A DNA stretch of 64,000 nucleotides from Alphaproteobacteria bacterium (lineage in GTDB: Bacteria; Pseudomonadota; Alphaproteobacteria; Caulobacterales; Maricaulaceae): NCBI GenBank assembly GCA_016124675.1, contig WGNG01000011.1, positions 1-64,000 of the forward strand, read 5' to 3'. The stretch's first letter is position 1. Each line of letters begins with the position of its first letter. A program made the position numbers and the translations under genes. Positions 1 through 64,000 of this stretch are shown here, piece by piece. The notes under the pieces were generated by a model. It was not told the DNA's origin. It was given only the letters and a program-made list of their open reading frames with translations, and ran no database searches.

Positions 1-63
1 AGCAGCGAAGGCCCACCAAGTCCGCGTGCAGAGACCAGCTTGGGCTTTCGCAAAATGCGATCC

Positions 64-225
64 CACCTCCCCGTCTTTCCTTGCCGGGCCATTTTCGCAG
101 GCGTCGCAGCCTGTCAAGGACGGCCCTGCGGGCCGCCGCCGTGCGGCGACCGGGCTTTGGCCCGGCCGTCCTTGACAGGCTGCGATCGCCTTGCGGTTTC
201 CTCCGGCATGGAATGACGGGGAGGA
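64..225. repeat. Cloverleaf-like palindromic intergenic repeat, copy A
   Basis: Near-palindrome: outer arms cctccccgtctttcc / ggaatgacggggagg; inner arms gcagcctgtcaaggacg / cgtccttgacaggctgc; the core holds small hairpins (ggccctgcgggcc, cgccgtgcggcg, ccgggctttggcccgg). Same architecture at ~2589-2750 and ~3461-3622. Confidence 0.85.
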
Positions 226-508
226 TTGAGCACCGGGTCGTGTGGGCCGGGGGCGGGGCGGAAAATGGGTGTGTACCCACGGCATGCCCCCCGGCTTGCC
301 CGATTCTGCAGCAGGCAAGCGGAGCGCATGCCCGTGGCCGGCAACCCGGCGCGGCGCCCGCCCCCGCCCCCTCCCCAACGCCGTCGGGCGTGACAGTCCG
401 GTGAAGTTTCTGTGAAGCCGCGCCGTGCTTAACCCCTGCGCAATCAAGGCTGTGCCAATGGCTGTGTGTCACCGGGCGGTTCGCGCCCATACTTCAGGAT
501 GAATACCG

Positions 509-2152
509 ATGAGCTGCACGGTTCGCTCGCTGCTGCAGGACGCGCCGCAGCTTGACCCCCTGACCTCGGGGTCCAATGTCTATGACCTGTTTTCCGAAGA
601 TCCCGACCTTCTGGTTTGCGCTGTTGTGGAGGGGGGCCGGCCCATCGGGCTGGTGGCGCGCAACGCCTTCTTCCTGCGTATGGCCGACACGCACGGGCGC
701 GCCCTGTTCGGCAAGCGCCCCGTCACCTTCCTGATGGACAGGAACCCGCTGATGGTCGAGAGCGACCGGCTGGTGTCTGACATCTCGCGCCACATCCTGA
801 CCGATCGCAATTCAGCGCTGTTTGACGGGTTCGTCATCACCCGGGACGGCGCCTATGCCGGCGTCGGCACCGGGGTGGGGCTGCTGAAGACGCTCCAGGC
901 CGAAAGCGAGGAGCGCAACCGCAAGCTTGTGGCGCTGGCCCAGCAGCTGGGCCGGGCACGCATCGAGGCGCTGTCGGCAAACCAGGCCAAGAGCGAGTTC
1001 CTGGCCACGATGAGCCACGAAATCCGCACGCCGCTCAACGGCGTGCTGGGCGTGGCGCAGCTGCTTCAGGAAAGCGGTCTGGACAATGAGCAGGCGCGCC
1101 TGGCCCGGACGATCCAGACGTCCGGCGAGCTGCTGTTGCGGCTTTTGAACGACGTGCTGGACCTGTCCAAGATCGAGGCCGGCAAGATTGACCTCGAACG
1201 GATCGCCTTCGATCTCGATGAACTGGTCGAGGCCACCCAGGCCCTGTGGCGCCCGCGCGCCCGGGAGAAAGGGCTGGCGTTCAGCGTCACCGCCTCCGCC
1301 CCCACCGGGACGCGGCTGATCGGCGATCCGGTGCGCCTCAAGCAGATCCTCTTCAATCTGATCGGCAACGCCATCAAGTTCACGCAGGACGGGACCGTGC
1401 AGGCGCGCCTGAGCCTCATCCCGGTGGGACCCGCGCTCACGGTCCTGCGGGTGGAGGTCGAGGATACCGGCTGCGGCGTGCCTCTGGACGCCCAGCCCAG
1501 GCTGTTCACCGCCTTCACCCAGGCCGACAGCGCCACATCGCGCCAGTATGGCGGCACCGGGCTGGGCCTGGCCATCTGCAAGCGGCTCGCCGATCTGATG
1601 GGCGGCTCCATCGGCTTTGACAGCACGCCGGGCAAGGGCTCGACCTTCTGGCTTGAAGCGCCCCTGCGGCCCGCTGCGGACGCGCCGCTTCCGGCAGTCG
1701 CGGCCCCGGCGCCGGACGGGCCGGCCGCGCCCGCCGCCGGGCCGGCGGACAGCCCGCGCATCCTGGTGGCCGAAGACAATGAGATCAATCAGGAAGTGAT
1801 CAGCGGCTTTCTCAAGCTTCGCGGCTGGCGCTGTGATCTCGCCGCCGACGGCGCCCAGGCGCTGGCCGCCGTCCAGAGCCGCGCCTATGATTTGGTGCTG
1901 ATGGACGTGCACATGCCGGGCATGGACGGGATCGAGGCGACGCGGCGCATCCGCGCCCTCTCCGGTCCGGCGCGCGGCGTGCCCATCGTGGCGCTGACCG
2001 CCAACGCCATGCGCGGCGATGAGCAGCGCTGCCTGGAGGCGGGGATGGACGGCTACGTGCCCAAACCCATCGAGCGCGCGCGCCTGTTCGCCGAGATCCA
2101 CAAGGCGCTTGCCTCGGACCGGCCCACCGGAGCCCTGCAGGGCGCCGCCTGA
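509..2152 (+). CDS. Hybrid sensor histidine kinase/response regulator (N-terminal CBS-like region, HisKA, HATPase_c, REC)
   Basis: ORF 547 aa; H-box '[23 protein letters not shown]', N box '[12 protein letters not shown]', G boxes 'DTGCGVP' and '[13 protein letters not shown]', C-terminal receiver '[13 protein letters not shown]...[14 protein letters not shown]'. Confidence 0.95.
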
Positions 2153-2155
2153 CCG

Positions 2156-2500
2156 GTGTGTCCGGGAAAGGGAAACGCCGCCTCCACCTCGCGTTTCCCC
2201 GGCAAAGGCCGGGGCCCAGATGCACCGGACGAAAACCGGGGACACACACCCATTTCCGGCTCGGGACGTTGGTTCGCGTCGTCATCGCCGGTCAATGGCT
2301 GTGTGTCCGGGAAAGGGAAACGCCGCCTCCACCTCGCGCTTCCCCGGCGAAAGCCGGGGCCCGGATTCACCGGCGCCACTGGACCCCGGCTTTCGCCGGG
2401 GAAACGCTTGGGGTGCGCGAAAACCGAAAACCAGGGACACACACCAGTTTCAGGCTCGGGACGCTGGTTCGCGTAGTCATCGCCGGTCAATGGGTGTTTG
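2156..2500. repeat. Two imperfect tandem copies of an intergenic repeat module with internal REP-like hairpins
   Basis: tgtgtccgggaaagggaaacgccgcctccacctcgcg(t/c)ttccccggc...accggggacacacacc(c)a(t)ttt...ggctcgggacg(t/c)tggttcgcgt(c/a)gtcatcgccggtcaatgg occurs twice; copy 2 also contains ccccggcgaaagccgggg...ccccggctttcgccgggg (arms ~2342-2358 and ~2384-2401). Confidence 0.8.
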
Positions 2501-2588
2501 TGCCGGTTATTGCCGCAACATGGTCAACTGCGAAGGCCCACCAAGTCTGCGGGCAGAGACCAGCGTGGGCTTTCGCATGATACTTGCG

Positions 2589-2750
2589 AACCTCCCCGTT
2601 GTTCCTTGCCGGGCCATTTTCGCAAGCGTCGCAGGCTATCAAGGACGGCCCTTCGGGCCGCCGCCGTGCGGCGACCGGGCAAAGCCCGGTCGTCCTTGAC
2701 AGCCTGCGATCGCCTCGCGTGATCCTCCAGCATGGAACGATGGGGAGGTT
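2589..2750. repeat. Cloverleaf-like palindromic intergenic repeat, copy B
   Basis: aacctccccgttgttcc ... ggaacgatggggaggtt outer arms; gcaggctatcaaggacg ... cgtccttgacagcctgc inner arms; three small hairpins at the centre. Flanked by ggtgtgtgtccccggttttccccggtttt. Confidence 0.87.
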
Positions 2751-2909
2751 TGCGCGCCGGGTTGTCCCCGCCGGGGGCGGGGGCGGGAAATAGGTGTGTG
2801 TCCCCGGTTTTCCCCGGTTTTCCGAGCGCTTAAGGGCAATAGGTTGCGGCAATGTCCTTGCAATCTGCTCGCGGTTGAGTTTGTCTTACCGTAGAATGGA
2901 GGTGGGCTC

Positions 2910-3422
2910 ATGCTAAGAAATTTGGTTGTGATCATGACTGCCGCGCTGGCGCTCGGGTTAGGTGCATGCGCCTCGTCAAATGTTCGCAGTACGGGCGCAG
3001 CAGCGGTGTCGCCAAGCGAGGCGGGAACGATTGCCTTGGCACCAGGCGCAGGAATTCTTGGCGATGCCGTTCTGCTGGAATTGTCAACCTACGGCTTTCG
3101 CGTGATTGAAGCCGAAGCAACTGAGCGCTTAATGGGGCGGCTTGGACTCGACGAATTCGACATGACTACCGCATCCGGGTTATCCGAACTCGCTCGCAAC
3201 GGTGTAGACACGGTCCTCATCGTTCGGAGCGCGGGCGGATACGATGACAATATTCAAAGCGCTACAGCGCGCTTGGTCTCAACATCCGACGGTAGCTTAC
3301 TCTCGGGGGCAACTTGGCAGAACGGGTTCGCAGGTCAACAGGGCTCCATAGCTGACCGCATGATGAGGCGCGGACTTAACCAAGCTGCCGTCGAGCTTGC
3401 CGACGCTCTCGCCAACCCCTGA
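2910..3422 (+). CDS. Putative lipoprotein of unknown function
   Basis: ORF 170 aa with signal peptide and lipobox (MLRNLVVIMTAALALGLGACASS); ggaggtgg upstream of ATG. Confidence 0.7.
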   Translation: MLRNLVVIMTAALALGLGACASSNVRSTGAAAVSPSEAGTIALAPGAGILGDAVLLELSTYGFRVIEAEATERLMGRLGLDEFDMTTASGLSELARNGVDTVLIVRSAGGYDDNIQSATARLVSTSDGSLLSGATWQNGFAGQQGSIADRMMRRGLNQAAVELADALANP

Positions 3423-3460
3423 CACGACCAAACAGGGGGCTGCAAGCCCATGATACTTCC

Positions 3461-3622
3461 GCACCTCCCCGTCGATCCTTGCTGAGTCATTTTCGCAAGC
3501 GTCGCAGGCTGTCAAGGACGGCCCTTCGGGCCGCCGCCGTGCGGCGACCGGGCAAAGCCCGGTCGTCCTTGACAGGCTGCGATCGCCTTGCGTGATCCTC
3601 CAGCATGGAACGAGGGGGAGGA
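3461..3622. repeat. Cloverleaf-like palindromic intergenic repeat, copy C
   Basis: Inner stem gcaggctgtcaaggacg (3504-3520)/cgtccttgacaggctgc (3564-3580) encloses three hairpins: ggcccttcgggcc (3520-3532), cgccgtgcggcg (3535-3546), accgggcaaagcccggt (3547-3563). Confidence 0.88.
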
Positions 3623-3715
3623 TTGCGTGCCGGGTTGTCCGGGCCGGGGGCGGGAAATGGGTGTGTGTCCCTGGTTTTCCCCGGTTTTCGGCGGACGCTT
3701 TGCTCGTGGCACCCG

Positions 3716-4249
3716 TTAACGCGCGTGGCCGACCGTGAGCTCGATGACGCCAGCATTTTCGTTCATCATGAGGCCTTTTGGTGGTTCACTGAACATACTT
3801 TGATGGAACGCCTCGATGTTTGTGAAGCCGTTCTGATCAAGGAAAGCTTTGATCTGCTTCGCTAAGGCGAACGCCTCTGGGTCGCCCATCACCGCACCCA
3901 CCTTGATATGTTTATCGCGCGGCAGCTGGAGTAACTGCTCGCGTGCGGCGGCAGCGGCTGGGGAAGAGAAGTCTCTTTGGATTGGCCCAAAGTTATTCAC
4001 AGGACCCATATGGCCGAAATTGTTGCCCGAATTGTTATATTGATCACCCATAAGCTGTGTTCCTTCCGAGACTTGCTTTGATGGCCAGAGTGCCAGGACG
4101 ACCCCAATGACTGCAACGATCACAGATACAGCTAAAGCCACGTAGGCGACCTTCCGGGGGATATCCGGTTCGATCGCAGCGAAGAGGATGCCAAAAGCAA
4201 CGCTTGCAGCGGTTAGACACAGGCCTCCGACGGTTCTGACCAAAAGCAT
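3716..4249 (-). CDS. Membrane protein of unknown function (two N-terminal TM segments, Asn/Gly-rich linker 'NNSGNNFGHMGPVNNFGP')
   Basis: Start taken at the ATG at 4249, which has a strong upstream SD (ggaggaa on the minus strand), rather than the longer ORF start at 4489; TM-like segments at the N-terminus. Confidence 0.7.
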   Translation of the reverse strand: MLLVRTVGGLCLTAASVAFGILFAAIEPDIPRKVAYVALAVSVIVAVIGVVLALWPSKQVSEGTQLMGDQYNNSGNNFGHMGPVNNFGPIQRDFSSPAAAAAREQLLQLPRDKHIKVGAVMGDPEAFALAKQIKAFLDQNGFTNIEAFHQSMFSEPPKGLMMNENAGVIELTVGHAR

Positions 4250-4587
4250 ATTCCTCCAAGTAGGGTGCTCACAATTTAGTAAGTCGCATCGAACCGCGCC
4301 AGAGGCGCAAATAGTTGCGGGAAACCGGGGAAAACCCGCGACACACACCAATTTCTCCCGCGGAGAACCGGTGCGAATACCGACGCCCGGCAAATCGGCC
4401 TGCGCCCCCGCTCTCGCAGACAGTGATCGCCCAGGCTCGCCCCACCCCAAATCACCGGTCCGCCTGCCACCCCAGCCCGCCGCCCCCACCCAGCCCTCGC
4501 CGCTCCACCCCCTCCCCCGATTGCAAACCGGTCACGAACACGGTCTATCTGACACCTCACCGATCCGCCGCACCGGAGGCCCATGCC

Positions 4588-5073
4588 GTGACCGCTCCCC
4601 AGACCGCTCCCCACAACCCCATCGAAGCCCGCCTCGCCGAACTGGGGATCACCTTGCCCGCCCCCGTCGCGCCGGTGGCCAATTACGTGCCCTTCGTGCG
4701 TTCGGGCGCGCTGGTTCACATCTCCGGCCAGATATCGTTCGGCCCGGACGGGCTGGTGGCCGGGCGCCTGGGCGCCGGTATGGAGCTGGAGGCCGGACAG
4801 GCCGCGGCGCGCCTGTGCGCCATCAATCTCATCGCCCAGTTCAGGGCGGCCTGCGGCGGCGACCTCACCAAGGTGGCGCGCATCGTGAAGCTGGGCGGCT
4901 TTGTCAACGCCGACCCCGCCTTCACCGACATTCCCAAAGTGATCAACGGCGCCTCGGACCTGATGGTGGCGGTGTTCGGCGAGGCCGGGCGCCACGCCCG
5001 CTCGGCCGTGGGGGTGGCGGTGCTGCCGCTGGGCGCCGCGGTGGAGGTGGACGCGGTGTTCGAGATCGGGTGA
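4588..5073 (+). CDS. RidA family protein
   Basis: 'VHISGQISFGPDGLVAGRLGAGMELEAGQAAARLCAINLIAQFRAACGGDLTKVARIVKLGGFVNADPAFTDIPKVINGASDLMVAVFGEAGRHARSAVGVAVLPLGAAVEVDAVFEI' is RidA/YjgF-like; GTG start at 4588 preceded by ggaggc. Confidence 0.85.
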   Translation: MTAPQTAPHNPIEARLAELGITLPAPVAPVANYVPFVRSGALVHISGQISFGPDGLVAGRLGAGMELEAGQAAARLCAINLIAQFRAACGGDLTKVARIVKLGGFVNADPAFTDIPKVINGASDLMVAVFGEAGRHARSAVGVAVLPLGAAVEVDAVFEIG

Positions 5074-5199
5074 GATGGTTTTGACGCGGCGCAGCATGTT
5101 GCAGTGCAGCGTCAGCCCGCCACCACGCGCCTCGCTCATCGCGGACCGTGGCGCTATATCCCCGGGTCCATCCTCATCCGACCTCCGGCGGCCCGCGAT

Positions 5200-6405
5200 A
5201 TGACGTTCCTGCGCCTCTCCCTCGCCGAAACCGTGCGCGCCGTGCCCGAGGCGGCGTGGGACGCCCTGTCATGTCCCCTGAAGCCCGATCCATGTCACCC
5301 TCAGGCGGGGACACGTCACCTCGACGCACGGGCGCCGTCACCGGATGGGCCATCCAATCCCTTCACACGCTGGGCCTTCCTCGACGCGCTGGAGACCAGC
5401 GGCAGCGTCGGGAATAATACCGGATGGTCGCCGCGCCACCTGCTGGCGCACAATGCCGATGGCGCGCTGCTGGGCGCCATGCCTTTGTATCTGAAGGGGC
5501 ATTCCTATGGCGAATATGTCTTCGACCACGCCTGGGCCGACGCCCTCACCCGCGCAGGCGGGACTTATTACCCCAAGCTGGTCACAGCCATTCCCTTCTC
5601 CCCCGCCACCGGCCCGCGCATCCTAACCTCCTGTGAAACAACGCGAAACGCGCTCATCCAGGGCGGCCTCGCGGCTGCGCGCCAGCTGGGCGCGTCGAGC
5701 TGGCATGTCCTGTTCCCCGACGAGACGGATCGGCAAGCGCTTGAATCCCATGGCCTTCTGGCCCGCCACGACATCCAGTTCATCTTCACCAGCGAGGGCT
5801 ATCGCGACTATGCCGATTTCCTCGACGCCCTCGCTTCACGCAAGCGCAAGGCCTTGCGAAAGGAACGCGAGATTGCACAGGCCTCTGTCAAAATTGAACT
5901 TCTGACCGGCGCCGAGATCACCGAAGCCCATTGGGACGTGTTCTTCGCCTGCTATCTCGACACCGGCGCGCGCAAATGGGGCCAGCCCTATCTCAACCGG
6001 GACTTCTTCTCGCTTATCGGCCAGAGCATGGCGGACAAAATCTTGCTGGTCATGGCCTCGCGCGACGGGCGCCATATCGCCAGCGCGTTGAATTTCATCG
6101 GGTCTGACACGCTCTATGGCCGCTATTGGGGGGCGCTGGATTCCCATGACAGCCTGCATTTCGAGCTCTGCTATCATCAGGCCATCGAGTACGCCCTCGC
6201 CCACGGCCTGACCCGCGTCGAGGCCGGCGCCCAGGGCGCCCACAAGCTGGCGCGCGGCTACCGCCCGCGCCTCGTCCATTCGGCCCATCATATTGAACAT
6301 GAAGGCCTTCGCGCCGCCGTCGCGCGCTATCTCGCCGCCGAACGCCCCGCCATGATCGCCGAATGCGCGGCGATGGACGCCGAGTCGCCATTCAAAAAGG
6401 AATAA
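5200..6405 (+). CDS. GNAT family N-acetyltransferase (FemAB-like, peptidogalycan biosynthesis family)
   Basis: 'NPFTRWAFLDALETSGSVGNNTGWSPRHLLA...SYGEYVFDHAWADA...YYPKLVTAIPFSPATGPRIL...ARGYRP' is characteristic of this COG3146-type family; ORF begins 5104, likely ATG at 5200. Confidence 0.85.
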   Translation: MTFLRLSLAETVRAVPEAAWDALSCPLKPDPCHPQAGTRHLDARAPSPDGPSNPFTRWAFLDALETSGSVGNNTGWSPRHLLAHNADGALLGAMPLYLKGHSYGEYVFDHAWADALTRAGGTYYPKLVTAIPFSPATGPRILTSCETTRNALIQGGLAAARQLGASSWHVLFPDETDRQALESHGLLARHDIQFIFTSEGYRDYADFLDALASRKRKALRKEREIAQASVKIELLTGAEITEAHWDVFFACYLDTGARKWGQPYLNRDFFSLIGQSMADKILLVMASRDGRHIASALNFIGSDTLYGRYWGALDSHDSLHFELCYHQAIEYALAHGLTRVEAGAQGAHKLARGYRPRLVHSAHHIEHEGLRAAVARYLAAERPAMIAECAAMDAESPFKKE

Positions 6406-6482
6406 CTCTAATTGCATTTCTTTTCGGTGGGGTTCATAAGGAACCCCCGGGGCCAGACTGGCTCGCTCCAAGGGAGGCCGTC

Positions 6483-6902
6483 ATGTCCAGCAAATATGAT
6501 CCGCTCCGGACCCATCTGGAAGCTCAGACCGGCAGTGAAATCCCGATGAAATTCAAGGATATCGAGGCGCTCATCGGTCAGCCGCTGCCACCGTCGGCCT
6601 TCAGGCACCGGCCCTGGTGGAGCAATAATCCCAGCAATAGCGTCATCACCTATGCCTGGCTGCGCGCGGGCTTCGAAACCTGCCAGGTGGATATGGGATC
6701 GCAGAAGCTGGTGTTCCGGCGCGTCCGGCGCGCAGCTCCGTCCGGCCCGGCTGGCGCGCTCCCGCCGGAACGCCATACGGACAGGGCTCCACGGCCCACC
6801 AGCCTGCTCGGCGCGCTCAGGGGCATGGTGCGCTTCGCCTCGACGGGCGCCGCCATCGAACCGTCCGGTGCGTCCTGGAATGCCGACAAGGGGCGCATGT
6901 AA
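6483..6902 (+). CDS. DUF7662-like domain protein, candidate antitoxin partner of the downstream PIN protein
   Basis: 'PLRTHLEAQTGSEIPMKFKDIEALIGQPLPPSAFRHRPWWSNNPSNSVITYAWLRAGFETCQVDM..KLVFRR'; stop overlaps the start of the next CDS. Confidence 0.7.
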   Translation: MSSKYDPLRTHLEAQTGSEIPMKFKDIEALIGQPLPPSAFRHRPWWSNNPSNSVITYAWLRAGFETCQVDMGSQKLVFRRVRRAAPSGPAGALPPERHTDRAPRPTSLLGALRGMVRFASTGAAIEPSGASWNADKGRM

Positions 6903-7318
6903 TGGGTCAGGACTTATTCCTCGACACCTGCGCCGTGCTCTGGCTCGCCAATGGCGACGATCTCGATCCGGGCGCCCTTGACGCCATCGACACGGCGGCC
7001 AGCGCTGGCGGACCGGTGCACATCTCGGCCATCACCGCCTGGGAGGTGGCCATGCTGGAGGCGCGCGGGCGGCTGTCCCTGTCCATGCCGGTGGAGGCTT
7101 GGTTTGCCCGGGTGGCGGGTCTGCCCGGCCTTGCGGTGGAGCCCCTGTCCACCGACGTGCTGATCCGCTCCACCCGCCTGCCGGGCGCGCCGCCGTCTGA
7201 TCCCGCCGACCGCATGATCATCGCCGCAGCCCGCGAACGGGGCGCCACGCTGGTCACCCGCGACCGGGCGATCCTGGACTACGGCGCCAGCGGCCATGTC
7301 AAAGTGATGCGCTGCTGA
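6902..7318 (+). CDS. PIN domain protein, VapC-family-like toxin
   Basis: 'LFLDTCAVLWLANGD' N-terminal acidic motif, 'HISAITAWEVAML', 'DPADRMIIAAARERGATLVTRDRAIL' PIN motifs. Confidence 0.88.
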   Translation: MGQDLFLDTCAVLWLANGDDLDPGALDAIDTAASAGGPVHISAITAWEVAMLEARGRLSLSMPVEAWFARVAGLPGLAVEPLSTDVLIRSTRLPGAPPSDPADRMIIAAARERGATLVTRDRAILDYGASGHVKVMRC

Positions 7319-7406
7319 CGCCTGTGAAAGGACGGATCGGAACGCTCTGGCCATGCCTGGCGCGTTCCGGTAGGTCTTGGGAATAATTCCACACCGGAGA
7401 CCTGCC

Positions 7407-7838
7407 ATGAGCCTGCACGGGAGCTATGACGACCAGAATATCTTCGCCAGGATCCTGCGCGGCGAGGCGCCGGCGGTGAAAGTCCTGGAGGACGATCAAG
7501 TGCTTGCGATCATGGATGTTTTCCCCCAGAGCGAAGGTCATGTCCTGGTCATTCCCAAGGCGCGCGCGCGCAATCTCCTCGACCTGCCCGCCGAGGCGGC
7601 CAGCGCCGCCATCGCCCGCGCCCGGCTGATTGCCCGCGCCGTGGAGACGGCCCTGAAGCCCGACGGCATCATGCTCGCCCAGTTCAGCGGCGCACCGGCG
7701 GGCCAGACCGTATTTCACGCGCATTTTCATGTCATTCCGCGCTGGGAGGGGCGCAAGATCGCCGGCCATGGCCAGGCGGGACAGGCTGATGTGAAAGCGC
7801 TCGAAGCCCTCGCCGAACGCATCAGGGCCGCGCTGTAA
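7407..7838 (+). CDS. HIT family protein
   Basis: 'NIFARILRGEAPAVKVLEDDQVLAIMDVFPQSEGHVLVIPK' and HIT triad 'VFHAHFHVIPR'; ATG at 7407 after ggagacctgcc. Confidence 0.93.
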   Translation: MSLHGSYDDQNIFARILRGEAPAVKVLEDDQVLAIMDVFPQSEGHVLVIPKARARNLLDLPAEAASAAIARARLIARAVETALKPDGIMLAQFSGAPAGQTVFHAHFHVIPRWEGRKIAGHGQAGQADVKALEALAERIRAAL

Positions 7839-7848
7839 ACGCCTTGGT

Positions 7849-9138
7849 TCAGGCGTCCGGCGCCACCGTGAAGCACGGCTCTGCGCGCGCCTGGAGCCGC
7901 GCGCAGGCCGCCCGCGCAATGTCGGCGTCCAGCCCCGCGAACCGCGCCCGCCACAGGCGCGTTTCCCCGCGCTGCAACGGCTCGGCGGCGAGGCGGGCGT
8001 CCGCCACCAGCTCGCCGATCCCCAGCGCCGACACGCTTTCCAGCCGCGCCCGCGCAGCGGCTTCCGAACCATAGGCGCCGACCTGGATCGACCAGCCGCG
8101 CGGCAGCGCCAGTGACGGCTGCGGCTCTTGCGCGGGCGCTTCCAGCGCGTCCGCATCCGCCAGCGTCACGCGTACAGGCGGCGCGCCACCCGCCGAGCCT
8201 TGCGCCGCCTGCGCCGGCATGTCCGCCAGTTCGGCGGTGAGAATTTGCTGTTCGCGTATGGGGTTGAGGCGCGGCGCCTCCAGCGAGGCCAGCAGGCGGC
8301 CCTGGTCGCGCGCATCCAGCGTCATGAACGCAGCTTCCAGCAATTCGCGCGCATGGGCGTCGCGCACCGCCGGCGATGCGCCGCCCATGATGATCGCCAC
8401 CAGCCTGCGCCCGTCGCGCCCGGCGGTCAGCGCCACATTGAAGCCCGACGCCCGGATATAGCCGGTCTTCAGCCCGTCCACGCCCGGCATGCCGGCCACC
8501 AGCGTGTTGTGGCTGTTGATCGTGCGCCCGTTCCAGACAAGGCGCGTTTCGGAAAAATAGGCGTAGCGCTCGGGGAAGTCCCGCTGCAGCGCATAGGCCA
8601 GACGCGCCATGTCGCGCGCCGTGGTGCGCTGGAGCGGGTCGGGCAGGCCTGACGCGTTGCGGAATGTCGTCGAGGTCAGGCCCAGGCCGCGCGCGCGCTC
8701 GGTCATCAGGGCAGCAAAGGCCGCCTCGGTCCCGCCCAGATGCTCGGCCACCACCACGGCGACGTCATTGGCGCTGGCGATGATCAGGGCGCGTATCGCG
8801 TCCTCGACCCCGATCGTGGACCCCGCCGCCAGGCCCAGCCGCGACGCCGGGCGCGACGCCGCTTCGGCGGAGACGGCCATCTCATCGGTCAGCGAAACGC
8901 GCCCCTCGCGCTCGGCCTCGAAAAGCATGTACAGCGTCATCATCTTGGTGAGCGAAGCGGGAAAGCGCAGCGCATCGGCGCGGCGCGCATGCAGCACCTC
9001 GCCGCTTTCCATGTCCGCCACGAACGCCGCGTACCGTTCCGCCTGCGCATCAGCGCCCGCGCCCGCGCCGGCGAGCGCCAGCACGGCGAGAAGGCCGGCC
9101 ATCAGTCGGAACACTCTGTGGATCATGGCCCGGTACAC
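7849..9138 (-). CDS. D-alanyl-D-alanine carboxypeptidase (S11) with C-terminal SPOR domain
   Basis: 'RFPASLTKMMTLYMLFEA' SxxK, 'ASANDVAVVVAEHLGG' SxN, 'GLKTGY' KTG motifs; C-terminal 'WSIQVGAYGSEAAARARLESV' SPOR-like. Confidence 0.93.
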   Translation of the reverse strand: MYRAMIHRVFRLMAGLLAVLALAGAGAGADAQAERYAAFVADMESGEVLHARRADALRFPASLTKMMTLYMLFEAEREGRVSLTDEMAVSAEAASRPASRLGLAAGSTIGVEDAIRALIIASANDVAVVVAEHLGGTEAAFAALMTERARGLGLTSTTFRNASGLPDPLQRTTARDMARLAYALQRDFPERYAYFSETRLVWNGRTINSHNTLVAGMPGVDGLKTGYIRASGFNVALTAGRDGRRLVAIIMGGASPAVRDAHARELLEAAFMTLDARDQGRLLASLEAPRLNPIREQQILTAELADMPAQAAQGSAGGAPPVRVTLADADALEAPAQEPQPSLALPRGWSIQVGAYGSEAAARARLESVSALGIGELVADARLAAEPLQRGETRLWRARFAGLDADIARAACARLQARAEPCFTVAPDA

Positions 9139-9289
9139 TGGCGCCGAGCTATTGCCGGTGCGTTAACCGCATGACGCAACGCGCTTTTTGTGCAGCGCAA
9201 CATTACGCTTGACTTGCAGCCGGAATCTTGTGAAATTTGCTGCGCCTGCGAAGAAGCTATTGTTTCACGCACGCTGACAAGAGGACGAT

Positions 9290-9928
9290 ATGACAACCGA
9301 AACCGAAAGCACGGCCCCTGATCTGACCACCGGCGGCGACGCTGTTGCGTCGATCGCAGAGGCGCGCGAAACCCTCGGCGCTTCACCGTCCCGACCCACC
9401 GACATACGCTCCAGGGCCGCCCGCAAGCCTGCAGGCAAAACGGCCCGCGAGCCTTCACCTCCCCGCAAATTCTCAGGAGTAACCGCCATGCCCGCCGCCA
9501 AGAAAGACGCCGCCCGCGAAGCCTTTGACACCGTCACCACCGCGTCGAACGATGCGATCAAGGAAGGCTTCGACAAATCCGTGAACGCGCTGAACGACTT
9601 CACCGCGTTCCAGAAAGACACCGTTGACGCGATGATCGCGTCGGCCACCACGGCCGCCAAGTCGCTGGAGGACATCAACACCTCCGCGCTCGCCTATGCG
9701 AAAAAGTCGATGGAAGACACGGTCTCCGTCGCCCGCACGATGGCCGGCGCCAAGTCGGTCCAGGAGCTGATCGAGGTCCAGGCTGACTACGCCAAGACCG
9801 CGATGGACGCCTATCTCGCGGAAATCAACCGCCAGTCCGAACTGATGTCCGGCCTGGTCAAGCACACCTTCAAGCCGCTCAACGACCGCGCCGCGGCGGC
9901 TGTCGAGCTGATGCAGTCGCAGCGCTAG
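9290..9928 (+). CDS. Phasin family protein
   Basis: 'AFDTVTTASNDAIKEGFDKSVNALNDFTAFQKDTVDAMIASATTAAKSLEDINTSALAYAKKSMEDTVSVARTMAGAKSVQELIEVQADYAKTAMDAYLAE' phasin helix. An alternative start at ATG 9488 has its own SD (caggag). Confidence 0.85.
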   Translation: MTTETESTAPDLTTGGDAVASIAEARETLGASPSRPTDIRSRAARKPAGKTAREPSPPRKFSGVTAMPAAKKDAAREAFDTVTTASNDAIKEGFDKSVNALNDFTAFQKDTVDAMIASATTAAKSLEDINTSALAYAKKSMEDTVSVARTMAGAKSVQELIEVQADYAKTAMDAYLAEINRQSELMSGLVKHTFKPLNDRAAAAVELMQSQR

Positions 9929-9992
9929 ACGCGACGCAGACCTGATCGGCGCGCGCTGCCTGCGGCGCGCGCCCACTTATCCTCCCTGACTG

Positions 9993-10024
9993 GTCCGGCG
10001 CCTCAAAGCGCCGGACTTTTTTTA
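9993..10024 (+). terminator. Rho-independent terminator after phasin
   Basis: gtccggcgcctcaaagcgccggac followed by ttttttt. Confidence 0.85.
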
Positions 10025-10144
10025 TCCCCGACCCGGCGCCTTGATGCCCGCGCCTGGCTGAAAGGGGGGCTTCCCACGCGGGCCGTGTTGCCTATCTAAT
10101 CAGGGGATGAAAACCCTGTCAGCGCTGACCCGAGACCTGAGGGC

Positions 10145-10474
10145 ATGACCGAACGGCGCAAGGAAGATAAGGATGCTGGACGCGGCGCAGGCGTGGCGCT
10201 GGAGACGCGCACGCGCACCAGGCGCCCATCCATGTACAAGGTCCTGCTGCTGAACGACGATTACACCCCGATGGAGTTCGTCGTGGGCGTGCTGATGACG
10301 ATTTTTCACAAGAATGCAGAGGAAGCGACTCGCATCATGCTCCATGTGCACCAACATGGAGTGGGGATATGCGGCGTGTTTACCTTTGAGGTGGCCGAGA
10401 CCAAAGTAGCCCAGGTGATGGACGCCGCACGGCGCTCGCAGCACCCTTTGCAGTGCACCATGGAAAAGGATTAG
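10145..10474 (+). CDS. clpS: ATP-dependent Clp protease adaptor ClpS
   Basis: '[78 protein letters not shown]'. Confidence 0.97.
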
Positions 10475-10478
10475 GCGC

Positions 10479-12830
10479 TTGCCCTCATTTTCATCCGCCC
10501 TTGAGCACAGCCTCACCCGCGCGCTGGCAGCCGCCAAGGAGCGCAAGCACGAGTACGCCACGCTCGAGCATCTGCTGCTCATCCTGTGCGAGGATGAGGA
10601 CGCCAGCGCGGTGATGCGCGCCTGCGACGTGGACGTGGACGAGCTGCGCGAGACGCTGCTTGACTATGTCGAGCGCGAGCTCGCCAGCCTGATTGTCGAA
10701 ACCGGCGAGGACGCCAAGCCCACCGCCGGTTTCCAGCGCGTGATCCAGCGCGCCGTGATCCACGTCCAGAATTCCGGGCGTGACGAGGTCACCGGCGCCA
10801 ATGTGCTGGTGGCGCTGTTCGCCGAGCGCGAGAGCCATGCGGCCTATTTCCTGGCCGAGCGCGACATGACCCGCTACGACGCGGTCAATTTCATCTCCCA
10901 TGGCATCGCCAAGCGCCCCGGCGCCAGCGAGGCGCGCCCGGCCCGCGGCGCGGACGATGAGGACGAGGATGAAGCCGCCCCCGCCGCCGCGCAGGAAAAG
11001 GACAAGGATGACGCCTTGTCGGCCTATTGCGTCGATCTGAACGCCAAGGCGCGCGCCGGCGATGTCGACCCGCTGATCGGCCGCGACCATGAGGTGGAGC
11101 GCTGCATCCAGGTCCTGTGCCGGCGGCGCAAGAACAACCCGCTTCTGGTGGGCGATCCGGGCGTGGGCAAGACCGCCATCGCTGAAGGCCTCGCGCGCAA
11201 GATCGTCGAGCATGATGTGCCAGACGTGCTGACCAAGGCGGTCATCTACTCGCTCGACATGGGCACGCTGCTGGCCGGCACCCGCTATCGCGGCGACTTT
11301 GAGGAGCGCGTCAAGCAGGTGGTCAAGGCGCTGGAGCAACGCCCGCACGCCATCTTGTTCATCGACGAGATTCACACCGTCATCGGGGCGGGCGCCACGT
11401 CGGGCGGCGCCATGGATGCGTCCAACCTGCTCAAACCCGCGCTGCAGTCAGGCACGCTGCGCTGCATGGGCTCGACCACCTACAAGGAATACCGCCAGCA
11501 TTTCGAGAAGGACCGCGCCCTCGCCCGCCGGTTCCAGAAGATCGACGTGGTCGAACCGTCCGTCGCCGATTCCATCAAGATCCTGCAGGGGCTGCGCCCG
11601 TATTTCGAGGATTTCCACGATGTGCGCTTCACCAATGAGGCGCTGAAAACCGCCGTGGAATTGTCTGACCGCTATATCGGCGACCGCAAGTTGCCGGACA
11701 AGGCCATCGACGTGATCGACGAGGCCGGCGCCTCCATGCGCCTTATGCCCCAGTCGCGGCGCAAGAAGACCATTGGCGTCAAGGAGGTCGAGGCCGTCGT
11801 CGCCAAGATCGCCCGCATCCCCGCCAAGTCGGTATCCAAATCGGATGAAACGGTGCTGCGCGACCTCGACGCCACGCTCAAACGCGTCGTCTTCGGCCAG
11901 GACGAGGCGATCGCAAAGCTGGCCAGCGCCATCAAGCTGGCGCGCGCCGGCCTTCGCGAGCCGAACAAGCCCATCGGGTGCTATCTGTTCTCCGGCCCCA
12001 CCGGCGTGGGCAAGACCGAGGTCGCCCGCCAGCTCGCCTCCTCGCTGGGGGTGGAGCTTCTGCGCTTTGACATGAGCGAATACATGGAGCGTCACACCGT
12101 GAGCCGCCTGCTTGGCGCACCGCCGGGCTATGTCGGCTATGACCAGGGCGGCCAGCTCACCGACGCCGTGGACCAGCACCCCCATTCGGTGCTGCTGCTG
12201 GACGAGATCGAGAAGGCCCACCCCGACATCTTCAACATCCTGTTGCAGGTAATGGATAATGGTCAGCTGACCGACGCCAACGGCAAGAAGATCGATTGCC
12301 GCAACATCATCCTGATCATGACCACCAATGCCGGCGCCTCCGACGCGGCCAAGGAATCCATCGGCTTCGGACGCGGCAAGCGCGAGGGCGAGGACACCGC
12401 CGCCATCGAGCGCCTGTTCACGCCGGAATTCCGCAACCGCCTCGATGCCGTCATCGCCTTCTCCGGCCTCAAGCCCGAAGTGGTGGGCCGCGTGGTGGAG
12501 AAATTCGTGCTGCAGCTGGAGGCCCAGCTCGCAGAGCGCGGCGTCACCTTCGAACTGTCAGAAGCGGCCACGCTGTGGCTGGCGCGCAAGGGCTATGACG
12601 AGAATTTCGGCGCCCGCCCGCTGGGCCGCGTCATCCAGGAGCACATCAAGAAGCCCCTGGCTGACGAGATCCTGTTCGGTCAGCTCAAATCCGGCGGCGT
12701 GGTCAAGGTCGACATCGACCCCGCCGACGCCGACCGCCTCGACTTCGAAATCATCCCCGGCGACCGGCTGAAAGCGTCACGGCCGAAGAAGACGCCAAGG
12801 AAAGCGCCCGAACAGGCGCCGGTGGAGTAG
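10479..12830 (+). CDS. clpA: ATP-dependent Clp protease ATP-binding subunit ClpA
   Basis: Two AAA modules '[17 protein letters not shown]' and '[17 protein letters not shown]'; ClpA N-domain; adjacent to clpS. Confidence 0.97.
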
Positions 12831-12854
12831 GGGTTTCGCGCTCGTGCCCGTCGG

Positions 12855-12889
12855 ATGCAGAGGGTGGACCAGCCGCCCTCTGCATTTTA
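12855..12889 (+). terminator. Probable terminator after clpA
   Basis: atgcagagggtggaccagccgccctctgcattttat. Confidence 0.7.
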
Positions 12890-13059
12890 TGCAATGATAT
12901 TTGATGACTAAAGCGCATGGGCCAGGCCGTTTTGATGCGAGGGCCATTAAAATTTGAACTGCCATGTGCAGTCCCGATTTATGTTATCAACACATGATGT
13001 TGTGGAATGGTCTTTATAATTACTTACGATGACATGTGGACCGCTGACGAACACCGCAG

Positions 13060-14373
13060 CTATTTTACTGATTTGCGAGCGGTCTCAGCCAGGTCGCCAA
13101 GAAAGACCCGCGCGCCTGCGAGGGCGGTGAATGCATAGGGGTTGAGAAATTGCCGGCCCCAAAACAGGTTGCGATCTACGGCTACGAGCTCGGCTTCATC
13201 GCAAACCGCATTCCAGTTTTCTGCGATGCAGTTGATTTGTTCCTTGACGATCTCGATCGCGTCAATCTCCGGCAAGAAAAAATGATGAGCTGCATCAATA
13301 CAGGTCGCGATGCGGCTGGAACGGTTATCGGCTGTGATGAGCATGGCCTGGCTGGCTTCGCCGCCTGACCTCCCTTGCGGGCAGATGTCATAGGCTGGCG
13401 TAAGTTCAAGCATGTTGCCGTCCCAGAACGCCGCATGATTGCGTGCGTGATCATCGGTATTTCCGGACAATATGTTGAAAACAATGCGGCAGAAGAGCTC
13501 CCGCAATGTCGCCTCCGGCTGGGTGAAGCGATGGCGAATGATGCCGGCCAGGTCAGCATAGCTCGCATAGCGAGCCATCATCTCGTCAAGGCCAAGCATG
13601 GTCAGCGCAGAGACCATCAGTCTGCGATGCCACCCGTTGTCAGCCTTCACCCGGTCAAAGCGTTCGACCAGCAGCACGTCCTTGCCGGATGCCTTCGCCA
13701 GCGAAACGCGCGCAACATTCAGGCCGCAGAGCGCGGCGAGCCGCATGGCGATAAATTCGGCTTTCACCATGCTATAGACGTCGGACGATGACGAGAACTT
13801 CGCGACGTGCTTTACGGCGGCCGCGTCGATGAGAGCCTTGGGGCGGGCGCCGCCAATCGAGCTGCCGTGATGCAGAGCCTGGTCAAGATCGGGCGAGAGG
13901 GGGATGCCCTGCTCTACCCGTTCGGCCGATTCCGTGAGCTCTTCGAGCGTTGCATTTGTCGGCGAGCGCGCAATATATTCCTTGGGTGACAGCTGAAAAT
14001 CGAGCGCTCCAATGCGATCTGAACCTGACTCCAGAAGGAAGGTCAGCTCAGAGAGCTCCAGAGCATCCAGCGCATTGCCCTTAATGCCAAGCTTGCGGTT
14101 GAGAATGACGCGTCGCCCCCAGGCATCAGGCGCCGCGTCACGCAGGCTGCCTGGCATTGTGAGGCCAGCGAGGAGCGGAAGCTCGCCTGCCTGAAGCGGA
14201 AGCTCGGGCAGGTAAAGCGCAATGGCATCCTCCCGTTCGAGATAGGTCTTGCCATAGTTGAAATGGACGACATTGTTATTGGCGCTCAAACGGCCGGCGA
14301 CGATGGGATCGGTAGCGCCAGGAAGCCAGACCCAGACATAAGCCTCCTCATATTTCAAAACCTTAGAAGTCAT
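13060..14373 (-). CDS. hipA: HipA-like type II toxin kinase
   Basis: 'GSSIGGARPKAL', 'AKFSSSSDVYSMVKAEFIAMRLAALCGLNVARVSL', 'LLVERFDR', 'FCRIVFNILSGNTDDHARNHAAFWDGNMLELTPAYDICPQ' HipA catalytic motifs; start at 14373 inferred by overlap with the upstream HTH gene. Confidence 0.93.
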   Translation of the reverse strand: MTSKVLKYEEAYVWVWLPGATDPIVAGRLSANNNVVHFNYGKTYLEREDAIALYLPELPLQAGELPLLAGLTMPGSLRDAAPDAWGRRVILNRKLGIKGNALDALELSELTFLLESGSDRIGALDFQLSPKEYIARSPTNATLEELTESAERVEQGIPLSPDLDQALHHGSSIGGARPKALIDAAAVKHVAKFSSSSDVYSMVKAEFIAMRLAALCGLNVARVSLAKASGKDVLLVERFDRVKADNGWHRRLMVSALTMLGLDEMMARYASYADLAGIIRHRFTQPEATLRELFCRIVFNILSGNTDDHARNHAAFWDGNMLELTPAYDICPQGRSGGEASQAMLITADNRSSRIATCIDAAHHFFLPEIDAIEIVKEQINCIAENWNAVCDEAELVAVDRNLFWGRQFLNPYAFTALAGARVFLGDLAETARKSVK

Positions 14374-14698
14374 CGAAGACCGTCTTTCGCGCCTTGTAGA
14401 CATGCTTGGGAAGGACGGCATTGCGATCGTCCATCCGGTCTGAAAGGCGATTGATGCCTTGCTCGTCACTATCGAAGAGCTTCACGCCAACCAGGGCGGC
14501 TGCTTCAAACATGATGCCGACTTCAACTTTGGGGTCACCGCTCTCCAGGCGCTGCAGCGTGCTGCGGGCAATGCCAAGGCGCTCGGCCAACTCCATCTGT
14601 GTCATTTTGCGCTGCTTGCGGCCATGGCGGATCATCTTCGCCAACAGGGCAATGGCCTCAGTGGTATAGCGAACATAGGCGCGCTTTGGCGCTGGCAT
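14363..14698 (-). CDS. hipB: HipB-like XRE antitoxin
   Basis: 'RHGRKQRKMTQMELAERLGIARSTLQRLESGDPKVEVGIMFEAAALVGVKLF' HTH_XRE; 11-nt overlap with hipA. Confidence 0.9.
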   Translation of the reverse strand: MPAPKRAYVRYTTEAIALLAKMIRHGRKQRKMTQMELAERLGIARSTLQRLESGDPKVEVGIMFEAAALVGVKLFDSDEQGINRLSDRMDDRNAVLPKHVYKARKTVFDDF

Positions 14699-14963
14699 GG
14701 CTCAAACCTGTCCTGACGGACGCATCGGGCATATTGATGCTATTTGACCGTTCCATAAGTCATTTTTGAAATTCTTTCAAGCGGCGCCAGTTAAAATGAC
14801 CGGCACACAGGTCAAATTGACCAAAAACGCCTTTCCTGTCGGTCATCCCTCTGACTGGCAGTTTGGGATGGTCTGGGGCCAGCCCGAATGTGATCTGCAC
14901 CTTGTCCCGCCACGCCCGAACGGTCAGCGGCGGGTCCGGACAGGTGTCATTTTGCAGAACCCC

Positions 14964-16025
14964 TCAAGCCGCCCTTGCCGCCTCGCGCCGGATCCGCGCC
15001 GCCACACGCTCCGCAAACGCCGCACATCCCGCCGACCCGCCCAGATCCGCCGTCAGCGGCCCCGCGCGCAGTTCGGCCTCCAGCGCCGCCTCGATCGGCT
15101 CAGCTGCCCTCGTCTCACCCAGCCCGTGCCGCAGGAGCAGCGCGGCGCTGGCGATGGCGCCCGACGGGTTGGCCTTGTCCTGGCCGGCAATATCCGGCGC
15201 GCTGCCATGGATGGGCTCAAACAGGCCCGGTCCTTCCGCACCCAGGCTCGCCGAGCCCAGCAGGCCAATGGAGCCGGCGATCACGGCGGCTTCGTCCGAC
15301 AGGATATCGCCGAACAGGTTTTCGGTCAGGATGACGTCAAAGCGCGCCGGGTGGGTGACCAGCGCCATGGCGCACGAATCCACCAGCTGATGGTCCAGCG
15401 CCACGTCGGGAAAGTCTTTGGCCACCGCCTCCACCACCGCGCGCCAGAGCCGCGACGTGGCCAGCACATTGGCCTTGTCCACGCTGGTGACCCGCCCCGA
15501 CCGCCCGCGCGCCGCCTCAAAGGCGACGCGCGCAATGCGGCTGACCTCTTCGCGTGTGTAGACGCAGGTGTCGCTCGCGCGCTCGCGCCCCTCCTCGCGC
15601 GCGCCGAAATACAGCCCGCCGGTCAGCTCTCGTACGATCAGCACATCCGCCCCGCGCACGCGCTCGGGCCGCAGCGGCGAGACATCCTCAAGGCCGGGAA
15701 GCACTTTGACGGGCCGCAGATTGGCGAACAGGCCCAGCGCCTTGCGCAAGCCCAGCAAGCCGGCTTCCGGCCGCACCGCCGCGCCATCCCAGGCCGGGCC
15801 GCCCACGGCGCCCAGAAATACCGCATCGCTGGCTTTGGCTTTGGCGAGGGTTTCGGGCGGCAGCGGCTCGCCGCACGCGTCTATCGCTGCGCCGCCGAAA
15901 GGGGCTTCTTCGAAGATGAGCGTCAGGCCGCAAGCCTCACCCGCCGCCTCGAGGCACGCCCTCGCCGCGCGCGTCACTTCAGGCCCGATGCCGTCTCCCG
16001 GCAGCAGCAGAATACGCGCGCTCAT
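14964..16025 (-). CDS. leuB: 3-isopropylmalate dehydrogenase
   Basis: 'ILLLPGDGIGPEVTRAARACLEA', 'VTSVDKANVLATSRLWRAVVEAV', 'DVILTENLFGDILSDEAAVIAGSIGLLGSASLG', 'GLFEPIHGSAPDIAGQDKANP'. Confidence 0.97.
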   Translation of the reverse strand: MSARILLLPGDGIGPEVTRAARACLEAAGEACGLTLIFEEAPFGGAAIDACGEPLPPETLAKAKASDAVFLGAVGGPAWDGAAVRPEAGLLGLRKALGLFANLRPVKVLPGLEDVSPLRPERVRGADVLIVRELTGGLYFGAREEGRERASDTCVYTREEVSRIARVAFEAARGRSGRVTSVDKANVLATSRLWRAVVEAVAKDFPDVALDHQLVDSCAMALVTHPARFDVILTENLFGDILSDEAAVIAGSIGLLGSASLGAEGPGLFEPIHGSAPDIAGQDKANPSGAIASAALLLRHGLGETRAAEPIEAALEAELRAGPLTADLGGSAGCAAFAERVAARIRREAARAA

Positions 16026-16600
16026 GCGGCGCGGTCCGCTTCAAAGCGGGCGATGGCCTCGCCTTGGGCCAGGATATAGCCCATCGGGTCCACCCCCTCG
16101 ATCAGGCAGGTGCGGGCAAATCGGTCCAGCACGAAGCGGGCGGTGATATTGCCCGCAATGATTTGCCCCGCCGCCACGTCGATGGTCATCTCCAGCCCGT
16201 CGCGGTCCATCAGGGCGGCATGGGACGCCTCGTCGATCTCGCAGATCACCAGGCCGTTCTTGAGCGCGTTGGAGCGGAAAATGTCCGCCGCGCGCGTGGT
16301 CACCACGGCGCGAAAGCCGAAATCCTTCAGCGCCCAGGGCGCATGCTCGCGCGACGACCCGCAGCCGAAATTATGCCCCGCCACCAGAATGCGCACCTCG
16401 CCGTGAGGGATGTCATTGAGCCGGTGATCCTTTTTCGAGCCGTCGCCATGGAAGCGCCAGTCATGGAAACACGCCCCGCCCAGCGCGCCGCGCTCCGTCG
16501 TGGTCAGGAAGCGCGCCGGGATGATCTGGTCAGTGTCCACATTGGCGTCCGGCAGGGTGAAGGCGGGCGCGGTGACGGTGAGGATCGGCTCATTGCGCAT
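16022..16600 (-). CDS. leuD: 3-isopropylmalate dehydratase small subunit
   Basis: '[14 protein letters not shown]', '[48 protein letters not shown]'. Confidence 0.97.
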
Positions 16601-18011
16601 GGGAGGCCTCCAGAATGCGGCGCGGATCGGCGATGGCGCCGGCGACCGCCGAGGCGGCGGCCGTGGCCGGGCTCGCCAGCACGGTGCGCACGCCCTGACC
16701 CTGACGCCCGGCGAAATTGCGGTTGGAGGTGGAGACGATCAGCTCGCCCGGCCGCCCGCTATCGCCGTTCATGGCGATGCACATGGAACAGCCCGGCTCG
16801 CGCCATTCCGCCCCGGCGGTGCGGAAAATGGCGTCGAGGCCTTCAGCCTCCGCCGCCCGCTTGACCGCTTCGGAGCCCGGCACGACCAGCATGCGCACGC
16901 CCGGCTTGACGCAGCGCCCGGCCATCACCGACGCCGCCTCGCGCAGATCGGACAGGCGCGCATTGGTGCACGAGCCGATGAAGACCGCGTCGATCTTCTC
17001 GCCCATGAGCGCCTCGCCCGGCTTGAAGCCCATATAGGCCAGCGCCTCGGTCATTCTGGCGGTGGACGGCGCAGGCGGGCTGGAATCCACCGGCGCGGCC
17101 ATGTCCGGACTGTCGCCCCAGGTGATCATGGGCGCCAGGCGCGAGGCGTCGAGGCGCACTTCGGCGTCAAAAACTGCGCCCGCATCGCTGCGCAGCTGCG
17201 CCCAGCGCGCCTTGGCCGCTTCGAACGCCGCCCCCTTGGGGGCATGGGCGCGGCCCTGCAGATAGCGGAACGTGGTTTCGTCAGGCGCAATCATCCCGGC
17301 GCGCGCGCCCGCCTCGATGGACATGTTGCACACCGTCATGCGCTCTTCCATCGACAGCGCCTCGATGGCCGGGCCGGCATATTCAATGACATGCCCCGCC
17401 GCCCCGCCTGCGCCCAGCTCGGCGATGATGGCCACGATCAAGTCCTTCGCGCCCACGCCCACACGCAGCTCGCCATCGACATGCACGCGCATGGTTTTGG
17501 GCTTGCGCTGCAACAGGCACTGGGTCGCCAGCACATGGCCCACTTCCGTGGTGCCGATCCCGAAAGCGAGCGCCCCGAACGCGCCATGGGTGGAGGTGTG
17601 GCTGTCGCCGCAGACTATGGTCTGGCCGGGCTGGGTCAGGCCCAGCTCCGGCCCGATAACGTGCACAATGCCCCGGTCCGCACTGTCCCAGCCGGCCAGG
17701 CGGATGGCGTGGCGCCTGCAATTGGCCTCCATGGTCTCCACCTGGTGGCGCGCCGCCGCGCTGGCATAGACGGGCCGGGCGCCGGCTGCGCGCGGCGTGG
17801 TGGGGGTGGAGTGATCCAGCGTCGCATAGGTCAGATCGGGCCGGCGCACGCTTAAGGACCGCGCATCCAGCTCGGCGAAGGCCTGGGGGCTCGTGACTTC
17901 ATGGATCAGGTGCAGATCGACATAGATCAGCGCCGGCGCATCCTCGCGTTCCGGCGTGACCACATGGGCGTCCCAGACCTTGTCGAACAGGGTTCTAGAT
18001 GGCGACGGCAT
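16590..18011 (-). CDS. leuC: 3-isopropylmalate dehydratase large subunit
   Basis: '[12 protein letters not shown]', '[34 protein letters not shown]', '[17 protein letters not shown]', '[10 protein letters not shown]'; ATG at 18011 chosen from LeuC N-terminus. Confidence 0.96.
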
Positions 18012-18963
18012 GGCTGGCCTCCTTGTCGGCGCTGACCGGACGGACCGGCTCCAGCCAGCCCCATTCATCCTTGGTGGTTCCGTCAAACAGGCCGAAGAAC
18101 CGCTCCTGGATCAGGCGCGTCACCGGCCCGGCGCCCGCGGCGCGGGTGGTCTTGTCATCCACCGAGCGGATCGGGGTCACTTCAGCGGCGGTGCCGGTGA
18201 AGAAAGCCTCGTCGCACAGATACAGCATCTCGCGCGGCAGGGCCTGCTCGACCACCTCAATGCCCTCCTTGCGCGCCAGCGTGATCACCGTGTCGCGCGT
18301 GATGCCCTGCAGGATGGAGCTCGCCGCCGGCGGCGTCATCAGCTTGCCGTTCTTGACCAGGAACAGGTTTTCGCCCGCCCCTTCGGACAGGCGCCCATCC
18401 ACGTCGAGCCCGATGCCTTCGGCATAGCCACGCGACTTGGCCTCGCGCGAGATGAGATAGCTCGACAGATAATTGCCCCCCGCCTTGGCGCCGGTGGGGG
18501 CGGTATTGGGCGCGAGGCGATTCCACGACGAGACCATCACGTCCACCCCGCGCGTGCGCGCGTCCTCGCCGAGATACGCCCCCCACGGAAAGGCGGCGAT
18601 GAACAGCTCGGTGGGCGTTTCTTTCGCCGGCACAACCCCGATCGAGCCATAGCCGATAAAGGCGATGGGCCGGATATAGGCCGAGCTCAGACCGTTGCGC
18701 GCCACCAGCGCCTTGCAGGCGGTGACGATCTCGTCCTCGCAGAACGGGATGTCGACCGAGTAGATGCGCGCTGAATCAATGAGGCGCCGGACATGGTCGC
18801 GCACCCGGAAACCCGCCGGACCCGACGGCGTGTCATAGACGCGGATGCCCTCGAACATGGAGGTGCCGTAGTGCAGCCCGTGCGACAGCACATGCACCTG
18901 GGCGTCCGCCCAGCGGATATAGGCGCCATTGCGCCAGATATAGTCGGTCGTCGTGATAGCCAT
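17995..18963 (-). CDS. ilvE: Branched-chain amino acid aminotransferase
   Basis: '[39 protein letters not shown]', '[17 protein letters not shown]', '[47 protein letters not shown]'; ATG at 18963 with aagga upstream. Confidence 0.96.
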
Positions 18964-18976
18964 GTGTGAAGGTCCT

Positions 18977-20554
18977 TCAGGCGGCGGCGTTGGCGCGGGC
19001 TTCCCGGCGCCGGCGCACGGCAAGGGCGTTGTTGAGTGCGTCGATATAAGCCCCGACGCAGGCGGGCAGGATGTCGCGGGCGCGGGCGCGGCCGGGGAAG
19101 CGCTCCCCGTCCACCTCCGCTTCCAGCTCGACCAGAACGTCTGCGCCCTGGCCGTCCGCGCCGGTCTCGTCCGGATCGGCGGCGATGTATTGCATGTCGA
19201 TCCCGGCCACGCGCGCGGGCGCGTCCATGATCTGGCTCACCGCCTGATAGGCGGCGTCCAGCGCGCCGGGCGCGCGGGCGAGATCGCTGACCCGGCCCCG
19301 CACGGGATGATCCAGCTCGATGCGCGCCACCGGCTGGTCCTGGCGCGAGATGGGCGCCCGGATTTCCAGCCGCGACAGCGTCCACATCTGGTCGCTGGCA
19401 TCACCATCCAGCCGCGCCAGGATCGCCGCCAGCCGGGCTGAATCCACCGTGCCGACCTCGTCAGCCACCGCCTTGAAGGCGTCAAACGCCTGCGCAAGCG
19501 CCTCGCCCTCCAGCGTCCAGCCGAGCGCTGCGGCGCGCGCGGCCAGCGCGTGCTTGCCCGAATGCTTGCCCAGCACCAGCGCATTGGACGCCAGGCCCAC
19601 ATCCTCGGGCTTCATGATCTCATAGGTCTCGCGGTTCATCAGCACGCCGTGCTGGTGGATGCCCGATTCATGCGCGAAGGCATTGGCGCCCACGATGGCC
19701 TTGTTGCGCGGCGGATGGGTGTTGGTCACCTGGGACAGGGTGCGCGTCGCGGCCATGATCTGGCGCGTGTCGATCCCGGTGGTCAGGCCGAACTGGTCCT
19801 TGCGGGTGCGCAGCGCCATCACCGCGTCCTCCAGCGCGCAATTGCCCGCCCGCTCGCCGATACCGGTCAGCGCGCACTCGATCTGGCGCGCCCCGCCGCG
19901 CACGGCGGCCAGCGAATTGGCCACCGCCATGCCCAGATCATCATGGCAATGGGTGGAGAAGATCACGCCCTCGGGGCGCTCCACCGCCTCGCCCAGATGG
20001 CGGAACAGGTCCATCATCTCCTCCGGCGTGGCATAGCCGACCGTGTCGGGAACGTTCAGCGTGCCCGCCCCCGCTCCGGCGGCCACCGACAGGGCCTCCA
20101 CCAGAAACGCCCGCTCGGTGCGGATCGCATCTTCAGCGGAGAACTCCACATCATCGGCGAACTCGCGCGCATAGGCGACCATCTCGGCGATCCGGGTCAG
20201 GATCTCGTCCCGGCTCATTTTCAGCTTGAATTCGCGGTGCAGGGGGCTGGTGCCCAGAAACACATGGATGCGCTTCTTCGCCGCCGCTTTCAGCGCCTTG
20301 CCCGCCGCCTCGATATCGCCTTTGGCCGCCCGCGCCAGCGAGCAGATGACGGGGCCCTCCACCTCACCCGCAATGCGCTCGACGGCGCGGAAGTCACCCG
20401 GCGAGGCGATGGCGAAGCCCGCCTCGATGACGTCGACTTTCAGCGCCGCCAGCGCTTTGGCCATTTTCAGCTTGCCGGCCTCGCTCATGGAGAAGCCGGG
20501 CGCCTGTTCGCCATCGCGCAGCGTGGTGTCAAAAATGATGACCCGGTCGCTCAC
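18977..20554 (-). CDS. leuA: 2-isopropylmalate synthase
   Basis: 'VIIFDTTLRDGEQAPGFSMS', 'FSTHCHDDLGMAVANSLAAVRGGARQIECALTGIGERAGN', 'HQHGVLMNRETYEIM', C-terminal LeuA allosteric-type region. Confidence 0.97.
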   Translation of the reverse strand: MSDRVIIFDTTLRDGEQAPGFSMSEAGKLKMAKALAALKVDVIEAGFAIASPGDFRAVERIAGEVEGPVICSLARAAKGDIEAAGKALKAAAKKRIHVFLGTSPLHREFKLKMSRDEILTRIAEMVAYAREFADDVEFSAEDAIRTERAFLVEALSVAAGAGAGTLNVPDTVGYATPEEMMDLFRHLGEAVERPEGVIFSTHCHDDLGMAVANSLAAVRGGARQIECALTGIGERAGNCALEDAVMALRTRKDQFGLTTGIDTRQIMAATRTLSQVTNTHPPRNKAIVGANAFAHESGIHQHGVLMNRETYEIMKPEDVGLASNALVLGKHSGKHALAARAAALGWTLEGEALAQAFDAFKAVADEVGTVDSARLAAILARLDGDASDQMWTLSRLEIRAPISRQDQPVARIELDHPVRGRVSDLARAPGALDAAYQAVSQIMDAPARVAGIDMQYIAADPDETGADGQGADVLVELEAEVDGERFPGRARARDILPACVGAYIDALNNALAVRRRREARANAAA

Positions 20555-20814
20555 GACGCCGCCTCCAGCGCCTGCGGCCAGGCCGGCGCCACCGCCACGA
20601 CCTCGTACATCTTGGCGATCTGGGCGCAGACCGTCTCCACCTGGCGGCCCGGATCGCGCGGCGACACCTCAAGGGTCAGGCGCGCGGCCGCGCCCGGACG
20701 CGCCGGCGGCAGGGACATCGCACGCACGACGAAACCGCGCCGCTCCACCAGGCCGATAAGGCGCAGCACCGCGCCCTCGCCGGGACGAAAATCAATATCG
20801 ATGCGGCAGGTCAT
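20551..20814 (-). CDS. ilvN: Acetolactate synthase small-subunit/ACT protein (short IlvN/IlvM type)
   Basis: 87 aa ACT-like 'RIDIDFRPGEGAVLRLIGLVERRGFVVRAMSL...'; translationally coupled (ATGA overlaps) between the large subunit and leuA. Confidence 0.85.
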   Translation of the reverse strand: MTCRIDIDFRPGEGAVLRLIGLVERRGFVVRAMSLPPARPGAAARLTLEVSPRDPGRQVETVCAQIAKMYEVVAVAPAWPQALEAAS

Positions 20815-22520
20815 GACGCCTCCATCATGTCGGAATTGGATTTGCCCGGCGGCACCAGCGGCCAGACGTTTTCGGCCGGGTCGATGCGCACATGGGCCAG
20901 GATCGGCCCGCGCGTCTTGAGCAGGCGGTCAATGGCGCCGGGCACATCGGCGCGCCGGTCCACGGTGAACGCCTCGATCCCGAAGGCGCGGGCCACTTCA
21001 GCGAAATCGGGATTGTCGTAGAGGTCGACCTCGGAGAAATTCTGCTCGTAGAACAGCTCCTGCCACTGGCGCACCATGCCCAGCTGGGAATTGTCCAACA
21101 GCACGATCTTCAGCGGCAGGCCATAACGGCGCAGCGTCGCCAGCTCCTGGATATTCATCATGATCGAGCCGTCGCCGGTCACCGTCACCACGGTCGCGTC
21201 CGGCTCGGCGAACAGCGCGCCGATGCCCGCCGGAATGCCGTAGCCCATGGCGCCGAGCCCGGCGCTGGTCAGGTGAGCCTGGGGCCTTGAGAAGCGGCAG
21301 TGCTGGGCCACCCACATCTGGTGCTGGCCCACATCGCAGGTCACGATGAAACGGTCGCCGGCCTGGCGCGACAGCGCGTTGAGCAAGGCCGGGGCATAGA
21401 CGCCCGCGCCCGGAGCGTCATAGCGGAAGGCCCAGTCGGCGGCGTTGCGGGCGCAGCGCGTCCGCCACGCGGCGATGTCCAGCCGCCCCGGCTCCAGCTG
21501 GGTCAGGATGGCCGCGATATCGCCGGGCAGCGCCACATTGGCGCGGCGCAGCTTGGAAATCTCCGACGCGTCGCCATCGATATGGATCACCTGCGCGCCC
21601 GGCGCGAACGTGTCGAGCTTGCCGGTGGCGCGATCATCAAAACGCGCACCCACACAGATCAAGAGATCGCTTTCCATCACCGCCGTGTTGGCCGCGCGCG
21701 TGCCGTGCATGCCCAGCATGCCCAGGAAGTCCTCGCGCTCGGTGGGCAGGCCGCCCAGACCCTTCAGCGTCGCCACCGCCGGGATGCGGGTGCGGTCATG
21801 GAAATCGCGCAAGGCTGCCTCAGCCCGGGCGATGGCAATTCCGCCGCCAAAATACAGAACCGGGCGGCGCGCCGCGCGGATCAGGGCTTCAGCCGCCCGC
21901 ATGGACGCCGGATCAGGCGATGCATAACCGGCGGGCGCCGGGACCGGTCCCGCTGGGGGGAACGGCCCGAGGGCTTGGGTGACGTCCTTGGGCAGGTCGA
22001 TCAGGACCGGCCCCGGGCGCCCGCCCTTCGCCAGCGCGAACGCTTCGGCGAAGATCTCAGGGATGTCGGCAGCGCTGCGCGCAATGAAGGAATGCTTCAC
22101 GATCGGCAGGGTGACGCCGAACACGTCAATCTCCTGGAACGCATCAGTGCCCATCAGCGACGTGCCCACCTGGCCGGTGATCGCCACCATGGGCACTGAA
22201 TCCATGAAGGCGTTGGCGATGCCGGTGATCAGATTGGTGGCGCCCGGCCCGGACGTGGCCAGGCACACGCCCGGCTCGCCCGACACCCGGCCATAGGCGT
22301 CCGCCGCCAGCGCCGCCGCCTGCTCATGGCGCACCAGCACGTGCTTCAGGCGTGAGCCGGGCAGCGCGTCATAGACCGGCATGATCGCCCCGCCGGGATA
22401 GCCGAACACATAGTCCACGCCCTCACGCTCCAGCGCCTCGACGACCAGATGGGCGCCGGTGCGCGCAGCCGGTTTCGCGGCCAGATCATGCGGCGGGGGC
22501 GGGGCGGCGGCGGTCAGCAT
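20811..22520 (-). CDS. ilvB: Acetolactate synthase large subunit
   Basis: 'VEALEREGVDYVFGYPGGAIMPVYDAL', 'VCLATSGPGATNLITGIANAFMDSVPMVAITGQV', 'GDGSIMMNIQELATLRRYGLPLKIVLLDNSQLGMVRQWQELFY'; ATG 22520 chosen. Confidence 0.96.
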   Translation of the reverse strand: MLTAAAPPPPHDLAAKPAARTGAHLVVEALEREGVDYVFGYPGGAIMPVYDALPGSRLKHVLVRHEQAAALAADAYGRVSGEPGVCLATSGPGATNLITGIANAFMDSVPMVAITGQVGTSLMGTDAFQEIDVFGVTLPIVKHSFIARSAADIPEIFAEAFALAKGGRPGPVLIDLPKDVTQALGPFPPAGPVPAPAGYASPDPASMRAAEALIRAARRPVLYFGGGIAIARAEAALRDFHDRTRIPAVATLKGLGGLPTEREDFLGMLGMHGTRAANTAVMESDLLICVGARFDDRATGKLDTFAPGAQVIHIDGDASEISKLRRANVALPGDIAAILTQLEPGRLDIAAWRTRCARNAADWAFRYDAPGAGVYAPALLNALSRQAGDRFIVTCDVGQHQMWVAQHCRFSRPQAHLTSAGLGAMGYGIPAGIGALFAEPDATVVTVTGDGSIMMNIQELATLRRYGLPLKIVLLDNSQLGMVRQWQELFYEQNFSEVDLYDNPDFAEVARAFGIEAFTVDRRADVPGAIDRLLKTRGPILAHVRIDPAENVWPLVPPGKSNSDMMEAS

Positions 22521-22524
22521 GGCC

Positions 22525-23541
22525 CTATTCCGCCTGACCGGCATTGGCGCCGGGCTGCAGCCACGCCATGCGCGCGCGCAGGCGCGCCCCGGTTCTCTCG
22601 ATGTCCTGCTCCAGGTCCTTGCGCAGCAGGGCGTCATATTTCGGCTTGCCGGCCTGGTTTTCCAGGATCCAGTCGCGGGCGAAGGCGCCCGTCTGAATAT
22701 CGGTCAGCACCTCGCGCATGCGCGCCCGGGTTTCGGCATTGATGACGCGCGGGCCGGAGACGAGATCGCCATACTTGGCGGTCTCCGAGATGAAGTCATG
22801 CATGCGCGCGAGCCCGCCCTCATACATCAGGTCCACGATCAGCTTGAGCTCGTGCAGGCATTCGAAATAGGCGATCTCGGGCTGGTAGCCGGCCTCCACC
22901 AGCGTCTCGTAGCCGGCCGCCACCAGCTCGCTGGCGCCGCCGCACAGCACTGCCTGCTCGCCGAACAGGTCGGTTTCGGTCTCCTCGGCGAAGGTGGTCT
23001 CCAGGGCGCCGCCCGTCGTGCCGCCATTGCCCTTGCAATAGGCCAGCGCCCGCTCGCGCGCCTGCCCCGACGCGTCCTGCCACACCGCAAACAGGCTGGG
23101 CACGCCGCGCCCGATCTCGAACTCCCGGCGCACCAGATCGCCCGGACCCTTGGGCGCCACCAGGATGACGTCGATATCGGCGCGCGGCCGCACCTGGCCG
23201 TAATGGATGGAGAAGCCGTGGGCGACCATCAAGGTCTCGCCCGGCGCCATGTTGGGCGCGATATCGGTCTCATAGACCGTCTTGTGCGTCATGTCCGGCG
23301 TCAGCATGGCGATGAACGTCGCCCGCCTGGCGGCGTCAGCCGGCGTGAACACCTCAAACCCGTCCGCCGCAGCCCGGGCTGCTGCCTTGCCGCCGGGGCG
23401 GGCGCCGACAATCACCCCATGCCCGCTGTCGCGCAGATTGCGGGCATGGGCCCGGCCCTGGCTGCCATAGCCGATAATGGCGATGGGACCGGGCTGGATC
23501 GCCTCGGCGCGGGCGTCGTCTTCTGTGTAGATGCGGGTCAA
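22525..23541 (-). CDS. ilvC: Ketol-acid reductoisomerase
   Basis: '[28 protein letters not shown]', '[50 protein letters not shown]'. Start inferred as TTG at 23541 (LTRIYTEDD) preceded by ggag; the ORF-track extension to 23871 reads through the attenuator and is rejected. Confidence 0.94.
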
Positions 23542-23572
23542 TGTGCAGTCTCCAGGGTGATGACAGGGCAAG

Positions 23573-23599
23573 AAAAAACCCCCGCTCGGGGAGCGGGGG
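23573..23599 (-). promoter_or_regulatory. Transcription attenuator terminator of the ilv leader
   Basis: Minus strand cccccgctc-ccc-gagcggggg followed directly by tttttt, located 31 nt after the leader peptide stop and upstream of ilvC. Confidence 0.9.
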
Positions 23600-23630
23600 T
23601 CCTTGGCGTCTTGGGGAAGTTCAGCTTCCG

Positions 23631-23756
23631 TCAGACAGGCGCCGCCGCTCCGCGAAGGGAGGTGATAAGGACGACGACAAGAAGGACGAACGACGACGCC
23701 GCCACGGCCTGGAGCCGGGCGTTCGCGGTCTTCGCAATGGCCTTCGCGTCGCGCAT
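23631..23756 (-). CDS. ilv operon leader peptide (attenuator peptide)
   Basis: 41 codons + stop: [41 protein letters not shown]; Val/Leu/Ile run VLLVVVLI just upstream of an intrinsic terminator before ilvC. Below the size cutoff of the ORF track. Confidence 0.9.
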
Positions 23757-24069
23757 GGCGGGCCGTCTCGACTGGGTGGGCGTCCAGGACCGTCCTGAAC
23801 GCAGCTGACGCGGCGATGCTGCATGTGCGGCCTCGCCGACCTGTCGAAAAGCCTAGGGGCGATAACGCCACCTTGGCAACAGGGAAAATGTACGGACCTT
23901 CGAAAAAAATTTTTCGATATAATTTTCAATTGCTTACGAGTGTATTTCCACTGCCGCCCGACGAAATTGTGTCTTTTGGGCCACATCAGGCTGGTTGACG
24001 CGGTGTGGAAAAGCCGCCCATCGTGGCGTCAGCGCTGAGCAGGTGCAGCGCAAATTTTCGGAGCCCGAC

Positions 24070-24219
24070 ATGGCCTTCGCCGCCGTCCTTCGTGGTCTTG
24101 ATCTGGCAGGCGCCAACGCGCTGGCGGGTCTTGGCGTGCGCCTCGACGGCCTCATGCTCCTCGTCTCCACGACCACGGCCACCACCACCATTACAGGCGG
24201 GCGGTGCGGCGCGGGCTGA
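24070..24219 (+). CDS. thrL: thr operon leader peptide (attenuator peptide)
   Basis: ...MLLVSTTTATTTITGGRCGAG*; six Thr in STTTATTTIT (seven Thr/Ile positions within TTTATTTIT). ATG at 24070 (49 aa, ggag SD) or internal ATG at 24154 (21 aa). Confidence 0.88.
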   Translation: MAFAAVLRGLDLAGANALAGLGVRLDGLMLLVSTTTATTTITGGRCGAG

Positions 24220-24247
24220 GGAACAACTCTCACACCTGACCGACCCG

Positions 24248-24278
24248 ACCCGCTCCCGGCCCCGGAAGCGGGTTTTTT
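24248..24278 (+). promoter_or_regulatory. Transcription attenuator terminator of the thr leader
   Basis: acccgctcccggccccggaagcgggt followed by tttttt, 28 nt after the leader stop and ~40 nt before the thrA ATG. Confidence 0.88.
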
Positions 24279-24319
24279 CTTGGCTGAATTTCCGGCCACC
24301 CAACAAGGACCCGACGATC

Positions 24320-26065
24320 ATGGACCCCGCTCTTGCCCCATCCGCCGCCCGCCCGCTTTGCGTGCTGAAATTCGGCGGCTCGGTGCTCACCACCCGGGCT
24401 GACTACGCCCTGGCCGGCGCCGAAGCCTACCGCCACGTGCGCGACGGCGAGACCGTGATCATCATCGTGTCCGCGCTGCAGGGCGAAACCGACGCCCTGT
24501 TCGCCGAGGCTGAGGCCGCTGGCGCGGGCGCCTGTCCTGCCATGACGGCGCGTCTTGTCCGGCTGGGCGAATACCGCTCTGCGGCGCTGATGGGGCTGGA
24601 GCTCGCCCGGCTCGGCGTGCGCGCACGCGTGCTCGACCCGCACGAGATCGCGCTGGAAGCCGAAGGCGATCCGCTGGACGCCGATCTTGTGCGCCTTGAC
24701 CGAAAGCGGCTTGATGCGGCGCTGCGCGATGTCGAGGCGGTCGTCCTGCCCGGCTTCACCGCTGGTCATGCCCGCCACGGCGCCGTGACGCTGGGCCGGG
24801 GCGGCACGGACCTGACGGCGGTCTTCTTCGCCGCGCAGGCCGGGGCGCGGCGCGTGCGCCTGATCAAGGATGTGGACGGGGTCTATACCGATGATCCGGC
24901 CCGCGATCCGGCCGCGCGCCGCTATGACCGGCTGGATTACGACGCCGCCCTGAAAGCCAGCCGCGGCCTGATCCAGCCCAAGGCGATCGAGGCGGCCCGC
25001 GCCGCCGGGCTGGAGATCGAGATCGCCGCCATGGGCGCCGGTCACGCCACCCGCGTCGCGCCCGGCCCCGCCGTCATCGGCGCGCCGGTGCGCGCGCGCC
25101 CCTTGCGCGTGGCGCTTCTGGGATGCGGCGCGGTGGGATCAGGCGTGCTCGATCACCTCATCGCCCGGCCTGACCTGTTCGTGCTCAATCCGGTCCTGGT
25201 GCGCCGCCCGGAGCGCCGCGCCGATGACCGGCGCGCCGCCTTCACCGCAAACGCCGACCGCGCGCTGGCCGATGCCCCGGACCTGGTCATCGAGGCGATG
25301 GGCGGGGTCGATCAGCCTGCAGGGCTGATGCTGCGCGCCCTGGCGGGCGGCGCCCATGTCGTCACCGCCAACAAGGCCGCCCTGGCCGCCCGGTACGAGG
25401 CGCTGAAGGCCGGCGCGCGCATGGCGGACCGGCGCTTGCAATACGCCGCCAGCGTCGGCGGCGGCGTGGTTGTCCTGGAAGCGCTTGATCGCCTCAGGAA
25501 CCGGGGCGTCCTCAGCGTGGAGGGCGTCATGAACGGCACCGGTAATTTCATCCTCAGCCGTCTGCGCGCCGGCGCGGCGTTCGACGATGCGGTGGCTGAA
25601 GCCCAGCGCCTTGGCTTTGCCGAAGCCGACCCCAGCGCCGATGTCGAGGGTCTCGACGCCGCCGACAAGCTGTCGCTCCTCATCCGAGAGGCGTTCGGCA
25701 GAACCGTCCCGCCCGGAGCCATCGCCAGGCAATCCTTGCGTGACGCCACGCCCGCCCGCATCGCCGACGCGGCGTCCCGCGGCGAGGTCTTCAAGCAGGT
25801 CGGACGCTGCGCCCTGAAGCCTGACGGATCGGTGGAGGCGAGCGTGCGCGTCATGAGCCTGCCCCTCGCCCATCCGCTTGCAGGCGCGGTGAACGAGGAG
25901 AACCGTTTTGTGGTCACGCTGGCGGACGGGTCGGTCCACGCGCTGTACGGCAAGGGCGCCGGGCGCTGGCCGACGGCGGCCGCCGTGTTTGCAGACGTGA
26001 TGGACATTGCGCGCGCTTGCGCGTGTGATGGGCCCCGGCGCGCCGCCCTGGCCGCCAGCGCCTGA
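24320..26065 (+). CDS. thrA: Fused aspartate kinase-homoserine dehydrogenase lacking apparent ACT domains
   Basis: AK motifs 'VLKFGGSVLTT', 'GRGGTDLTAVFFAAQAGARRVRLIKDVDGVYTDDP'; HSD motifs 'VALLGCGAVGSGVLDHL', 'VVTANKAALA', 'GVMNGTGNFILSRL', 'EADPSADVEGLDAADKLSLL'. 581 aa from ATG 24320. Confidence 0.93.
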   Translation: MDPALAPSAARPLCVLKFGGSVLTTRADYALAGAEAYRHVRDGETVIIIVSALQGETDALFAEAEAAGAGACPAMTARLVRLGEYRSAALMGLELARLGVRARVLDPHEIALEAEGDPLDADLVRLDRKRLDAALRDVEAVVLPGFTAGHARHGAVTLGRGGTDLTAVFFAAQAGARRVRLIKDVDGVYTDDPARDPAARRYDRLDYDAALKASRGLIQPKAIEAARAAGLEIEIAAMGAGHATRVAPGPAVIGAPVRARPLRVALLGCGAVGSGVLDHLIARPDLFVLNPVLVRRPERRADDRRAAFTANADRALADAPDLVIEAMGGVDQPAGLMLRALAGGAHVVTANKAALAARYEALKAGARMADRRLQYAASVGGGVVVLEALDRLRNRGVLSVEGVMNGTGNFILSRLRAGAAFDDAVAEAQRLGFAEADPSADVEGLDAADKLSLLIREAFGRTVPPGAIARQSLRDATPARIADAASRGEVFKQVGRCALKPDGSVEASVRVMSLPLAHPLAGAVNEENRFVVTLADGSVHALYGKGAGRWPTAAAVFADVMDIARACACDGPRRAALAASA

Positions 26066-26077
26066 AGGAGACGCCCC

Positions 26078-27025
26078 ATGATCCAGTCCGCCACGGCCAG
26101 CGCGCCCGCCAGCATCGGCAATGTCTCGGTCGGGTTCGACGTTCTGGGCCAGGCCTTTGACGCCGTGCGCGACACCATCACCGCCGAGCGCGTGCGCGGC
26201 TCGGGCGTGACGCTCGGGTCCGTGGGCGGGCTCGCCGACGCCCTGCCCGACAGTCTTGAATCCAACACCGCCCTCGCCGCTGCGGGTGCGGTCCTGTCTG
26301 CCGCGCGCGCGCCCTTCGCCGTGCGCATCTCGATCCACAAGGGCGTGCCGATCAGCGCCGGCATGGGCGGGTCCGCCGCCTCTGCGGTCGCGGCGGCTGC
26401 GGCGGTGAACGCCCTGCTCGACACGCCCTTCGCGGTGGAGGACCTGCTGCCGTTCGCGCTCAGGGGCGAGGCGGTGTCCGCCGACCCGCCGCCCTGGGAC
26501 AATGTGATGGCGAGCCTGCATGGCGGACTGGTGATCGCCGCGCGCCTGGACCCGGCCCTGATCCGCCGCTTGCCCGCGCCGCAAGGCGTCGTGGCGATCC
26601 TCCTGCACCCGGATGTGCGCATCGAGACCCGCGCCGCGCGCGGCATCCTCAAACCGTCCGTGCCGCTGCACACCGCCGTCGAGCACGCCCGGCGCATCAG
26701 CGCCTTCACGCTGGGCTGCGCAACCAACGATTTCGATCTGGTGCGCGCCGGATTTGAAGACATTCTCATCGAACCCCAGCGCAGATACCTGCTGCCAGAA
26801 CTGCCCGCCGTGAAGAAGGCGGCGATGGAGGCCGGCGCGCTGGGATGCTCCTTCTCCGGATCGGGTCCATCCGTCTTCGCCTGGGCGCTCGTCGGCGACG
26901 CCGACGCTGTGGAAGCCGCCATGACCGGCGCCTTCCGGCAGGCCAGACGCCAGGCGCGGGCCTATCGCGCGCCGCTGGACAGCGCCGGTGTGCGCATCGA
27001 GCAGCGGGCGGAGGCGGCGGCGTGA
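26078..27025 (+). CDS. thrB: Homoserine kinase (GHMP family)
   Basis: 'ASAPASIGNVSVGFDVLGQAFD', 'VPISAGMGGSAASAVAAAAAVNALL' GHMP ATP motif, 'EAGALGCSFSGSGPSVFAW'. Confidence 0.96.
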   Translation: MIQSATASAPASIGNVSVGFDVLGQAFDAVRDTITAERVRGSGVTLGSVGGLADALPDSLESNTALAAAGAVLSAARAPFAVRISIHKGVPISAGMGGSAASAVAAAAAVNALLDTPFAVEDLLPFALRGEAVSADPPPWDNVMASLHGGLVIAARLDPALIRRLPAPQGVVAILLHPDVRIETRAARGILKPSVPLHTAVEHARRISAFTLGCATNDFDLVRAGFEDILIEPQRRYLLPELPAVKKAAMEAGALGCSFSGSGPSVFAWALVGDADAVEAAMTGAFRQARRQARAYRAPLDSAGVRIEQRAEAAA

Positions 27026-28329
27026 ATTTCGTCTCCACGCGCCGCGCTGGCGCGCCGGTCCGGTTTGAGGACGCCATCCTCGCCGGCACGGCGCAGGATG
27101 GGGGTCTTTATGTACCCGAACGCCTGCCTGACGACACCCTCAGCGCCCTCACTGGCACAGAATGTATCGCACAGACCGCGCGCATCCTGCTGCAGCCCTT
27201 CGTGGAAGGCGGCCCCCTCGCGCCCGCGCTGGACGCGCTGTGCGACGAAGCGTTCGACTTTGACGCCCCGCTTGTAACCCCCGATCCCGCGCGCCCGGGC
27301 CTTGTGGCGCTGGAATTGTTTCACGGCCCCACCGGCGCGTTCAAGGATTTTGGCGCCCGCTTCCTGATCGCCTGCCTCAGCCGGCTCGCCGATCAGGATG
27401 GACCGCGCACCGTGCTGGCCGCCACCTCGGGAGATACCGGCGGCGCGGTCGGATCCGCCACGCAAGGCCGCGCCGGCGTGCGCGCCATCATCTTGTTTCC
27501 AAAGGGCCGCGTCTCCGCTTTTCAGCGCCACCAGCTGACCTGCTGGGATGCGCCGGTGAGCGCGCTGGAGGTCGAAGGCGATTTCGACGCCTGCCAGGCC
27601 CTTGTGAAAGCGGCCTTCGCTGATGCCGGTCTCGCCGCGCGCCACCGGCTGACCAGCGCCAATTCGATCAATCTCGCCCGCCTTCTGCCCCAGGGCGCGC
27701 ATCTCGCCCGCGCCTGCGCACAGGTCCGCTCGCGCACCGGCATCGCGCCGGGCCTGATCATCCCCACCGGCAATCTCGGCCATGGCGTCGCCGCGCTCTA
27801 CGCCCGCGCCATGGGCGCGTCCATCGGCCCTGTGATCCTGGCGACCAACGCCAACGCCGCCCTTGCCGACTGGGCCGCCACCGGGACTTACAGGCCCCGG
27901 CCCTCGGTCGCCACGCTCGCCAACGCCATGGATGTGGGCGCCGCCAATAATTTCGAACGCCTCGCCGCCTTGCCCGGCCTGTCCGGCAGCGTATCCGTGG
28001 AGCGCGTCGAGGACGACGCGATCCGGGCGCGCATCATCAGCGACTATATCGCGTCAGGCTATGTCTGGTGTCCCCATTCGGCGACGGGCGCCGAAGCCTA
28101 TGCGCGCCTCGGCGCGGCAGAACGCAATGCCCGCCCGTGGATCGTTGCGGCCACAGCCCACCCGTACAAATTCGCCGACATTGTCGAGCCGCTCATCGGC
28201 CGCGCCATCGCCCCGCCCCCGGCGCTGGAGGCCGTTCTGTCACGCCCCTCGCGCGCGATCCTTGCGCAGGCCGATCTGCCCGCCCTTACCCGCCATCTCG
28301 CTTCACTGGAAGAGCCCGTCCTGTCATGA
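27022..28329 (+). CDS. thrC: Threonine synthase
   Basis: '[36 protein letters not shown]', '[16 protein letters not shown]', '[15 protein letters not shown]', '[20 protein letters not shown]'; GTG start at 27022 overlaps thrB stop. Confidence 0.96.
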
Positions 28330-30014
28330 CCGCCAAACGCCCCTCCCACACCCTGATCCAGGGCCCGGCCCGCGCCCCGGCCCGCGCCATGCTGCGCGCG
28401 GCCGGCTTTGACGATGAGCGGCTCGCCAAGCCGCTGATCGCCATCGTCAATACCTGGACCAGCGTCACGCCGTGCAACATGCACCTGGCGAGCCTCGCCG
28501 ATCATGCCCGCGCCGGGATCGAGGCTGCGGGCGGCACGGCGGTGGATTTCAACACCATCGTCGTCACCGACGGCATCGCCATGGGCACCGAGGGCATGCG
28601 CGCCAGCCTTATGAGCCGCGAGTGCGTCGCCGATTCCGCCGAGCTTGCCGTACGCGGCCACTGCCTCGACGCGGTTCTGTTCCTGGTCGGCTGCGACAAG
28701 ACCCTGCCCGGCGCCGCCATGGCGGCGGCCCGGCTCGATCTGCCCAGCGTCATCCTCTATGGCGGCTCGATCATGCAGGGCCGGCTCGGCGGCAAGAACC
28801 TGACCATCCAGGACGTGTTCGAGGCTGTGGGCGCCTGCGCCGCCGGGCGCATCAGCGAAGCCGAACTGATCGAGGTGGAGAAGGCCGCCTGCCCCGGCGC
28901 CGGCGCCTGCGGCGGCCAGTTCACCGCCAACACCATGGCGCTGGCGCTGGGCGTCATGGGCCTCAGCGCCATGGCGCTCAATGATCTACCAGCCGTCGAC
29001 CCCGGCAAGCCCGGAGCCGCCGAGGCCGCCGGGCGTCTCATCGTCGACGCGCTCCATGCCGGGCGCCATGCGCGCAGCCTGATCACGCCTGCCTCGCTCC
29101 GCAACGCCGCCGCCGCCGTCACCGCCACCGCAGGCTCCACCAATGCGATCTTGCATCTGCTCGCCATCGCGCGCGAGGCGGGCGTGCCCACGGACGCCTT
29201 CAACATTGATGATTTTGACGCCATCTCGCGCGCCACGCCGGTGATCGCCGACCTGAAACCCGGCGGGCGCTATATGGCGCCGGACATGAGCGCGGCGGGC
29301 GGCACGCGGCTGCTGGTCCAGCGGCTCCAGCGATCGGGTCATCTGACCGATGCGCCGACCATCACAGGCCGGACACTGTTCGAAGAGGCCGCCCTCGCCG
29401 TGGAAGCGCCCGGCCAGGACGTGATTCGCAGCGCCGCCGATCCGGTGAAGGCGCGCGGCGGGTTCGGCGTGCTCTATGGCGATCTGGCGCCTGAAGGCTG
29501 CGTGGTGAAGCTCGCCGGCCATGAGCGCCTGTTCGTCTCCGGTCCCGCCCGGGTGTTCGATAGCGAGGAGGCCTGTTTCGAGGCGGTCAGTCAGGGCCGC
29601 ATCGCGAAAGGCGATGTGGTGGTGATCCGCTATGAGGGACCCGCCGGCGGCCCCGGCATGCGCGAGATGCTGGCGGTCACGGCGGCGATCCAGGGCGCCG
29701 GGCTCGGCGATGACGTGGCGCTGATCACGGATGGACGGTTTTCCGGGGCCACCTACGGCTTCATGGTGGGTCATGTCGCCCCGGAAGCGGCGCGCGGCGG
29801 GCCGCTGGCCTTCATTCGCGACGGAGACATCATCACTATCGATGTGGACGCGCGCCGGCTCGATGTGGACGCCGATCTCGCCGCCCGCATGGCGCGCGGC
29901 TTCATCGCCCCCAAGCCGCGCTATCCCACCGGCGCCTACGCCAAATACGCCGCGCTGGTGGCCTCGGCGTCACACGGGGCCGTGACCGGCTTTCCCTACG
30001 ACGCGCCAGGCTGA
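28326..30014 (+). CDS. ilvD: Dihydroxy-acid dehydratase
   Basis: '[18 protein letters not shown]', '[31 protein letters not shown]', '[21 protein letters not shown]', '[18 protein letters not shown]', '[24 protein letters not shown]'; ATGA overlap with thrC. Confidence 0.96.
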
Positions 30015-30072
30015 CGCGGCCTTTGCGCGAAGCGCTCGCCAAGGCGCGACTCGCCTGCTAAACGCTGCGCTC

Positions 30073-30735
30073 ATGAAAACTGCTGTCATCGTCTTCCCCG
30101 GTTCAAATTGCGACCGCGATGCGGCCGTGGCGATCGAGCGCGTCACGGGCGCGTCGCCAGCCATGGTCTGGCATGGCGAATCCGCCCTGCCCGAGGGTCT
30201 CGACTTCATCATGATCCCGGGCGGGTTCTCCTATGGAGACTATCTGCGCTCGGGCGCCATCGCGGCGCGCTCGCCCATCATGGCCGATCTGGTGCGCCGG
30301 GCTGAAGGCGGCATGCCGGTGCTGGGCGTGTGCAATGGCTTCCAGATCCTCATCGAGGCGGGGCTCCTGCCCGGCGCGCTGATGCGCAATGCCGGCCTGC
30401 GTTTCGTCTGTGAGAAAACGCCGCTCTATGTGGAAAGCGCCAACACACGCTTCACCCGCGCCTATGCCGGATCCAGCGAGCTGGTGATGCCCATCGCCCA
30501 TCATGACGGCAATTACTTCGCCGACGTCGAGACGCTGGACCGCCTGGAAGGCGAAGGCCGCGTGGCCTTCCGCTACGGCAATAACCCGAACGGCTCGGCG
30601 CGCGACATCGCCGGGATCACCAATGGCGCGGGCAATGTGCTGGGCATGATGCCCCACCCTGAACGCGCCGTGGACCCGGTCCATGGCGGAACCGACGGGC
30701 TGGGCGTGTTCGAGAGCGTCCTGGGGAAGGGGTGA
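30073..30735 (+). CDS. purQ: Phosphoribosylformylglycinamidine synthase subunit PurQ
   Basis: '[25 protein letters not shown]', '[23 protein letters not shown]', '[20 protein letters not shown]', '[11 protein letters not shown]'. Confidence 0.97.
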
Positions 30736-30933
30736 TGCTGGCCAGCCGGGAGGTGATCGCCAGGCTGGAAAAAGGCTGGCTGGCGCAAGGTCCGGCAACG
30801 CGGCAGCCACATACAGATGAAGAAGGACGGGCTGGCCGCGATTGTGACCGTTCCGCATCCGAAAAAAGACCTCAAGCGTGGTACGCTGCGTTCCATCAAG
30901 CGCGCCAGCGGCGTGCAACTGATCAAGGACTGA
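30735..30933 (+). pseudogene. hicA: HicA-like toxin interrupted by an apparent +1 frameshift
   Basis: Frame 1 gives [13 protein letters not shown]; skipping one base in gaaaaagg (30768-30775) gives AGWRKVRQRGSHIQMKKDGLAAIVTVPHPKKDLKRGTLRSIKRASGVQLIKD*, a typical HicA sequence. Confidence 0.8.
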
Positions 30934-30938
30934 CGGCG

Positions 30939-31247
30939 ATGACCCTGCATGTCTACCCCGCCATTCTCGAAGGCGACGCCGAGACCGGTTTCAGCGTCTA
31001 CTTTCCCGATCTCGACGGATGCGTTTCTGCAGGCCACAGCGCAAGCGAGGCCGCCCTGAACGCGCAGGAAGCCCTCGCCCTGCATCTCGAAGGCCTGATG
31101 GCGGAGAACCTGCCCGTGCCGGCGCCGTCCGATCTGTCTGCGATCCGCGCCGAACCGGACGCGCCGGAGGCCGCCCGCCTTCTCGTGACTGCCTATCTGC
31201 CTGACCCTTCCCCGCTCGATCAGCCGCAACGGACGCATGCCGAATGA
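30939..31247 (+). CDS. hicB: HicB-like antitoxin
   Basis: '[62 protein letters not shown]'; ATGA overlap with purL. Confidence 0.88.
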
Positions 31248-33481
31248 GTGTTGAACCCAAATACGCCCCCGGAATCACGCCGGACATCGTGCTCGATCAC
31301 GTCACGGCGGACGAGTACGAGATCATCTTGCGTGAGCTGGGACGGGCGCCGAACCTCGTCGAGCTCGGGATTTTCTCGGTGATGTGGTCGGAGCACTGCT
31401 CCTACAAGTCGAGCCGCGTGCATCTGGCCAAATTCCCCACCAAGGGCGAGCGCGTGATCTTCGGACCCGGTGAAAACGCGGGCGTGATCGATATCGGCGA
31501 CGGCCAGGCGGCCATCTTCAAGATGGAGAGCCACAACCATCCCAGCTTCATCGAGCCCTATCAGGGCGCGGCCACCGGCGTGGGCGGGATTCTGCGCGAC
31601 GTGTTCACCATGGGCGCTCGCCCGGTGGCGCTGATGAACGCGCTGCGTTTCGGCGCGCCCGATCATCCGCGCACCCGCCAGCTGGTGGCGGGCGTGACGG
31701 CGGGGATTGGCGGCTACGGCAATTGCGTGGGCGTGCCCACGGTCGGCGGCGAGACCAATTTCGACAAGGGCTATAATGGCAATATCCTGGTGAACGCCAT
31801 GGCGGTCGGCATCGCCGACACCGACAAGATTTTCACTGCCGCCGCCCGTGAGGCGGGCTTCCCGGTGCTGTATGTCGGCGCCAAGACCGGCCGCGACGGC
31901 ATTCACGGCGCCACCATGGCCAGCGCCGAGTTCGGCGAGGGGTCTGAAGAAAAGCGTCCCACCGTCCAGGTTGGCGACCCCTTCACCGAGAAGAAGCTGA
32001 TCGAGGCCTGCCTGGAGCTGATGGCCGAGGACGCCATCAGCTCGATCCAGGACATGGGCGCGGCGGGCCTCACCTCCTCCAGCGTGGAGATGGCCTCGCG
32101 CGGCGGGCTGGGGATCGAGCTTGACCTTGACCACGTGCCCCAACGCGAAACCGGCATGACCGCCTATGAAATGATGCTCTCGGAATCCCAGGAGCGCATG
32201 CTGATGATCGTCAAGCCGGGCCGCGAGCATGTGGCGCAGGCGATCTTCCGCAAATGGGATCTCGATGTGGCGACCATCGGCGTGATCGCGCCCCATGGCC
32301 GCCTCGTGCTGCGCCACAAGGGCGAGGTGGTGTGCGATCTGCCGCTCGATCCCATCGGCGAAAAGGCGCCCAAATACCAGCGCCCTTGGTTTCCCGCCGA
32401 AGCGCGCGCCAGCATCGACCCCGGGACCTTGCGAGCCCCCGAACATCTGGGCGAGACGCTGCTGGCGCTGATGGGTTCCCCGGACATGGCGTCCAAGCGC
32501 TGGATCTGGAGCCAGTATGACCGCCACGTCATGGCCGACACCGCCGCCAGCTCCGAGGACCCGGCCGACGCCGCCATCGTGCGCGTGCACGGCACGAACA
32601 AGGCGCTGGCGATCAGCACGGACTGCACGCCGCGCTATTGCGCCGCGGACCCGTTTGAGGGCGGCAAGCAGGCCGTCGCCGAGGTCTGGCGCAATCTGAC
32701 CGCTGTGGGCGCCGACCCCATCGCCATCACCGACTGCCTCAATTTCGGGAACCCTGAGCGGCCTGAAATCATGGGCCAGTTTGTCGGCTGCGTGGAGGGC
32801 ATGGCCGAAGCCTGCCGCGCCCTGGCCTTCCCGGTCGTGTCAGGCAATGTGTCGCTCTATAACGAGACAGACGGCAAGGCGATCCCGCCCACGCCTGCGG
32901 TGGGCGGCGTGGGGCTTTTGCCCGACGTGACGGTGCGCGCCGGGTTTGGCGGCATGAAGGAGGGCGATGTGGTGCTGCTGGTGGGAGACACCCACGGCGT
33001 GCTTGGCGCCTCGCTCTATCTGCGCCATATCGAAGGCCGCGAGGACGGCGCCCCGCCGTGCGTCGACCTCAAGGCGGAAAAGCGCCATGGCGATTTCGTG
33101 CGCGCCGAAATTCGCGCCGGGCGCGCGCGCGTGGTTCACGACATATCCGATGGCGGGCTGGCCTGCGCCGCGGCCGAGATGGCGATGGCGTCCGGAGTGG
33201 GTATCAAGCTCGCCTATAGCGGCCGGCTGCCGCATTTCGCGTGGATGTTCGGCGAGGACCAGGCCCGCTATCTCATCGCCGCAGACGCCGCCACGGCCGA
33301 AACCATCCTCTCCAACGCACGCACGACCGGCGTGCCGGTGAGCGTGATCGGCCTTGCCGGCGGGCGTTACATCTCGATCAACGGAACGCACAGCATCGAT
33401 CTCATCGGCCTCAGGCAGGCTCATGAAAACTGGATGCCGCGCCTGATGGCCGGCGAGCCGTCGGCGGTCGCGGCCGAATAG
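31244..33481 (+). CDS. purL: Phosphoribosylformylglycinamidine synthase subunit PurL
   Basis: '[36 protein letters not shown]', '[33 protein letters not shown]', '[18 protein letters not shown]'. Confidence 0.97.
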
Positions 33482-33513
33482 GCCCTGCGCGCCGCCGCAG
33501 GGGACACGAGAAA

Positions 33514-33545
33514 GGCCGGAGCGGCGCCGCTCCGGCCTCTTTGTT
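33514..33545 (+). terminator. Probable terminator after purL
   Basis: ggccggagcggcgccgctccggcc followed by tctttgttctt. Confidence 0.75.
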
Positions 33546-33566
33546 CTTGGTCTGTCTGAAAAAGCG

Positions 33567-34043
33567 TCAGCTGGCGCAGGCCGCCAGCGCCAGATTGGCC
33601 TGGACAGCGGTCTCGTCGCCGGCCAGTTCGCCCGCGCGCGCAAAATCTGCGCCCGCAGCGGCCTGATCGCCCGCGAGCCACAGGGCGGCGCCGCGATTGG
33701 TGTGGGCCTGCCAGGCGCCGCCGGTGCGCTCGGCGGCGTCATCGCAGGCTTGCGCGGTATCCGCACGGTCCTGATTGGCCAGCGCCGCGCACAGATTGAC
33801 GGACGCCGCCGCCTTGTTGCGGCTGGTCGTGCCGGAGTTCAGCGCCGAGCGGGCGAAATGCTCTGCCGTGCTCCAGTCGCCGCGCTCGATGCGGCTTGCC
33901 GAAGCGCGCACATTGGCGTTGGCGGTGGTCATGCTGACGAAGGCCGGCGCGGCCGGGCAATCCTGGGACTGGGCCTGGGCGGCGGGAGCGACGGCGAGCA
34001 CCAATACTGCACTTGCGAACAACGCACTGGAAAGAGCGGTCAT
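33567..34043 (-). CDS. Secreted TPR-like protein of unknown function
   Basis: Signal peptide 'MTALSSALFASAVLVLAVAPAAQAQS' and Ala-rich helical repeat 'WQAHTNRGAALWLAGDQAAAGADFARAGELAG'. Confidence 0.75.
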   Translation of the reverse strand: MTALSSALFASAVLVLAVAPAAQAQSQDCPAAPAFVSMTTANANVRASASRIERGDWSTAEHFARSALNSGTTSRNKAAASVNLCAALANQDRADTAQACDDAAERTGGAWQAHTNRGAALWLAGDQAAAGADFARAGELAGDETAVQANLALAACAS

Positions 34044-34234
34044 GGGGAGGACTCCTGGTAAGTTCGGGCCCTTAGCGGCCCTGCCAATTGTTCCGCAAAA
34101 ATAGCCCTGTCACCGCCACTTGAAAAGTGAACGCCGTTCAGTTTTTTATGAAATTCTTGTAATTCGCCGAATATTGCGCTGCATCAAGGACTTGGCCTGG
34201 CCGGACCGCTTGCCGGATTCGGCGCTTCGGCCGG

Positions 34235-35281
34235 CTAGTCCTTTTCCGGCGGCGCTGCGCGCGCCTGGCGAATGGCTTCCAGGTCCGGCAGCATCGCCTC
34301 GGCGCGAATCGCGACGTCGATCGCCGTTTCCACCACGGCGAGATAGAAGTCCGGCATGATGATGCCGAACGTGTCGGCAGGGGTGTGATAATAGGGATGG
34401 TCCTCCACCCCGAGATACAGGAAGGGGATGCCCTGAAGGTGGAAGGCGGCATGGTCGGACAGCAAGGTCCAGTCATCGCGCCGGTTCTCGGTCGGCCGGT
34501 CATAACCGGCCAGCAGCTCGATGGATGACTCCGCCGCCGCCGCCTCGATCAGCCCGACCAGTTCGGGCGTATGGTAGGAGCCAACCGCGAACAGCCGTCC
34601 ATCCGCGCTATAGCCCAGCATGTCGAGATTGAGATTGAAGGCGATCTCGCCGATTCCGGCAGGCCGGTTGGCCACGAAATGACGCGCCCCGTCCAGCCCG
34701 CCTTCCTCGGCGTCGAAGGCGACGATCACCACGGTGTGCTCAGGCGGGTTGGCGAGGAAATGCTCCGCGACCGCCAGAAGCGCCCCGACGCCTGACGCAT
34801 TGTCATCGGCGCCATTGTAGATCTCGCCGTTCTCATCGATTCCGAGATGGTCGTAATGGGCGGTGACCACCATGGAGATAGACGGATCGCGTCCCTCGAT
34901 CACCCCGATCAGATTGACCGCGCTGACATCGCGCGTGAGGCTGGCGCGCTCGCGCAAATCCATCGGGCGCGCCACGGCGAAGTGTTGCTCATAGCCGCCC
35001 TCGGCCGGCGCCAGGCCGATCTCCTCAAATCGCGACAGAAGATAGGCCCGCGCCCGCGCGCCGCCTTGCGTTCCGACCATCCGGCCTTCCATGTCGTCGG
35101 CGGACAGGATGCACACATCGCGCAGCGGCCGGGCGGCGACGCCGCCGCAAGCGCCCGCAGCGGGGGCCGGGGCCAGCGCAGCGGCCGGTCCGGCCTCCGG
35201 CGCGGTCTGCGGCGCACACGCCGCCGCCAGCAAGGCCAGGGACGCAGCGATGAAGGACAGGCGTTTGGTCAGCATTTTCAT
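34235..35281 (-). CDS. M28 family metallopeptidase
   Basis: 'VVTAHYDHLG', 'NGADDNASGVGALLAVAEHF', 'VIVAFDAEEGGLDGARHFV', 'LNLDMLGYS'; lipobox 'LLAAACAPQ'. Confidence 0.93.
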   Translation of the reverse strand: MKMLTKRLSFIAASLALLAAACAPQTAPEAGPAAALAPAPAAGACGGVAARPLRDVCILSADDMEGRMVGTQGGARARAYLLSRFEEIGLAPAEGGYEQHFAVARPMDLRERASLTRDVSAVNLIGVIEGRDPSISMVVTAHYDHLGIDENGEIYNGADDNASGVGALLAVAEHFLANPPEHTVVIVAFDAEEGGLDGARHFVANRPAGIGEIAFNLNLDMLGYSADGRLFAVGSYHTPELVGLIEAAAAESSIELLAGYDRPTENRRDDWTLLSDHAAFHLQGIPFLYLGVEDHPYYHTPADTFGIIMPDFYLAVVETAIDVAIRAEAMLPDLEAIRQARAAPPEKD

Positions 35282-35340
35282 GTCTACCCCATGGCGAAGC
35301 GCGCCCGCGCGCTCATATACTGTGCGTCATGCTTTAAGCC

Positions 35341-35589
35341 ATGCCGGAGCGCCACGCCATGCCCATGCCCGCAGATGACATCGCCAATCTGATCCGCGAG
35401 GGCGTGCCCGGCGCGCAGGTGGAGATCATCGACCTGGCTGGCGACGGCGACCACTACAAGGCTGTGGTGGTGTCCGAGACGTTCCGCGGCATGCCGCGGG
35501 TGCGCCAGCACCAGCTGGTCTACAAGGCCCTGCAGGGGCGCATGGGCGGTGAGCTGCACGCTCTGGCGCTCGAGACCCGCACGCCGTAG
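35341..35589 (+). CDS. BolA family protein
   Basis: 'MPADDIANLIREGVPGAQVEIIDLAGDGDHYKAVVVSETFRGMPRVRQHQLVYKALQGRMGGELHALALETRTP'; adjacent to a monothiol glutaredoxin. Confidence 0.94.
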   Translation: MPERHAMPMPADDIANLIREGVPGAQVEIIDLAGDGDHYKAVVVSETFRGMPRVRQHQLVYKALQGRMGGELHALALETRTP

Positions 35590-35624
35590 AACTTGTTCCG
35601 CCGCATCCTTGAAGGACCTCTCCC

Positions 35625-35957
35625 ATGACCGACCAGGCCACGCTCGACGCGATACGCCAGACTGTCCAGTCCAATGACATCGTCCTGTTCATGAAGGGCG
35701 ATCCCACCTTTCCCCAGTGCGGGTTCTCCTCCGTCGTGGCGCGCGTGCTCGACCATCTCCAGGTGGAGTTCGCCTCGGTGAACGTGCTTGAGGACATGAA
35801 TGTGCGCGAGGGCATCAAGGCCTATTCCGACTGGCCGACCATTCCGCAGCTCTACGTGAAGGGCGAATTCGTCGGCGGCTGTGACATCGTGCGCGAGATG
35901 TTCGAAACCGGCGAGCTGCAAGCTCTTTTGCGCGAGAAGGGCCTGATCGCGTCCTGA
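35625..35957 (+). CDS. grxD: Grx4-type monothiol glutaredoxin
   Basis: '[29 protein letters not shown]', '[32 protein letters not shown]'. Confidence 0.97.
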
Positions 35958-35979
35958 CCTGCGCCAGCGAAAGCACGCC

Positions 35980-36384
35980 ATGCCCCGCCTGAGCCCGGAC
36001 GAAATCAACCGGCTACGCGCCGGCCTGCCAGACGACGTGGAGCGGATCGCCTTTCATGAAGGCACCGAACCGCCCGGCTGCAGCCCGCTGAACGCGGAAA
36101 AGCGCGCCGGAACCTATCACTGCGCGGTGTGCGGCGAGGCGCTGTTCTCCAGCGCCGCCAAATACGAATCCGGCAGCGGCTGGCCGAGCTTCTTTGAGCC
36201 CGTATCGCCCGAGGCGATCGGCACCAAGCGCGACTTCAAGCTGATCCTGCCGCGCACTGAGTTTCACTGCGCCAATTGCGGGGCCCATGGCGGGCACGTG
36301 TTCAATGACGGCCCGCGGCCGACCGGTCAGCGCTGGTGCGCGAACGGTCTGGTGCTGGACTTTCGCCCGGCGTCAGAGGAGTAA
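35980..36384 (+). CDS. msrB: Peptide-methionine (R)-S-oxide reductase
   Basis: 'ERIAFHEGTEPPGCSPLNAEKRAGTYHCAVCGEALFSSAAKYESGSGWPSFFEPV', 'RTEFHCANCGAHGGHVFNDGPRPTGQRWCANGLVLDF'. The resolving/catalytic region reads RWCANG rather than the usual R-[YF]-C-[IVL]-N. Confidence 0.94.
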   Translation: MPRLSPDEINRLRAGLPDDVERIAFHEGTEPPGCSPLNAEKRAGTYHCAVCGEALFSSAAKYESGSGWPSFFEPVSPEAIGTKRDFKLILPRTEFHCANCGAHGGHVFNDGPRPTGQRWCANGLVLDFRPASEE

Positions 36385-36437
36385 TATCCCTTCGCCGCTA
36401 TTGTTGAGGGAGCCGGGTTCGCCCGGACGCGCTGCTC

Positions 36438-38756
36438 ATGTTCAACCCGTTTGTCCGCCTGATCGCGCCACTCGCCGGCGCTGCCCTGACCCTCGCTGCG
36501 TGCCAGGATACGCCTGAAGCGCCCGCTCCGGAGACCCAAGCCGACATGGATGCATCCCAGACCGCTGCGCCGAGCCTTCTGGCGCGCGCCCTCGACATCG
36601 CCGCTCCCCAAGCCGAACAACGGCCGGTCACGATTGAACAGCTGGGCCGCTCGCGCGTCGATGAATTTGCCTGGATGCGCGACGACAACTGGCAGCAGGT
36701 CATGCGCGATCCATCGGTCCTGCGCGCCGACATCCGCACCCATCTCGAGGCCGAAAACAGCTATTACGCGGCCGTCATGGCCCCCACCCAGGCGCTGCAG
36801 GAGCGCCTGTACGCCGAGATGCGCGGCCGGATCAAGGAAGACGATGCCTCCTCGCCCGAGCGCGATGGCGAGTGGTTCTACTACACACGCTACCGCGAAG
36901 GCGGGCAGTACCCGGTCTATGCGCGCCGCGCCGCTGGCGCGGACGGTGAGATGACCGGCGAGGAACAGATCCTGCTGGATGGCGACGCCGAGGCGGAAGG
37001 CATTGATTACTTCCAGCTGGGCGCCGTGGAGCACTCGCCCGACCATCGCTGGCTCGCCTATGCTGTCGATACCGCAGGCTCGGAATTCTACCAGCTGCGT
37101 ATCCGCGACCTGCAGGCGGGCGCGGATGTCGCCACGCTCACCGAGGAGAGCTACGGATCGCTGGAGTGGGCCAATGATTCCCGGACCCTGTACTGGGTCT
37201 GGCGCGACGAGAATAACCGCCCGCGCCGTGTCTACCGCCAGAGCATGGACTCCCAAACGCGCGAGCTGATCTACGAGGAGTCCGATCCGGGCTATTTCCT
37301 CGGCGTGGGCAAGACCGACGGCAATACGTGGATCGTCCTGTCGGCCAATGACCACACCACGTCGGAGCTGCGCCTGTTCGACGCCAACGACCCGGCCGCC
37401 GAGGCGCTGCTGGTGTCACCGCGCGAGACCGGCGTTGAGTATGACCTGACCGAGGCGGGCGGACGCATCTTCGTGCTCACCAACCAGGACGGCGCGGTGG
37501 ACTTCAAGATCATGTCCGCGCCGCTCGAGGATCCGCGCCGCGAAAACTGGAGCGATTTCATCGGCCATCGCCCCGGCGTGCTGGTGACCAGCCTGATCGG
37601 CTTTCAGGACTGGCTGGTGCGGCTGGAGCGGTCGAACGCCCTGCCCCGCCTGATCGTGCGCCGTTTCGCCGATAATTCCGAGCACGAGATCTCGTTTGAC
37701 GAGGAAGCCTACGCGCTGGGCGCCTGGGGCGGCTATGAATACGCCGTGGACCGGCTGCGCTTTTCCTATGAGAGCCCGTCCACGCCGGCCGAGATTTATG
37801 ACTATGACATGGCCAGCCGTGAGCGCACCCTGATAAAGCGTCAGGAAATCCCCTCGGGCCACAATGCCGACGATTATGTCGTGCGCCGCCTGATGGCGCC
37901 TGCCCGCGACGGCGAGGAAATCCCGGTGACCCTGGTCTATCGCGAGGGCACGCCGCTGGACGGCTCGGCGCCGGTCCTGCTCTATGGCTATGGCTCCTAC
38001 GGGATCACCATTCCGGCGAGCTTCTCAACCTCGCGCCTGTCGCTGGTGGATCGCGGCATGATCTACGCCATCGCCCATATCCGCGGCGGCATGGCCAAGG
38101 GCTATCAATGGTATCTCGACGGCAAGCTGGAGAAGAAGGAAAACACCTTCAACGACTTCATCGACGCCGCCTGGATGCTGGTCGATGAGGGGTATACAAG
38201 CGCCGGCTCTCTGGTCGCCTATGGCGGTTCGGCGGGCGGGCTTCTGGTGGGCGCCGCGATCAATCAGGCGCCTGATCTGTTCGCCGGCGCCATCGCTGCG
38301 GTGCCGTTTGTGGACGTGCTCAACACGATGAGCGATCCGTCCCTGCCGCTGACCCCGCCCGAATGGCCCGAATGGGGCAACCCCATCGAGGACGAGGCCG
38401 CCTATGACATGATCCTGGCTTACAGCCCCTATGATCAGATCAGCGCCCAGGATTATCCGCACGTGCTGGCGACGGCCGGCCTCACCGACCCGCGGGTCAC
38501 CTATTGGGAGCCGGCCAAGTGGATTGCGCGCCTGCGCGAGGCGCGCACCGATGACGGCCTCACCCTGATGCGCACCAATATGGGCGCCGGCCATGGCGGC
38601 GCATCGGGGCGGTTTGATTCTCTGCGTGAGCGCGCCGAGGAGTTTGCCTTCGCCCTGATGGTGGTCGGGCTGGCCGACGCGGAGGCCGCTGAGGCCGCCG
38701 CGCAAGCGGCTGAAACGCCTGCCTCCGCGCCCGCTGGCGAGCCGGACCAGGGCTGA
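36438..38756 (+). CDS. S9 family peptidase (oligopeptidase B-like)
   Basis: 'DEFAWMRDDNWQQVMRDPSVLRADIRTHLEAENSYY', 'LLYGYGSYGITIPASFS', 'AHIRGGMAKGYQWYLDGKLEKKENTFNDFIDAA', 'YGGSAGGLLVGAAINQAPDLF'; lipobox near N-terminus. Confidence 0.95.
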   Translation: MFNPFVRLIAPLAGAALTLAACQDTPEAPAPETQADMDASQTAAPSLLARALDIAAPQAEQRPVTIEQLGRSRVDEFAWMRDDNWQQVMRDPSVLRADIRTHLEAENSYYAAVMAPTQALQERLYAEMRGRIKEDDASSPERDGEWFYYTRYREGGQYPVYARRAAGADGEMTGEEQILLDGDAEAEGIDYFQLGAVEHSPDHRWLAYAVDTAGSEFYQLRIRDLQAGADVATLTEESYGSLEWANDSRTLYWVWRDENNRPRRVYRQSMDSQTRELIYEESDPGYFLGVGKTDGNTWIVLSANDHTTSELRLFDANDPAAEALLVSPRETGVEYDLTEAGGRIFVLTNQDGAVDFKIMSAPLEDPRRENWSDFIGHRPGVLVTSLIGFQDWLVRLERSNALPRLIVRRFADNSEHEISFDEEAYALGAWGGYEYAVDRLRFSYESPSTPAEIYDYDMASRERTLIKRQEIPSGHNADDYVVRRLMAPARDGEEIPVTLVYREGTPLDGSAPVLLYGYGSYGITIPASFSTSRLSLVDRGMIYAIAHIRGGMAKGYQWYLDGKLEKKENTFNDFIDAAWMLVDEGYTSAGSLVAYGGSAGGLLVGAAINQAPDLFAGAIAAVPFVDVLNTMSDPSLPLTPPEWPEWGNPIEDEAAYDMILAYSPYDQISAQDYPHVLATAGLTDPRVTYWEPAKWIARLREARTDDGLTLMRTNMGAGHGGASGRFDSLRERAEEFAFALMVVGLADAEAAEAAAQAAETPASAPAGEPDQG

Positions 38757-38790
38757 CGCGCCGCGGGCCAAGGCCGCTCTGAAAACAATC

Positions 38791-38824
38791 GGGGCGGGCT
38801 CCAGCCCGGAGCCCGCCCCTTTCA
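38791..38824 (+). terminator. Terminator after S9 peptidase
   Basis: ggggcgggctccagcccggagcccgcccctttc. Confidence 0.7.
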
Positions 38825-38848
38825 TGCCCGCAGTCTGAAGGCTGCCAG

Positions 38849-39490
38849 CTATTCAAGCTGGAAATCAAGCCGGGTTTCGACGCCTCGGCGCACCACCTCG
38901 TCACCGGGCCAGCCGAGCTGCGACGCGTGGGTCCAGCGCGCCACCGCCGCAAGGCTGGCGCGCGCAAACCCGTCACTGTCACAGGCGAGCACCTGGGCAT
39001 TCGCCGTGCGGCCTGACGCCAGGATATCATACCGCACCACGCATGTTCCCTCGATGCCGCGCGATAACTCCCGCTGGGGATAGACCGGATCGACCCGCCC
39101 CGTCAGCTGCGGGATCGACAGGGTGATCTGCGGCGTGGCGATGGGCTCGACCGTGTATGCGATGACGGGCGCGGGCAAAGTCATCGTCTGCTCGCCCGGC
39201 GCCGCCTGCGCCGTCCGGTCGATCACCGGCCGCGGGGGAGGCGGGGTGAAATCAATCTCAGGCGTGAGCGGGTTGGGCACTGGCTCATGCTCGGGAATGT
39301 CAAACGAGATGACGATGTCCGGCGCCGGCGCCGCCGCAGGCTCCGGCGGCGCGTCGTGGTGAATCAGCGCCCGCATGAGCAGGAACAGGCACGCTGTAAT
39401 GATCATGGCGAGCGCGGCGGATACGAGAAACCGGAACAGCCCCGCTGCGGACAATCCCGGTCTGGCGTCGGCTGGCGAGTATGCGGTCAT
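38849..39490 (-). CDS. TonB family protein (energy transducer-like)
   Basis: N-terminal TM, Pro-rich region, C-terminal 'RVDPVYPQRELSRGIEGTCVVRYDILASGRTANAQVLACDSDGFARASLAAVARWTHA'; start at 39490. Confidence 0.85.
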   Translation of the reverse strand: MTAYSPADARPGLSAAGLFRFLVSAALAMIITACLFLLMRALIHHDAPPEPAAAPAPDIVISFDIPEHEPVPNPLTPEIDFTPPPPRPVIDRTAQAAPGEQTMTLPAPVIAYTVEPIATPQITLSIPQLTGRVDPVYPQRELSRGIEGTCVVRYDILASGRTANAQVLACDSDGFARASLAAVARWTHASQLGWPGDEVVRRGVETRLDFQLE

Positions 39491-39624
39491 GTGCGTTCTC
39501 CCCTGACGTCGAGACGGGCTTGCCGCCCGCCCGGACCGGGAAGGATCATACGCGTTCGGGGCGAAACTGTGACGCTCGCTCGCGCGTGAATTGTTGCGGC
39601 GCACAATCCGCAAACGCAAAAGGA

Positions 39625-39652
39625 AAACCCCGCAGCGCAAGCTGCGGGGTTC
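39625..39652 (-). terminator. Terminator of the TonB-cluster on the minus strand
   Basis: Minus strand aaccccgcagcttgcgctgcggggttttcctttt. Confidence 0.7.
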
Positions 39653-39685
39653 GCCCGTCATCAAATCACGTCAGGCGCGGCGGAT

Positions 39686-41218
39686 CTATCCGGCGGCGGT
39701 GCGCTGTTCGATTTCCTCGCGGTAGGCCGCCGCTTGCGCGTCGTCCATGCCGGCTTCACGGACCTGCTCGCCATAGATGTTGAAGTAGGGCTGGCAGCGC
39801 TCCGGGATTGATTCAAACTGCACCCGCCCGTCCTCATCCACCGATCCGGTCAGCACCAGCGAGCGGCGCTCGGAGTCCAGCGTCAGCCGGCACTCCTCGA
39901 TCAGCACCTCTTCGCGCTGGATGGCGCGGGTTCGGGCGCCTTCGATCCGGCTATTGATGAAGCGTATCCAGCCATCGGCATTGCGTCGGCTGGTCGGATA
40001 GCGCATGGCCTCGCGGTAGGCATCGATCGCCGGCTGCACCCGGTCCTGGCTGTAGCGCACGCTGCCCAGCAACTCCCAGGCGCGGCCGGTTTCCGAGCTG
40101 GACAGTCCGCCACTGTTGATCGCCTGGGTCAGGATCTGTTCGGCCTGGGGCCACTGGCGCATCTGGAAGCGCGCCTCGGCGATCTTCAGCGCCGTTTCGC
40201 CCGACGGACGGGCGCGATTGAGCTGTTCCAGCGGTGCGATGGACCGTTCGAACTCGTCGGCCTGGCGCCACATATTGCTCAGAAGCGTCAGATGCCGCTC
40301 GGTCGCCTGTACCCGGCCCGCATTTATCTCGCGCTCGAGAATGCTGGCGCCGCGGAACGGATTATTGAAGTGGCTGTAATAGGCCACCATGCCGACGATC
40401 TCGCTTTCGTCCACGAGAAGGCCGTTGAGATACATCAGGCGCGCGGTCTCGAACGCGTTCTCTTCCTGGTCGAGGCGGGCGTAGAGCGCACGCAGATTTT
40501 GCCAGGACCGGCGCGACTGAGGGAAGGCGTTCAGCGTTTCGCGCACCACACGCAGCTCGTCGGGCACCCGCTCGAGCTGGTTGTAGTAGTACTGCAGGAT
40601 ATTGAAATCACCTTCGGTCTTGTTGGGCGTATTATTGTAGAAATACTCCGCATACCGCAGGCCATCATTCAAGCGTTCAGCCTGAATGTAGGCTTGAGCC
40701 ATCATGCGCGCGAGCGGAGGCGTGAGCGTGGCTCCGGCCTCGAACGCCATTTCCAGCTGCCGTATCCCTTCAGCGACGCGCTCGGTGATCATCATCATCT
40801 GGCCGACATTCACCCGCAGCGCCACGATTTCATCGCGCACCAGCGCGTTGGTGGCCAGCGCAGCCAGGAAGTCGTCAATGGCGCGTGGAACGTTGTCGGC
40901 CGCATAATAGGCGCCGCCCCGCATGCGCAGCACGACAGAGCGCTCATACGGCGTCATTTCGCGGCCCATGACGGCATTCAGCACCGTAATCGCCTCGGCG
41001 TATTGCTCATTGGCGATCAATTCCTGCGCGCGCAGGACCTGTTCGCCGATGGCGGACGTCATCTGCCGGTTGGCGGCGGGATCCTCGTCTTCGCTCTGGC
41101 TCTGATTGCGCTGCGCCTCCGCCGGCGTGGCCGACGCAAACGCCAGCACGGCAGCCGCCGCGAAAATGCCCAGCGCCGCGAACGCTTGCACCGGCAGGGA
41201 ACGGAGGTCGTGCGTCAT
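39686..41218 (-). CDS. Tetratricopeptide repeat protein associated with the TonB/ExbBD cluster
   Basis: 510 aa helical-repeat protein with signal peptide; terminal gene of the ExbB/ExbD/TonB run. Confidence 0.85.
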   Translation of the reverse strand: MTHDLRSLPVQAFAALGIFAAAAVLAFASATPAEAQRNQSQSEDEDPAANRQMTSAIGEQVLRAQELIANEQYAEAITVLNAVMGREMTPYERSVVLRMRGGAYYAADNVPRAIDDFLAALATNALVRDEIVALRVNVGQMMMITERVAEGIRQLEMAFEAGATLTPPLARMMAQAYIQAERLNDGLRYAEYFYNNTPNKTEGDFNILQYYYNQLERVPDELRVVRETLNAFPQSRRSWQNLRALYARLDQEENAFETARLMYLNGLLVDESEIVGMVAYYSHFNNPFRGASILEREINAGRVQATERHLTLLSNMWRQADEFERSIAPLEQLNRARPSGETALKIAEARFQMRQWPQAEQILTQAINSGGLSSSETGRAWELLGSVRYSQDRVQPAIDAYREAMRYPTSRRNADGWIRFINSRIEGARTRAIQREEVLIEECRLTLDSERRSLVLTGSVDEDGRVQFESIPERCQPYFNIYGEQVREAGMDDAQAAAYREEIEQRTAAG

Positions 41219-41275
41219 GGTCTGTCTCCTTGAGCGTCAGGATGGCGATGCAGGCGCGGCCGGAGCCTCGCCGCC

Positions 41276-41893
41276 CTAGCCTTCCATTCTGTAGTCAAGC
41301 GTGGTGCGCACGCCTCTGCGCCAGACAGCGTTTCCGCCTTCAATGCGCGGCTCATAGCGCCACCGCTCCACCGCCCGGATGCTGGTTGATTCAAACAGGC
41401 TGCTGGAACAGTTGACGACACGGATATTGGTGGGCTGGCCGTCCGGCGTCACATCGAACTCCATCAGGCAGTTGCCCGATACGCCCCGCTCTGCGGCGCG
41501 CGGCGGGTATTGCGGCTCGATGCGCACCAGCGGCTGGGCGTCCCGGTCGGACACGTCGAAGCTCACCTGGGCGCCTGTCAGATTCGGCGCGTCAAAGTCG
41601 GGAATCTGCCCCATCGTGGTTTGCATGTCTTCGGTCGGCGCGTCGGCGGCCTGGCGCGGGATCTGCGGCGGCGGGGGCGGCGGCTCGGCCTGCTGCACGT
41701 CATCGAGCGTCAGGTCGCGCTGGCGCACCTGAATGTCCTCGGCCACGTCGGAGATGGTGATGCGCAACTCCTCGCTCGCTTCCTCGAGCGGCGCCTCGTC
41801 GTCGAAAATCAGAATCTGCATCAGGGTGAACAGCAGGAAAGTGATCACAGCCGCGATCGGCACACCGATCAATAGTCTCATCAAGCTCGCCAT
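41276..41893 (-). CDS. TonB family protein
   Basis: 'LLIGVPIAAVITFLLFTLMQILI', 'PPPPPPQIP', 'QPLVRIEPQYPPRAAERGVSGNCLMEFDVTPDGQPTNIRVVNCSSSLFESTSIRAVERWRYEP'. Confidence 0.93.
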   Translation of the reverse strand: MASLMRLLIGVPIAAVITFLLFTLMQILIFDDEAPLEEASEELRITISDVAEDIQVRQRDLTLDDVQQAEPPPPPPQIPRQAADAPTEDMQTTMGQIPDFDAPNLTGAQVSFDVSDRDAQPLVRIEPQYPPRAAERGVSGNCLMEFDVTPDGQPTNIRVVNCSSSLFESTSIRAVERWRYEPRIEGGNAVWRRGVRTTLDYRMEG

Positions 41894-41897
41894 GACC

Positions 41898-42308
41898 TCA
41901 GAACCCCTGCTCGTCAGTGGACACGGTGACAGGAATGTCCATATCGATCATCAATTCCTGAAGATCGAGGACCGTTCCAGCCGGAGCACCCAGATCGCCC
42001 TGGATCATCGCTTCAGCGCGCGGGTTTTCGCTCCGCAGCTGCTCGATCTGCGGACGAACCTCCGCTATATCATAGACTGCCCTGTTGATCCAGATTTCCC
42101 CCGCCGCGTTCACGGCGATCAGCATGGTGGGCCGCTCGCGCTCCTGCGTGGTGGTTTCCGGGCGCTCGACATCGATCCCGGGCTCTTTCACGAACACGGC
42201 GGTCACGATGAAGAAGATCAGCAGGATGAACACGACGTCCAGCATCGGCGTCATGTTCAGTTCGACGTCTTCGTCGTCTTGCCTTACGCGGCTTTGTCGG
42301 CGAGCCAT
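41898..42308 (-). CDS. ExbD/TolR family biopolymer transporter (copy 2)
   Basis: 'VELNMTPMLDVVFILLIFFIVTAVFVKEPGIDVERP'. Confidence 0.95.
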   Translation of the reverse strand: MARRQSRVRQDDEDVELNMTPMLDVVFILLIFFIVTAVFVKEPGIDVERPETTTQERERPTMLIAVNAAGEIWINRAVYDIAEVRPQIEQLRSENPRAEAMIQGDLGAPAGTVLDLQELMIDMDIPVTVSTDEQGF

Positions 42309-42326
42309 GTGCTTCCTCCTGCCGGA

Positions 42327-42740
42327 TCAGTTGCCGGCGTCCGAGCCCGCAGCACGCGAGATCGACACCGGAATATTGTTGGCCCGCATTTCATCCCAGA
42401 TTCGCACCATGGTGCCATGGCGGGCGTCCGGGGCCACTTCGATCAGCACCGCCGACTGAGGCTGCTCCGCCCGCAGACGTGACACGGCCGCCAGAACGCG
42501 GAACTCACTGGTTGATTCCTGGTTCACGAACACGCGGTTCTGGTTATCGAGCTGGACCAGGATCACCGGATTATCGGCTGCCGGCTCGTCACTCGGCGGC
42601 GGAGGGCGCATGTCCACGCCTTCTTCCTGGAGGAAGGTGGCGGTGACGATGAAGAAGATTAGAAGGATGAACACGATATCCAGCATCGGTGTCATGTCGA
42701 TGTCGGATTTGTCGTTTCTCCGGCTGTTTCTGCGTCGCAT
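42327..42740 (-). CDS. ExbD/TolR family biopolymer transporter (copy 1)
   Basis: 'DIDMTPMLDIVFILLIFFIVTATFLQEEGVDMRPP'. Confidence 0.95.
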   Translation of the reverse strand: MRRRNSRRNDKSDIDMTPMLDIVFILLIFFIVTATFLQEEGVDMRPPPPSDEPAADNPVILVQLDNQNRVFVNQESTSEFRVLAAVSRLRAEQPQSAVLIEVAPDARHGTMVRIWDEMRANNIPVSISRAAGSDAGN

Positions 42741-42743
42741 GGC

Positions 42744-43265
42744 TCAATCCACCTCAAGGTCATCGGCGAGCTCGTCGATGCGCTGCTTGGCCATCCGCTC
42801 GATCTGACTCGAGAACATCAGGCCCGACAGCGCGGCGACCATGCCGGCCATGGTCGGGATGGTCGCGCGGGCGACGCCTGACGACATGGCGCGGGCGTCC
42901 GAAGACCCCAGGATCGCCATGACGTCAAACACTGACACCATGCCTGTCACCGTACCCAGAAGGCCGAACAGGGGCGCCACCGCGACGAGGGTCTTGATCA
43001 GCTCCACGTTCTGGCTGGTCTTCTGCTTGACCTCGCTGAGCAGCTGGTCGCGGATCGCCAGGGCGTGCCACGACTGATGATCGCTCCGGGCGCCCCACTC
43101 CCGGATGGCGCGGTTGCGCACCCCTTTGTGGGCGAAGCTGAAATAGGCCAACCGCTCCAGAATGAACGCCCACATCACGAAAGTCAGGGCCATGATGTAG
43201 TTCAGGACCGGTCCGCCGCGTTCCAGAAACATCTGGAGGTTATTGAAGGCGGTGGTGGGATCCAT
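42744..43265 (-). CDS. MotA/TolQ/ExbB proton channel family protein
   Basis: 'LIKTLVAVAPLFGLLGTVTGMVSVFDVMAILGSSDARAMSSGVARATIPTMAGMVAALSGLMF'. Confidence 0.95.
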   Translation of the reverse strand: MDPTTAFNNLQMFLERGGPVLNYIMALTFVMWAFILERLAYFSFAHKGVRNRAIREWGARSDHQSWHALAIRDQLLSEVKQKTSQNVELIKTLVAVAPLFGLLGTVTGMVSVFDVMAILGSSDARAMSSGVARATIPTMAGMVAALSGLMFSSQIERMAKQRIDELADDLEVD

Positions 43266-43276
43266 GATCTGTTCCT

Positions 43277-44671
43277 CTAGCCCCGGCTCTCTTCGGCATG
43301 GCGGGCGATGATGCCGGCCGCCTGCTCTTCCAGCGTGCTCTGCGCGCCGCGCGCAAAGCTGGCCGCGAAGGAGTGGATGAACAGCAGCGGGATCGCCGCG
43401 ATCAGACCCATGACCGTGGTCACGAGCGCTTCGGAGATACCGCCGGCCATGATTTTCGGGTCGCCGGTGCCGAACAGGGTGATCTGCGTGAAGGTGCGGA
43501 TCATGCCCGTCACGGTGCCCAGAAGGCCCAGCAGCGGCGCGACGGCGGCGGCGAGCTTGAGGAAGTTCAGACCAAACTCGAGCTTCGGCGTCTCGCGCAG
43601 GATCGCTTCGTCAATCTTCAGTTCGATGGTGCTGGTCGGGCGATCCTTGACCTCTTCATAGGCGAGCATGATGCGGCCCAGCGGGTTGGACGAGGACGCG
43701 GTCGAGCGGCGCTTCTGGGCATTGATCGCCGAGTTGACGCCCAGCAGGACGAACAGGCGGAAGATGCCAAAGGCGGCCGAGAAGACCAGCAGCGCCAGAA
43801 TGATCTGGGCGACCAGCCCGCCCTGCTCGAAGCGCTGGGTCAGGGACGGCACTTCCAGATACACGCGCAGCAGGCCGCCGCGTGACGGATCGACGGGGCC
43901 CGACACGATATCGCCCGGCTCGGCATTGATCAGCGCGTTGGCGGCGCTCACCAGGCGGCCCGGCGGCTGCGTGCTCAGCTCTTCCATGCGGTAGCCGGCG
44001 GCGCGGTTGGTCGGCTCGACGCGCCACTGGACATATTGCGCGCCACCGCGATCAACCAACGCGATGAACGGCCCGACGCGGGTGATGGGAAGCGGCTGGC
44101 CGTCATTCTGGCCCACGACGCGCGCGTTATAGGTCACCACCTGGCCCTGGGCGCGCATTTCGTTGAGCTGGACTTGCCAGATCTGATCCAGTTCGCGGCG
44201 ATCCGGCAGGGTGCGCGACTCGGCAAGGTCCATCAGCGGCTCATGCCGGCGCGGGAATTGCGAGGAAATCAGCGACCCCTCGATCAGCGCAGCCACTTCG
44301 CCGGCAGCCTGGCGCGCAGCGCCGAACAGCTCGCCATATTCGCCCTGGGCTGCGCGCAGCTCGGCGTCGAGCTGGGAGATGGCCGTCTGGTTGGCTTCGA
44401 ACTGGACGCGGCCGCGTTCGGCTTCGGCCTGCAGGCCGGCGAGCGTGCCCTGGGCCTGACGCAGAAGCGCGGACTGCTCGTCGCGGCGCTGGCGGAACTC
44501 CTGCAGGCGGCGCTGGTTTTCAGCCGCCGCGTCCCGCGAGTCGGCGCGGACCCGGTCCAGAAGCTCCTGGATCGAGCGCACGGGCTGCTGTTCTTGCGCG
44601 GCCAGGGCCGGGGCGGCGAACACGCCGGCGCCGATCGAGACGGCGGCGATCATGCTGATCATCTTTTTCAT
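43277..44671 (-). CDS. MotA/TolQ/ExbB family protein with long N-terminal periplasmic coiled-coil domain (TtpC-like)
   Basis: Signal peptide, coiled-coil 'RQAQGTLAGLQAEAERGRVQFEANQTAISQLDAELRAAQ', C-terminal 'FLKLAAAVAPLLGLLGTVTGMIRTFTQITLFGTGDPKIMAGGISEALVTTVMGLIAAIPLLF'. Confidence 0.93.
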   Translation of the reverse strand: MKKMISMIAAVSIGAGVFAAPALAAQEQQPVRSIQELLDRVRADSRDAAAENQRRLQEFRQRRDEQSALLRQAQGTLAGLQAEAERGRVQFEANQTAISQLDAELRAAQGEYGELFGAARQAAGEVAALIEGSLISSQFPRRHEPLMDLAESRTLPDRRELDQIWQVQLNEMRAQGQVVTYNARVVGQNDGQPLPITRVGPFIALVDRGGAQYVQWRVEPTNRAAGYRMEELSTQPPGRLVSAANALINAEPGDIVSGPVDPSRGGLLRVYLEVPSLTQRFEQGGLVAQIILALLVFSAAFGIFRLFVLLGVNSAINAQKRRSTASSSNPLGRIMLAYEEVKDRPTSTIELKIDEAILRETPKLEFGLNFLKLAAAVAPLLGLLGTVTGMIRTFTQITLFGTGDPKIMAGGISEALVTTVMGLIAAIPLLFIHSFAASFARGAQSTLEEQAAGIIARHAEESRG

Positions 44672-44698
44672 GGCGGTAAGTCTCCGGTCTCTTTCCAG

Positions 44699-45469
44699 TT
44701 AGCGCGCGTCGGCCGGGCCAGGCAGAGGTGCAGTGAACACCTCCGGCGTGGTCACCTCGCGCGCAATGCGGAAGGCGCGCTCCACATCGACAGCCATGCT
44801 GCCGGGCACCGGGCGCCATTCGCGGTTGTCCTGCGTGAGAATGTCGAAGCTTCCGCCAATCTCGCGGATCAGCGCAACACGACCGATCTGAAGCACGTCG
44901 GCGGCCTGCGGCACGCCGTCCACCTCGATCTCCTCGCTATAGGCCCGCAGCGAGCGGCCATAGCCCATTTCGATCTCGTAGGCGTTCAGAAGGAGGCGGT
45001 AGCGTTCGGCGGCCGAGATGTTCGCGTCGCCCAGCGCGGTCTGGATATTGCTCAGGCGCTCCTGGCGCACGTCCATCTGGAACGGGAGGTCCTCGTTGAT
45101 GAACTCCTCCAGCGCCACATACATGTCCAGCAGCATGGGAGCGAGGTCGACCTCGATGGACCCGACCCGCTCAAGCTGCGTGCGCAGGGCGTTCAGCTCG
45201 TTCTGCTGGGACAGCAGGAACACGCGCTGCTGCTCCAGGAAGATGCGCTGCGATTCGATCTGTTCCTGCGCCGCAAGGTACTGGCCCTCGGCGTTGTCGG
45301 CAGCGGTCGCCAGCTGCGTGATCTGCTCCTGGGCCTGCGCGCCTTCCTGAGTGGACTGACGCGCGACCCGAAGCGCCTCGTCAAGCTGGGCGTACGCGCC
45401 GCCCGCCGTGACGATCGCCGCAGCGCCCGCAATCAAACATGCCCGGATTGCCTTAAAACTCTTTGACAT
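44699..45469 (-). CDS. DUF3450 family periplasmic protein
   Basis: Signal peptide 'MSKSFKAIRACLIAGAAAIVTAGGAYAQ' then coiled-coil; 'PMLLDMYVALEEFINEDLPFQMDVRQERLSNIQTALGDANISAAERYRLLLNAYEIEMGYGRSLRAY' typical of DUF3450. Confidence 0.9.
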   Translation of the reverse strand: MSKSFKAIRACLIAGAAAIVTAGGAYAQLDEALRVARQSTQEGAQAQEQITQLATAADNAEGQYLAAQEQIESQRIFLEQQRVFLLSQQNELNALRTQLERVGSIEVDLAPMLLDMYVALEEFINEDLPFQMDVRQERLSNIQTALGDANISAAERYRLLLNAYEIEMGYGRSLRAYSEEIEVDGVPQAADVLQIGRVALIREIGGSFDILTQDNREWRPVPGSMAVDVERAFRIAREVTTPEVFTAPLPGPADAR

Positions 45470-45918
45470 TTCTCGCCTCACAGTAGCCGGCGCGAGCGGT
45501 CGCCCGCGCGCTTCCGTTTCCCTCGCTTCAATGCGCCCTTGCGGATCAGCCGGAACGGCTCCCCCCGCGATGCAGCGCGCACCGTGCCCAATCGGCCTTT
45601 CGGCCACAACAAAATTGTGAGGACATAATGACAGCCATCATCCCCTCGATCCCGCAGCGTTCTCCGCTGTCTTGTCTCGTGTGATGCGACGCTAGCACCG
45701 GCCACGCGCATCAATCAACCGCTTAGACAGCAAACACCGTGCCGCAGCGCAGTCCGTTCGAGGGGTTTTTAGAGCGCATGCATTGCCAAATTAAGACAAA
45801 ACAGCGCCCGGACTGCACAGACAATAGCACGCGGGCCCGCCGTCAGGGAACCCCCGGCGCCCGGAAAAATTCTCGCCCGCAACGCGCAATTGCAGCCGAT
45901 TCTTGGAAGAAAGAAGGA

Positions 45919-45993
45919 TGGCTGGGGCGCTAGGATTCGAACCTAGGAATGGCGGTACCAAAAACCGCTGCCTTACCACTTGGCCACGCCCCA
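45919..45993 (-). tRNA. tRNA-Gln (TTG)
   Basis: tggggcgtggccaagtggtaaggcagcggtttttggtaccgccattcctaggttcgaatcctagcgccccagcca; anticodon loop ttttggt; encoded CCA. Confidence 0.97.
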
Positions 45994-46158
45994 ATACCCT
46001 GCCGCTCCGGCGAAGGGCCGCGCTAGATAGCCCGGCTTCGAAACCGATGCAACGCCCTGTGCTGCAACACGCCGCTGCTGTGCAGGCGCCGGTGCGTTCA
46101 CCCTGCCTCAGGGTGATTGCCACCTCTTGCGGCTTTGTCTATACACCGCGCCTCTGAT

Positions 46159-46235
46159 CGGAGCATAGCTCAGCCTGGTAGAGCACCGTCTTCGGGAGGC
46201 GGGGGTCGCAGGTTCAAATCCTGCTGCTCCGACCA
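46159..46235 (+). tRNA. tRNA-Pro (CGG)
   Basis: cggagcatagctcagcctggtagagcaccgtcttcgggaggcgggggtcgcaggttcaaatcctgctgctccgacca; loop ttcggga; encoded CCA. Confidence 0.97.
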
Positions 46236-46426
46236 GCCCTTCTCCCGACCCGCGCCGCGATGAGGTGTCCGCTCCCGGCCCTGCCGGTGACGTCACCCGT
46301 TTGCAACGCCCGCGCCGGATAATCACCTCGCTCGCGCTTGCGTGGCTCGACCCGCCCGGGGCTCCCCTCTAGCTTGAGTCTGGCCGCCGGGGGCATGGGC
46401 GGCGCGCAGTCCCGGCGAAAGGATGG

Positions 46427-48235
46427 ATGATGAAACAGTTCTGGATGTCGCTGTTCGGATCGATCGCCGGCGTCCTGATCGGCGTGATCCTCATCGGCGT
46501 GTTTCTTGTCCTTATGGTGTCCGGCCTGATCGCCTCCGCCGTACAGAATGCAGAGACGGAAGCCGATCGCGCCCTGCCCGCCAGCGGCATCGTGCTGGAG
46601 CTGGATTTGCGCCTGCCGCGGCCCGACCAGCCTTCGCGCTCGCCCTTCGCATTCTCGCAGCCTCTGGCCATTATTGACCTCGTCACGGCGCTCGATCGCG
46701 CCGGCGGCGACCGGCGCGTCGCGGGCGTGTTTGTGCGCGCCAATGAATTCGCCATGAGCCCTGGTCAGGCCGAGGAGATACGCGGCGCGCTCAACCGCTT
46801 CGCGGCCGCAGGCAAGTTCGTCACCATCCATGCCCAGGGCTTTGAAGGCGCGGGCGTGATGAACTATTTCGCCGTGACCGGAACCGGCGAGCTCTGGCTC
46901 CAGCCCACGTCCAGCTTCTCGGCCACGGGCCTGGCCAGCGAGACCTTGTTCCTGGGGGGGCTTTTCGAACAGTTCGGGGCCCAGGCCGATTTCGTGCAGC
47001 TCTACGAGTACAAGAATGCCGCCGACATCTACACCCGGACCGGCTTCACCGACGCGCACCGGGAAGCGACCCTGTCGCTCCTGGGCGATCTCTACAATAC
47101 GGCGATCACCCGGCTTGCCCATGACAGCGGCCAATCGGCCGACGCGCTGCGGGCGCTCATCGAAGCGGGCCCCTACACCGCCGCGCGCGCCCATGAGGTG
47201 GGCCTGGTCGACCGGCTGGGCCAGGTCCACGAGGCGCGCGAGGCTGCGAGCAGCCAGGTCGCTGGCGCCGCGCGCTTCATGCCCATCGAAACCTATGGCC
47301 GCACGCCTTCGGGCGCGGCTGGCGGCCAGAACCGGCCCGTCATCGCCCTGGTGACCGGACAGGGTCCCATCGTCACCGGCGATCCGGCCGCCGGCTTCGG
47401 GGGCGAGGACGTCATCGGTTCGGACCGCATGGCCAGCGCCATCGACGCGGCCGCCCGCGACGCGGCGGTGCGCGCCATCGTCCTGCGCCTGGACACGCCG
47501 GGCGGCTCGGCGACCGCGTCCGACCAGATCTGGGACGCGGTGATGCGCGCGCGAGAGACCGGCAAGCCGGTCATTGTCTCCATGGGCGCCGTGGCGGCGT
47601 CAGGCGGATACTATATCGCCGCCCCCGCCGACATGATCGTGGCCAACGCCGCCACGCTCACGGGCTCTATCGGCATGCTGGGCGGCAAGATCGTCATCGA
47701 CGGCGCGCTGCAGCGCATCGGCCTCAATCTTGAACCCCTGGCCGTTGGCGGCGACTATGCGCTCGCCAATTCCTCCGCAACGCCGTGGACCGAGAGCCAG
47801 CGCGCCGCCTACACGCGCCTGGCCGAGCAGGTCTATGCCGATTTCACCTCGAAGGTCGCACAGGGCCGGGATCTGCCCATGGCCCGGGTGCAGGACATCG
47901 CACGGGGCCGGGTCTGGACCGGCGCCCAGGCGATCGAACTCGGCCTGGTGGACCGTCTGGGCGGGCTGCAGGACGCCATCGCCGCGGCGCGCGAGCTGGC
48001 GGGGCTGGATGCGGACGAGCCGGTGCGCCTGCGCCGCTTCCCGGCCGAGCCCACACCGTTCGAGGCCTTCATGCAGATATTCGGCATGAGCGCAGAGGGC
48101 GTGAGCGCTCTGGTGCGGCTTGAGGCCCTGCTCTCCCAGCCCGAAGTGCGCGCCGCCCTGGAGGCGCGCAATCGCCCGCCCGGGGTTCAGCTCAGCGCCC
48201 CGGACGCCGAGTCGCTGGGCCGCGATCCGGGCTGA
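46427..48235 (+). CDS. sppA: Signal peptide peptidase SppA, 67K type (protease IV)
   Basis: 'VFVRANEFAMSPGQAEEIRGALNRFAAAGKFVTIHAQGFEGAGVMNYFAVTGTGELWLQP', 'LRLDTPGGSATASDQIWDAVMRARETGKPVIVSMGAVAASGGYYIAAPADMIVANAATLTGSIGML'. Confidence 0.96.
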   Translation: MMKQFWMSLFGSIAGVLIGVILIGVFLVLMVSGLIASAVQNAETEADRALPASGIVLELDLRLPRPDQPSRSPFAFSQPLAIIDLVTALDRAGGDRRVAGVFVRANEFAMSPGQAEEIRGALNRFAAAGKFVTIHAQGFEGAGVMNYFAVTGTGELWLQPTSSFSATGLASETLFLGGLFEQFGAQADFVQLYEYKNAADIYTRTGFTDAHREATLSLLGDLYNTAITRLAHDSGQSADALRALIEAGPYTAARAHEVGLVDRLGQVHEAREAASSQVAGAARFMPIETYGRTPSGAAGGQNRPVIALVTGQGPIVTGDPAAGFGGEDVIGSDRMASAIDAAARDAAVRAIVLRLDTPGGSATASDQIWDAVMRARETGKPVIVSMGAVAASGGYYIAAPADMIVANAATLTGSIGMLGGKIVIDGALQRIGLNLEPLAVGGDYALANSSATPWTESQRAAYTRLAEQVYADFTSKVAQGRDLPMARVQDIARGRVWTGAQAIELGLVDRLGGLQDAIAAARELAGLDADEPVRLRRFPAEPTPFEAFMQIFGMSAEGVSALVRLEALLSQPEVRAALEARNRPPGVQLSAPDAESLGRDPG

Positions 48236-48569
48236 TACGGACCCGGTCATCAGGTTTTCCACAGGCTGCTTGGCAGGCCGCGCTCTATTGGCGTGGGGCG
48301 CGGGCTGTTCATGCGCTGAAATCGGCGCCAGATGCGGCAGTTTCGAGCCGTGAATGACCTAGTCGGCCCGGCTCATCCCTCTGCAATCCCGGTCGCCGGC
48401 GCTCTTATAAATTGTTTTTATTGGCTTTTCGCGCCGCGCGGCATCATGTGCAGCGCCATCTTTTAATCCGTATCCGGATCGGTTACATTTTCGTGACGTT
48501 ACCGTGACGGAGTAGTGACAAAGATCGGCTGACAGAGCGCGCCGCCGTCCGGGCGAACGACAGGAGAGT

Positions 48570-48899
48570 GTGATGATCAAATGCCTGATGAGTGCGGCCG
48601 CTCTGGTGCTGGCTGCCGCAACCTCCGCCCACGCCGTCGAATTCAAATTCGAGCTGGACCGCGCCAGCCTCACCAGCGCAACGCAGATTGAGCGCGCCTA
48701 TGAGTCGCTTTCAGTCTCGGTGAGCGCCTACTGCGCAGAGGTGCCGCTGGGCGCCCAGACGCTGGTGGCCGAAACCGAGCAGCGCGCGCTGTGCGAGCGC
48801 CAGATGATGGCGATGTCGATCGAACAGATCGGCCATGGCGGGCTTCGCGCCATGCATCAGGCGCGCCGCGGAGACGGGACGCTGGTGGCGGGGTCCTGA
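48570..48899 (+). CDS. UrcA family protein
   Basis: Signal peptide; 'VEFKFELDRASLTSATQIERAYESLSVSVSAYCAEV...EQRALCERQMMAMSIEQIGHGGLRAMHQ' UrcA-like pattern. Confidence 0.75.
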   Translation: MMIKCLMSAAALVLAAATSAHAVEFKFELDRASLTSATQIERAYESLSVSVSAYCAEVPLGAQTLVAETEQRALCERQMMAMSIEQIGHGGLRAMHQARRGDGTLVAGS

Positions 48900-48936
48900 C
48901 CGCACCCGGCATGCCGGAGGGCGAGGCCGGCTCCGC

Positions 48937-50529
48937 TCAGGAGCCGGCCAGCCTGCCCGCCAGTCCGGCTTCGATCAGATCAATGGTTTCGGGCAGACCG
49001 TAAAGTGCGGCCAGCCCGCCAAAGCGCGGCCCCTGGGATTGACCCAGCAGCACTTCGTACAGCGCCTGGAACCAGTCGCGCAGGTTTTCAAACCCGGCGT
49101 CCTTGCCCGCGGCATAGACCTCGGTCTGGATCAGCTCCGCGTCCGTCTCGGCCGGGTCCAGCGCGCGCAGCCGGGCGATCAGGCCTTGCATGGCCGCCCG
49201 TTCGGCATCGGTGGGGGCGCGGTAGACCTTGAAGGCTTTGACCCGGTCCTCGTAAAAGCGCAGCGCATAATCCACGAGGCGGTCCAGAAAGGGCTCACGC
49301 GACGGATCGGCATCGGGCGCATAGCGCGAGATGAAGCCCCAGACCTGCTCGCGGGTGCGGGCATTGGCGGCTGAAACCAGGTTCAGCATGAGCGCAAAGC
49401 TGATCTGGGCGCCCACGGCCGGCGGCGCGCCGGCATGGATGTGCCAGGCCGGGTTCTCGATCTGCTGATCGGGCGTCTGTCCCGGATAGGCGGCCAGATG
49501 CTGGCGGTACTCGTCCACCGTCTTGGGGATCACGTCGAAATACAGCTTCTTGGCCGTGCGCGGCTTCTGGAACATGTACAGCGCCAGGCTCTCCTGCGGC
49601 GCATAGGCGAGCCACTCCTCCACCGACAGGCCATTGCCCTTGGTCTTGGAGATTTTCTCGCCCTGCTCGTCCAGGAACAGCTCATAGACGTATTGAACCG
49701 GCGGCTCGACGCCGAGAATCTTACAGATTTTCGAATAGATCGGCGCATTGGCCTGATGGTCCTTGCCGAACATCTCGAAATCCACGCCAAGGGCCGCCCA
49801 GCGCATCCCGAAATCGGGCTTCCACTGCAGCTTGGTGTTCCCGCCCGTCACCTTCAGGGTCACATCGGTCCCATCCTCATCCTCGAACGTGATCGTGCCG
49901 GCCTTGGCGTCGATGGCCTTCATGGGCACGTACAGCACCCGGCCGGTGCTGGGTGAAATGGGCAGGAAGGGCGAGTAGGTCTCCTGACGCTCCGCCCCGA
50001 GCGTGGGCAGCATCACTTTCATGATGTCGTCAAACCGCTCCAGCGCGCGCAGGAGCACCTCATCGAACGCGCCCGACCGGTATTGCTCGGTGGCGGAATA
50101 GAACTCATACGAGAAGCCGAACCCGTCGAGAAACGCGCGCAGGCGCGCATTATTGTGCTGCGCAAAGCCTTCATGGGTCCCGAACGGGTCGGGCACGTCG
50201 GTCAGGGGCTTGCCAAGATGCGCCTCCAGCATGGCCGCATTGGGCACATTGCCGGGGATCTTGCGCATTCCGTCCATGTCGTCGGAAAACGCGATCAGGC
50301 GCGTCGGGTAGGCATCGTTGGTGAGAACGCGAAACGCGTGCTGCACCATGGCGGTGCGCGCCACCTCGCCGAACGTGCCGATATGGGGCAGGCCCGACGG
50401 GCCATAGCCCGTCTCGAAAATCACCGCGCCGCCGGTCATGCCGAAGCGCTCGACCCGTTTGAGCACGGCGCGCGCCTGTTCGAACGGCCAGGCCTTGGCG
50501 TCGGCGGCGAGCGCAGCGAGATCGGTCAT
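48937..50529 (-). CDS. lysS: Lysine--tRNA ligase, class I
   Basis: '[24 protein letters not shown]' HIGH-like, '[21 protein letters not shown]' KMSKS-like; class I LysRS architecture. Confidence 0.96.
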
Positions 50530-50611
50530 CGGTTCAGCGTCCTGTGAAAGGCGGGGCGGCGGGCTGCGAGTTAGGCCCGCCAGCCCGCCCGGTCAACCAG
50601 CGCCGACGCGA

Positions 50612-50812
50612 TCAGGCGGCGTCCTCTTCATCGAATATGGCCTCGATGGACTGCCCGAACACCCGTGCAATCTTGAACGCCAGCGGCAGGGACGGATCAT
50701 ACTTGCCGTTCTCGATCGAGATCACGGTCTGGCGCGACACCTCCAGAAGATCGGCCAGATGCGCCTGGCTCCAGCCGCGCTCCGCGCGCAAGTCCTTGAG
50801 CCGGTTGTTCAT
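50612..50812 (-). CDS. XRE family transcriptional regulator (short, single HTH)
   Basis: 'MNNRLKDLRAERGWSQAHLADLLEVSRQTVISIENGKYDPSLPLAFKIARVFGQSIEAIFDEED'. Confidence 0.93.
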   Translation of the reverse strand: MNNRLKDLRAERGWSQAHLADLLEVSRQTVISIENGKYDPSLPLAFKIARVFGQSIEAIFDEEDAA

Positions 50813-51219
50813 GCGAAGCGCCGCGTCAGGACGAAAAGGGCGCCATAATACCCGGCGACAGCAAACATGATTGCGAACAACGGCTCGACCGATCCCCACT
50901 GCAACACCACCGCTACCAGCGCCAGAGCCGTGATGATCATCACCGTCCCGCCGCATCCGATGGCCAGCGCCATCATGTGAATGCGTTGTTGAAGTTCGTC
51001 GAGGGCCCGCATCAGGACAACAAACTCATAGACCCCGAACGCGAGCCCCGACACCACCAGTGCGGCGATCAGGATCGGCCATATCCCCTCGTCCGGCGTG
51101 AGCACCACCAGGGCAAGCACGCCGGCCATGACCGCCCCCAGCACGCCCATCGACCGCCAGATATAGCGCCGCCGCGCGGACGGCGGGGCGGTGTGGGTTT
51201 CCGGGACAAGGTTGATCAT
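50809..51219 (-). CDS. Membrane protein of unknown function, co-operonic with XRE regulator
   Basis: Four hydrophobic segments; ATGA-type overlap with the XRE gene. Confidence 0.8.
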   Translation of the reverse strand: MINLVPETHTAPPSARRRYIWRSMGVLGAVMAGVLALVVLTPDEGIWPILIAALVVSGLAFGVYEFVVLMRALDELQQRIHMMALAIGCGGTVMIITALALVAVVLQWGSVEPLFAIMFAVAGYYGALFVLTRRFA

Positions 51220-51494
51220 GCGCCGTGCTCCGCCGCCCTGGCCTCGCCGGAGGTCTGAGCGCCGGTGAACCGGCGCACCAGCCAGTGGCGGTTGGCCACG
51301 GCCGACCAGCCCAGCAGGAACATCACCGTCCAGAACGCCGCCTCGGTCGCGATCGCCGCGGCGATCACCGCAATCACGAAGACGCTGTCAGGCGCATCCA
51401 GCACATGGCTCGCCCCGACGCCCGTCCAGGCCGTCACCACCGCCGCCCCCGCCATCGCGGCCAGAGCCCATCTCACTGTCTTCAACCGCGCCAT
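51216..51494 (-). CDS. Small membrane protein, first gene of the XRE operon
   Basis: ATG at 51494 with aaggag SD; two hydrophobic segments; overlaps downstream gene. Confidence 0.75.
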   Translation of the reverse strand: MARLKTVRWALAAMAGAAVVTAWTGVGASHVLDAPDSVFVIAVIAAAIATEAAFWTVMFLLGWSAVANRHWLVRRFTGAQTSGEARAAEHGA

Positions 51495-51508
51495 CACCGA
51501 TCTCCTTT

Positions 51509-51564
51509 GTAAAGCGTGCTTTACCTTCTGGAGCAAAGGACCCTTTACGTCAAGCACCCTTTAC
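51509..51564. promoter_or_regulatory. Tandem 16-bp operator-like sites upstream of the XRE operon
   Basis: gtaaagcgtgctttac (51509-51524, perfect 7-bp arms), gcaaaggaccctttac (51533-51548), gtcaagcaccctttac (51549-51564). Confidence 0.65.
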
Positions 51565-51568
51565 CAGA

Positions 51569-51598
51569 AAAAACACCGGCCCCTCTTGGGGGCCGGTG
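51569..51598 (-). terminator. Terminator of the peroxiredoxin gene
   Basis: Minus strand caccggcccccaagaggggccggtg followed by tttttt. Confidence 0.8.
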
Positions 51599-51626
51599 CG
51601 GAAACCGCATCAAAGCGTTGAAACTG

Positions 51627-52262
51627 TTACTTGTTTGGCTGCGGCGTCGTGCGCAGATAGGGCTTGATCTTGGTGTAACCCTTGGGAAAAAGCCTGTCGG
51701 CGTCGGCGTCCGACAGGCTGGGAACCACGATAACGTCCTCGCCATCGGTCCAGTTCACCGGCGTCGCCACCTTGTAGCCGTCGGTCAGCTGCAGCGAATC
51801 GAGCAGTCGCAGCACCTCGTTGAAATTCCGGCCGGCGCTGGGCGGATAGGTGAAGGTGGCGCGGATCTTCTTGTTGGGATCGATCACATAGACCGCGCGC
51901 ACCGTCATCTTCGGGTCCGCGTTGGGATGGATCATGTGATAGAGCCCGGCCACCTCGCGCTTTGTGTCGGCGATGATCGGGAAGTTCATCGTCACGCCCT
52001 GGGTCTCCTCGATATCCCCGATCCAGGCCTTGTGGTCCTCCACGCTGTCCACCGACAGGGCGATGGCCTTGGCGTTGCGCTTGGCGAATTCATCTTTCAG
52101 CCGCGCGGTGAAGCCCAGCTCGGTGGTGCACACGGGCGTGAAATCGGCCGGGTGGGAGAAGAAGATCACCCACTGATCACCAATCCAGTCATGGAAGCTG
52201 ATCGGGCCGTCCTGGGTGTCGGCGGTGAAATCGGGGGCGATATCGCCCAGCAAAAGGCTCAT
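51627..52262 (-). CDS. Peroxiredoxin (Prx6/1-Cys type)
   Basis: 'LLLGDIAPDFTADTQDGPISFHDWIGDQWVIFFSHPADFTPVCTTELGFTARL', 'RNFNEVLRLLDSLQLTDGYKVATPVNWTDGEDVIVVPSLSD'. Confidence 0.95.
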   Translation of the reverse strand: MSLLLGDIAPDFTADTQDGPISFHDWIGDQWVIFFSHPADFTPVCTTELGFTARLKDEFAKRNAKAIALSVDSVEDHKAWIGDIEETQGVTMNFPIIADTKREVAGLYHMIHPNADPKMTVRAVYVIDPNKKIRATFTYPPSAGRNFNEVLRLLDSLQLTDGYKVATPVNWTDGEDVIVVPSLSDADADRLFPKGYTKIKPYLRTTPQPNK

Positions 52263-52392
52263 GGCATTTCCTCCGTCAGAGTGTTTGCGGCCAGCGGCGA
52301 ACACCGGGTAACGTGTTCATGCGCCGGGCGCCACACAAGAGGCCTCCCGCCCGGCTTTAGAAATGCTCACCCTTGGCCCTGGAAAAGCGACC

Positions 52393-52893
52393 ATGCCTCA
52401 TCTGATCCTCGTGCGTCACGCCAAAGCCGTCGACAGGATGGAGGCGGAGGAGGATTTCGAGCGCGGCCTGACCGATCGCGGCCGAGCCGACGCGGCGCGC
52501 GCCGCCCTGGCCATGTCCCAGGCCGGTCTGACCGCGGATCATGCCCTGGTCAGCCCGTCACGGCGCACGCGCGAGACCTGGGCCATCATCGGGCCAGCCT
52601 TCGGCGCGCCGCCGGTGTCCGACCCCATGGCGCTGTACCACGCCTCTTCCCCCATGCTGGAACGCGCGGTGCTGGACGCCCTTGATGGCGGCGCCCGGGC
52701 CGTCATCGTCGTCGGGCACAATCCGGGCATTGGCGGCTTCGCCCATACCCTCGCGGCGCAGGCGGCAGGCGGGCAGCGCATGCCGCCTGGCTGGCCCACC
52801 AGCGCGGCTGCGGCCTTCGAAGTCGCGCCGGGCGTCAAAGGACTTGACGCCATCGCCTTGACATTCGCATTCGACCCCAAAGCCGACAGCTGA
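52393..52893 (+). CDS. SixA-like histidine phosphatase
   Basis: 'LILVRHAKAVDRMEAEEDFERGLTDRGRADA', 'VIVVGHNPGIGGFAHTLA'. Confidence 0.92.
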   Translation: MPHLILVRHAKAVDRMEAEEDFERGLTDRGRADAARAALAMSQAGLTADHALVSPSRRTRETWAIIGPAFGAPPVSDPMALYHASSPMLERAVLDALDGGARAVIVVGHNPGIGGFAHTLAAQAAGGQRMPPGWPTSAAAAFEVAPGVKGLDAIALTFAFDPKADS

Positions 52894-52949
52894 TTCGCCT
52901 TTCAGGCGTTTTTGTGCTTCCCTGTTCGCCTCATCGGGGCGCCGGGGCC

Positions 52950-54560
52950 ATGGACGGGTCGCAATCAGCCAATCAGCGGCGACGCAGGCGCACGCGCGAG
53001 CCGCAGCCCTGCGCCCATCGCGCCGCCTTCGCCCTGCTGGAAAACCAGCCTCTGGCGAGCGCCGGCGCGCCCTTGCGCCCTCCGCTTGCGCTCCTCGCCG
53101 GCCCGGCAGCCTGTCTCGCCGGACTGGCGGTGCTTGCGCCGGGCCTGGCGCTCGCCACCGCGCTGACGCTCGCCTTTGTGTTCGTTCTCGCCATAACCGC
53201 CCTGCGCCTCGCCGCCAGCGTCTGGCCGCCGCACTGGAGCCCGCGCACGCCTGTCGAGGAGCATCGCCTGCCCGCGATCAGCGTGATCCTGGCGCTGCAC
53301 AACGAGGCCGAGGTCATGCCCGGCCTCATCGCGGCCCTGTCCCGGCTCGATTATCCGGCCGACCGGCTTGATATTCTGTTCGCGCTCGAAGCCCATGACC
53401 ACGCCACCCGCACCGCCGCCCGGACGGCCAGCCGGAGACTTGGCGCACGCGTGCTTGTCGCGCCGCCCTGCGGGCCGACCACCAAGCCGCGGGCGCTCAA
53501 CTACGCTCTCCAGGCGGCGCGCGGCGAGCTGGTCGCTGTCTACGACGCCGAGGACGCGCCCCATGCCGGCCAGCTGCGCGCCGCCGCCGAGGCGTTCGCA
53601 GCGGACCCGGCTCTCGGCGTCGTGCAGGCGCCGCTGGGCTGGTACAACGCGCAGGACAACTGGCTGACGCGTCAGTTCGCGCTGGAATACGCCGCCCAGT
53701 TCCACACCCTTCTGCCGCTCTACCGGCGCCTGGGCTGGCCGATCCCGCTGGGCGGCACCAGCAATGTGTTCCGGCGCGGCGCGCTGGAGGCGTGCGGGGG
53801 CTGGGACGCGTTCAATGTCACCGAGGACGCCGATCTCGGCTTCCGCCTCGCCGCCCATGGCTGGCGCGCAGGGCTGATCGAGCCGGGCACGCTGGAGGAG
53901 GCCCCGGTGACGCGGGCAGCCTGGACCGGCCAGCGCTCGCGCTGGCTCAAGGGCCATCTCATCACCTGGCTGGTACAGATGCGCCAGGCGCGCCGGCTGT
54001 GCGACGCCGCAGGCCCCGGGGCGCTGGCCTGCCTGACCCTGACCATGCTGGCCAACGTGCTCAGCGCCCTGTTGTTTCCGGTGGGGCTTTTGATGATCGC
54101 CGGCGCGTTCATCCTGGCGTGCACGGGCTGGACCGGGGGCCTTCCCGGCGCCGTAGCGGGGCTGATGGCGCTGGCCTGCGCCGCCGCCTGCGCCCGCACG
54201 GGCGCGCTCAGAGCCGGGCTCAAACCGCTGTGGCGCGACCTCGCCGCCCTGCCGGTTTACTGGCTGTTGCAGGCGCCCGCCATGATCCGGGCCTTGCGCG
54301 AGCTTCCTGCCCGCCCCTATCTGTGGGTCAAGACCCGGCACGGCGTGTCGGCAGCCCGCCGCGAGGGACCTGATGACCATCACCCAGACGCTGCTCGCCA
54401 TGGGCCTGACCGCAGCAGCGTTCGCCCTCTGCGCCTGGCGCGGCGGACGCCCCAGCAATCCCCTCAAGCCCCGGATGATCCCCTGGACCCTGCTGGCCAT
54501 CCTCGTCGGCGCCGGCTTCCTGTTCCTGCTCGCCCATCTGTTCGGCCATTTCGGCCTTGA
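52950..54560 (+). CDS. Glycosyltransferase family 2 membrane protein
   Basis: 'AISVILALHNEAEVMPGLIAALSRLDYPADRLDILFALEAHD', 'VAVYDAEDAPHAGQLRAAAEAF', 'ALEYAAQFHTLLPLYRRLGWPIPLGGTSNVFRRGALEACGGWDAFNVTEDADLGFRLAAHG', 'QRSRWLKGHLITWL'. Confidence 0.92.
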   Translation: MDGSQSANQRRRRRTREPQPCAHRAAFALLENQPLASAGAPLRPPLALLAGPAACLAGLAVLAPGLALATALTLAFVFVLAITALRLAASVWPPHWSPRTPVEEHRLPAISVILALHNEAEVMPGLIAALSRLDYPADRLDILFALEAHDHATRTAARTASRRLGARVLVAPPCGPTTKPRALNYALQAARGELVAVYDAEDAPHAGQLRAAAEAFAADPALGVVQAPLGWYNAQDNWLTRQFALEYAAQFHTLLPLYRRLGWPIPLGGTSNVFRRGALEACGGWDAFNVTEDADLGFRLAAHGWRAGLIEPGTLEEAPVTRAAWTGQRSRWLKGHLITWLVQMRQARRLCDAAGPGALACLTLTMLANVLSALLFPVGLLMIAGAFILACTGWTGGLPGAVAGLMALACAAACARTGALRAGLKPLWRDLAALPVYWLLQAPAMIRALRELPARPYLWVKTRHGVSAARREGPDDHHPDAARHGPDRSSVRPLRLARRTPQQSPQAPDDPLDPAGHPRRRRLPVPARPSVRPFRP

Positions 54561-54585
54561 AACGGGCGGCGGGATGAGGCGGTAG
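54373..54585 (+). CDS. Small membrane protein (70 aa) overlapping the end of the glycosyltransferase
   Basis: MTITQTLLAMGLTAAAFALCAWRGGRPSNPLKPRMIPWTLLAILVGAGFLFLLAHLFGHFGLETGGGMRR; two clean TM segments, plausible gag-ggac SD region. Confidence 0.65.
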   Translation: MTITQTLLAMGLTAAAFALCAWRGGRPSNPLKPRMIPWTLLAILVGAGFLFLLAHLFGHFGLETGGGMRR

Positions 54586-54628
54586 GCCAAGTCTCCGGGC
54601 TCTAATCTACACCGCGCCAGGTGGCAAA

Positions 54629-54660
54629 AATGCAAGCGCCCGGACAAAGCCGGGCGCTTG
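54629..54660 (-). terminator. Probable terminator of the minus-strand S9 peptidase
   Basis: Minus strand caagcgcccggctttgtccgggcgcttg followed by cattttt. Confidence 0.65.
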
Positions 54661-54729
54661 GGTCGGCTCTCGATGTGAAGGCGGACCCGGTCTGACGGGC
54701 GCCTGAGCGCCAGCCAGACCGGCCGTCCG

Positions 54730-56745
54730 TCAGCGCGGATCAGGCGGGTTGTGCTCCATCAGGAACCGGGTCGCCGCCTCCAGCGTGATCAGGCGCGTGC
54801 GCCGGAACAGGAGGTTATGACCGTCGCCTTCGATTGGCACGTACTCCACCGGCTTGCCGGCGGCGCGCACTGCATCAAACATCTGCTGGGACTGCGACGC
54901 TGGCACGATATTGTCTTCCAGCGGGTGGATCAGCAGCAGAGGCATGTTGGTGTTGGCGATATTCTGCAGCGGCGAGATGGCGCGCATCTGGTCGCGGTTC
55001 ACACGCCAGTCGCCTATGTACTCGGTCCAGTAATCTACCGCTCCGCTGCCGCCGAGCTGGTCGGCCTGCCAGGACATCATGGTCTGGATATCGGACACCG
55101 GCGCGCCGGCGATGGCGCAGCGGTAGAGTTCAGGCGTCAACGCATAGCCCGCCAGCGCAGCATAACCACCATAAGACCAGCCCCAGATGCAGACGCGGTC
55201 GGCGTCCGCTATGCCAAGGTCGGCCAGGTGCAGCACCGCGTCGGACACGTCGTTCTGCATGGCCCGGCCCCACTGGCCGTGGCCGCGGCGCACAAACTCA
55301 AGGCCAAGGCCGGCCCCGCCGCGGAATTGCGGCTGGAACACCGCATATCCCATGTCGGCGAACGGCTGGGCGAACAGCGGGTCGAAGCCGTAGAAATCGC
55401 GCGCCTGCGGCCCGCCATGGGGCACGATCAGCAGCGGCAGGTTTTCCGGATCCCGGTCGACCGGCAAGGTCAGGTAACCGAAGAGCTCCAGGCCATCGCG
55501 CGCCGTGTAGTTGACGATCTCGACGGGATGCACGCGCTCGGGATCGAGCTCGGGATAGGCGGTGGTCAGATACGCCATCTCGCCCGTGTTGCGATCCAGC
55601 AGGTAGAATTCCGACGAGATTTCCCCGCCTTCAACCTCCACGATGATCCGCTGACCGCTGCGATCCCAGTTGGACAGGGTGATTTCCGAGGTCGGGAAGA
55701 GACCTTCCAGCTGATCCTGCAGGGCCTGGAATTCGGGATCGAACCACACCGTGCGTGTGCGCTCTTCAACCCATACGGCGCCGATCACCTTGCCGGTGCG
55801 CCAGTCTGTCCGGAAACCGCCGAAATCGAAGTCATCCTGGGGAATATCCGGCAGCGACACCTCGCCCGTGTCTGGATTGAACAGATAGGCCCGCAGGTGA
55901 TTGCGGTTCTCCAGCTGGCTGAACCAGATGCCGCGGCCCTGGTGATCAAGGCCCACCAGGTTGGACATGGCCGAGATCGCGCGGCGTCCGGCGCGGCCGA
56001 ACCGCTCGAGCGTATAGCTTTCCTCGTACACAAGCTCGGCCCGGTTGCCGGTCTGCCGGAACACCCGCCACAGCGTGCGCGACGGATCATTGTCCTGGCG
56101 GATATAGGGCTCGTTATCCTCGTTGAGCACCCAGTTGACCGTGTGCTCGGAGCCGATGAAGCGCCGGCGGTAGTCGCCGCTGTTCAGATCGTATTCGTAC
56201 AGATTGATCGTCTGGCCGCCCCCGCGGCCGCGAGAGGCCGCAACCGACGTAGAGGCCCGCGCCGCCACCGACGCCGAGATCAGGATCGTGTCCGGTGAAT
56301 CAGGCAGGCGCGATTCAATAGTGGCGTTGCGCTCGAGAAGACGCCCCTGCTGGGTGTTCAGGTTATAGACATAGAGGCTGCCGATATCGGCGTCCTGCAG
56401 GGTGCCGCCCGGCACCCGGATCCGCTGGCGGTAGGTGATCAGCAGATGCTCGTCCGACAGCCAGCTGACGCCGAACAGCAACGCATCGGAAATGTCCTGG
56501 GCGAAGCCCGGAATTCTGATGGCGTTTCCGCCAGATAGCGACGTCACGATGGCGTACATCTGGTCGCGTTCGGCGCCGGTGATGAAAGCCAGTCTCTGGC
56601 CGTCGGGCGATATCTGAGCCGACTGCACGTTCGGCAGCCGGGCATAGGCTTCCAGAGGCACGACCGTCTGCGCTCCGGCAGGCGACCACCAGGCCGTGGC
56701 CGCCATGACGGCGGCGGCGGCCATGGTTTTTAAGGACCGTATCAT
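54730..56745 (-). CDS. S9 family peptidase (prolyl oligopeptidase-like alpha/beta hydrolase)
   Basis: 'PLLIVPHGGPQARDFYGFDPLFAQPFADMGYAVFQPQFRGGAGLG', 'VCIWGWSYGGYAALAGYALTPELYRCAIAGAPVSDI', 'HPLEDNIVPASQSQQMFDAVRAAGKPVEYV'. Confidence 0.94.
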   Translation of the reverse strand: MIRSLKTMAAAAVMAATAWWSPAGAQTVVPLEAYARLPNVQSAQISPDGQRLAFITGAERDQMYAIVTSLSGGNAIRIPGFAQDISDALLFGVSWLSDEHLLITYRQRIRVPGGTLQDADIGSLYVYNLNTQQGRLLERNATIESRLPDSPDTILISASVAARASTSVAASRGRGGGQTINLYEYDLNSGDYRRRFIGSEHTVNWVLNEDNEPYIRQDNDPSRTLWRVFRQTGNRAELVYEESYTLERFGRAGRRAISAMSNLVGLDHQGRGIWFSQLENRNHLRAYLFNPDTGEVSLPDIPQDDFDFGGFRTDWRTGKVIGAVWVEERTRTVWFDPEFQALQDQLEGLFPTSEITLSNWDRSGQRIIVEVEGGEISSEFYLLDRNTGEMAYLTTAYPELDPERVHPVEIVNYTARDGLELFGYLTLPVDRDPENLPLLIVPHGGPQARDFYGFDPLFAQPFADMGYAVFQPQFRGGAGLGLEFVRRGHGQWGRAMQNDVSDAVLHLADLGIADADRVCIWGWSYGGYAALAGYALTPELYRCAIAGAPVSDIQTMMSWQADQLGGSGAVDYWTEYIGDWRVNRDQMRAISPLQNIANTNMPLLLIHPLEDNIVPASQSQQMFDAVRAAGKPVEYVPIEGDGHNLLFRRTRLITLEAATRFLMEHNPPDPR

Positions 56746-57011
56746 GGGCTCCCCTCTCTCTTTGATCGGCGCGTGGGCTCCATTGTGCCCAGCTTATGGC
56801 GCTGATCAAGCCGCTTGCGCGTTTGCCCGGCGGCGCGCCAGAGCCCGCGCCAGGCCCGCGAAATGGCCCGATATGGCCGATTGAGGGAAAGGGCCCCGTC
56901 CACAGCCTGCCTTGATCAAATCCGCTCCTTGCGGCGCCAGCGTGGAGAACGCCCGCGCCTGACGCCCAGCCGGCAGCGCTGGCGGTTCGGGCGATTGGCT
57001 CAGCGCAGGGC

Positions 57012-57085
57012 TGGAGCGGGTAGCGAGAATCGAACTCGCGCGTTCAGCTTGGGAAGCTGACAGGCTACCATTACATCATACCCGC
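57012..57085 (-). tRNA. tRNA-Gly (CCC)
   Basis: gcgggtatgatgtaatggtagcctgtcagcttcccaagctgaacgcgcgagttcgattctcgctacccgctcca; loop ttcccaa; encoded CCA. Confidence 0.96.
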
Positions 57086-57519
57086 ATGCCGGCCTGATAT
57101 GCCTTAGCGGGACCGGTTGAGGCAAGGGCGCGCGGCGCCGGGCCGTCGCATGGGGCGCTCAGGCGCGGCGGGCGAGATGCGACAGGCCGATGCGGTCGAA
57201 GAAGGCGTTGACATCGGTATTGCGCGCTTCAACGCGCACGCCGCGCCGGGCGCGGGCGTGGGGGAGCGGCTGGGCGGCGCCGGTCAGGCGCAAATGGTCT
57301 TCGGCGTGAAACATCGGACGGCTCCATGGGACGGGCCGGCGAAACGAAGCATCGTTCGGGCGCCGGCGAGGCGTGGATATGCGCCGCGTCCCCTGGCCCC
57401 GCCAGCGACGAAAACGCAGGGCGCCCTTGCGATTTTGCGCGGAACCTGACGGCGTCCGCGTGCCCGTCCGCCGCATGCAGCGATTGATCGGCGGGGCGCT
57501 CGGGATTACCGTCTCGCCC

Positions 57520-59355
57520 ATGACAAAACCCATCCAGTCTTTCGACGTCAAAGGCGGCCCGCATCTGGGCCGCGACCACCTGCCCCGGCTGCGCGGCGTG
57601 CTCAAGGCCGCCGGGCTCGACGGCTTCATCATCCCCCATGAGGATGAGTACAATAACGAGTATCTGCCCGCGAACGCCGAGCGCCTGGCCTGGGCGACCG
57701 GCTTCACCGGCTCGGCCGGCGCAGCGGTGGTGCTCACGCACAAGGCCGCCGTGTTCATTGACGGGCGCTATACCGAACAGGTCAAGGCGCAGGTCGATGG
57801 CGTCCTGTTCGAGTATGCCGACCTGATGGAGCCCGGCCCGGACGGCTGGCTGAAGGCGAACGCGCCGCGCGGCGCGCGCGTCGGCTATGATCCGCGCCTG
57901 CATGCGCCCGACGCCCTGGCCCGCCTTGAAGACGGCGCGCGCGCCGCCGGGGCTGAGCTGGTCGCCGTGGACGCCAATCCCATCGACGCCGCCTGGCAGA
58001 ACCGGCCCGCAGCGCCATCCGCCGCGGTCGTCCCGCACCCTGAGAGGTTTTCGGGCGAGGATCACGGCGCCAAGCGCCGGCGCATCGGGCAGGACATCGC
58101 CGCCAATGGCGCGGACGCCGCCGTGATCACCAGTCCGCCCTCCATCGCCTGGCTGTTCAATATCCGCGGCGGCGACGTCGCCTGCTCGCCCCTGCCGCTG
58201 GCGTCAGCCATTCTCGACGGGGACGGGCGCGCCACCCTCTTCATCGATGAAGCCAAGCTCACCGCCCCCGCCCGCGCGCATCTTGGCAATGAAGTCGCCG
58301 TGCGCCCCGAAAGCGAGCTGGGCGAGGCGCTGAAAGCGCTGTCGGGCAGGACGGTGCGCGTCGATCCGGCCGGCACGTCGGTCTGGGTGTTCCAGACGCT
58401 GGAGGGCGCCGGCGCGCGCATCCAGCGCAAGACCGATCCGGTCCTCCTGCCCAAGGCCTGCAAGAACGAGGTCGAGATCGAAGGCGCGCGTCAGGCCCAT
58501 ATCCGCGACGGCGAGGCTCTCGCGCGTTTCCTGCACTGGCTCGATACCGAAGCCCAGTCGGGCCATGTTGACGAGATCGAGGCGGCGCTGAAGCTGGAAA
58601 GTTTCCGCACCGCCCTGCCCGAACTGAAGGACCTGTCTTTCGAGACCATCTCGGCGGCCGGTCCCAACGGCGCCTTCCCGCACTACCGGGTCAATACCGC
58701 CTCCACGCTCAAGCTCACGCCGGGCTCGCTCTATCTGGTTGATTCCGGCGGCCAGTATCCCGACGGCACCACCGACGTGACGCGCACCGTGCCCATCGGC
58801 CAGCCGACCGCCCGGATGCGGCGCCATTTCACCCTGGTGCTCAAGGGGCATATCGCCCTGTCGGCGATCCGCTTCCCCGCCGGCACGCCGGGCGCGGCGC
58901 TGGATGTGCTGGCGCGCGCGGCGCTTTGGATGGCCGGGCATGATTACGATCATGGCACCGGCCATGGCGTGGGCAGCTATCTGGGCGTCCATGAAGGCCC
59001 GCAACGCATCGCCAAGGCGGGCAACGCCGTCCCCCTCAAACCCGGCATGATCGTCTCCAACGAGCCGGGCTATTACCAGGTCGGCGCCTATGGCATCCGG
59101 ATCGAGAACCTCCAGGTGGTCACGCCTGCCTCGCCCATCGAGAATGGCGACCGGGCGATGCTGGGCTTTGAAACCCTCACCATGGCGCCCATTCATCGCG
59201 GCCTTATCGACTCCGCGCTGCTGACGCCGGACGAGACGGTCTGGCTGGACGCCTACCACGCCGAAGTGCGCAGGCGCGTCCTGCCCCGGCTGGACGGCGA
59301 GGCGGCGGCCTGGCTCATCCGCGCGACCGAGCCCCTGCTCGGGGCGGCGCCATGA
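57520..59355 (+). CDS. Aminopeptidase P family protein (M24)
   Basis: 'GFIIPHEDEYNNEYLPANAERLAWATGFTGSAGAAVVL', 'LYLVDSGGQYPDGTTDVTRTV', 'HDYDHGTGHGVGSYLGVHEGPQRI', 'MIVSNEPGYYQVGAYGIRIENL'. Confidence 0.95.
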   Translation: MTKPIQSFDVKGGPHLGRDHLPRLRGVLKAAGLDGFIIPHEDEYNNEYLPANAERLAWATGFTGSAGAAVVLTHKAAVFIDGRYTEQVKAQVDGVLFEYADLMEPGPDGWLKANAPRGARVGYDPRLHAPDALARLEDGARAAGAELVAVDANPIDAAWQNRPAAPSAAVVPHPERFSGEDHGAKRRRIGQDIAANGADAAVITSPPSIAWLFNIRGGDVACSPLPLASAILDGDGRATLFIDEAKLTAPARAHLGNEVAVRPESELGEALKALSGRTVRVDPAGTSVWVFQTLEGAGARIQRKTDPVLLPKACKNEVEIEGARQAHIRDGEALARFLHWLDTEAQSGHVDEIEAALKLESFRTALPELKDLSFETISAAGPNGAFPHYRVNTASTLKLTPGSLYLVDSGGQYPDGTTDVTRTVPIGQPTARMRRHFTLVLKGHIALSAIRFPAGTPGAALDVLARAALWMAGHDYDHGTGHGVGSYLGVHEGPQRIAKAGNAVPLKPGMIVSNEPGYYQVGAYGIRIENLQVVTPASPIENGDRAMLGFETLTMAPIHRGLIDSALLTPDETVWLDAYHAEVRRRVLPRLDGEAAAWLIRATEPLLGAAP

Positions 59356-59888
59356 CGCCAGGCCTGGCGCGGGCTGCGGCGGCCGTTATCGCCGCGCTGG
59401 CGCTGTCAGCCTGCTTCTATTCGCACGAGGAGCTGATCGGCTTCTGGGGCGCCGACACGCCGCTGCAGGACGGGGTATGGGTGCACACGCCCACCCATCC
59501 CGACGGGACTGAATGGGGCGGCTTCACCTGGCGCGGCGAGCTGCGCGACCAGCGCCGCCGCTATGTCTCGCCCGACGCCAACTTCCCCCATCAGAACGCG
59601 CGCCTGCGCCGGCTGCACGAGGACATCTATCTCGCGCAAGTTCCCGGCGAGGCCGGCTATGGCTATGGCGTGCTGTTCGTCTATGCGGACGGCGCCATCG
59701 CGAGCTATCACATGCCCGACTGCAGCGCCCTCCATGACACCGCGCGCGAGGAGACGGGCGTAGAGCTGGAAGCCGAAGGCTATTGCCGCCTCACCTCGCT
59801 CGATCAGCTCGAAACGGTGATGCGCGCCTATCTCGATGCGCGCAAGGATGATCTCGTGATTGACGGCGTTTACCGGCGCGAGCGCTGA
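59352..59888 (+). CDS. Putative lipoprotein of unknown function
   Basis: Lipobox 'ALALSACFYS'; ATGA overlap with upstream M24 peptidase. Confidence 0.75.
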   Translation: MTPGLARAAAAVIAALALSACFYSHEELIGFWGADTPLQDGVWVHTPTHPDGTEWGGFTWRGELRDQRRRYVSPDANFPHQNARLRRLHEDIYLAQVPGEAGYGYGVLFVYADGAIASYHMPDCSALHDTAREETGVELEAEGYCRLTSLDQLETVMRAYLDARKDDLVIDGVYRRER

Positions 59889-59912
59889 CGTCGGCGCCGC
59901 ACGCGTGTGCGC

Positions 59913-60257
59913 TCAGGCGGCTTCAGGCGCGCGAATCGGGCGCGCGCGCACCTTCACCCGGGCGCGGTCGCCCGTGGTCTTCTCCACATGCAGGCGCTCG
60001 ATCCGGCTGCCGTCACGGAACACCACGCCACTCAGGCTGTCCAGCACGGCTTTGGCGACCTGGTCGACGTCATGGGCAGGCGCGTCGGCCGCGCGTTCAA
60101 TCTCCACCACGATCTCGAAGGCGCCCTCGCGCGGGCGCTTGAACTCCGACGCGAAGAACGCCCCGATCAGCGTGTTGAAGCGATCGGAACCGGCGGTGAC
60201 TGCATCCACGCGCAGATTGAGCGATCCCTTGCTGGCGGCGGCGTGCATCTGGCTCAT
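59913..60257 (-). CDS. RusA-like (Holliday junction resolvase fold) protein
   Basis: 'PAHDVDQVAKAVLDSLSGVVFRDGSRIERLHVEKTTGDRARVKVRARP' resembles the RusA D-x-D-N-x-x-K-x-x-L-D...F-x-D-D-x-x-I core. Confidence 0.6.
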   Translation of the reverse strand: MSQMHAAASKGSLNLRVDAVTAGSDRFNTLIGAFFASEFKRPREGAFEIVVEIERAADAPAHDVDQVAKAVLDSLSGVVFRDGSRIERLHVEKTTGDRARVKVRARPIRAPEAA

Positions 60258-60378
60258 CCTCCTGTCGGCGCGGTCATCACCGGCTTGATCTGTCAGGGCC
60301 GGGTGCTACACGTCCGACTCGTCCGACACCCCCATTGTCCGCCTGCGGACCTGATCAAGCAAGACCGGAGCGAGCCCG

Positions 60379-61770
60379 ATGACCGACATGCGCACAGAGA
60401 CAGACTCCTTCGGCCCGCTGGACGTTCCCGCCGACAAGCTGTGGGGGGCGCAGACCGCCCGCTCGCTGATCAATTTCCGCATTGGCGGCCAGACCCAGCC
60501 CCTGCCGCTGGTGCGCGCGCTGGGCGTGGTCAAGCATTGCGCGGCGAAAGCCAACATGGCGCTGGACAATCTGGAGCCGCGCCTGGGCGGCGCCATCGCC
60601 GCCGCCGCGCTGGAAGTCGCGGACGGCAAGCTTGATGATCATTTCCCGCTGGTGGTCTGGCAGACCGGTTCGGGCACCCAGTCGAACATGAACGCCAACG
60701 AGGTCATCGCCAACCGCGCCATCCAGATTCTTGGCGGCGTGGTGGGCTCCAAGGACCCCGTCCACCCCAATGACCATGTGAACCGGTCGCAGTCGTCCAA
60801 TGACGTCTTCCCCACCGCCATGCATATCGCCACGGCGCAGGTGTTCGTGCGCGATCTCGTGCCGGCGCTGACCACGCTCCACGCGGCGCTGGACGCCAAG
60901 GCCGAGGCGTTCAGGGACATCATCAAGATCGGGCGCACCCACCTCATGGACGCCACGCCCCTGACCCTGGGTCAGGAGTTTTCCGGCTATGCCCACATGG
61001 TCAAAAACGCCATCCGCCGGGTCGAGGCGGCGCTGCCCGCGCTCTATGAGCTCGCCCAGGGCGGTACGGCGGTGGGCACCGGCCTCAACGCCAAGCCGGG
61101 CTTCGACGTGGCCTTCGCCATGGAAGCCGCCGCGCTCACCGGCCTGCCGTTTGTGACCGCGCCCAACAAGTTCGAGGCGCTGGCCTCCAAGGACGCCATG
61201 GTCGAGGCCCATGGCGCGCTGAACTCGGCGGCTGTTGCGCTGTTCAAGATCGCCCAGGATATCCGCCTGTCCGGCTCCGGCCCGCGCTGCGGCATTGGCG
61301 AATTGAACCTGCCGGAAAACGAGCCGGGCTCGTCCATCATGCCCGGCAAGGTCAACCCCACCCAGGCCGAGGCCATGACCATGGTCTGCGCCCAGGTGAT
61401 GGGGAATAATGCCGGGGTCAGCTTCGCCGGCAGCCAGGGCCATTTCCAGCTCAACGTCTTCAAGCCCATGATCGCCTGGAACGTGCTGACCAGCGCCAAA
61501 CTCCTGGGCGACGCGGCGCTGAGCTTCACCGAGAACTGTGTGGCGGGGATCGAAGCCAATGAAACCCGCATCGCCGATCTGATGGAGCGCTCGCTCATGC
61601 TGGTCACGGCGCTGGCGCCCACGATCGGCTATGACAACGCCACCAAGGTCGCCAAGACCGCCCACAAGAACGGCACCACGCTGCGCGAGGAAGCCGTGAA
61701 GCTGGGCTTCGTGACGGCGGAGGAATTTGACAAGGTGGTGCGCCCGGAGACGATGCTGGGGCCGAAATAG
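60379..61770 (+). CDS. fumC: Class II fumarate hydratase
   Basis: '[18 protein letters not shown]', '[19 protein letters not shown]', '[23 protein letters not shown]', '[27 protein letters not shown]'. Confidence 0.97.
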
Positions 61771-61778
61771 CCCCGCCC

Positions 61779-61811
61779 AAAAAAATCCCCGGCGGGCGAA
61801 CCGCCGGGGAC
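61779..61811 (-). terminator. Terminator of the ammonium transporter gene
   Basis: Minus strand tccccggcggttcgcccgccgggga followed by ttttttt. Confidence 0.85.
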
Positions 61812-61841
61812 CAGTCAGGGAGGATCGGGTTGCGGGCGCCG

Positions 61842-63053
61842 TCAGGCGCTCTCGCCGTGCAGCGCGATGTCGAGGCCGGTGACCTCGTCCTCGGCGTCCA
61901 CACGCAGTGTCATGAAGCGCTCCAGCACCCACAGGATGATGAAGGTGGCGATGGCGCACCAGGCCGCTGCCGCCAGCGCGCCCCAGGTCTGGGTCCACAC
62001 GATCAGCCAATTGCCCTCCACCGCGCCGGCCTGGCCGCCCACCGCCGTTGCGGCGAACACGCCGGTCAGCACCGCGCCGGCAAACCCGCCAATGCCGTGC
62101 AGGCCGAACGCGTCCAGGCTGTCATCGTATCTGAGTTTGGCTTTCAGCAGGGTGACGCCCGCATAGGCCGCCGCCGCCGCCAGCGCGCCGATTACGAACG
62201 CCGCATAGGGCTCCACAAAGCCGGCCGCCGGGGTGATGCCCACCAGGCCCGCAATCGCGCCCGACGCCGCGCCCAGCACGCTGGGCTTGCCGCGCAAAAT
62301 CCACTCAAGCCCCGCCCAGGTCAGGGCCGCCGTTGCCGCCGCGATCTGGGTGACCAGCGCGGCATGGGCCGCCAGCGCATTGGCCTCCAGCGCCGAGCCG
62401 CCATTGAACCCGAACCAGCCCACCCACAACAGGCCCGCGCCGATCACGGTGAGGACGAGGTTGTGCGGCGGCGCGCCTTCCTTGGGCCAGCCCCGGCGCG
62501 GACCGAGCTTCAGCGCCAGGATCAGCCCCGCCACCCCCGAATTGATATGCACCACCGCCCCGCCCGCGAAATCCAATACGCCCGCCCCGCTCAGGAAGCC
62601 GCCGCCCCACACCCAGTGGGCGATGGGCGCGTAGACCACCAGAAGCCAGATCGGCACGAACGCCATCCAGGCTGAGAACCGCAGGCGTTCCGCCGCCGCC
62701 CCGGCGATGATCGCCACGGTGATGATCGCAAAGGTGAGCTGGAACAGGATGAAGACGCTTTCGGGCAGGCCCGCCTTCTCGCTGTCCACCGTCAGGCCCG
62801 ACAGGAAGAGCCGGTCAAACCCGCCAAACAGCGCACCGTCGCCTGCAAACGCGAAGGAATAGCCCGCGATGACCCAGGTGAGCGTCACCAGCGCCGCCGC
62901 GCCCAGGGACTGCATCAGCGTGGACAGGACATTGGTGCGCCGCACCATGCCGCCATAGAACAGCGCCAGCCCCGGCAGGGTCATCATCAGCACCAGGGCC
63001 GACGCGGTCAGGACCCACGCCACGTCTCCGCCTGCAAACGCCGTCTCGTCCAT
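61842..63053 (-). CDS. amtB: Ammonium transporter
   Basis: 'DVAWVLTASALVLMMTLPGLALFYGGMVRRTNVLSTLMQSLGAAALVTLTWVIAGYSFAF', 'DFAGGAVVHINSGVAGLILALKLGPRRGW', 'DDSLDAFGLHGIGGFAGAVLTGVFA'. Confidence 0.96.
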   Translation of the reverse strand: MDETAFAGGDVAWVLTASALVLMMTLPGLALFYGGMVRRTNVLSTLMQSLGAAALVTLTWVIAGYSFAFAGDGALFGGFDRLFLSGLTVDSEKAGLPESVFILFQLTFAIITVAIIAGAAAERLRFSAWMAFVPIWLLVVYAPIAHWVWGGGFLSGAGVLDFAGGAVVHINSGVAGLILALKLGPRRGWPKEGAPPHNLVLTVIGAGLLWVGWFGFNGGSALEANALAAHAALVTQIAAATAALTWAGLEWILRGKPSVLGAASGAIAGLVGITPAAGFVEPYAAFVIGALAAAAAYAGVTLLKAKLRYDDSLDAFGLHGIGGFAGAVLTGVFAATAVGGQAGAVEGNWLIVWTQTWGALAAAAWCAIATFIILWVLERFMTLRVDAEDEVTGLDIALHGESA

Positions 63054-63192
63054 CGCCTCGCTCCCCTTCGCGTGTGCAGCAAAGCGGAGCGCGTGTCGGG
63101 CGCTTTGTCAGCGCCGGGATCGATTTTTGACGCGGCGCGCCGGCGCGGCGCCCGCCTCTGGAGCGCTCGCGCACGCCTTTGAGGCGCCGGTG

Positions 63193-63591
63193 TCAGGCGC
63201 GGACCGGCTCGGCCTTGATGATCCGGTAGACCAGATCGTCCCCGTCAGCCTCGTGGATCGTAACGTAATCACCGACCCGCAGCTGGTGATCGCCCAGGCG
63301 GAAGAGCGGCTCGTCCGGTCCTTCATGCTCTTCGTCATAGCGGAAAAACCAGTTGGCGCCGCGATGGCTGAGCCAGCCGTCGGCGAACTCGGATCTGTCC
63401 GGTGAGAAGCGGATCACGATGCAGGCGTCCTTGTGCGCGCGCCACAGATCCACATCCAGCCTTCCGTCACGATCCAGCGGGGCGGTGATGATATAGCCGT
63501 GACGGTCATCGCCGTCGGGAAAGCCGGCCTCGGGATTGCGGCCAAGATGCAAGGTCAGCCGTGTCAATGGTGTCATGTCAGGTCTCCTCAA
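63193..63591 (-). CDS. Conserved hypothetical protein
   Basis: ORF 132 aa, 'GYIITAPLDRDGRLDVDLWRAHKDACIVIRFSPDRSEFADGWLSHRGANWFFRYDEEHEGPDEPLFRLGDHQLRVGDYVTIHEADGDDLVYRI'; coupled to universal stress gene. Confidence 0.75.
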   Translation of the reverse strand: MRRPDMTPLTRLTLHLGRNPEAGFPDGDDRHGYIITAPLDRDGRLDVDLWRAHKDACIVIRFSPDRSEFADGWLSHRGANWFFRYDEEHEGPDEPLFRLGDHQLRVGDYVTIHEADGDDLVYRIIKAEPVRA

Positions 63592-64000
63592 TGCGCGATC
63601 AGCAAGGACGGACCGTCCGTCGCGCTCAGCAGGGACCGCGTCACCCCGCCAAAGATGAACTGGGCGATGCGCGACTGGCCATAGGCGCCCGCCACCAGCA
63701 GGTCCGCCTGCGCCGCTGCGCCGATCAGCGCCGCGCCCAGCGGGCCGTCGGGCTTCACCTCCACCGTGCGCGCCTCGATCCCGCGCGGCCGCAGCCAGTT
63801 GGCCAGCCGGTTGGGCGCCGCTGCGGCGCGATCATTGAAGTCGAGATTCTTCGGGCTGTGCAGGATCGTGACCTCCACCCCTTGGGTGAAGAACGGTGTG
63901 GCGGCGAAGGCCGCGCGCGCCGCTTCCTTCGACCCGTCCCACGCCACGGCGATGGTTCGGGGCGCCAGCGCGCCGCGCCGGGGCACAAAGACCGGGCAGC
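63588..64000 (-). CDS. Universal stress protein (truncated by window edge)
   Basis: 'CPVFVPRRGALAPRTIAVAWDGSKEAARAAFAATPFF...DLLVAGAYGQSRIAQFIFGGVTRSLLSATDGPSLLIAH' resembles the C-terminal half of a two-domain UspA protein; the frame stays open to the window end. Confidence 0.85.
   Translation of the reverse strand, partial: CPVFVPRRGALAPRTIAVAWDGSKEAARAAFAATPFFTQGVEVTILHSPKNLDFNDRAAAAPNRLANWLRPRGIEARTVEVKPDGPLGAALIGAAAQADLLVAGAYGQSRIAQFIFGGVTRSLLSATDGPSLLIAH

Follow-up and report, generated by a model that had tools for sequence, protein, structure and literature searches.

The gap of about 780 bases between the divergent operons that begin with ilvC and thrA, within the 64,000-nucleotide stretch of DNA analysed here (the window), very probably holds two autonomous translation-coupled transcription attenuators whose transcription would run outward, away from an AT-rich centre that they share. 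Each strand of the gap carries a leader open reading frame (ORF) and a terminator. On the minus strand a Val/Leu/Ile-type leader ORF is followed by its terminator and then by ilvC from 23541; on the plus strand a Thr-type leader ORF is followed by its terminator and then by thrA from 24320 (Table 1).

Table 1. Coordinates of the genes, leaders, terminators and putative control sites at the ilvC/thrA locus, numbered along the window.
Feature	Coordinates	Strand	Basis or remark
leuA, ilvE, leuC, leuD, leuB, downstream part of minus operon	14964..20554	-	leuD and leuB identified from gene order and resemblance
ilvM-like small subunit, 87 aa	20551..20814	-	named from position and resemblance
ilvG-type acetolactate synthase large subunit	20811..22505	-	NF006524 above cut-off
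ilvC, first gene of minus operon	22525..23541	-	profile match
ilv attenuator terminator (segments 3:4), -21 kcal/mol	23577..23601	-	U tract to about 23572
ilv leader ORF, 41 aa, control run FVLLVVVLI	23631..23756	-	sequence, relatives, shuffles
ilv attenuator segment 2, GGAGCGG, in leader ORF	23645..23651	-	conserved; pairs with terminator-arm CCGCTCC 23596-23590
putative ilv promoter TTGCCA-N18-TAGGCT	23850..23879	-	TTGCC[AG]-N18-TAnnnT in 8/15 loci only
TGTACGGAC, candidate regulator site	23889..23897	+	relatives have an identical or similar sequence
AT-rich centre between the two putative -35 boxes	23895..23945		highest AT fraction in a 50-bp stretch, 0.64-0.82 across 15 loci
putative thr promoter TTGACG-N18-CATCGT	23995..24024	+	TTGAC[GC]-N18-[CG]AnnnT in 15/15 loci
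thr leader ORF, 49 aa, MAFAAVLRGLDLAGANALAGLGVRLDGLMLLVSTTTATTTITGGRCGAG then stop, control run STTTATTTIT	24070..24219	+	sequence, relatives
thr attenuator segment 2, GGGCGG	24199..24204	+	pairs with terminator-arm CCGCTC 24250-24255; weak in window alone
thr attenuator terminator (segments 3:4), -18 kcal/mol	24247..24274	+	U tract to about 24278
thrA, aspartokinase-homoserine dehydrogenase fusion, 581 aa	24320..26065	+	no ACT domain match
thrB and thrC	26078..28329	+	profile matches
ilvD	28326..30014	+	start overlaps thrC stop; apparently only ilvD in genome

Gene identities rest on profile matches for ilvC, ilvG, leuA, leuC, thrA, thrB, thrC and ilvD, and on a match to a Pfam aminotransferase family for ilvE. 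Judged from spacing and overlaps, the minus-strand set ilvC-ilvG-ilvM-like-leuA-ilvE-leuC-leuD-leuB probably forms one operon and the plus-strand set thrA-thrB-thrC-ilvD another. The other ilvD-family match in the genome is a single 618-aa ORF, which its length and sequence lead us to read as a phosphogluconate dehydratase. For ilvA, the highest-scoring sequence in the genome does not reach the family cut-off, and a stop interrupts its region of similarity. ThrA consists of kinase and dehydrogenase domains with only about 30 residues between them; because related open frames are of similar length, its lack of an ACT domain match may be a trait of the group. A second ketol-acid reductoisomerase-like gene (L140:7379-8368; G000:C20:50393-51364) is 46% identical to the ilvC of the window, and no leader was found upstream of it. 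The minus-strand ORF at 13060-14469 gave a weak, below-cut-off match to a HipA-family model.

The first-pass annotation had described two pairs of leader peptide and terminator, ilv on the minus strand and thr on the plus strand. All four elements are present, and all four recur in each of 15 divergent loci, found in Oceanicaulis, Alkalicaulis, Glycocaulis, Marinicauda and other relatives: the window itself, eleven titled genome records (L031-L038, L042, L044, L065) and three genomes (L003, L004, L009). What differs among these loci is the first part of each leader ORF, together with spacing and flanking sequence, while the control runs, the ORF ends including their stop codons and the terminators are kept, so that the comparison with relatives proposed in the first-pass annotation came out in its favour. 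When the region was shuffled with dinucleotide composition preserved, Thr-rich ORF ends matching the thr leader arose in 1 of 3000 shuffles and Ile/Leu/Val-rich ends matching the ilv leader in 5 of 3000; for neither leader did any shuffle also contain a downstream terminator. The ilv leaders moreover favour codons that neighbouring genes seldom use, CTT providing 45 of 69 Leu codons (6% in the neighbours), ATT 17 of 24 Ile codons (13%) and GTA 16 of 81 Val codons (2%), counts which, like the conservation, are drawn from related sequences and are not independent.

Alternative pairing was assessed on folds of a truncated RNA that starts at the leader-ORF end and stops at the terminator loop, and so stands for the transcript before the 3′ terminator arm (segment 4) exists. 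In the minimum-energy folds the 5′ terminator arm paired with the end of the leader ORF in 23/23 ilv loci and in 34/35 thr loci. Against shuffled upstream sequence, 21 of 23 loci had an ilv 2:3 duplex with p <= 0.05, and 8 of 35 taken singly had a thr duplex at that level; for the thr antiterminator of the window alone (duplex p = 0.30, fold z = -1.3) pairing was not better than chance, in a G-rich region where shuffled sequences pair well too. The ilv 2:3 helix also covaries: 98.1% of cells were paired, compared with 45-67% when slid, and at two pairs both sides change, including a G-C to A-U exchange in Euryhalocaulis. Covariation was counted for the ilv helix only, the MAFFT alignment of the thr loci having put segment 2 wrongly in some rows. 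The mutually exclusive antiterminators expected of such switches thus exist in the folds on both sides and covary for ilv, but the thr pairing in the window stays at chance level. Taken together, the attenuator reading appears well supported by sequence, more firmly for ilv than for thr.

A scan with the sigma-70 consensus found no promoter in the region, and the promoters in Table 1 are an interpretation, read off conserved alignment columns after those columns had been seen. The first-pass annotation had described the centre of the gap as AT-rich and as a plausible shared promoter zone. The centre is indeed AT-rich, here and in relatives, but the putative promoters flank it on either side, which leaves a shared promoter within it unsupported. 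Inside the AT-rich centre lies an inverted repeat, TCGAAAAA-AA-TTTTTCGA (TCGAAAAAAATTTTTCGA), at 23900-23917. Together with TGTACGGAC it spans 23889-23917, relatives carry a TGTnCGnAC-like sequence, and the stretch is a possible regulator or UP-element site.

According to the model, transcription of the minus operon would be set by the supply of charged branched-chain tRNAs. When charged Leu-, Val- or Ile-tRNA is short, a ribosome would stall in the control run of the leader so that GGAGCGG, in the last part of the ORF, stays accessible for pairing with CCGCUCC in the 5′ terminator arm; the terminator would be blocked and ilvC-ilvG-ilvM-leuA-ilvE-leuC-leuD-leuB transcribed. When charged tRNA is plentiful, a ribosome at the stop codon would cover GGAGCGG and the GC-rich terminator would end transcription. 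Equivalent logic would operate on the plus strand, with Thr (and Ile) codons and the pair GGGCGG/CCGCUC, to control thrA-thrB-thrC and the presumably co-transcribed ilvD. Since the apparently only ilvD sits in the thr operon, full synthesis of Val, Leu and Ile would need both switches open.

Both leaders align with their E. coli counterparts thrL and ilvL, and the resemblance covers the peptide as well as the terminator. The E. coli thrL-thrABC system likewise has a Thr/Ile-rich leader ending in GAG and a stop, a terminator with a CCCGC core and a thrA fusion downstream; it differs in that its leader has 21 aa rather than the 49 found here, and in that here ThrA has no ACT domain match, ilvD has been added and a second attenuator lies divergent. 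The E. coli ilvL-ilvXGMEDA system similarly has a Val/Leu/Ile leader with GAA near its end, a CCCCCGC terminator arm and an ilvG-type gene downstream, whereas here ilvC stands first, followed by ilvG, the ilvM-like gene and leuA-ilvE-leuCDB, with ilvD on the other operon. The thr and ilv terminators of E. coli have a common CCCGCACC core where the two here have CCCGCTCC; for ilv the core reads CCGCTCC here and CCGCACC in E. coli. An alphaproteobacterial ilvB leader peptide, mentioned as previously described in a paper that cites Vitreschak et al. 2004 for it (PMC1273637), is by that description a branched-chain leader and would belong to the same class. In Corynebacterium glutamicum the mechanism of a ribosome-mediated attenuator is established for ilvBNC (PMC11857589), and its control codons CUU and GUA are codons enriched in the ilv leaders here; unlike the present arrangement, it is actinobacterial, with a 15-aa leader, a transcription start 1 nt from the start codon and a single attenuator.

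Judged by these resemblances, each attenuator is of an established type, with thrL or ilvL as its E. coli relative. What looks new is their divergent pairing, conserved in a group of marine bacteria, with the apparently only ilvD on the thr side. Thirty sampled proteobacteria other than the source carried an ilvG-type synthase above cut-off, and 28 of them an E. coli-type thrA; thrA and ilvG stood together in none of the 28, the listed coordinates putting them either on different contigs or at distances above 200 kb. Because the E. coli leaders and terminators are similar and the two genes lie apart in all 28, the apparent novelty resides in the pairing, which is, on this sampling, lineage-specific. 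A literature search found no description of a divergent thr/ilv attenuator pair, which is weak evidence of absence, as most subscription journals were outside its scope.

The pairing is not the only arrangement among relatives. Euryhalocaulis and Sphingomonas deserti have the two attenuated operons in tandem on one strand, Maricaulis and Woodsholea have thr and ilv attenuators at separate loci, and Parvularcula and Marinicaulis have an ilv leader before ilvD, with no thr leader found. In a ThrA tree the divergent loci clustered (two changes needed, one possible). The Sphingomonas ThrA was placed among those of the divergent loci and therefore suggests lateral transfer, with the caution that long branches may affect its position. 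Among 15 genomes of the genus searched, 10 have the divergent locus, and in one thrA and its ilvC are split between contigs. Four (G001, G003, G004, G010) are without a fused thrA and gave no acetolactate synthase over the family cut-off in a search covering five genomes of the genus and the window's own genome; on these grounds the locus is patchy within the genus, and auxotrophy is possible in the four. On a Planctomycetota-labelled contig (L071:200-1300), a Thr-rich ORF with a terminator after it lies some 260 nt ahead of thrA, and represents either a real attenuator or a binning error.

How much meaning the layout itself carries is a separate matter. Two ordinary attenuators could have been set head to head by a chance rearrangement, each working as proposed in a layout without regulatory meaning, and we lean slightly towards this explanation. 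It fits the tandem and separate arrangements just described, which indicate that neither attenuator needs adjacency, and the putative promoter of its own on each side. Weighing against it, all 15 loci, which come from a diverged group, have kept the divergent arrangement and an AT-rich centre, an observation that speaks of retention rather than function. A coupled module, in which a released leader RNA or segment 2 would pair in trans with the terminator arm of the other attenuator and so link the operons, is very improbable. Its basis is the CCCGCT/AGCGGG core common to both terminators and, with the pattern used, present nowhere else in the genome. Such likeness needs no coupling, because E. 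coli and several other sampled proteobacteria have like thr and ilv cores far apart, and the notion that the CCCGCT core is special to the ilvC/thrA locus was dropped for the same reason.

Two further explanations would replace ribosome-mediated control itself. A ligand-binding riboswitch, a T-box or an attenuator worked by an RNA-binding protein would have a terminator/antiterminator architecture of the kind common to such classes, yet we find any of these scarcely credible: a search of the region against Rfam returned no leader family, T-box or riboswitch, its sole match being a sub-threshold one in which anti-hemB scored 24.5 bits (cut-off 49.5) on the ilv terminator, and runs of control codons fitting the products of each operon stand directly before segment 2. 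Least credible of all is that the terminators alone matter, the leader ORFs being either spurious or extensions of ilvC and thrA at the N-terminal end, for although the region is GC-rich and both gene frames stay open upstream for some distance in the window, codon runs and stop codons are kept while flanks diverge, none of the 3000 shuffles reproduced a leader with its terminator, and the relatives argue against extensions, since the distance from leader to gene among them falls into all three classes modulo 3 and in many of them an in-frame stop lies 3-36 nt before the gene.

Returning to the two autonomous attenuators, the first-pass annotation had further proposed that starvation signals from both tRNA pools are integrated at this one locus. 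That proposal is partly supported: the integration that can be read in the sequence would lie in the placement of the apparently only ilvD behind the Thr attenuator, but each operon has its own putative promoter, each attenuator would act in cis, and relatives carry the two in tandem or apart.

If the model is true, this is a natural case in which a single control region would serve two linked pathways through two amino-acid sensors, and the placement of ilvD would tie branched-chain synthesis to the threonine switch as well. With no ACT domain match in ThrA, leader control may carry more of the regulatory load. The layout is conserved, with named cultured relatives such as Alkalicaulis satelles and Glycocaulis albus among its carriers, which makes the proposal directly testable.
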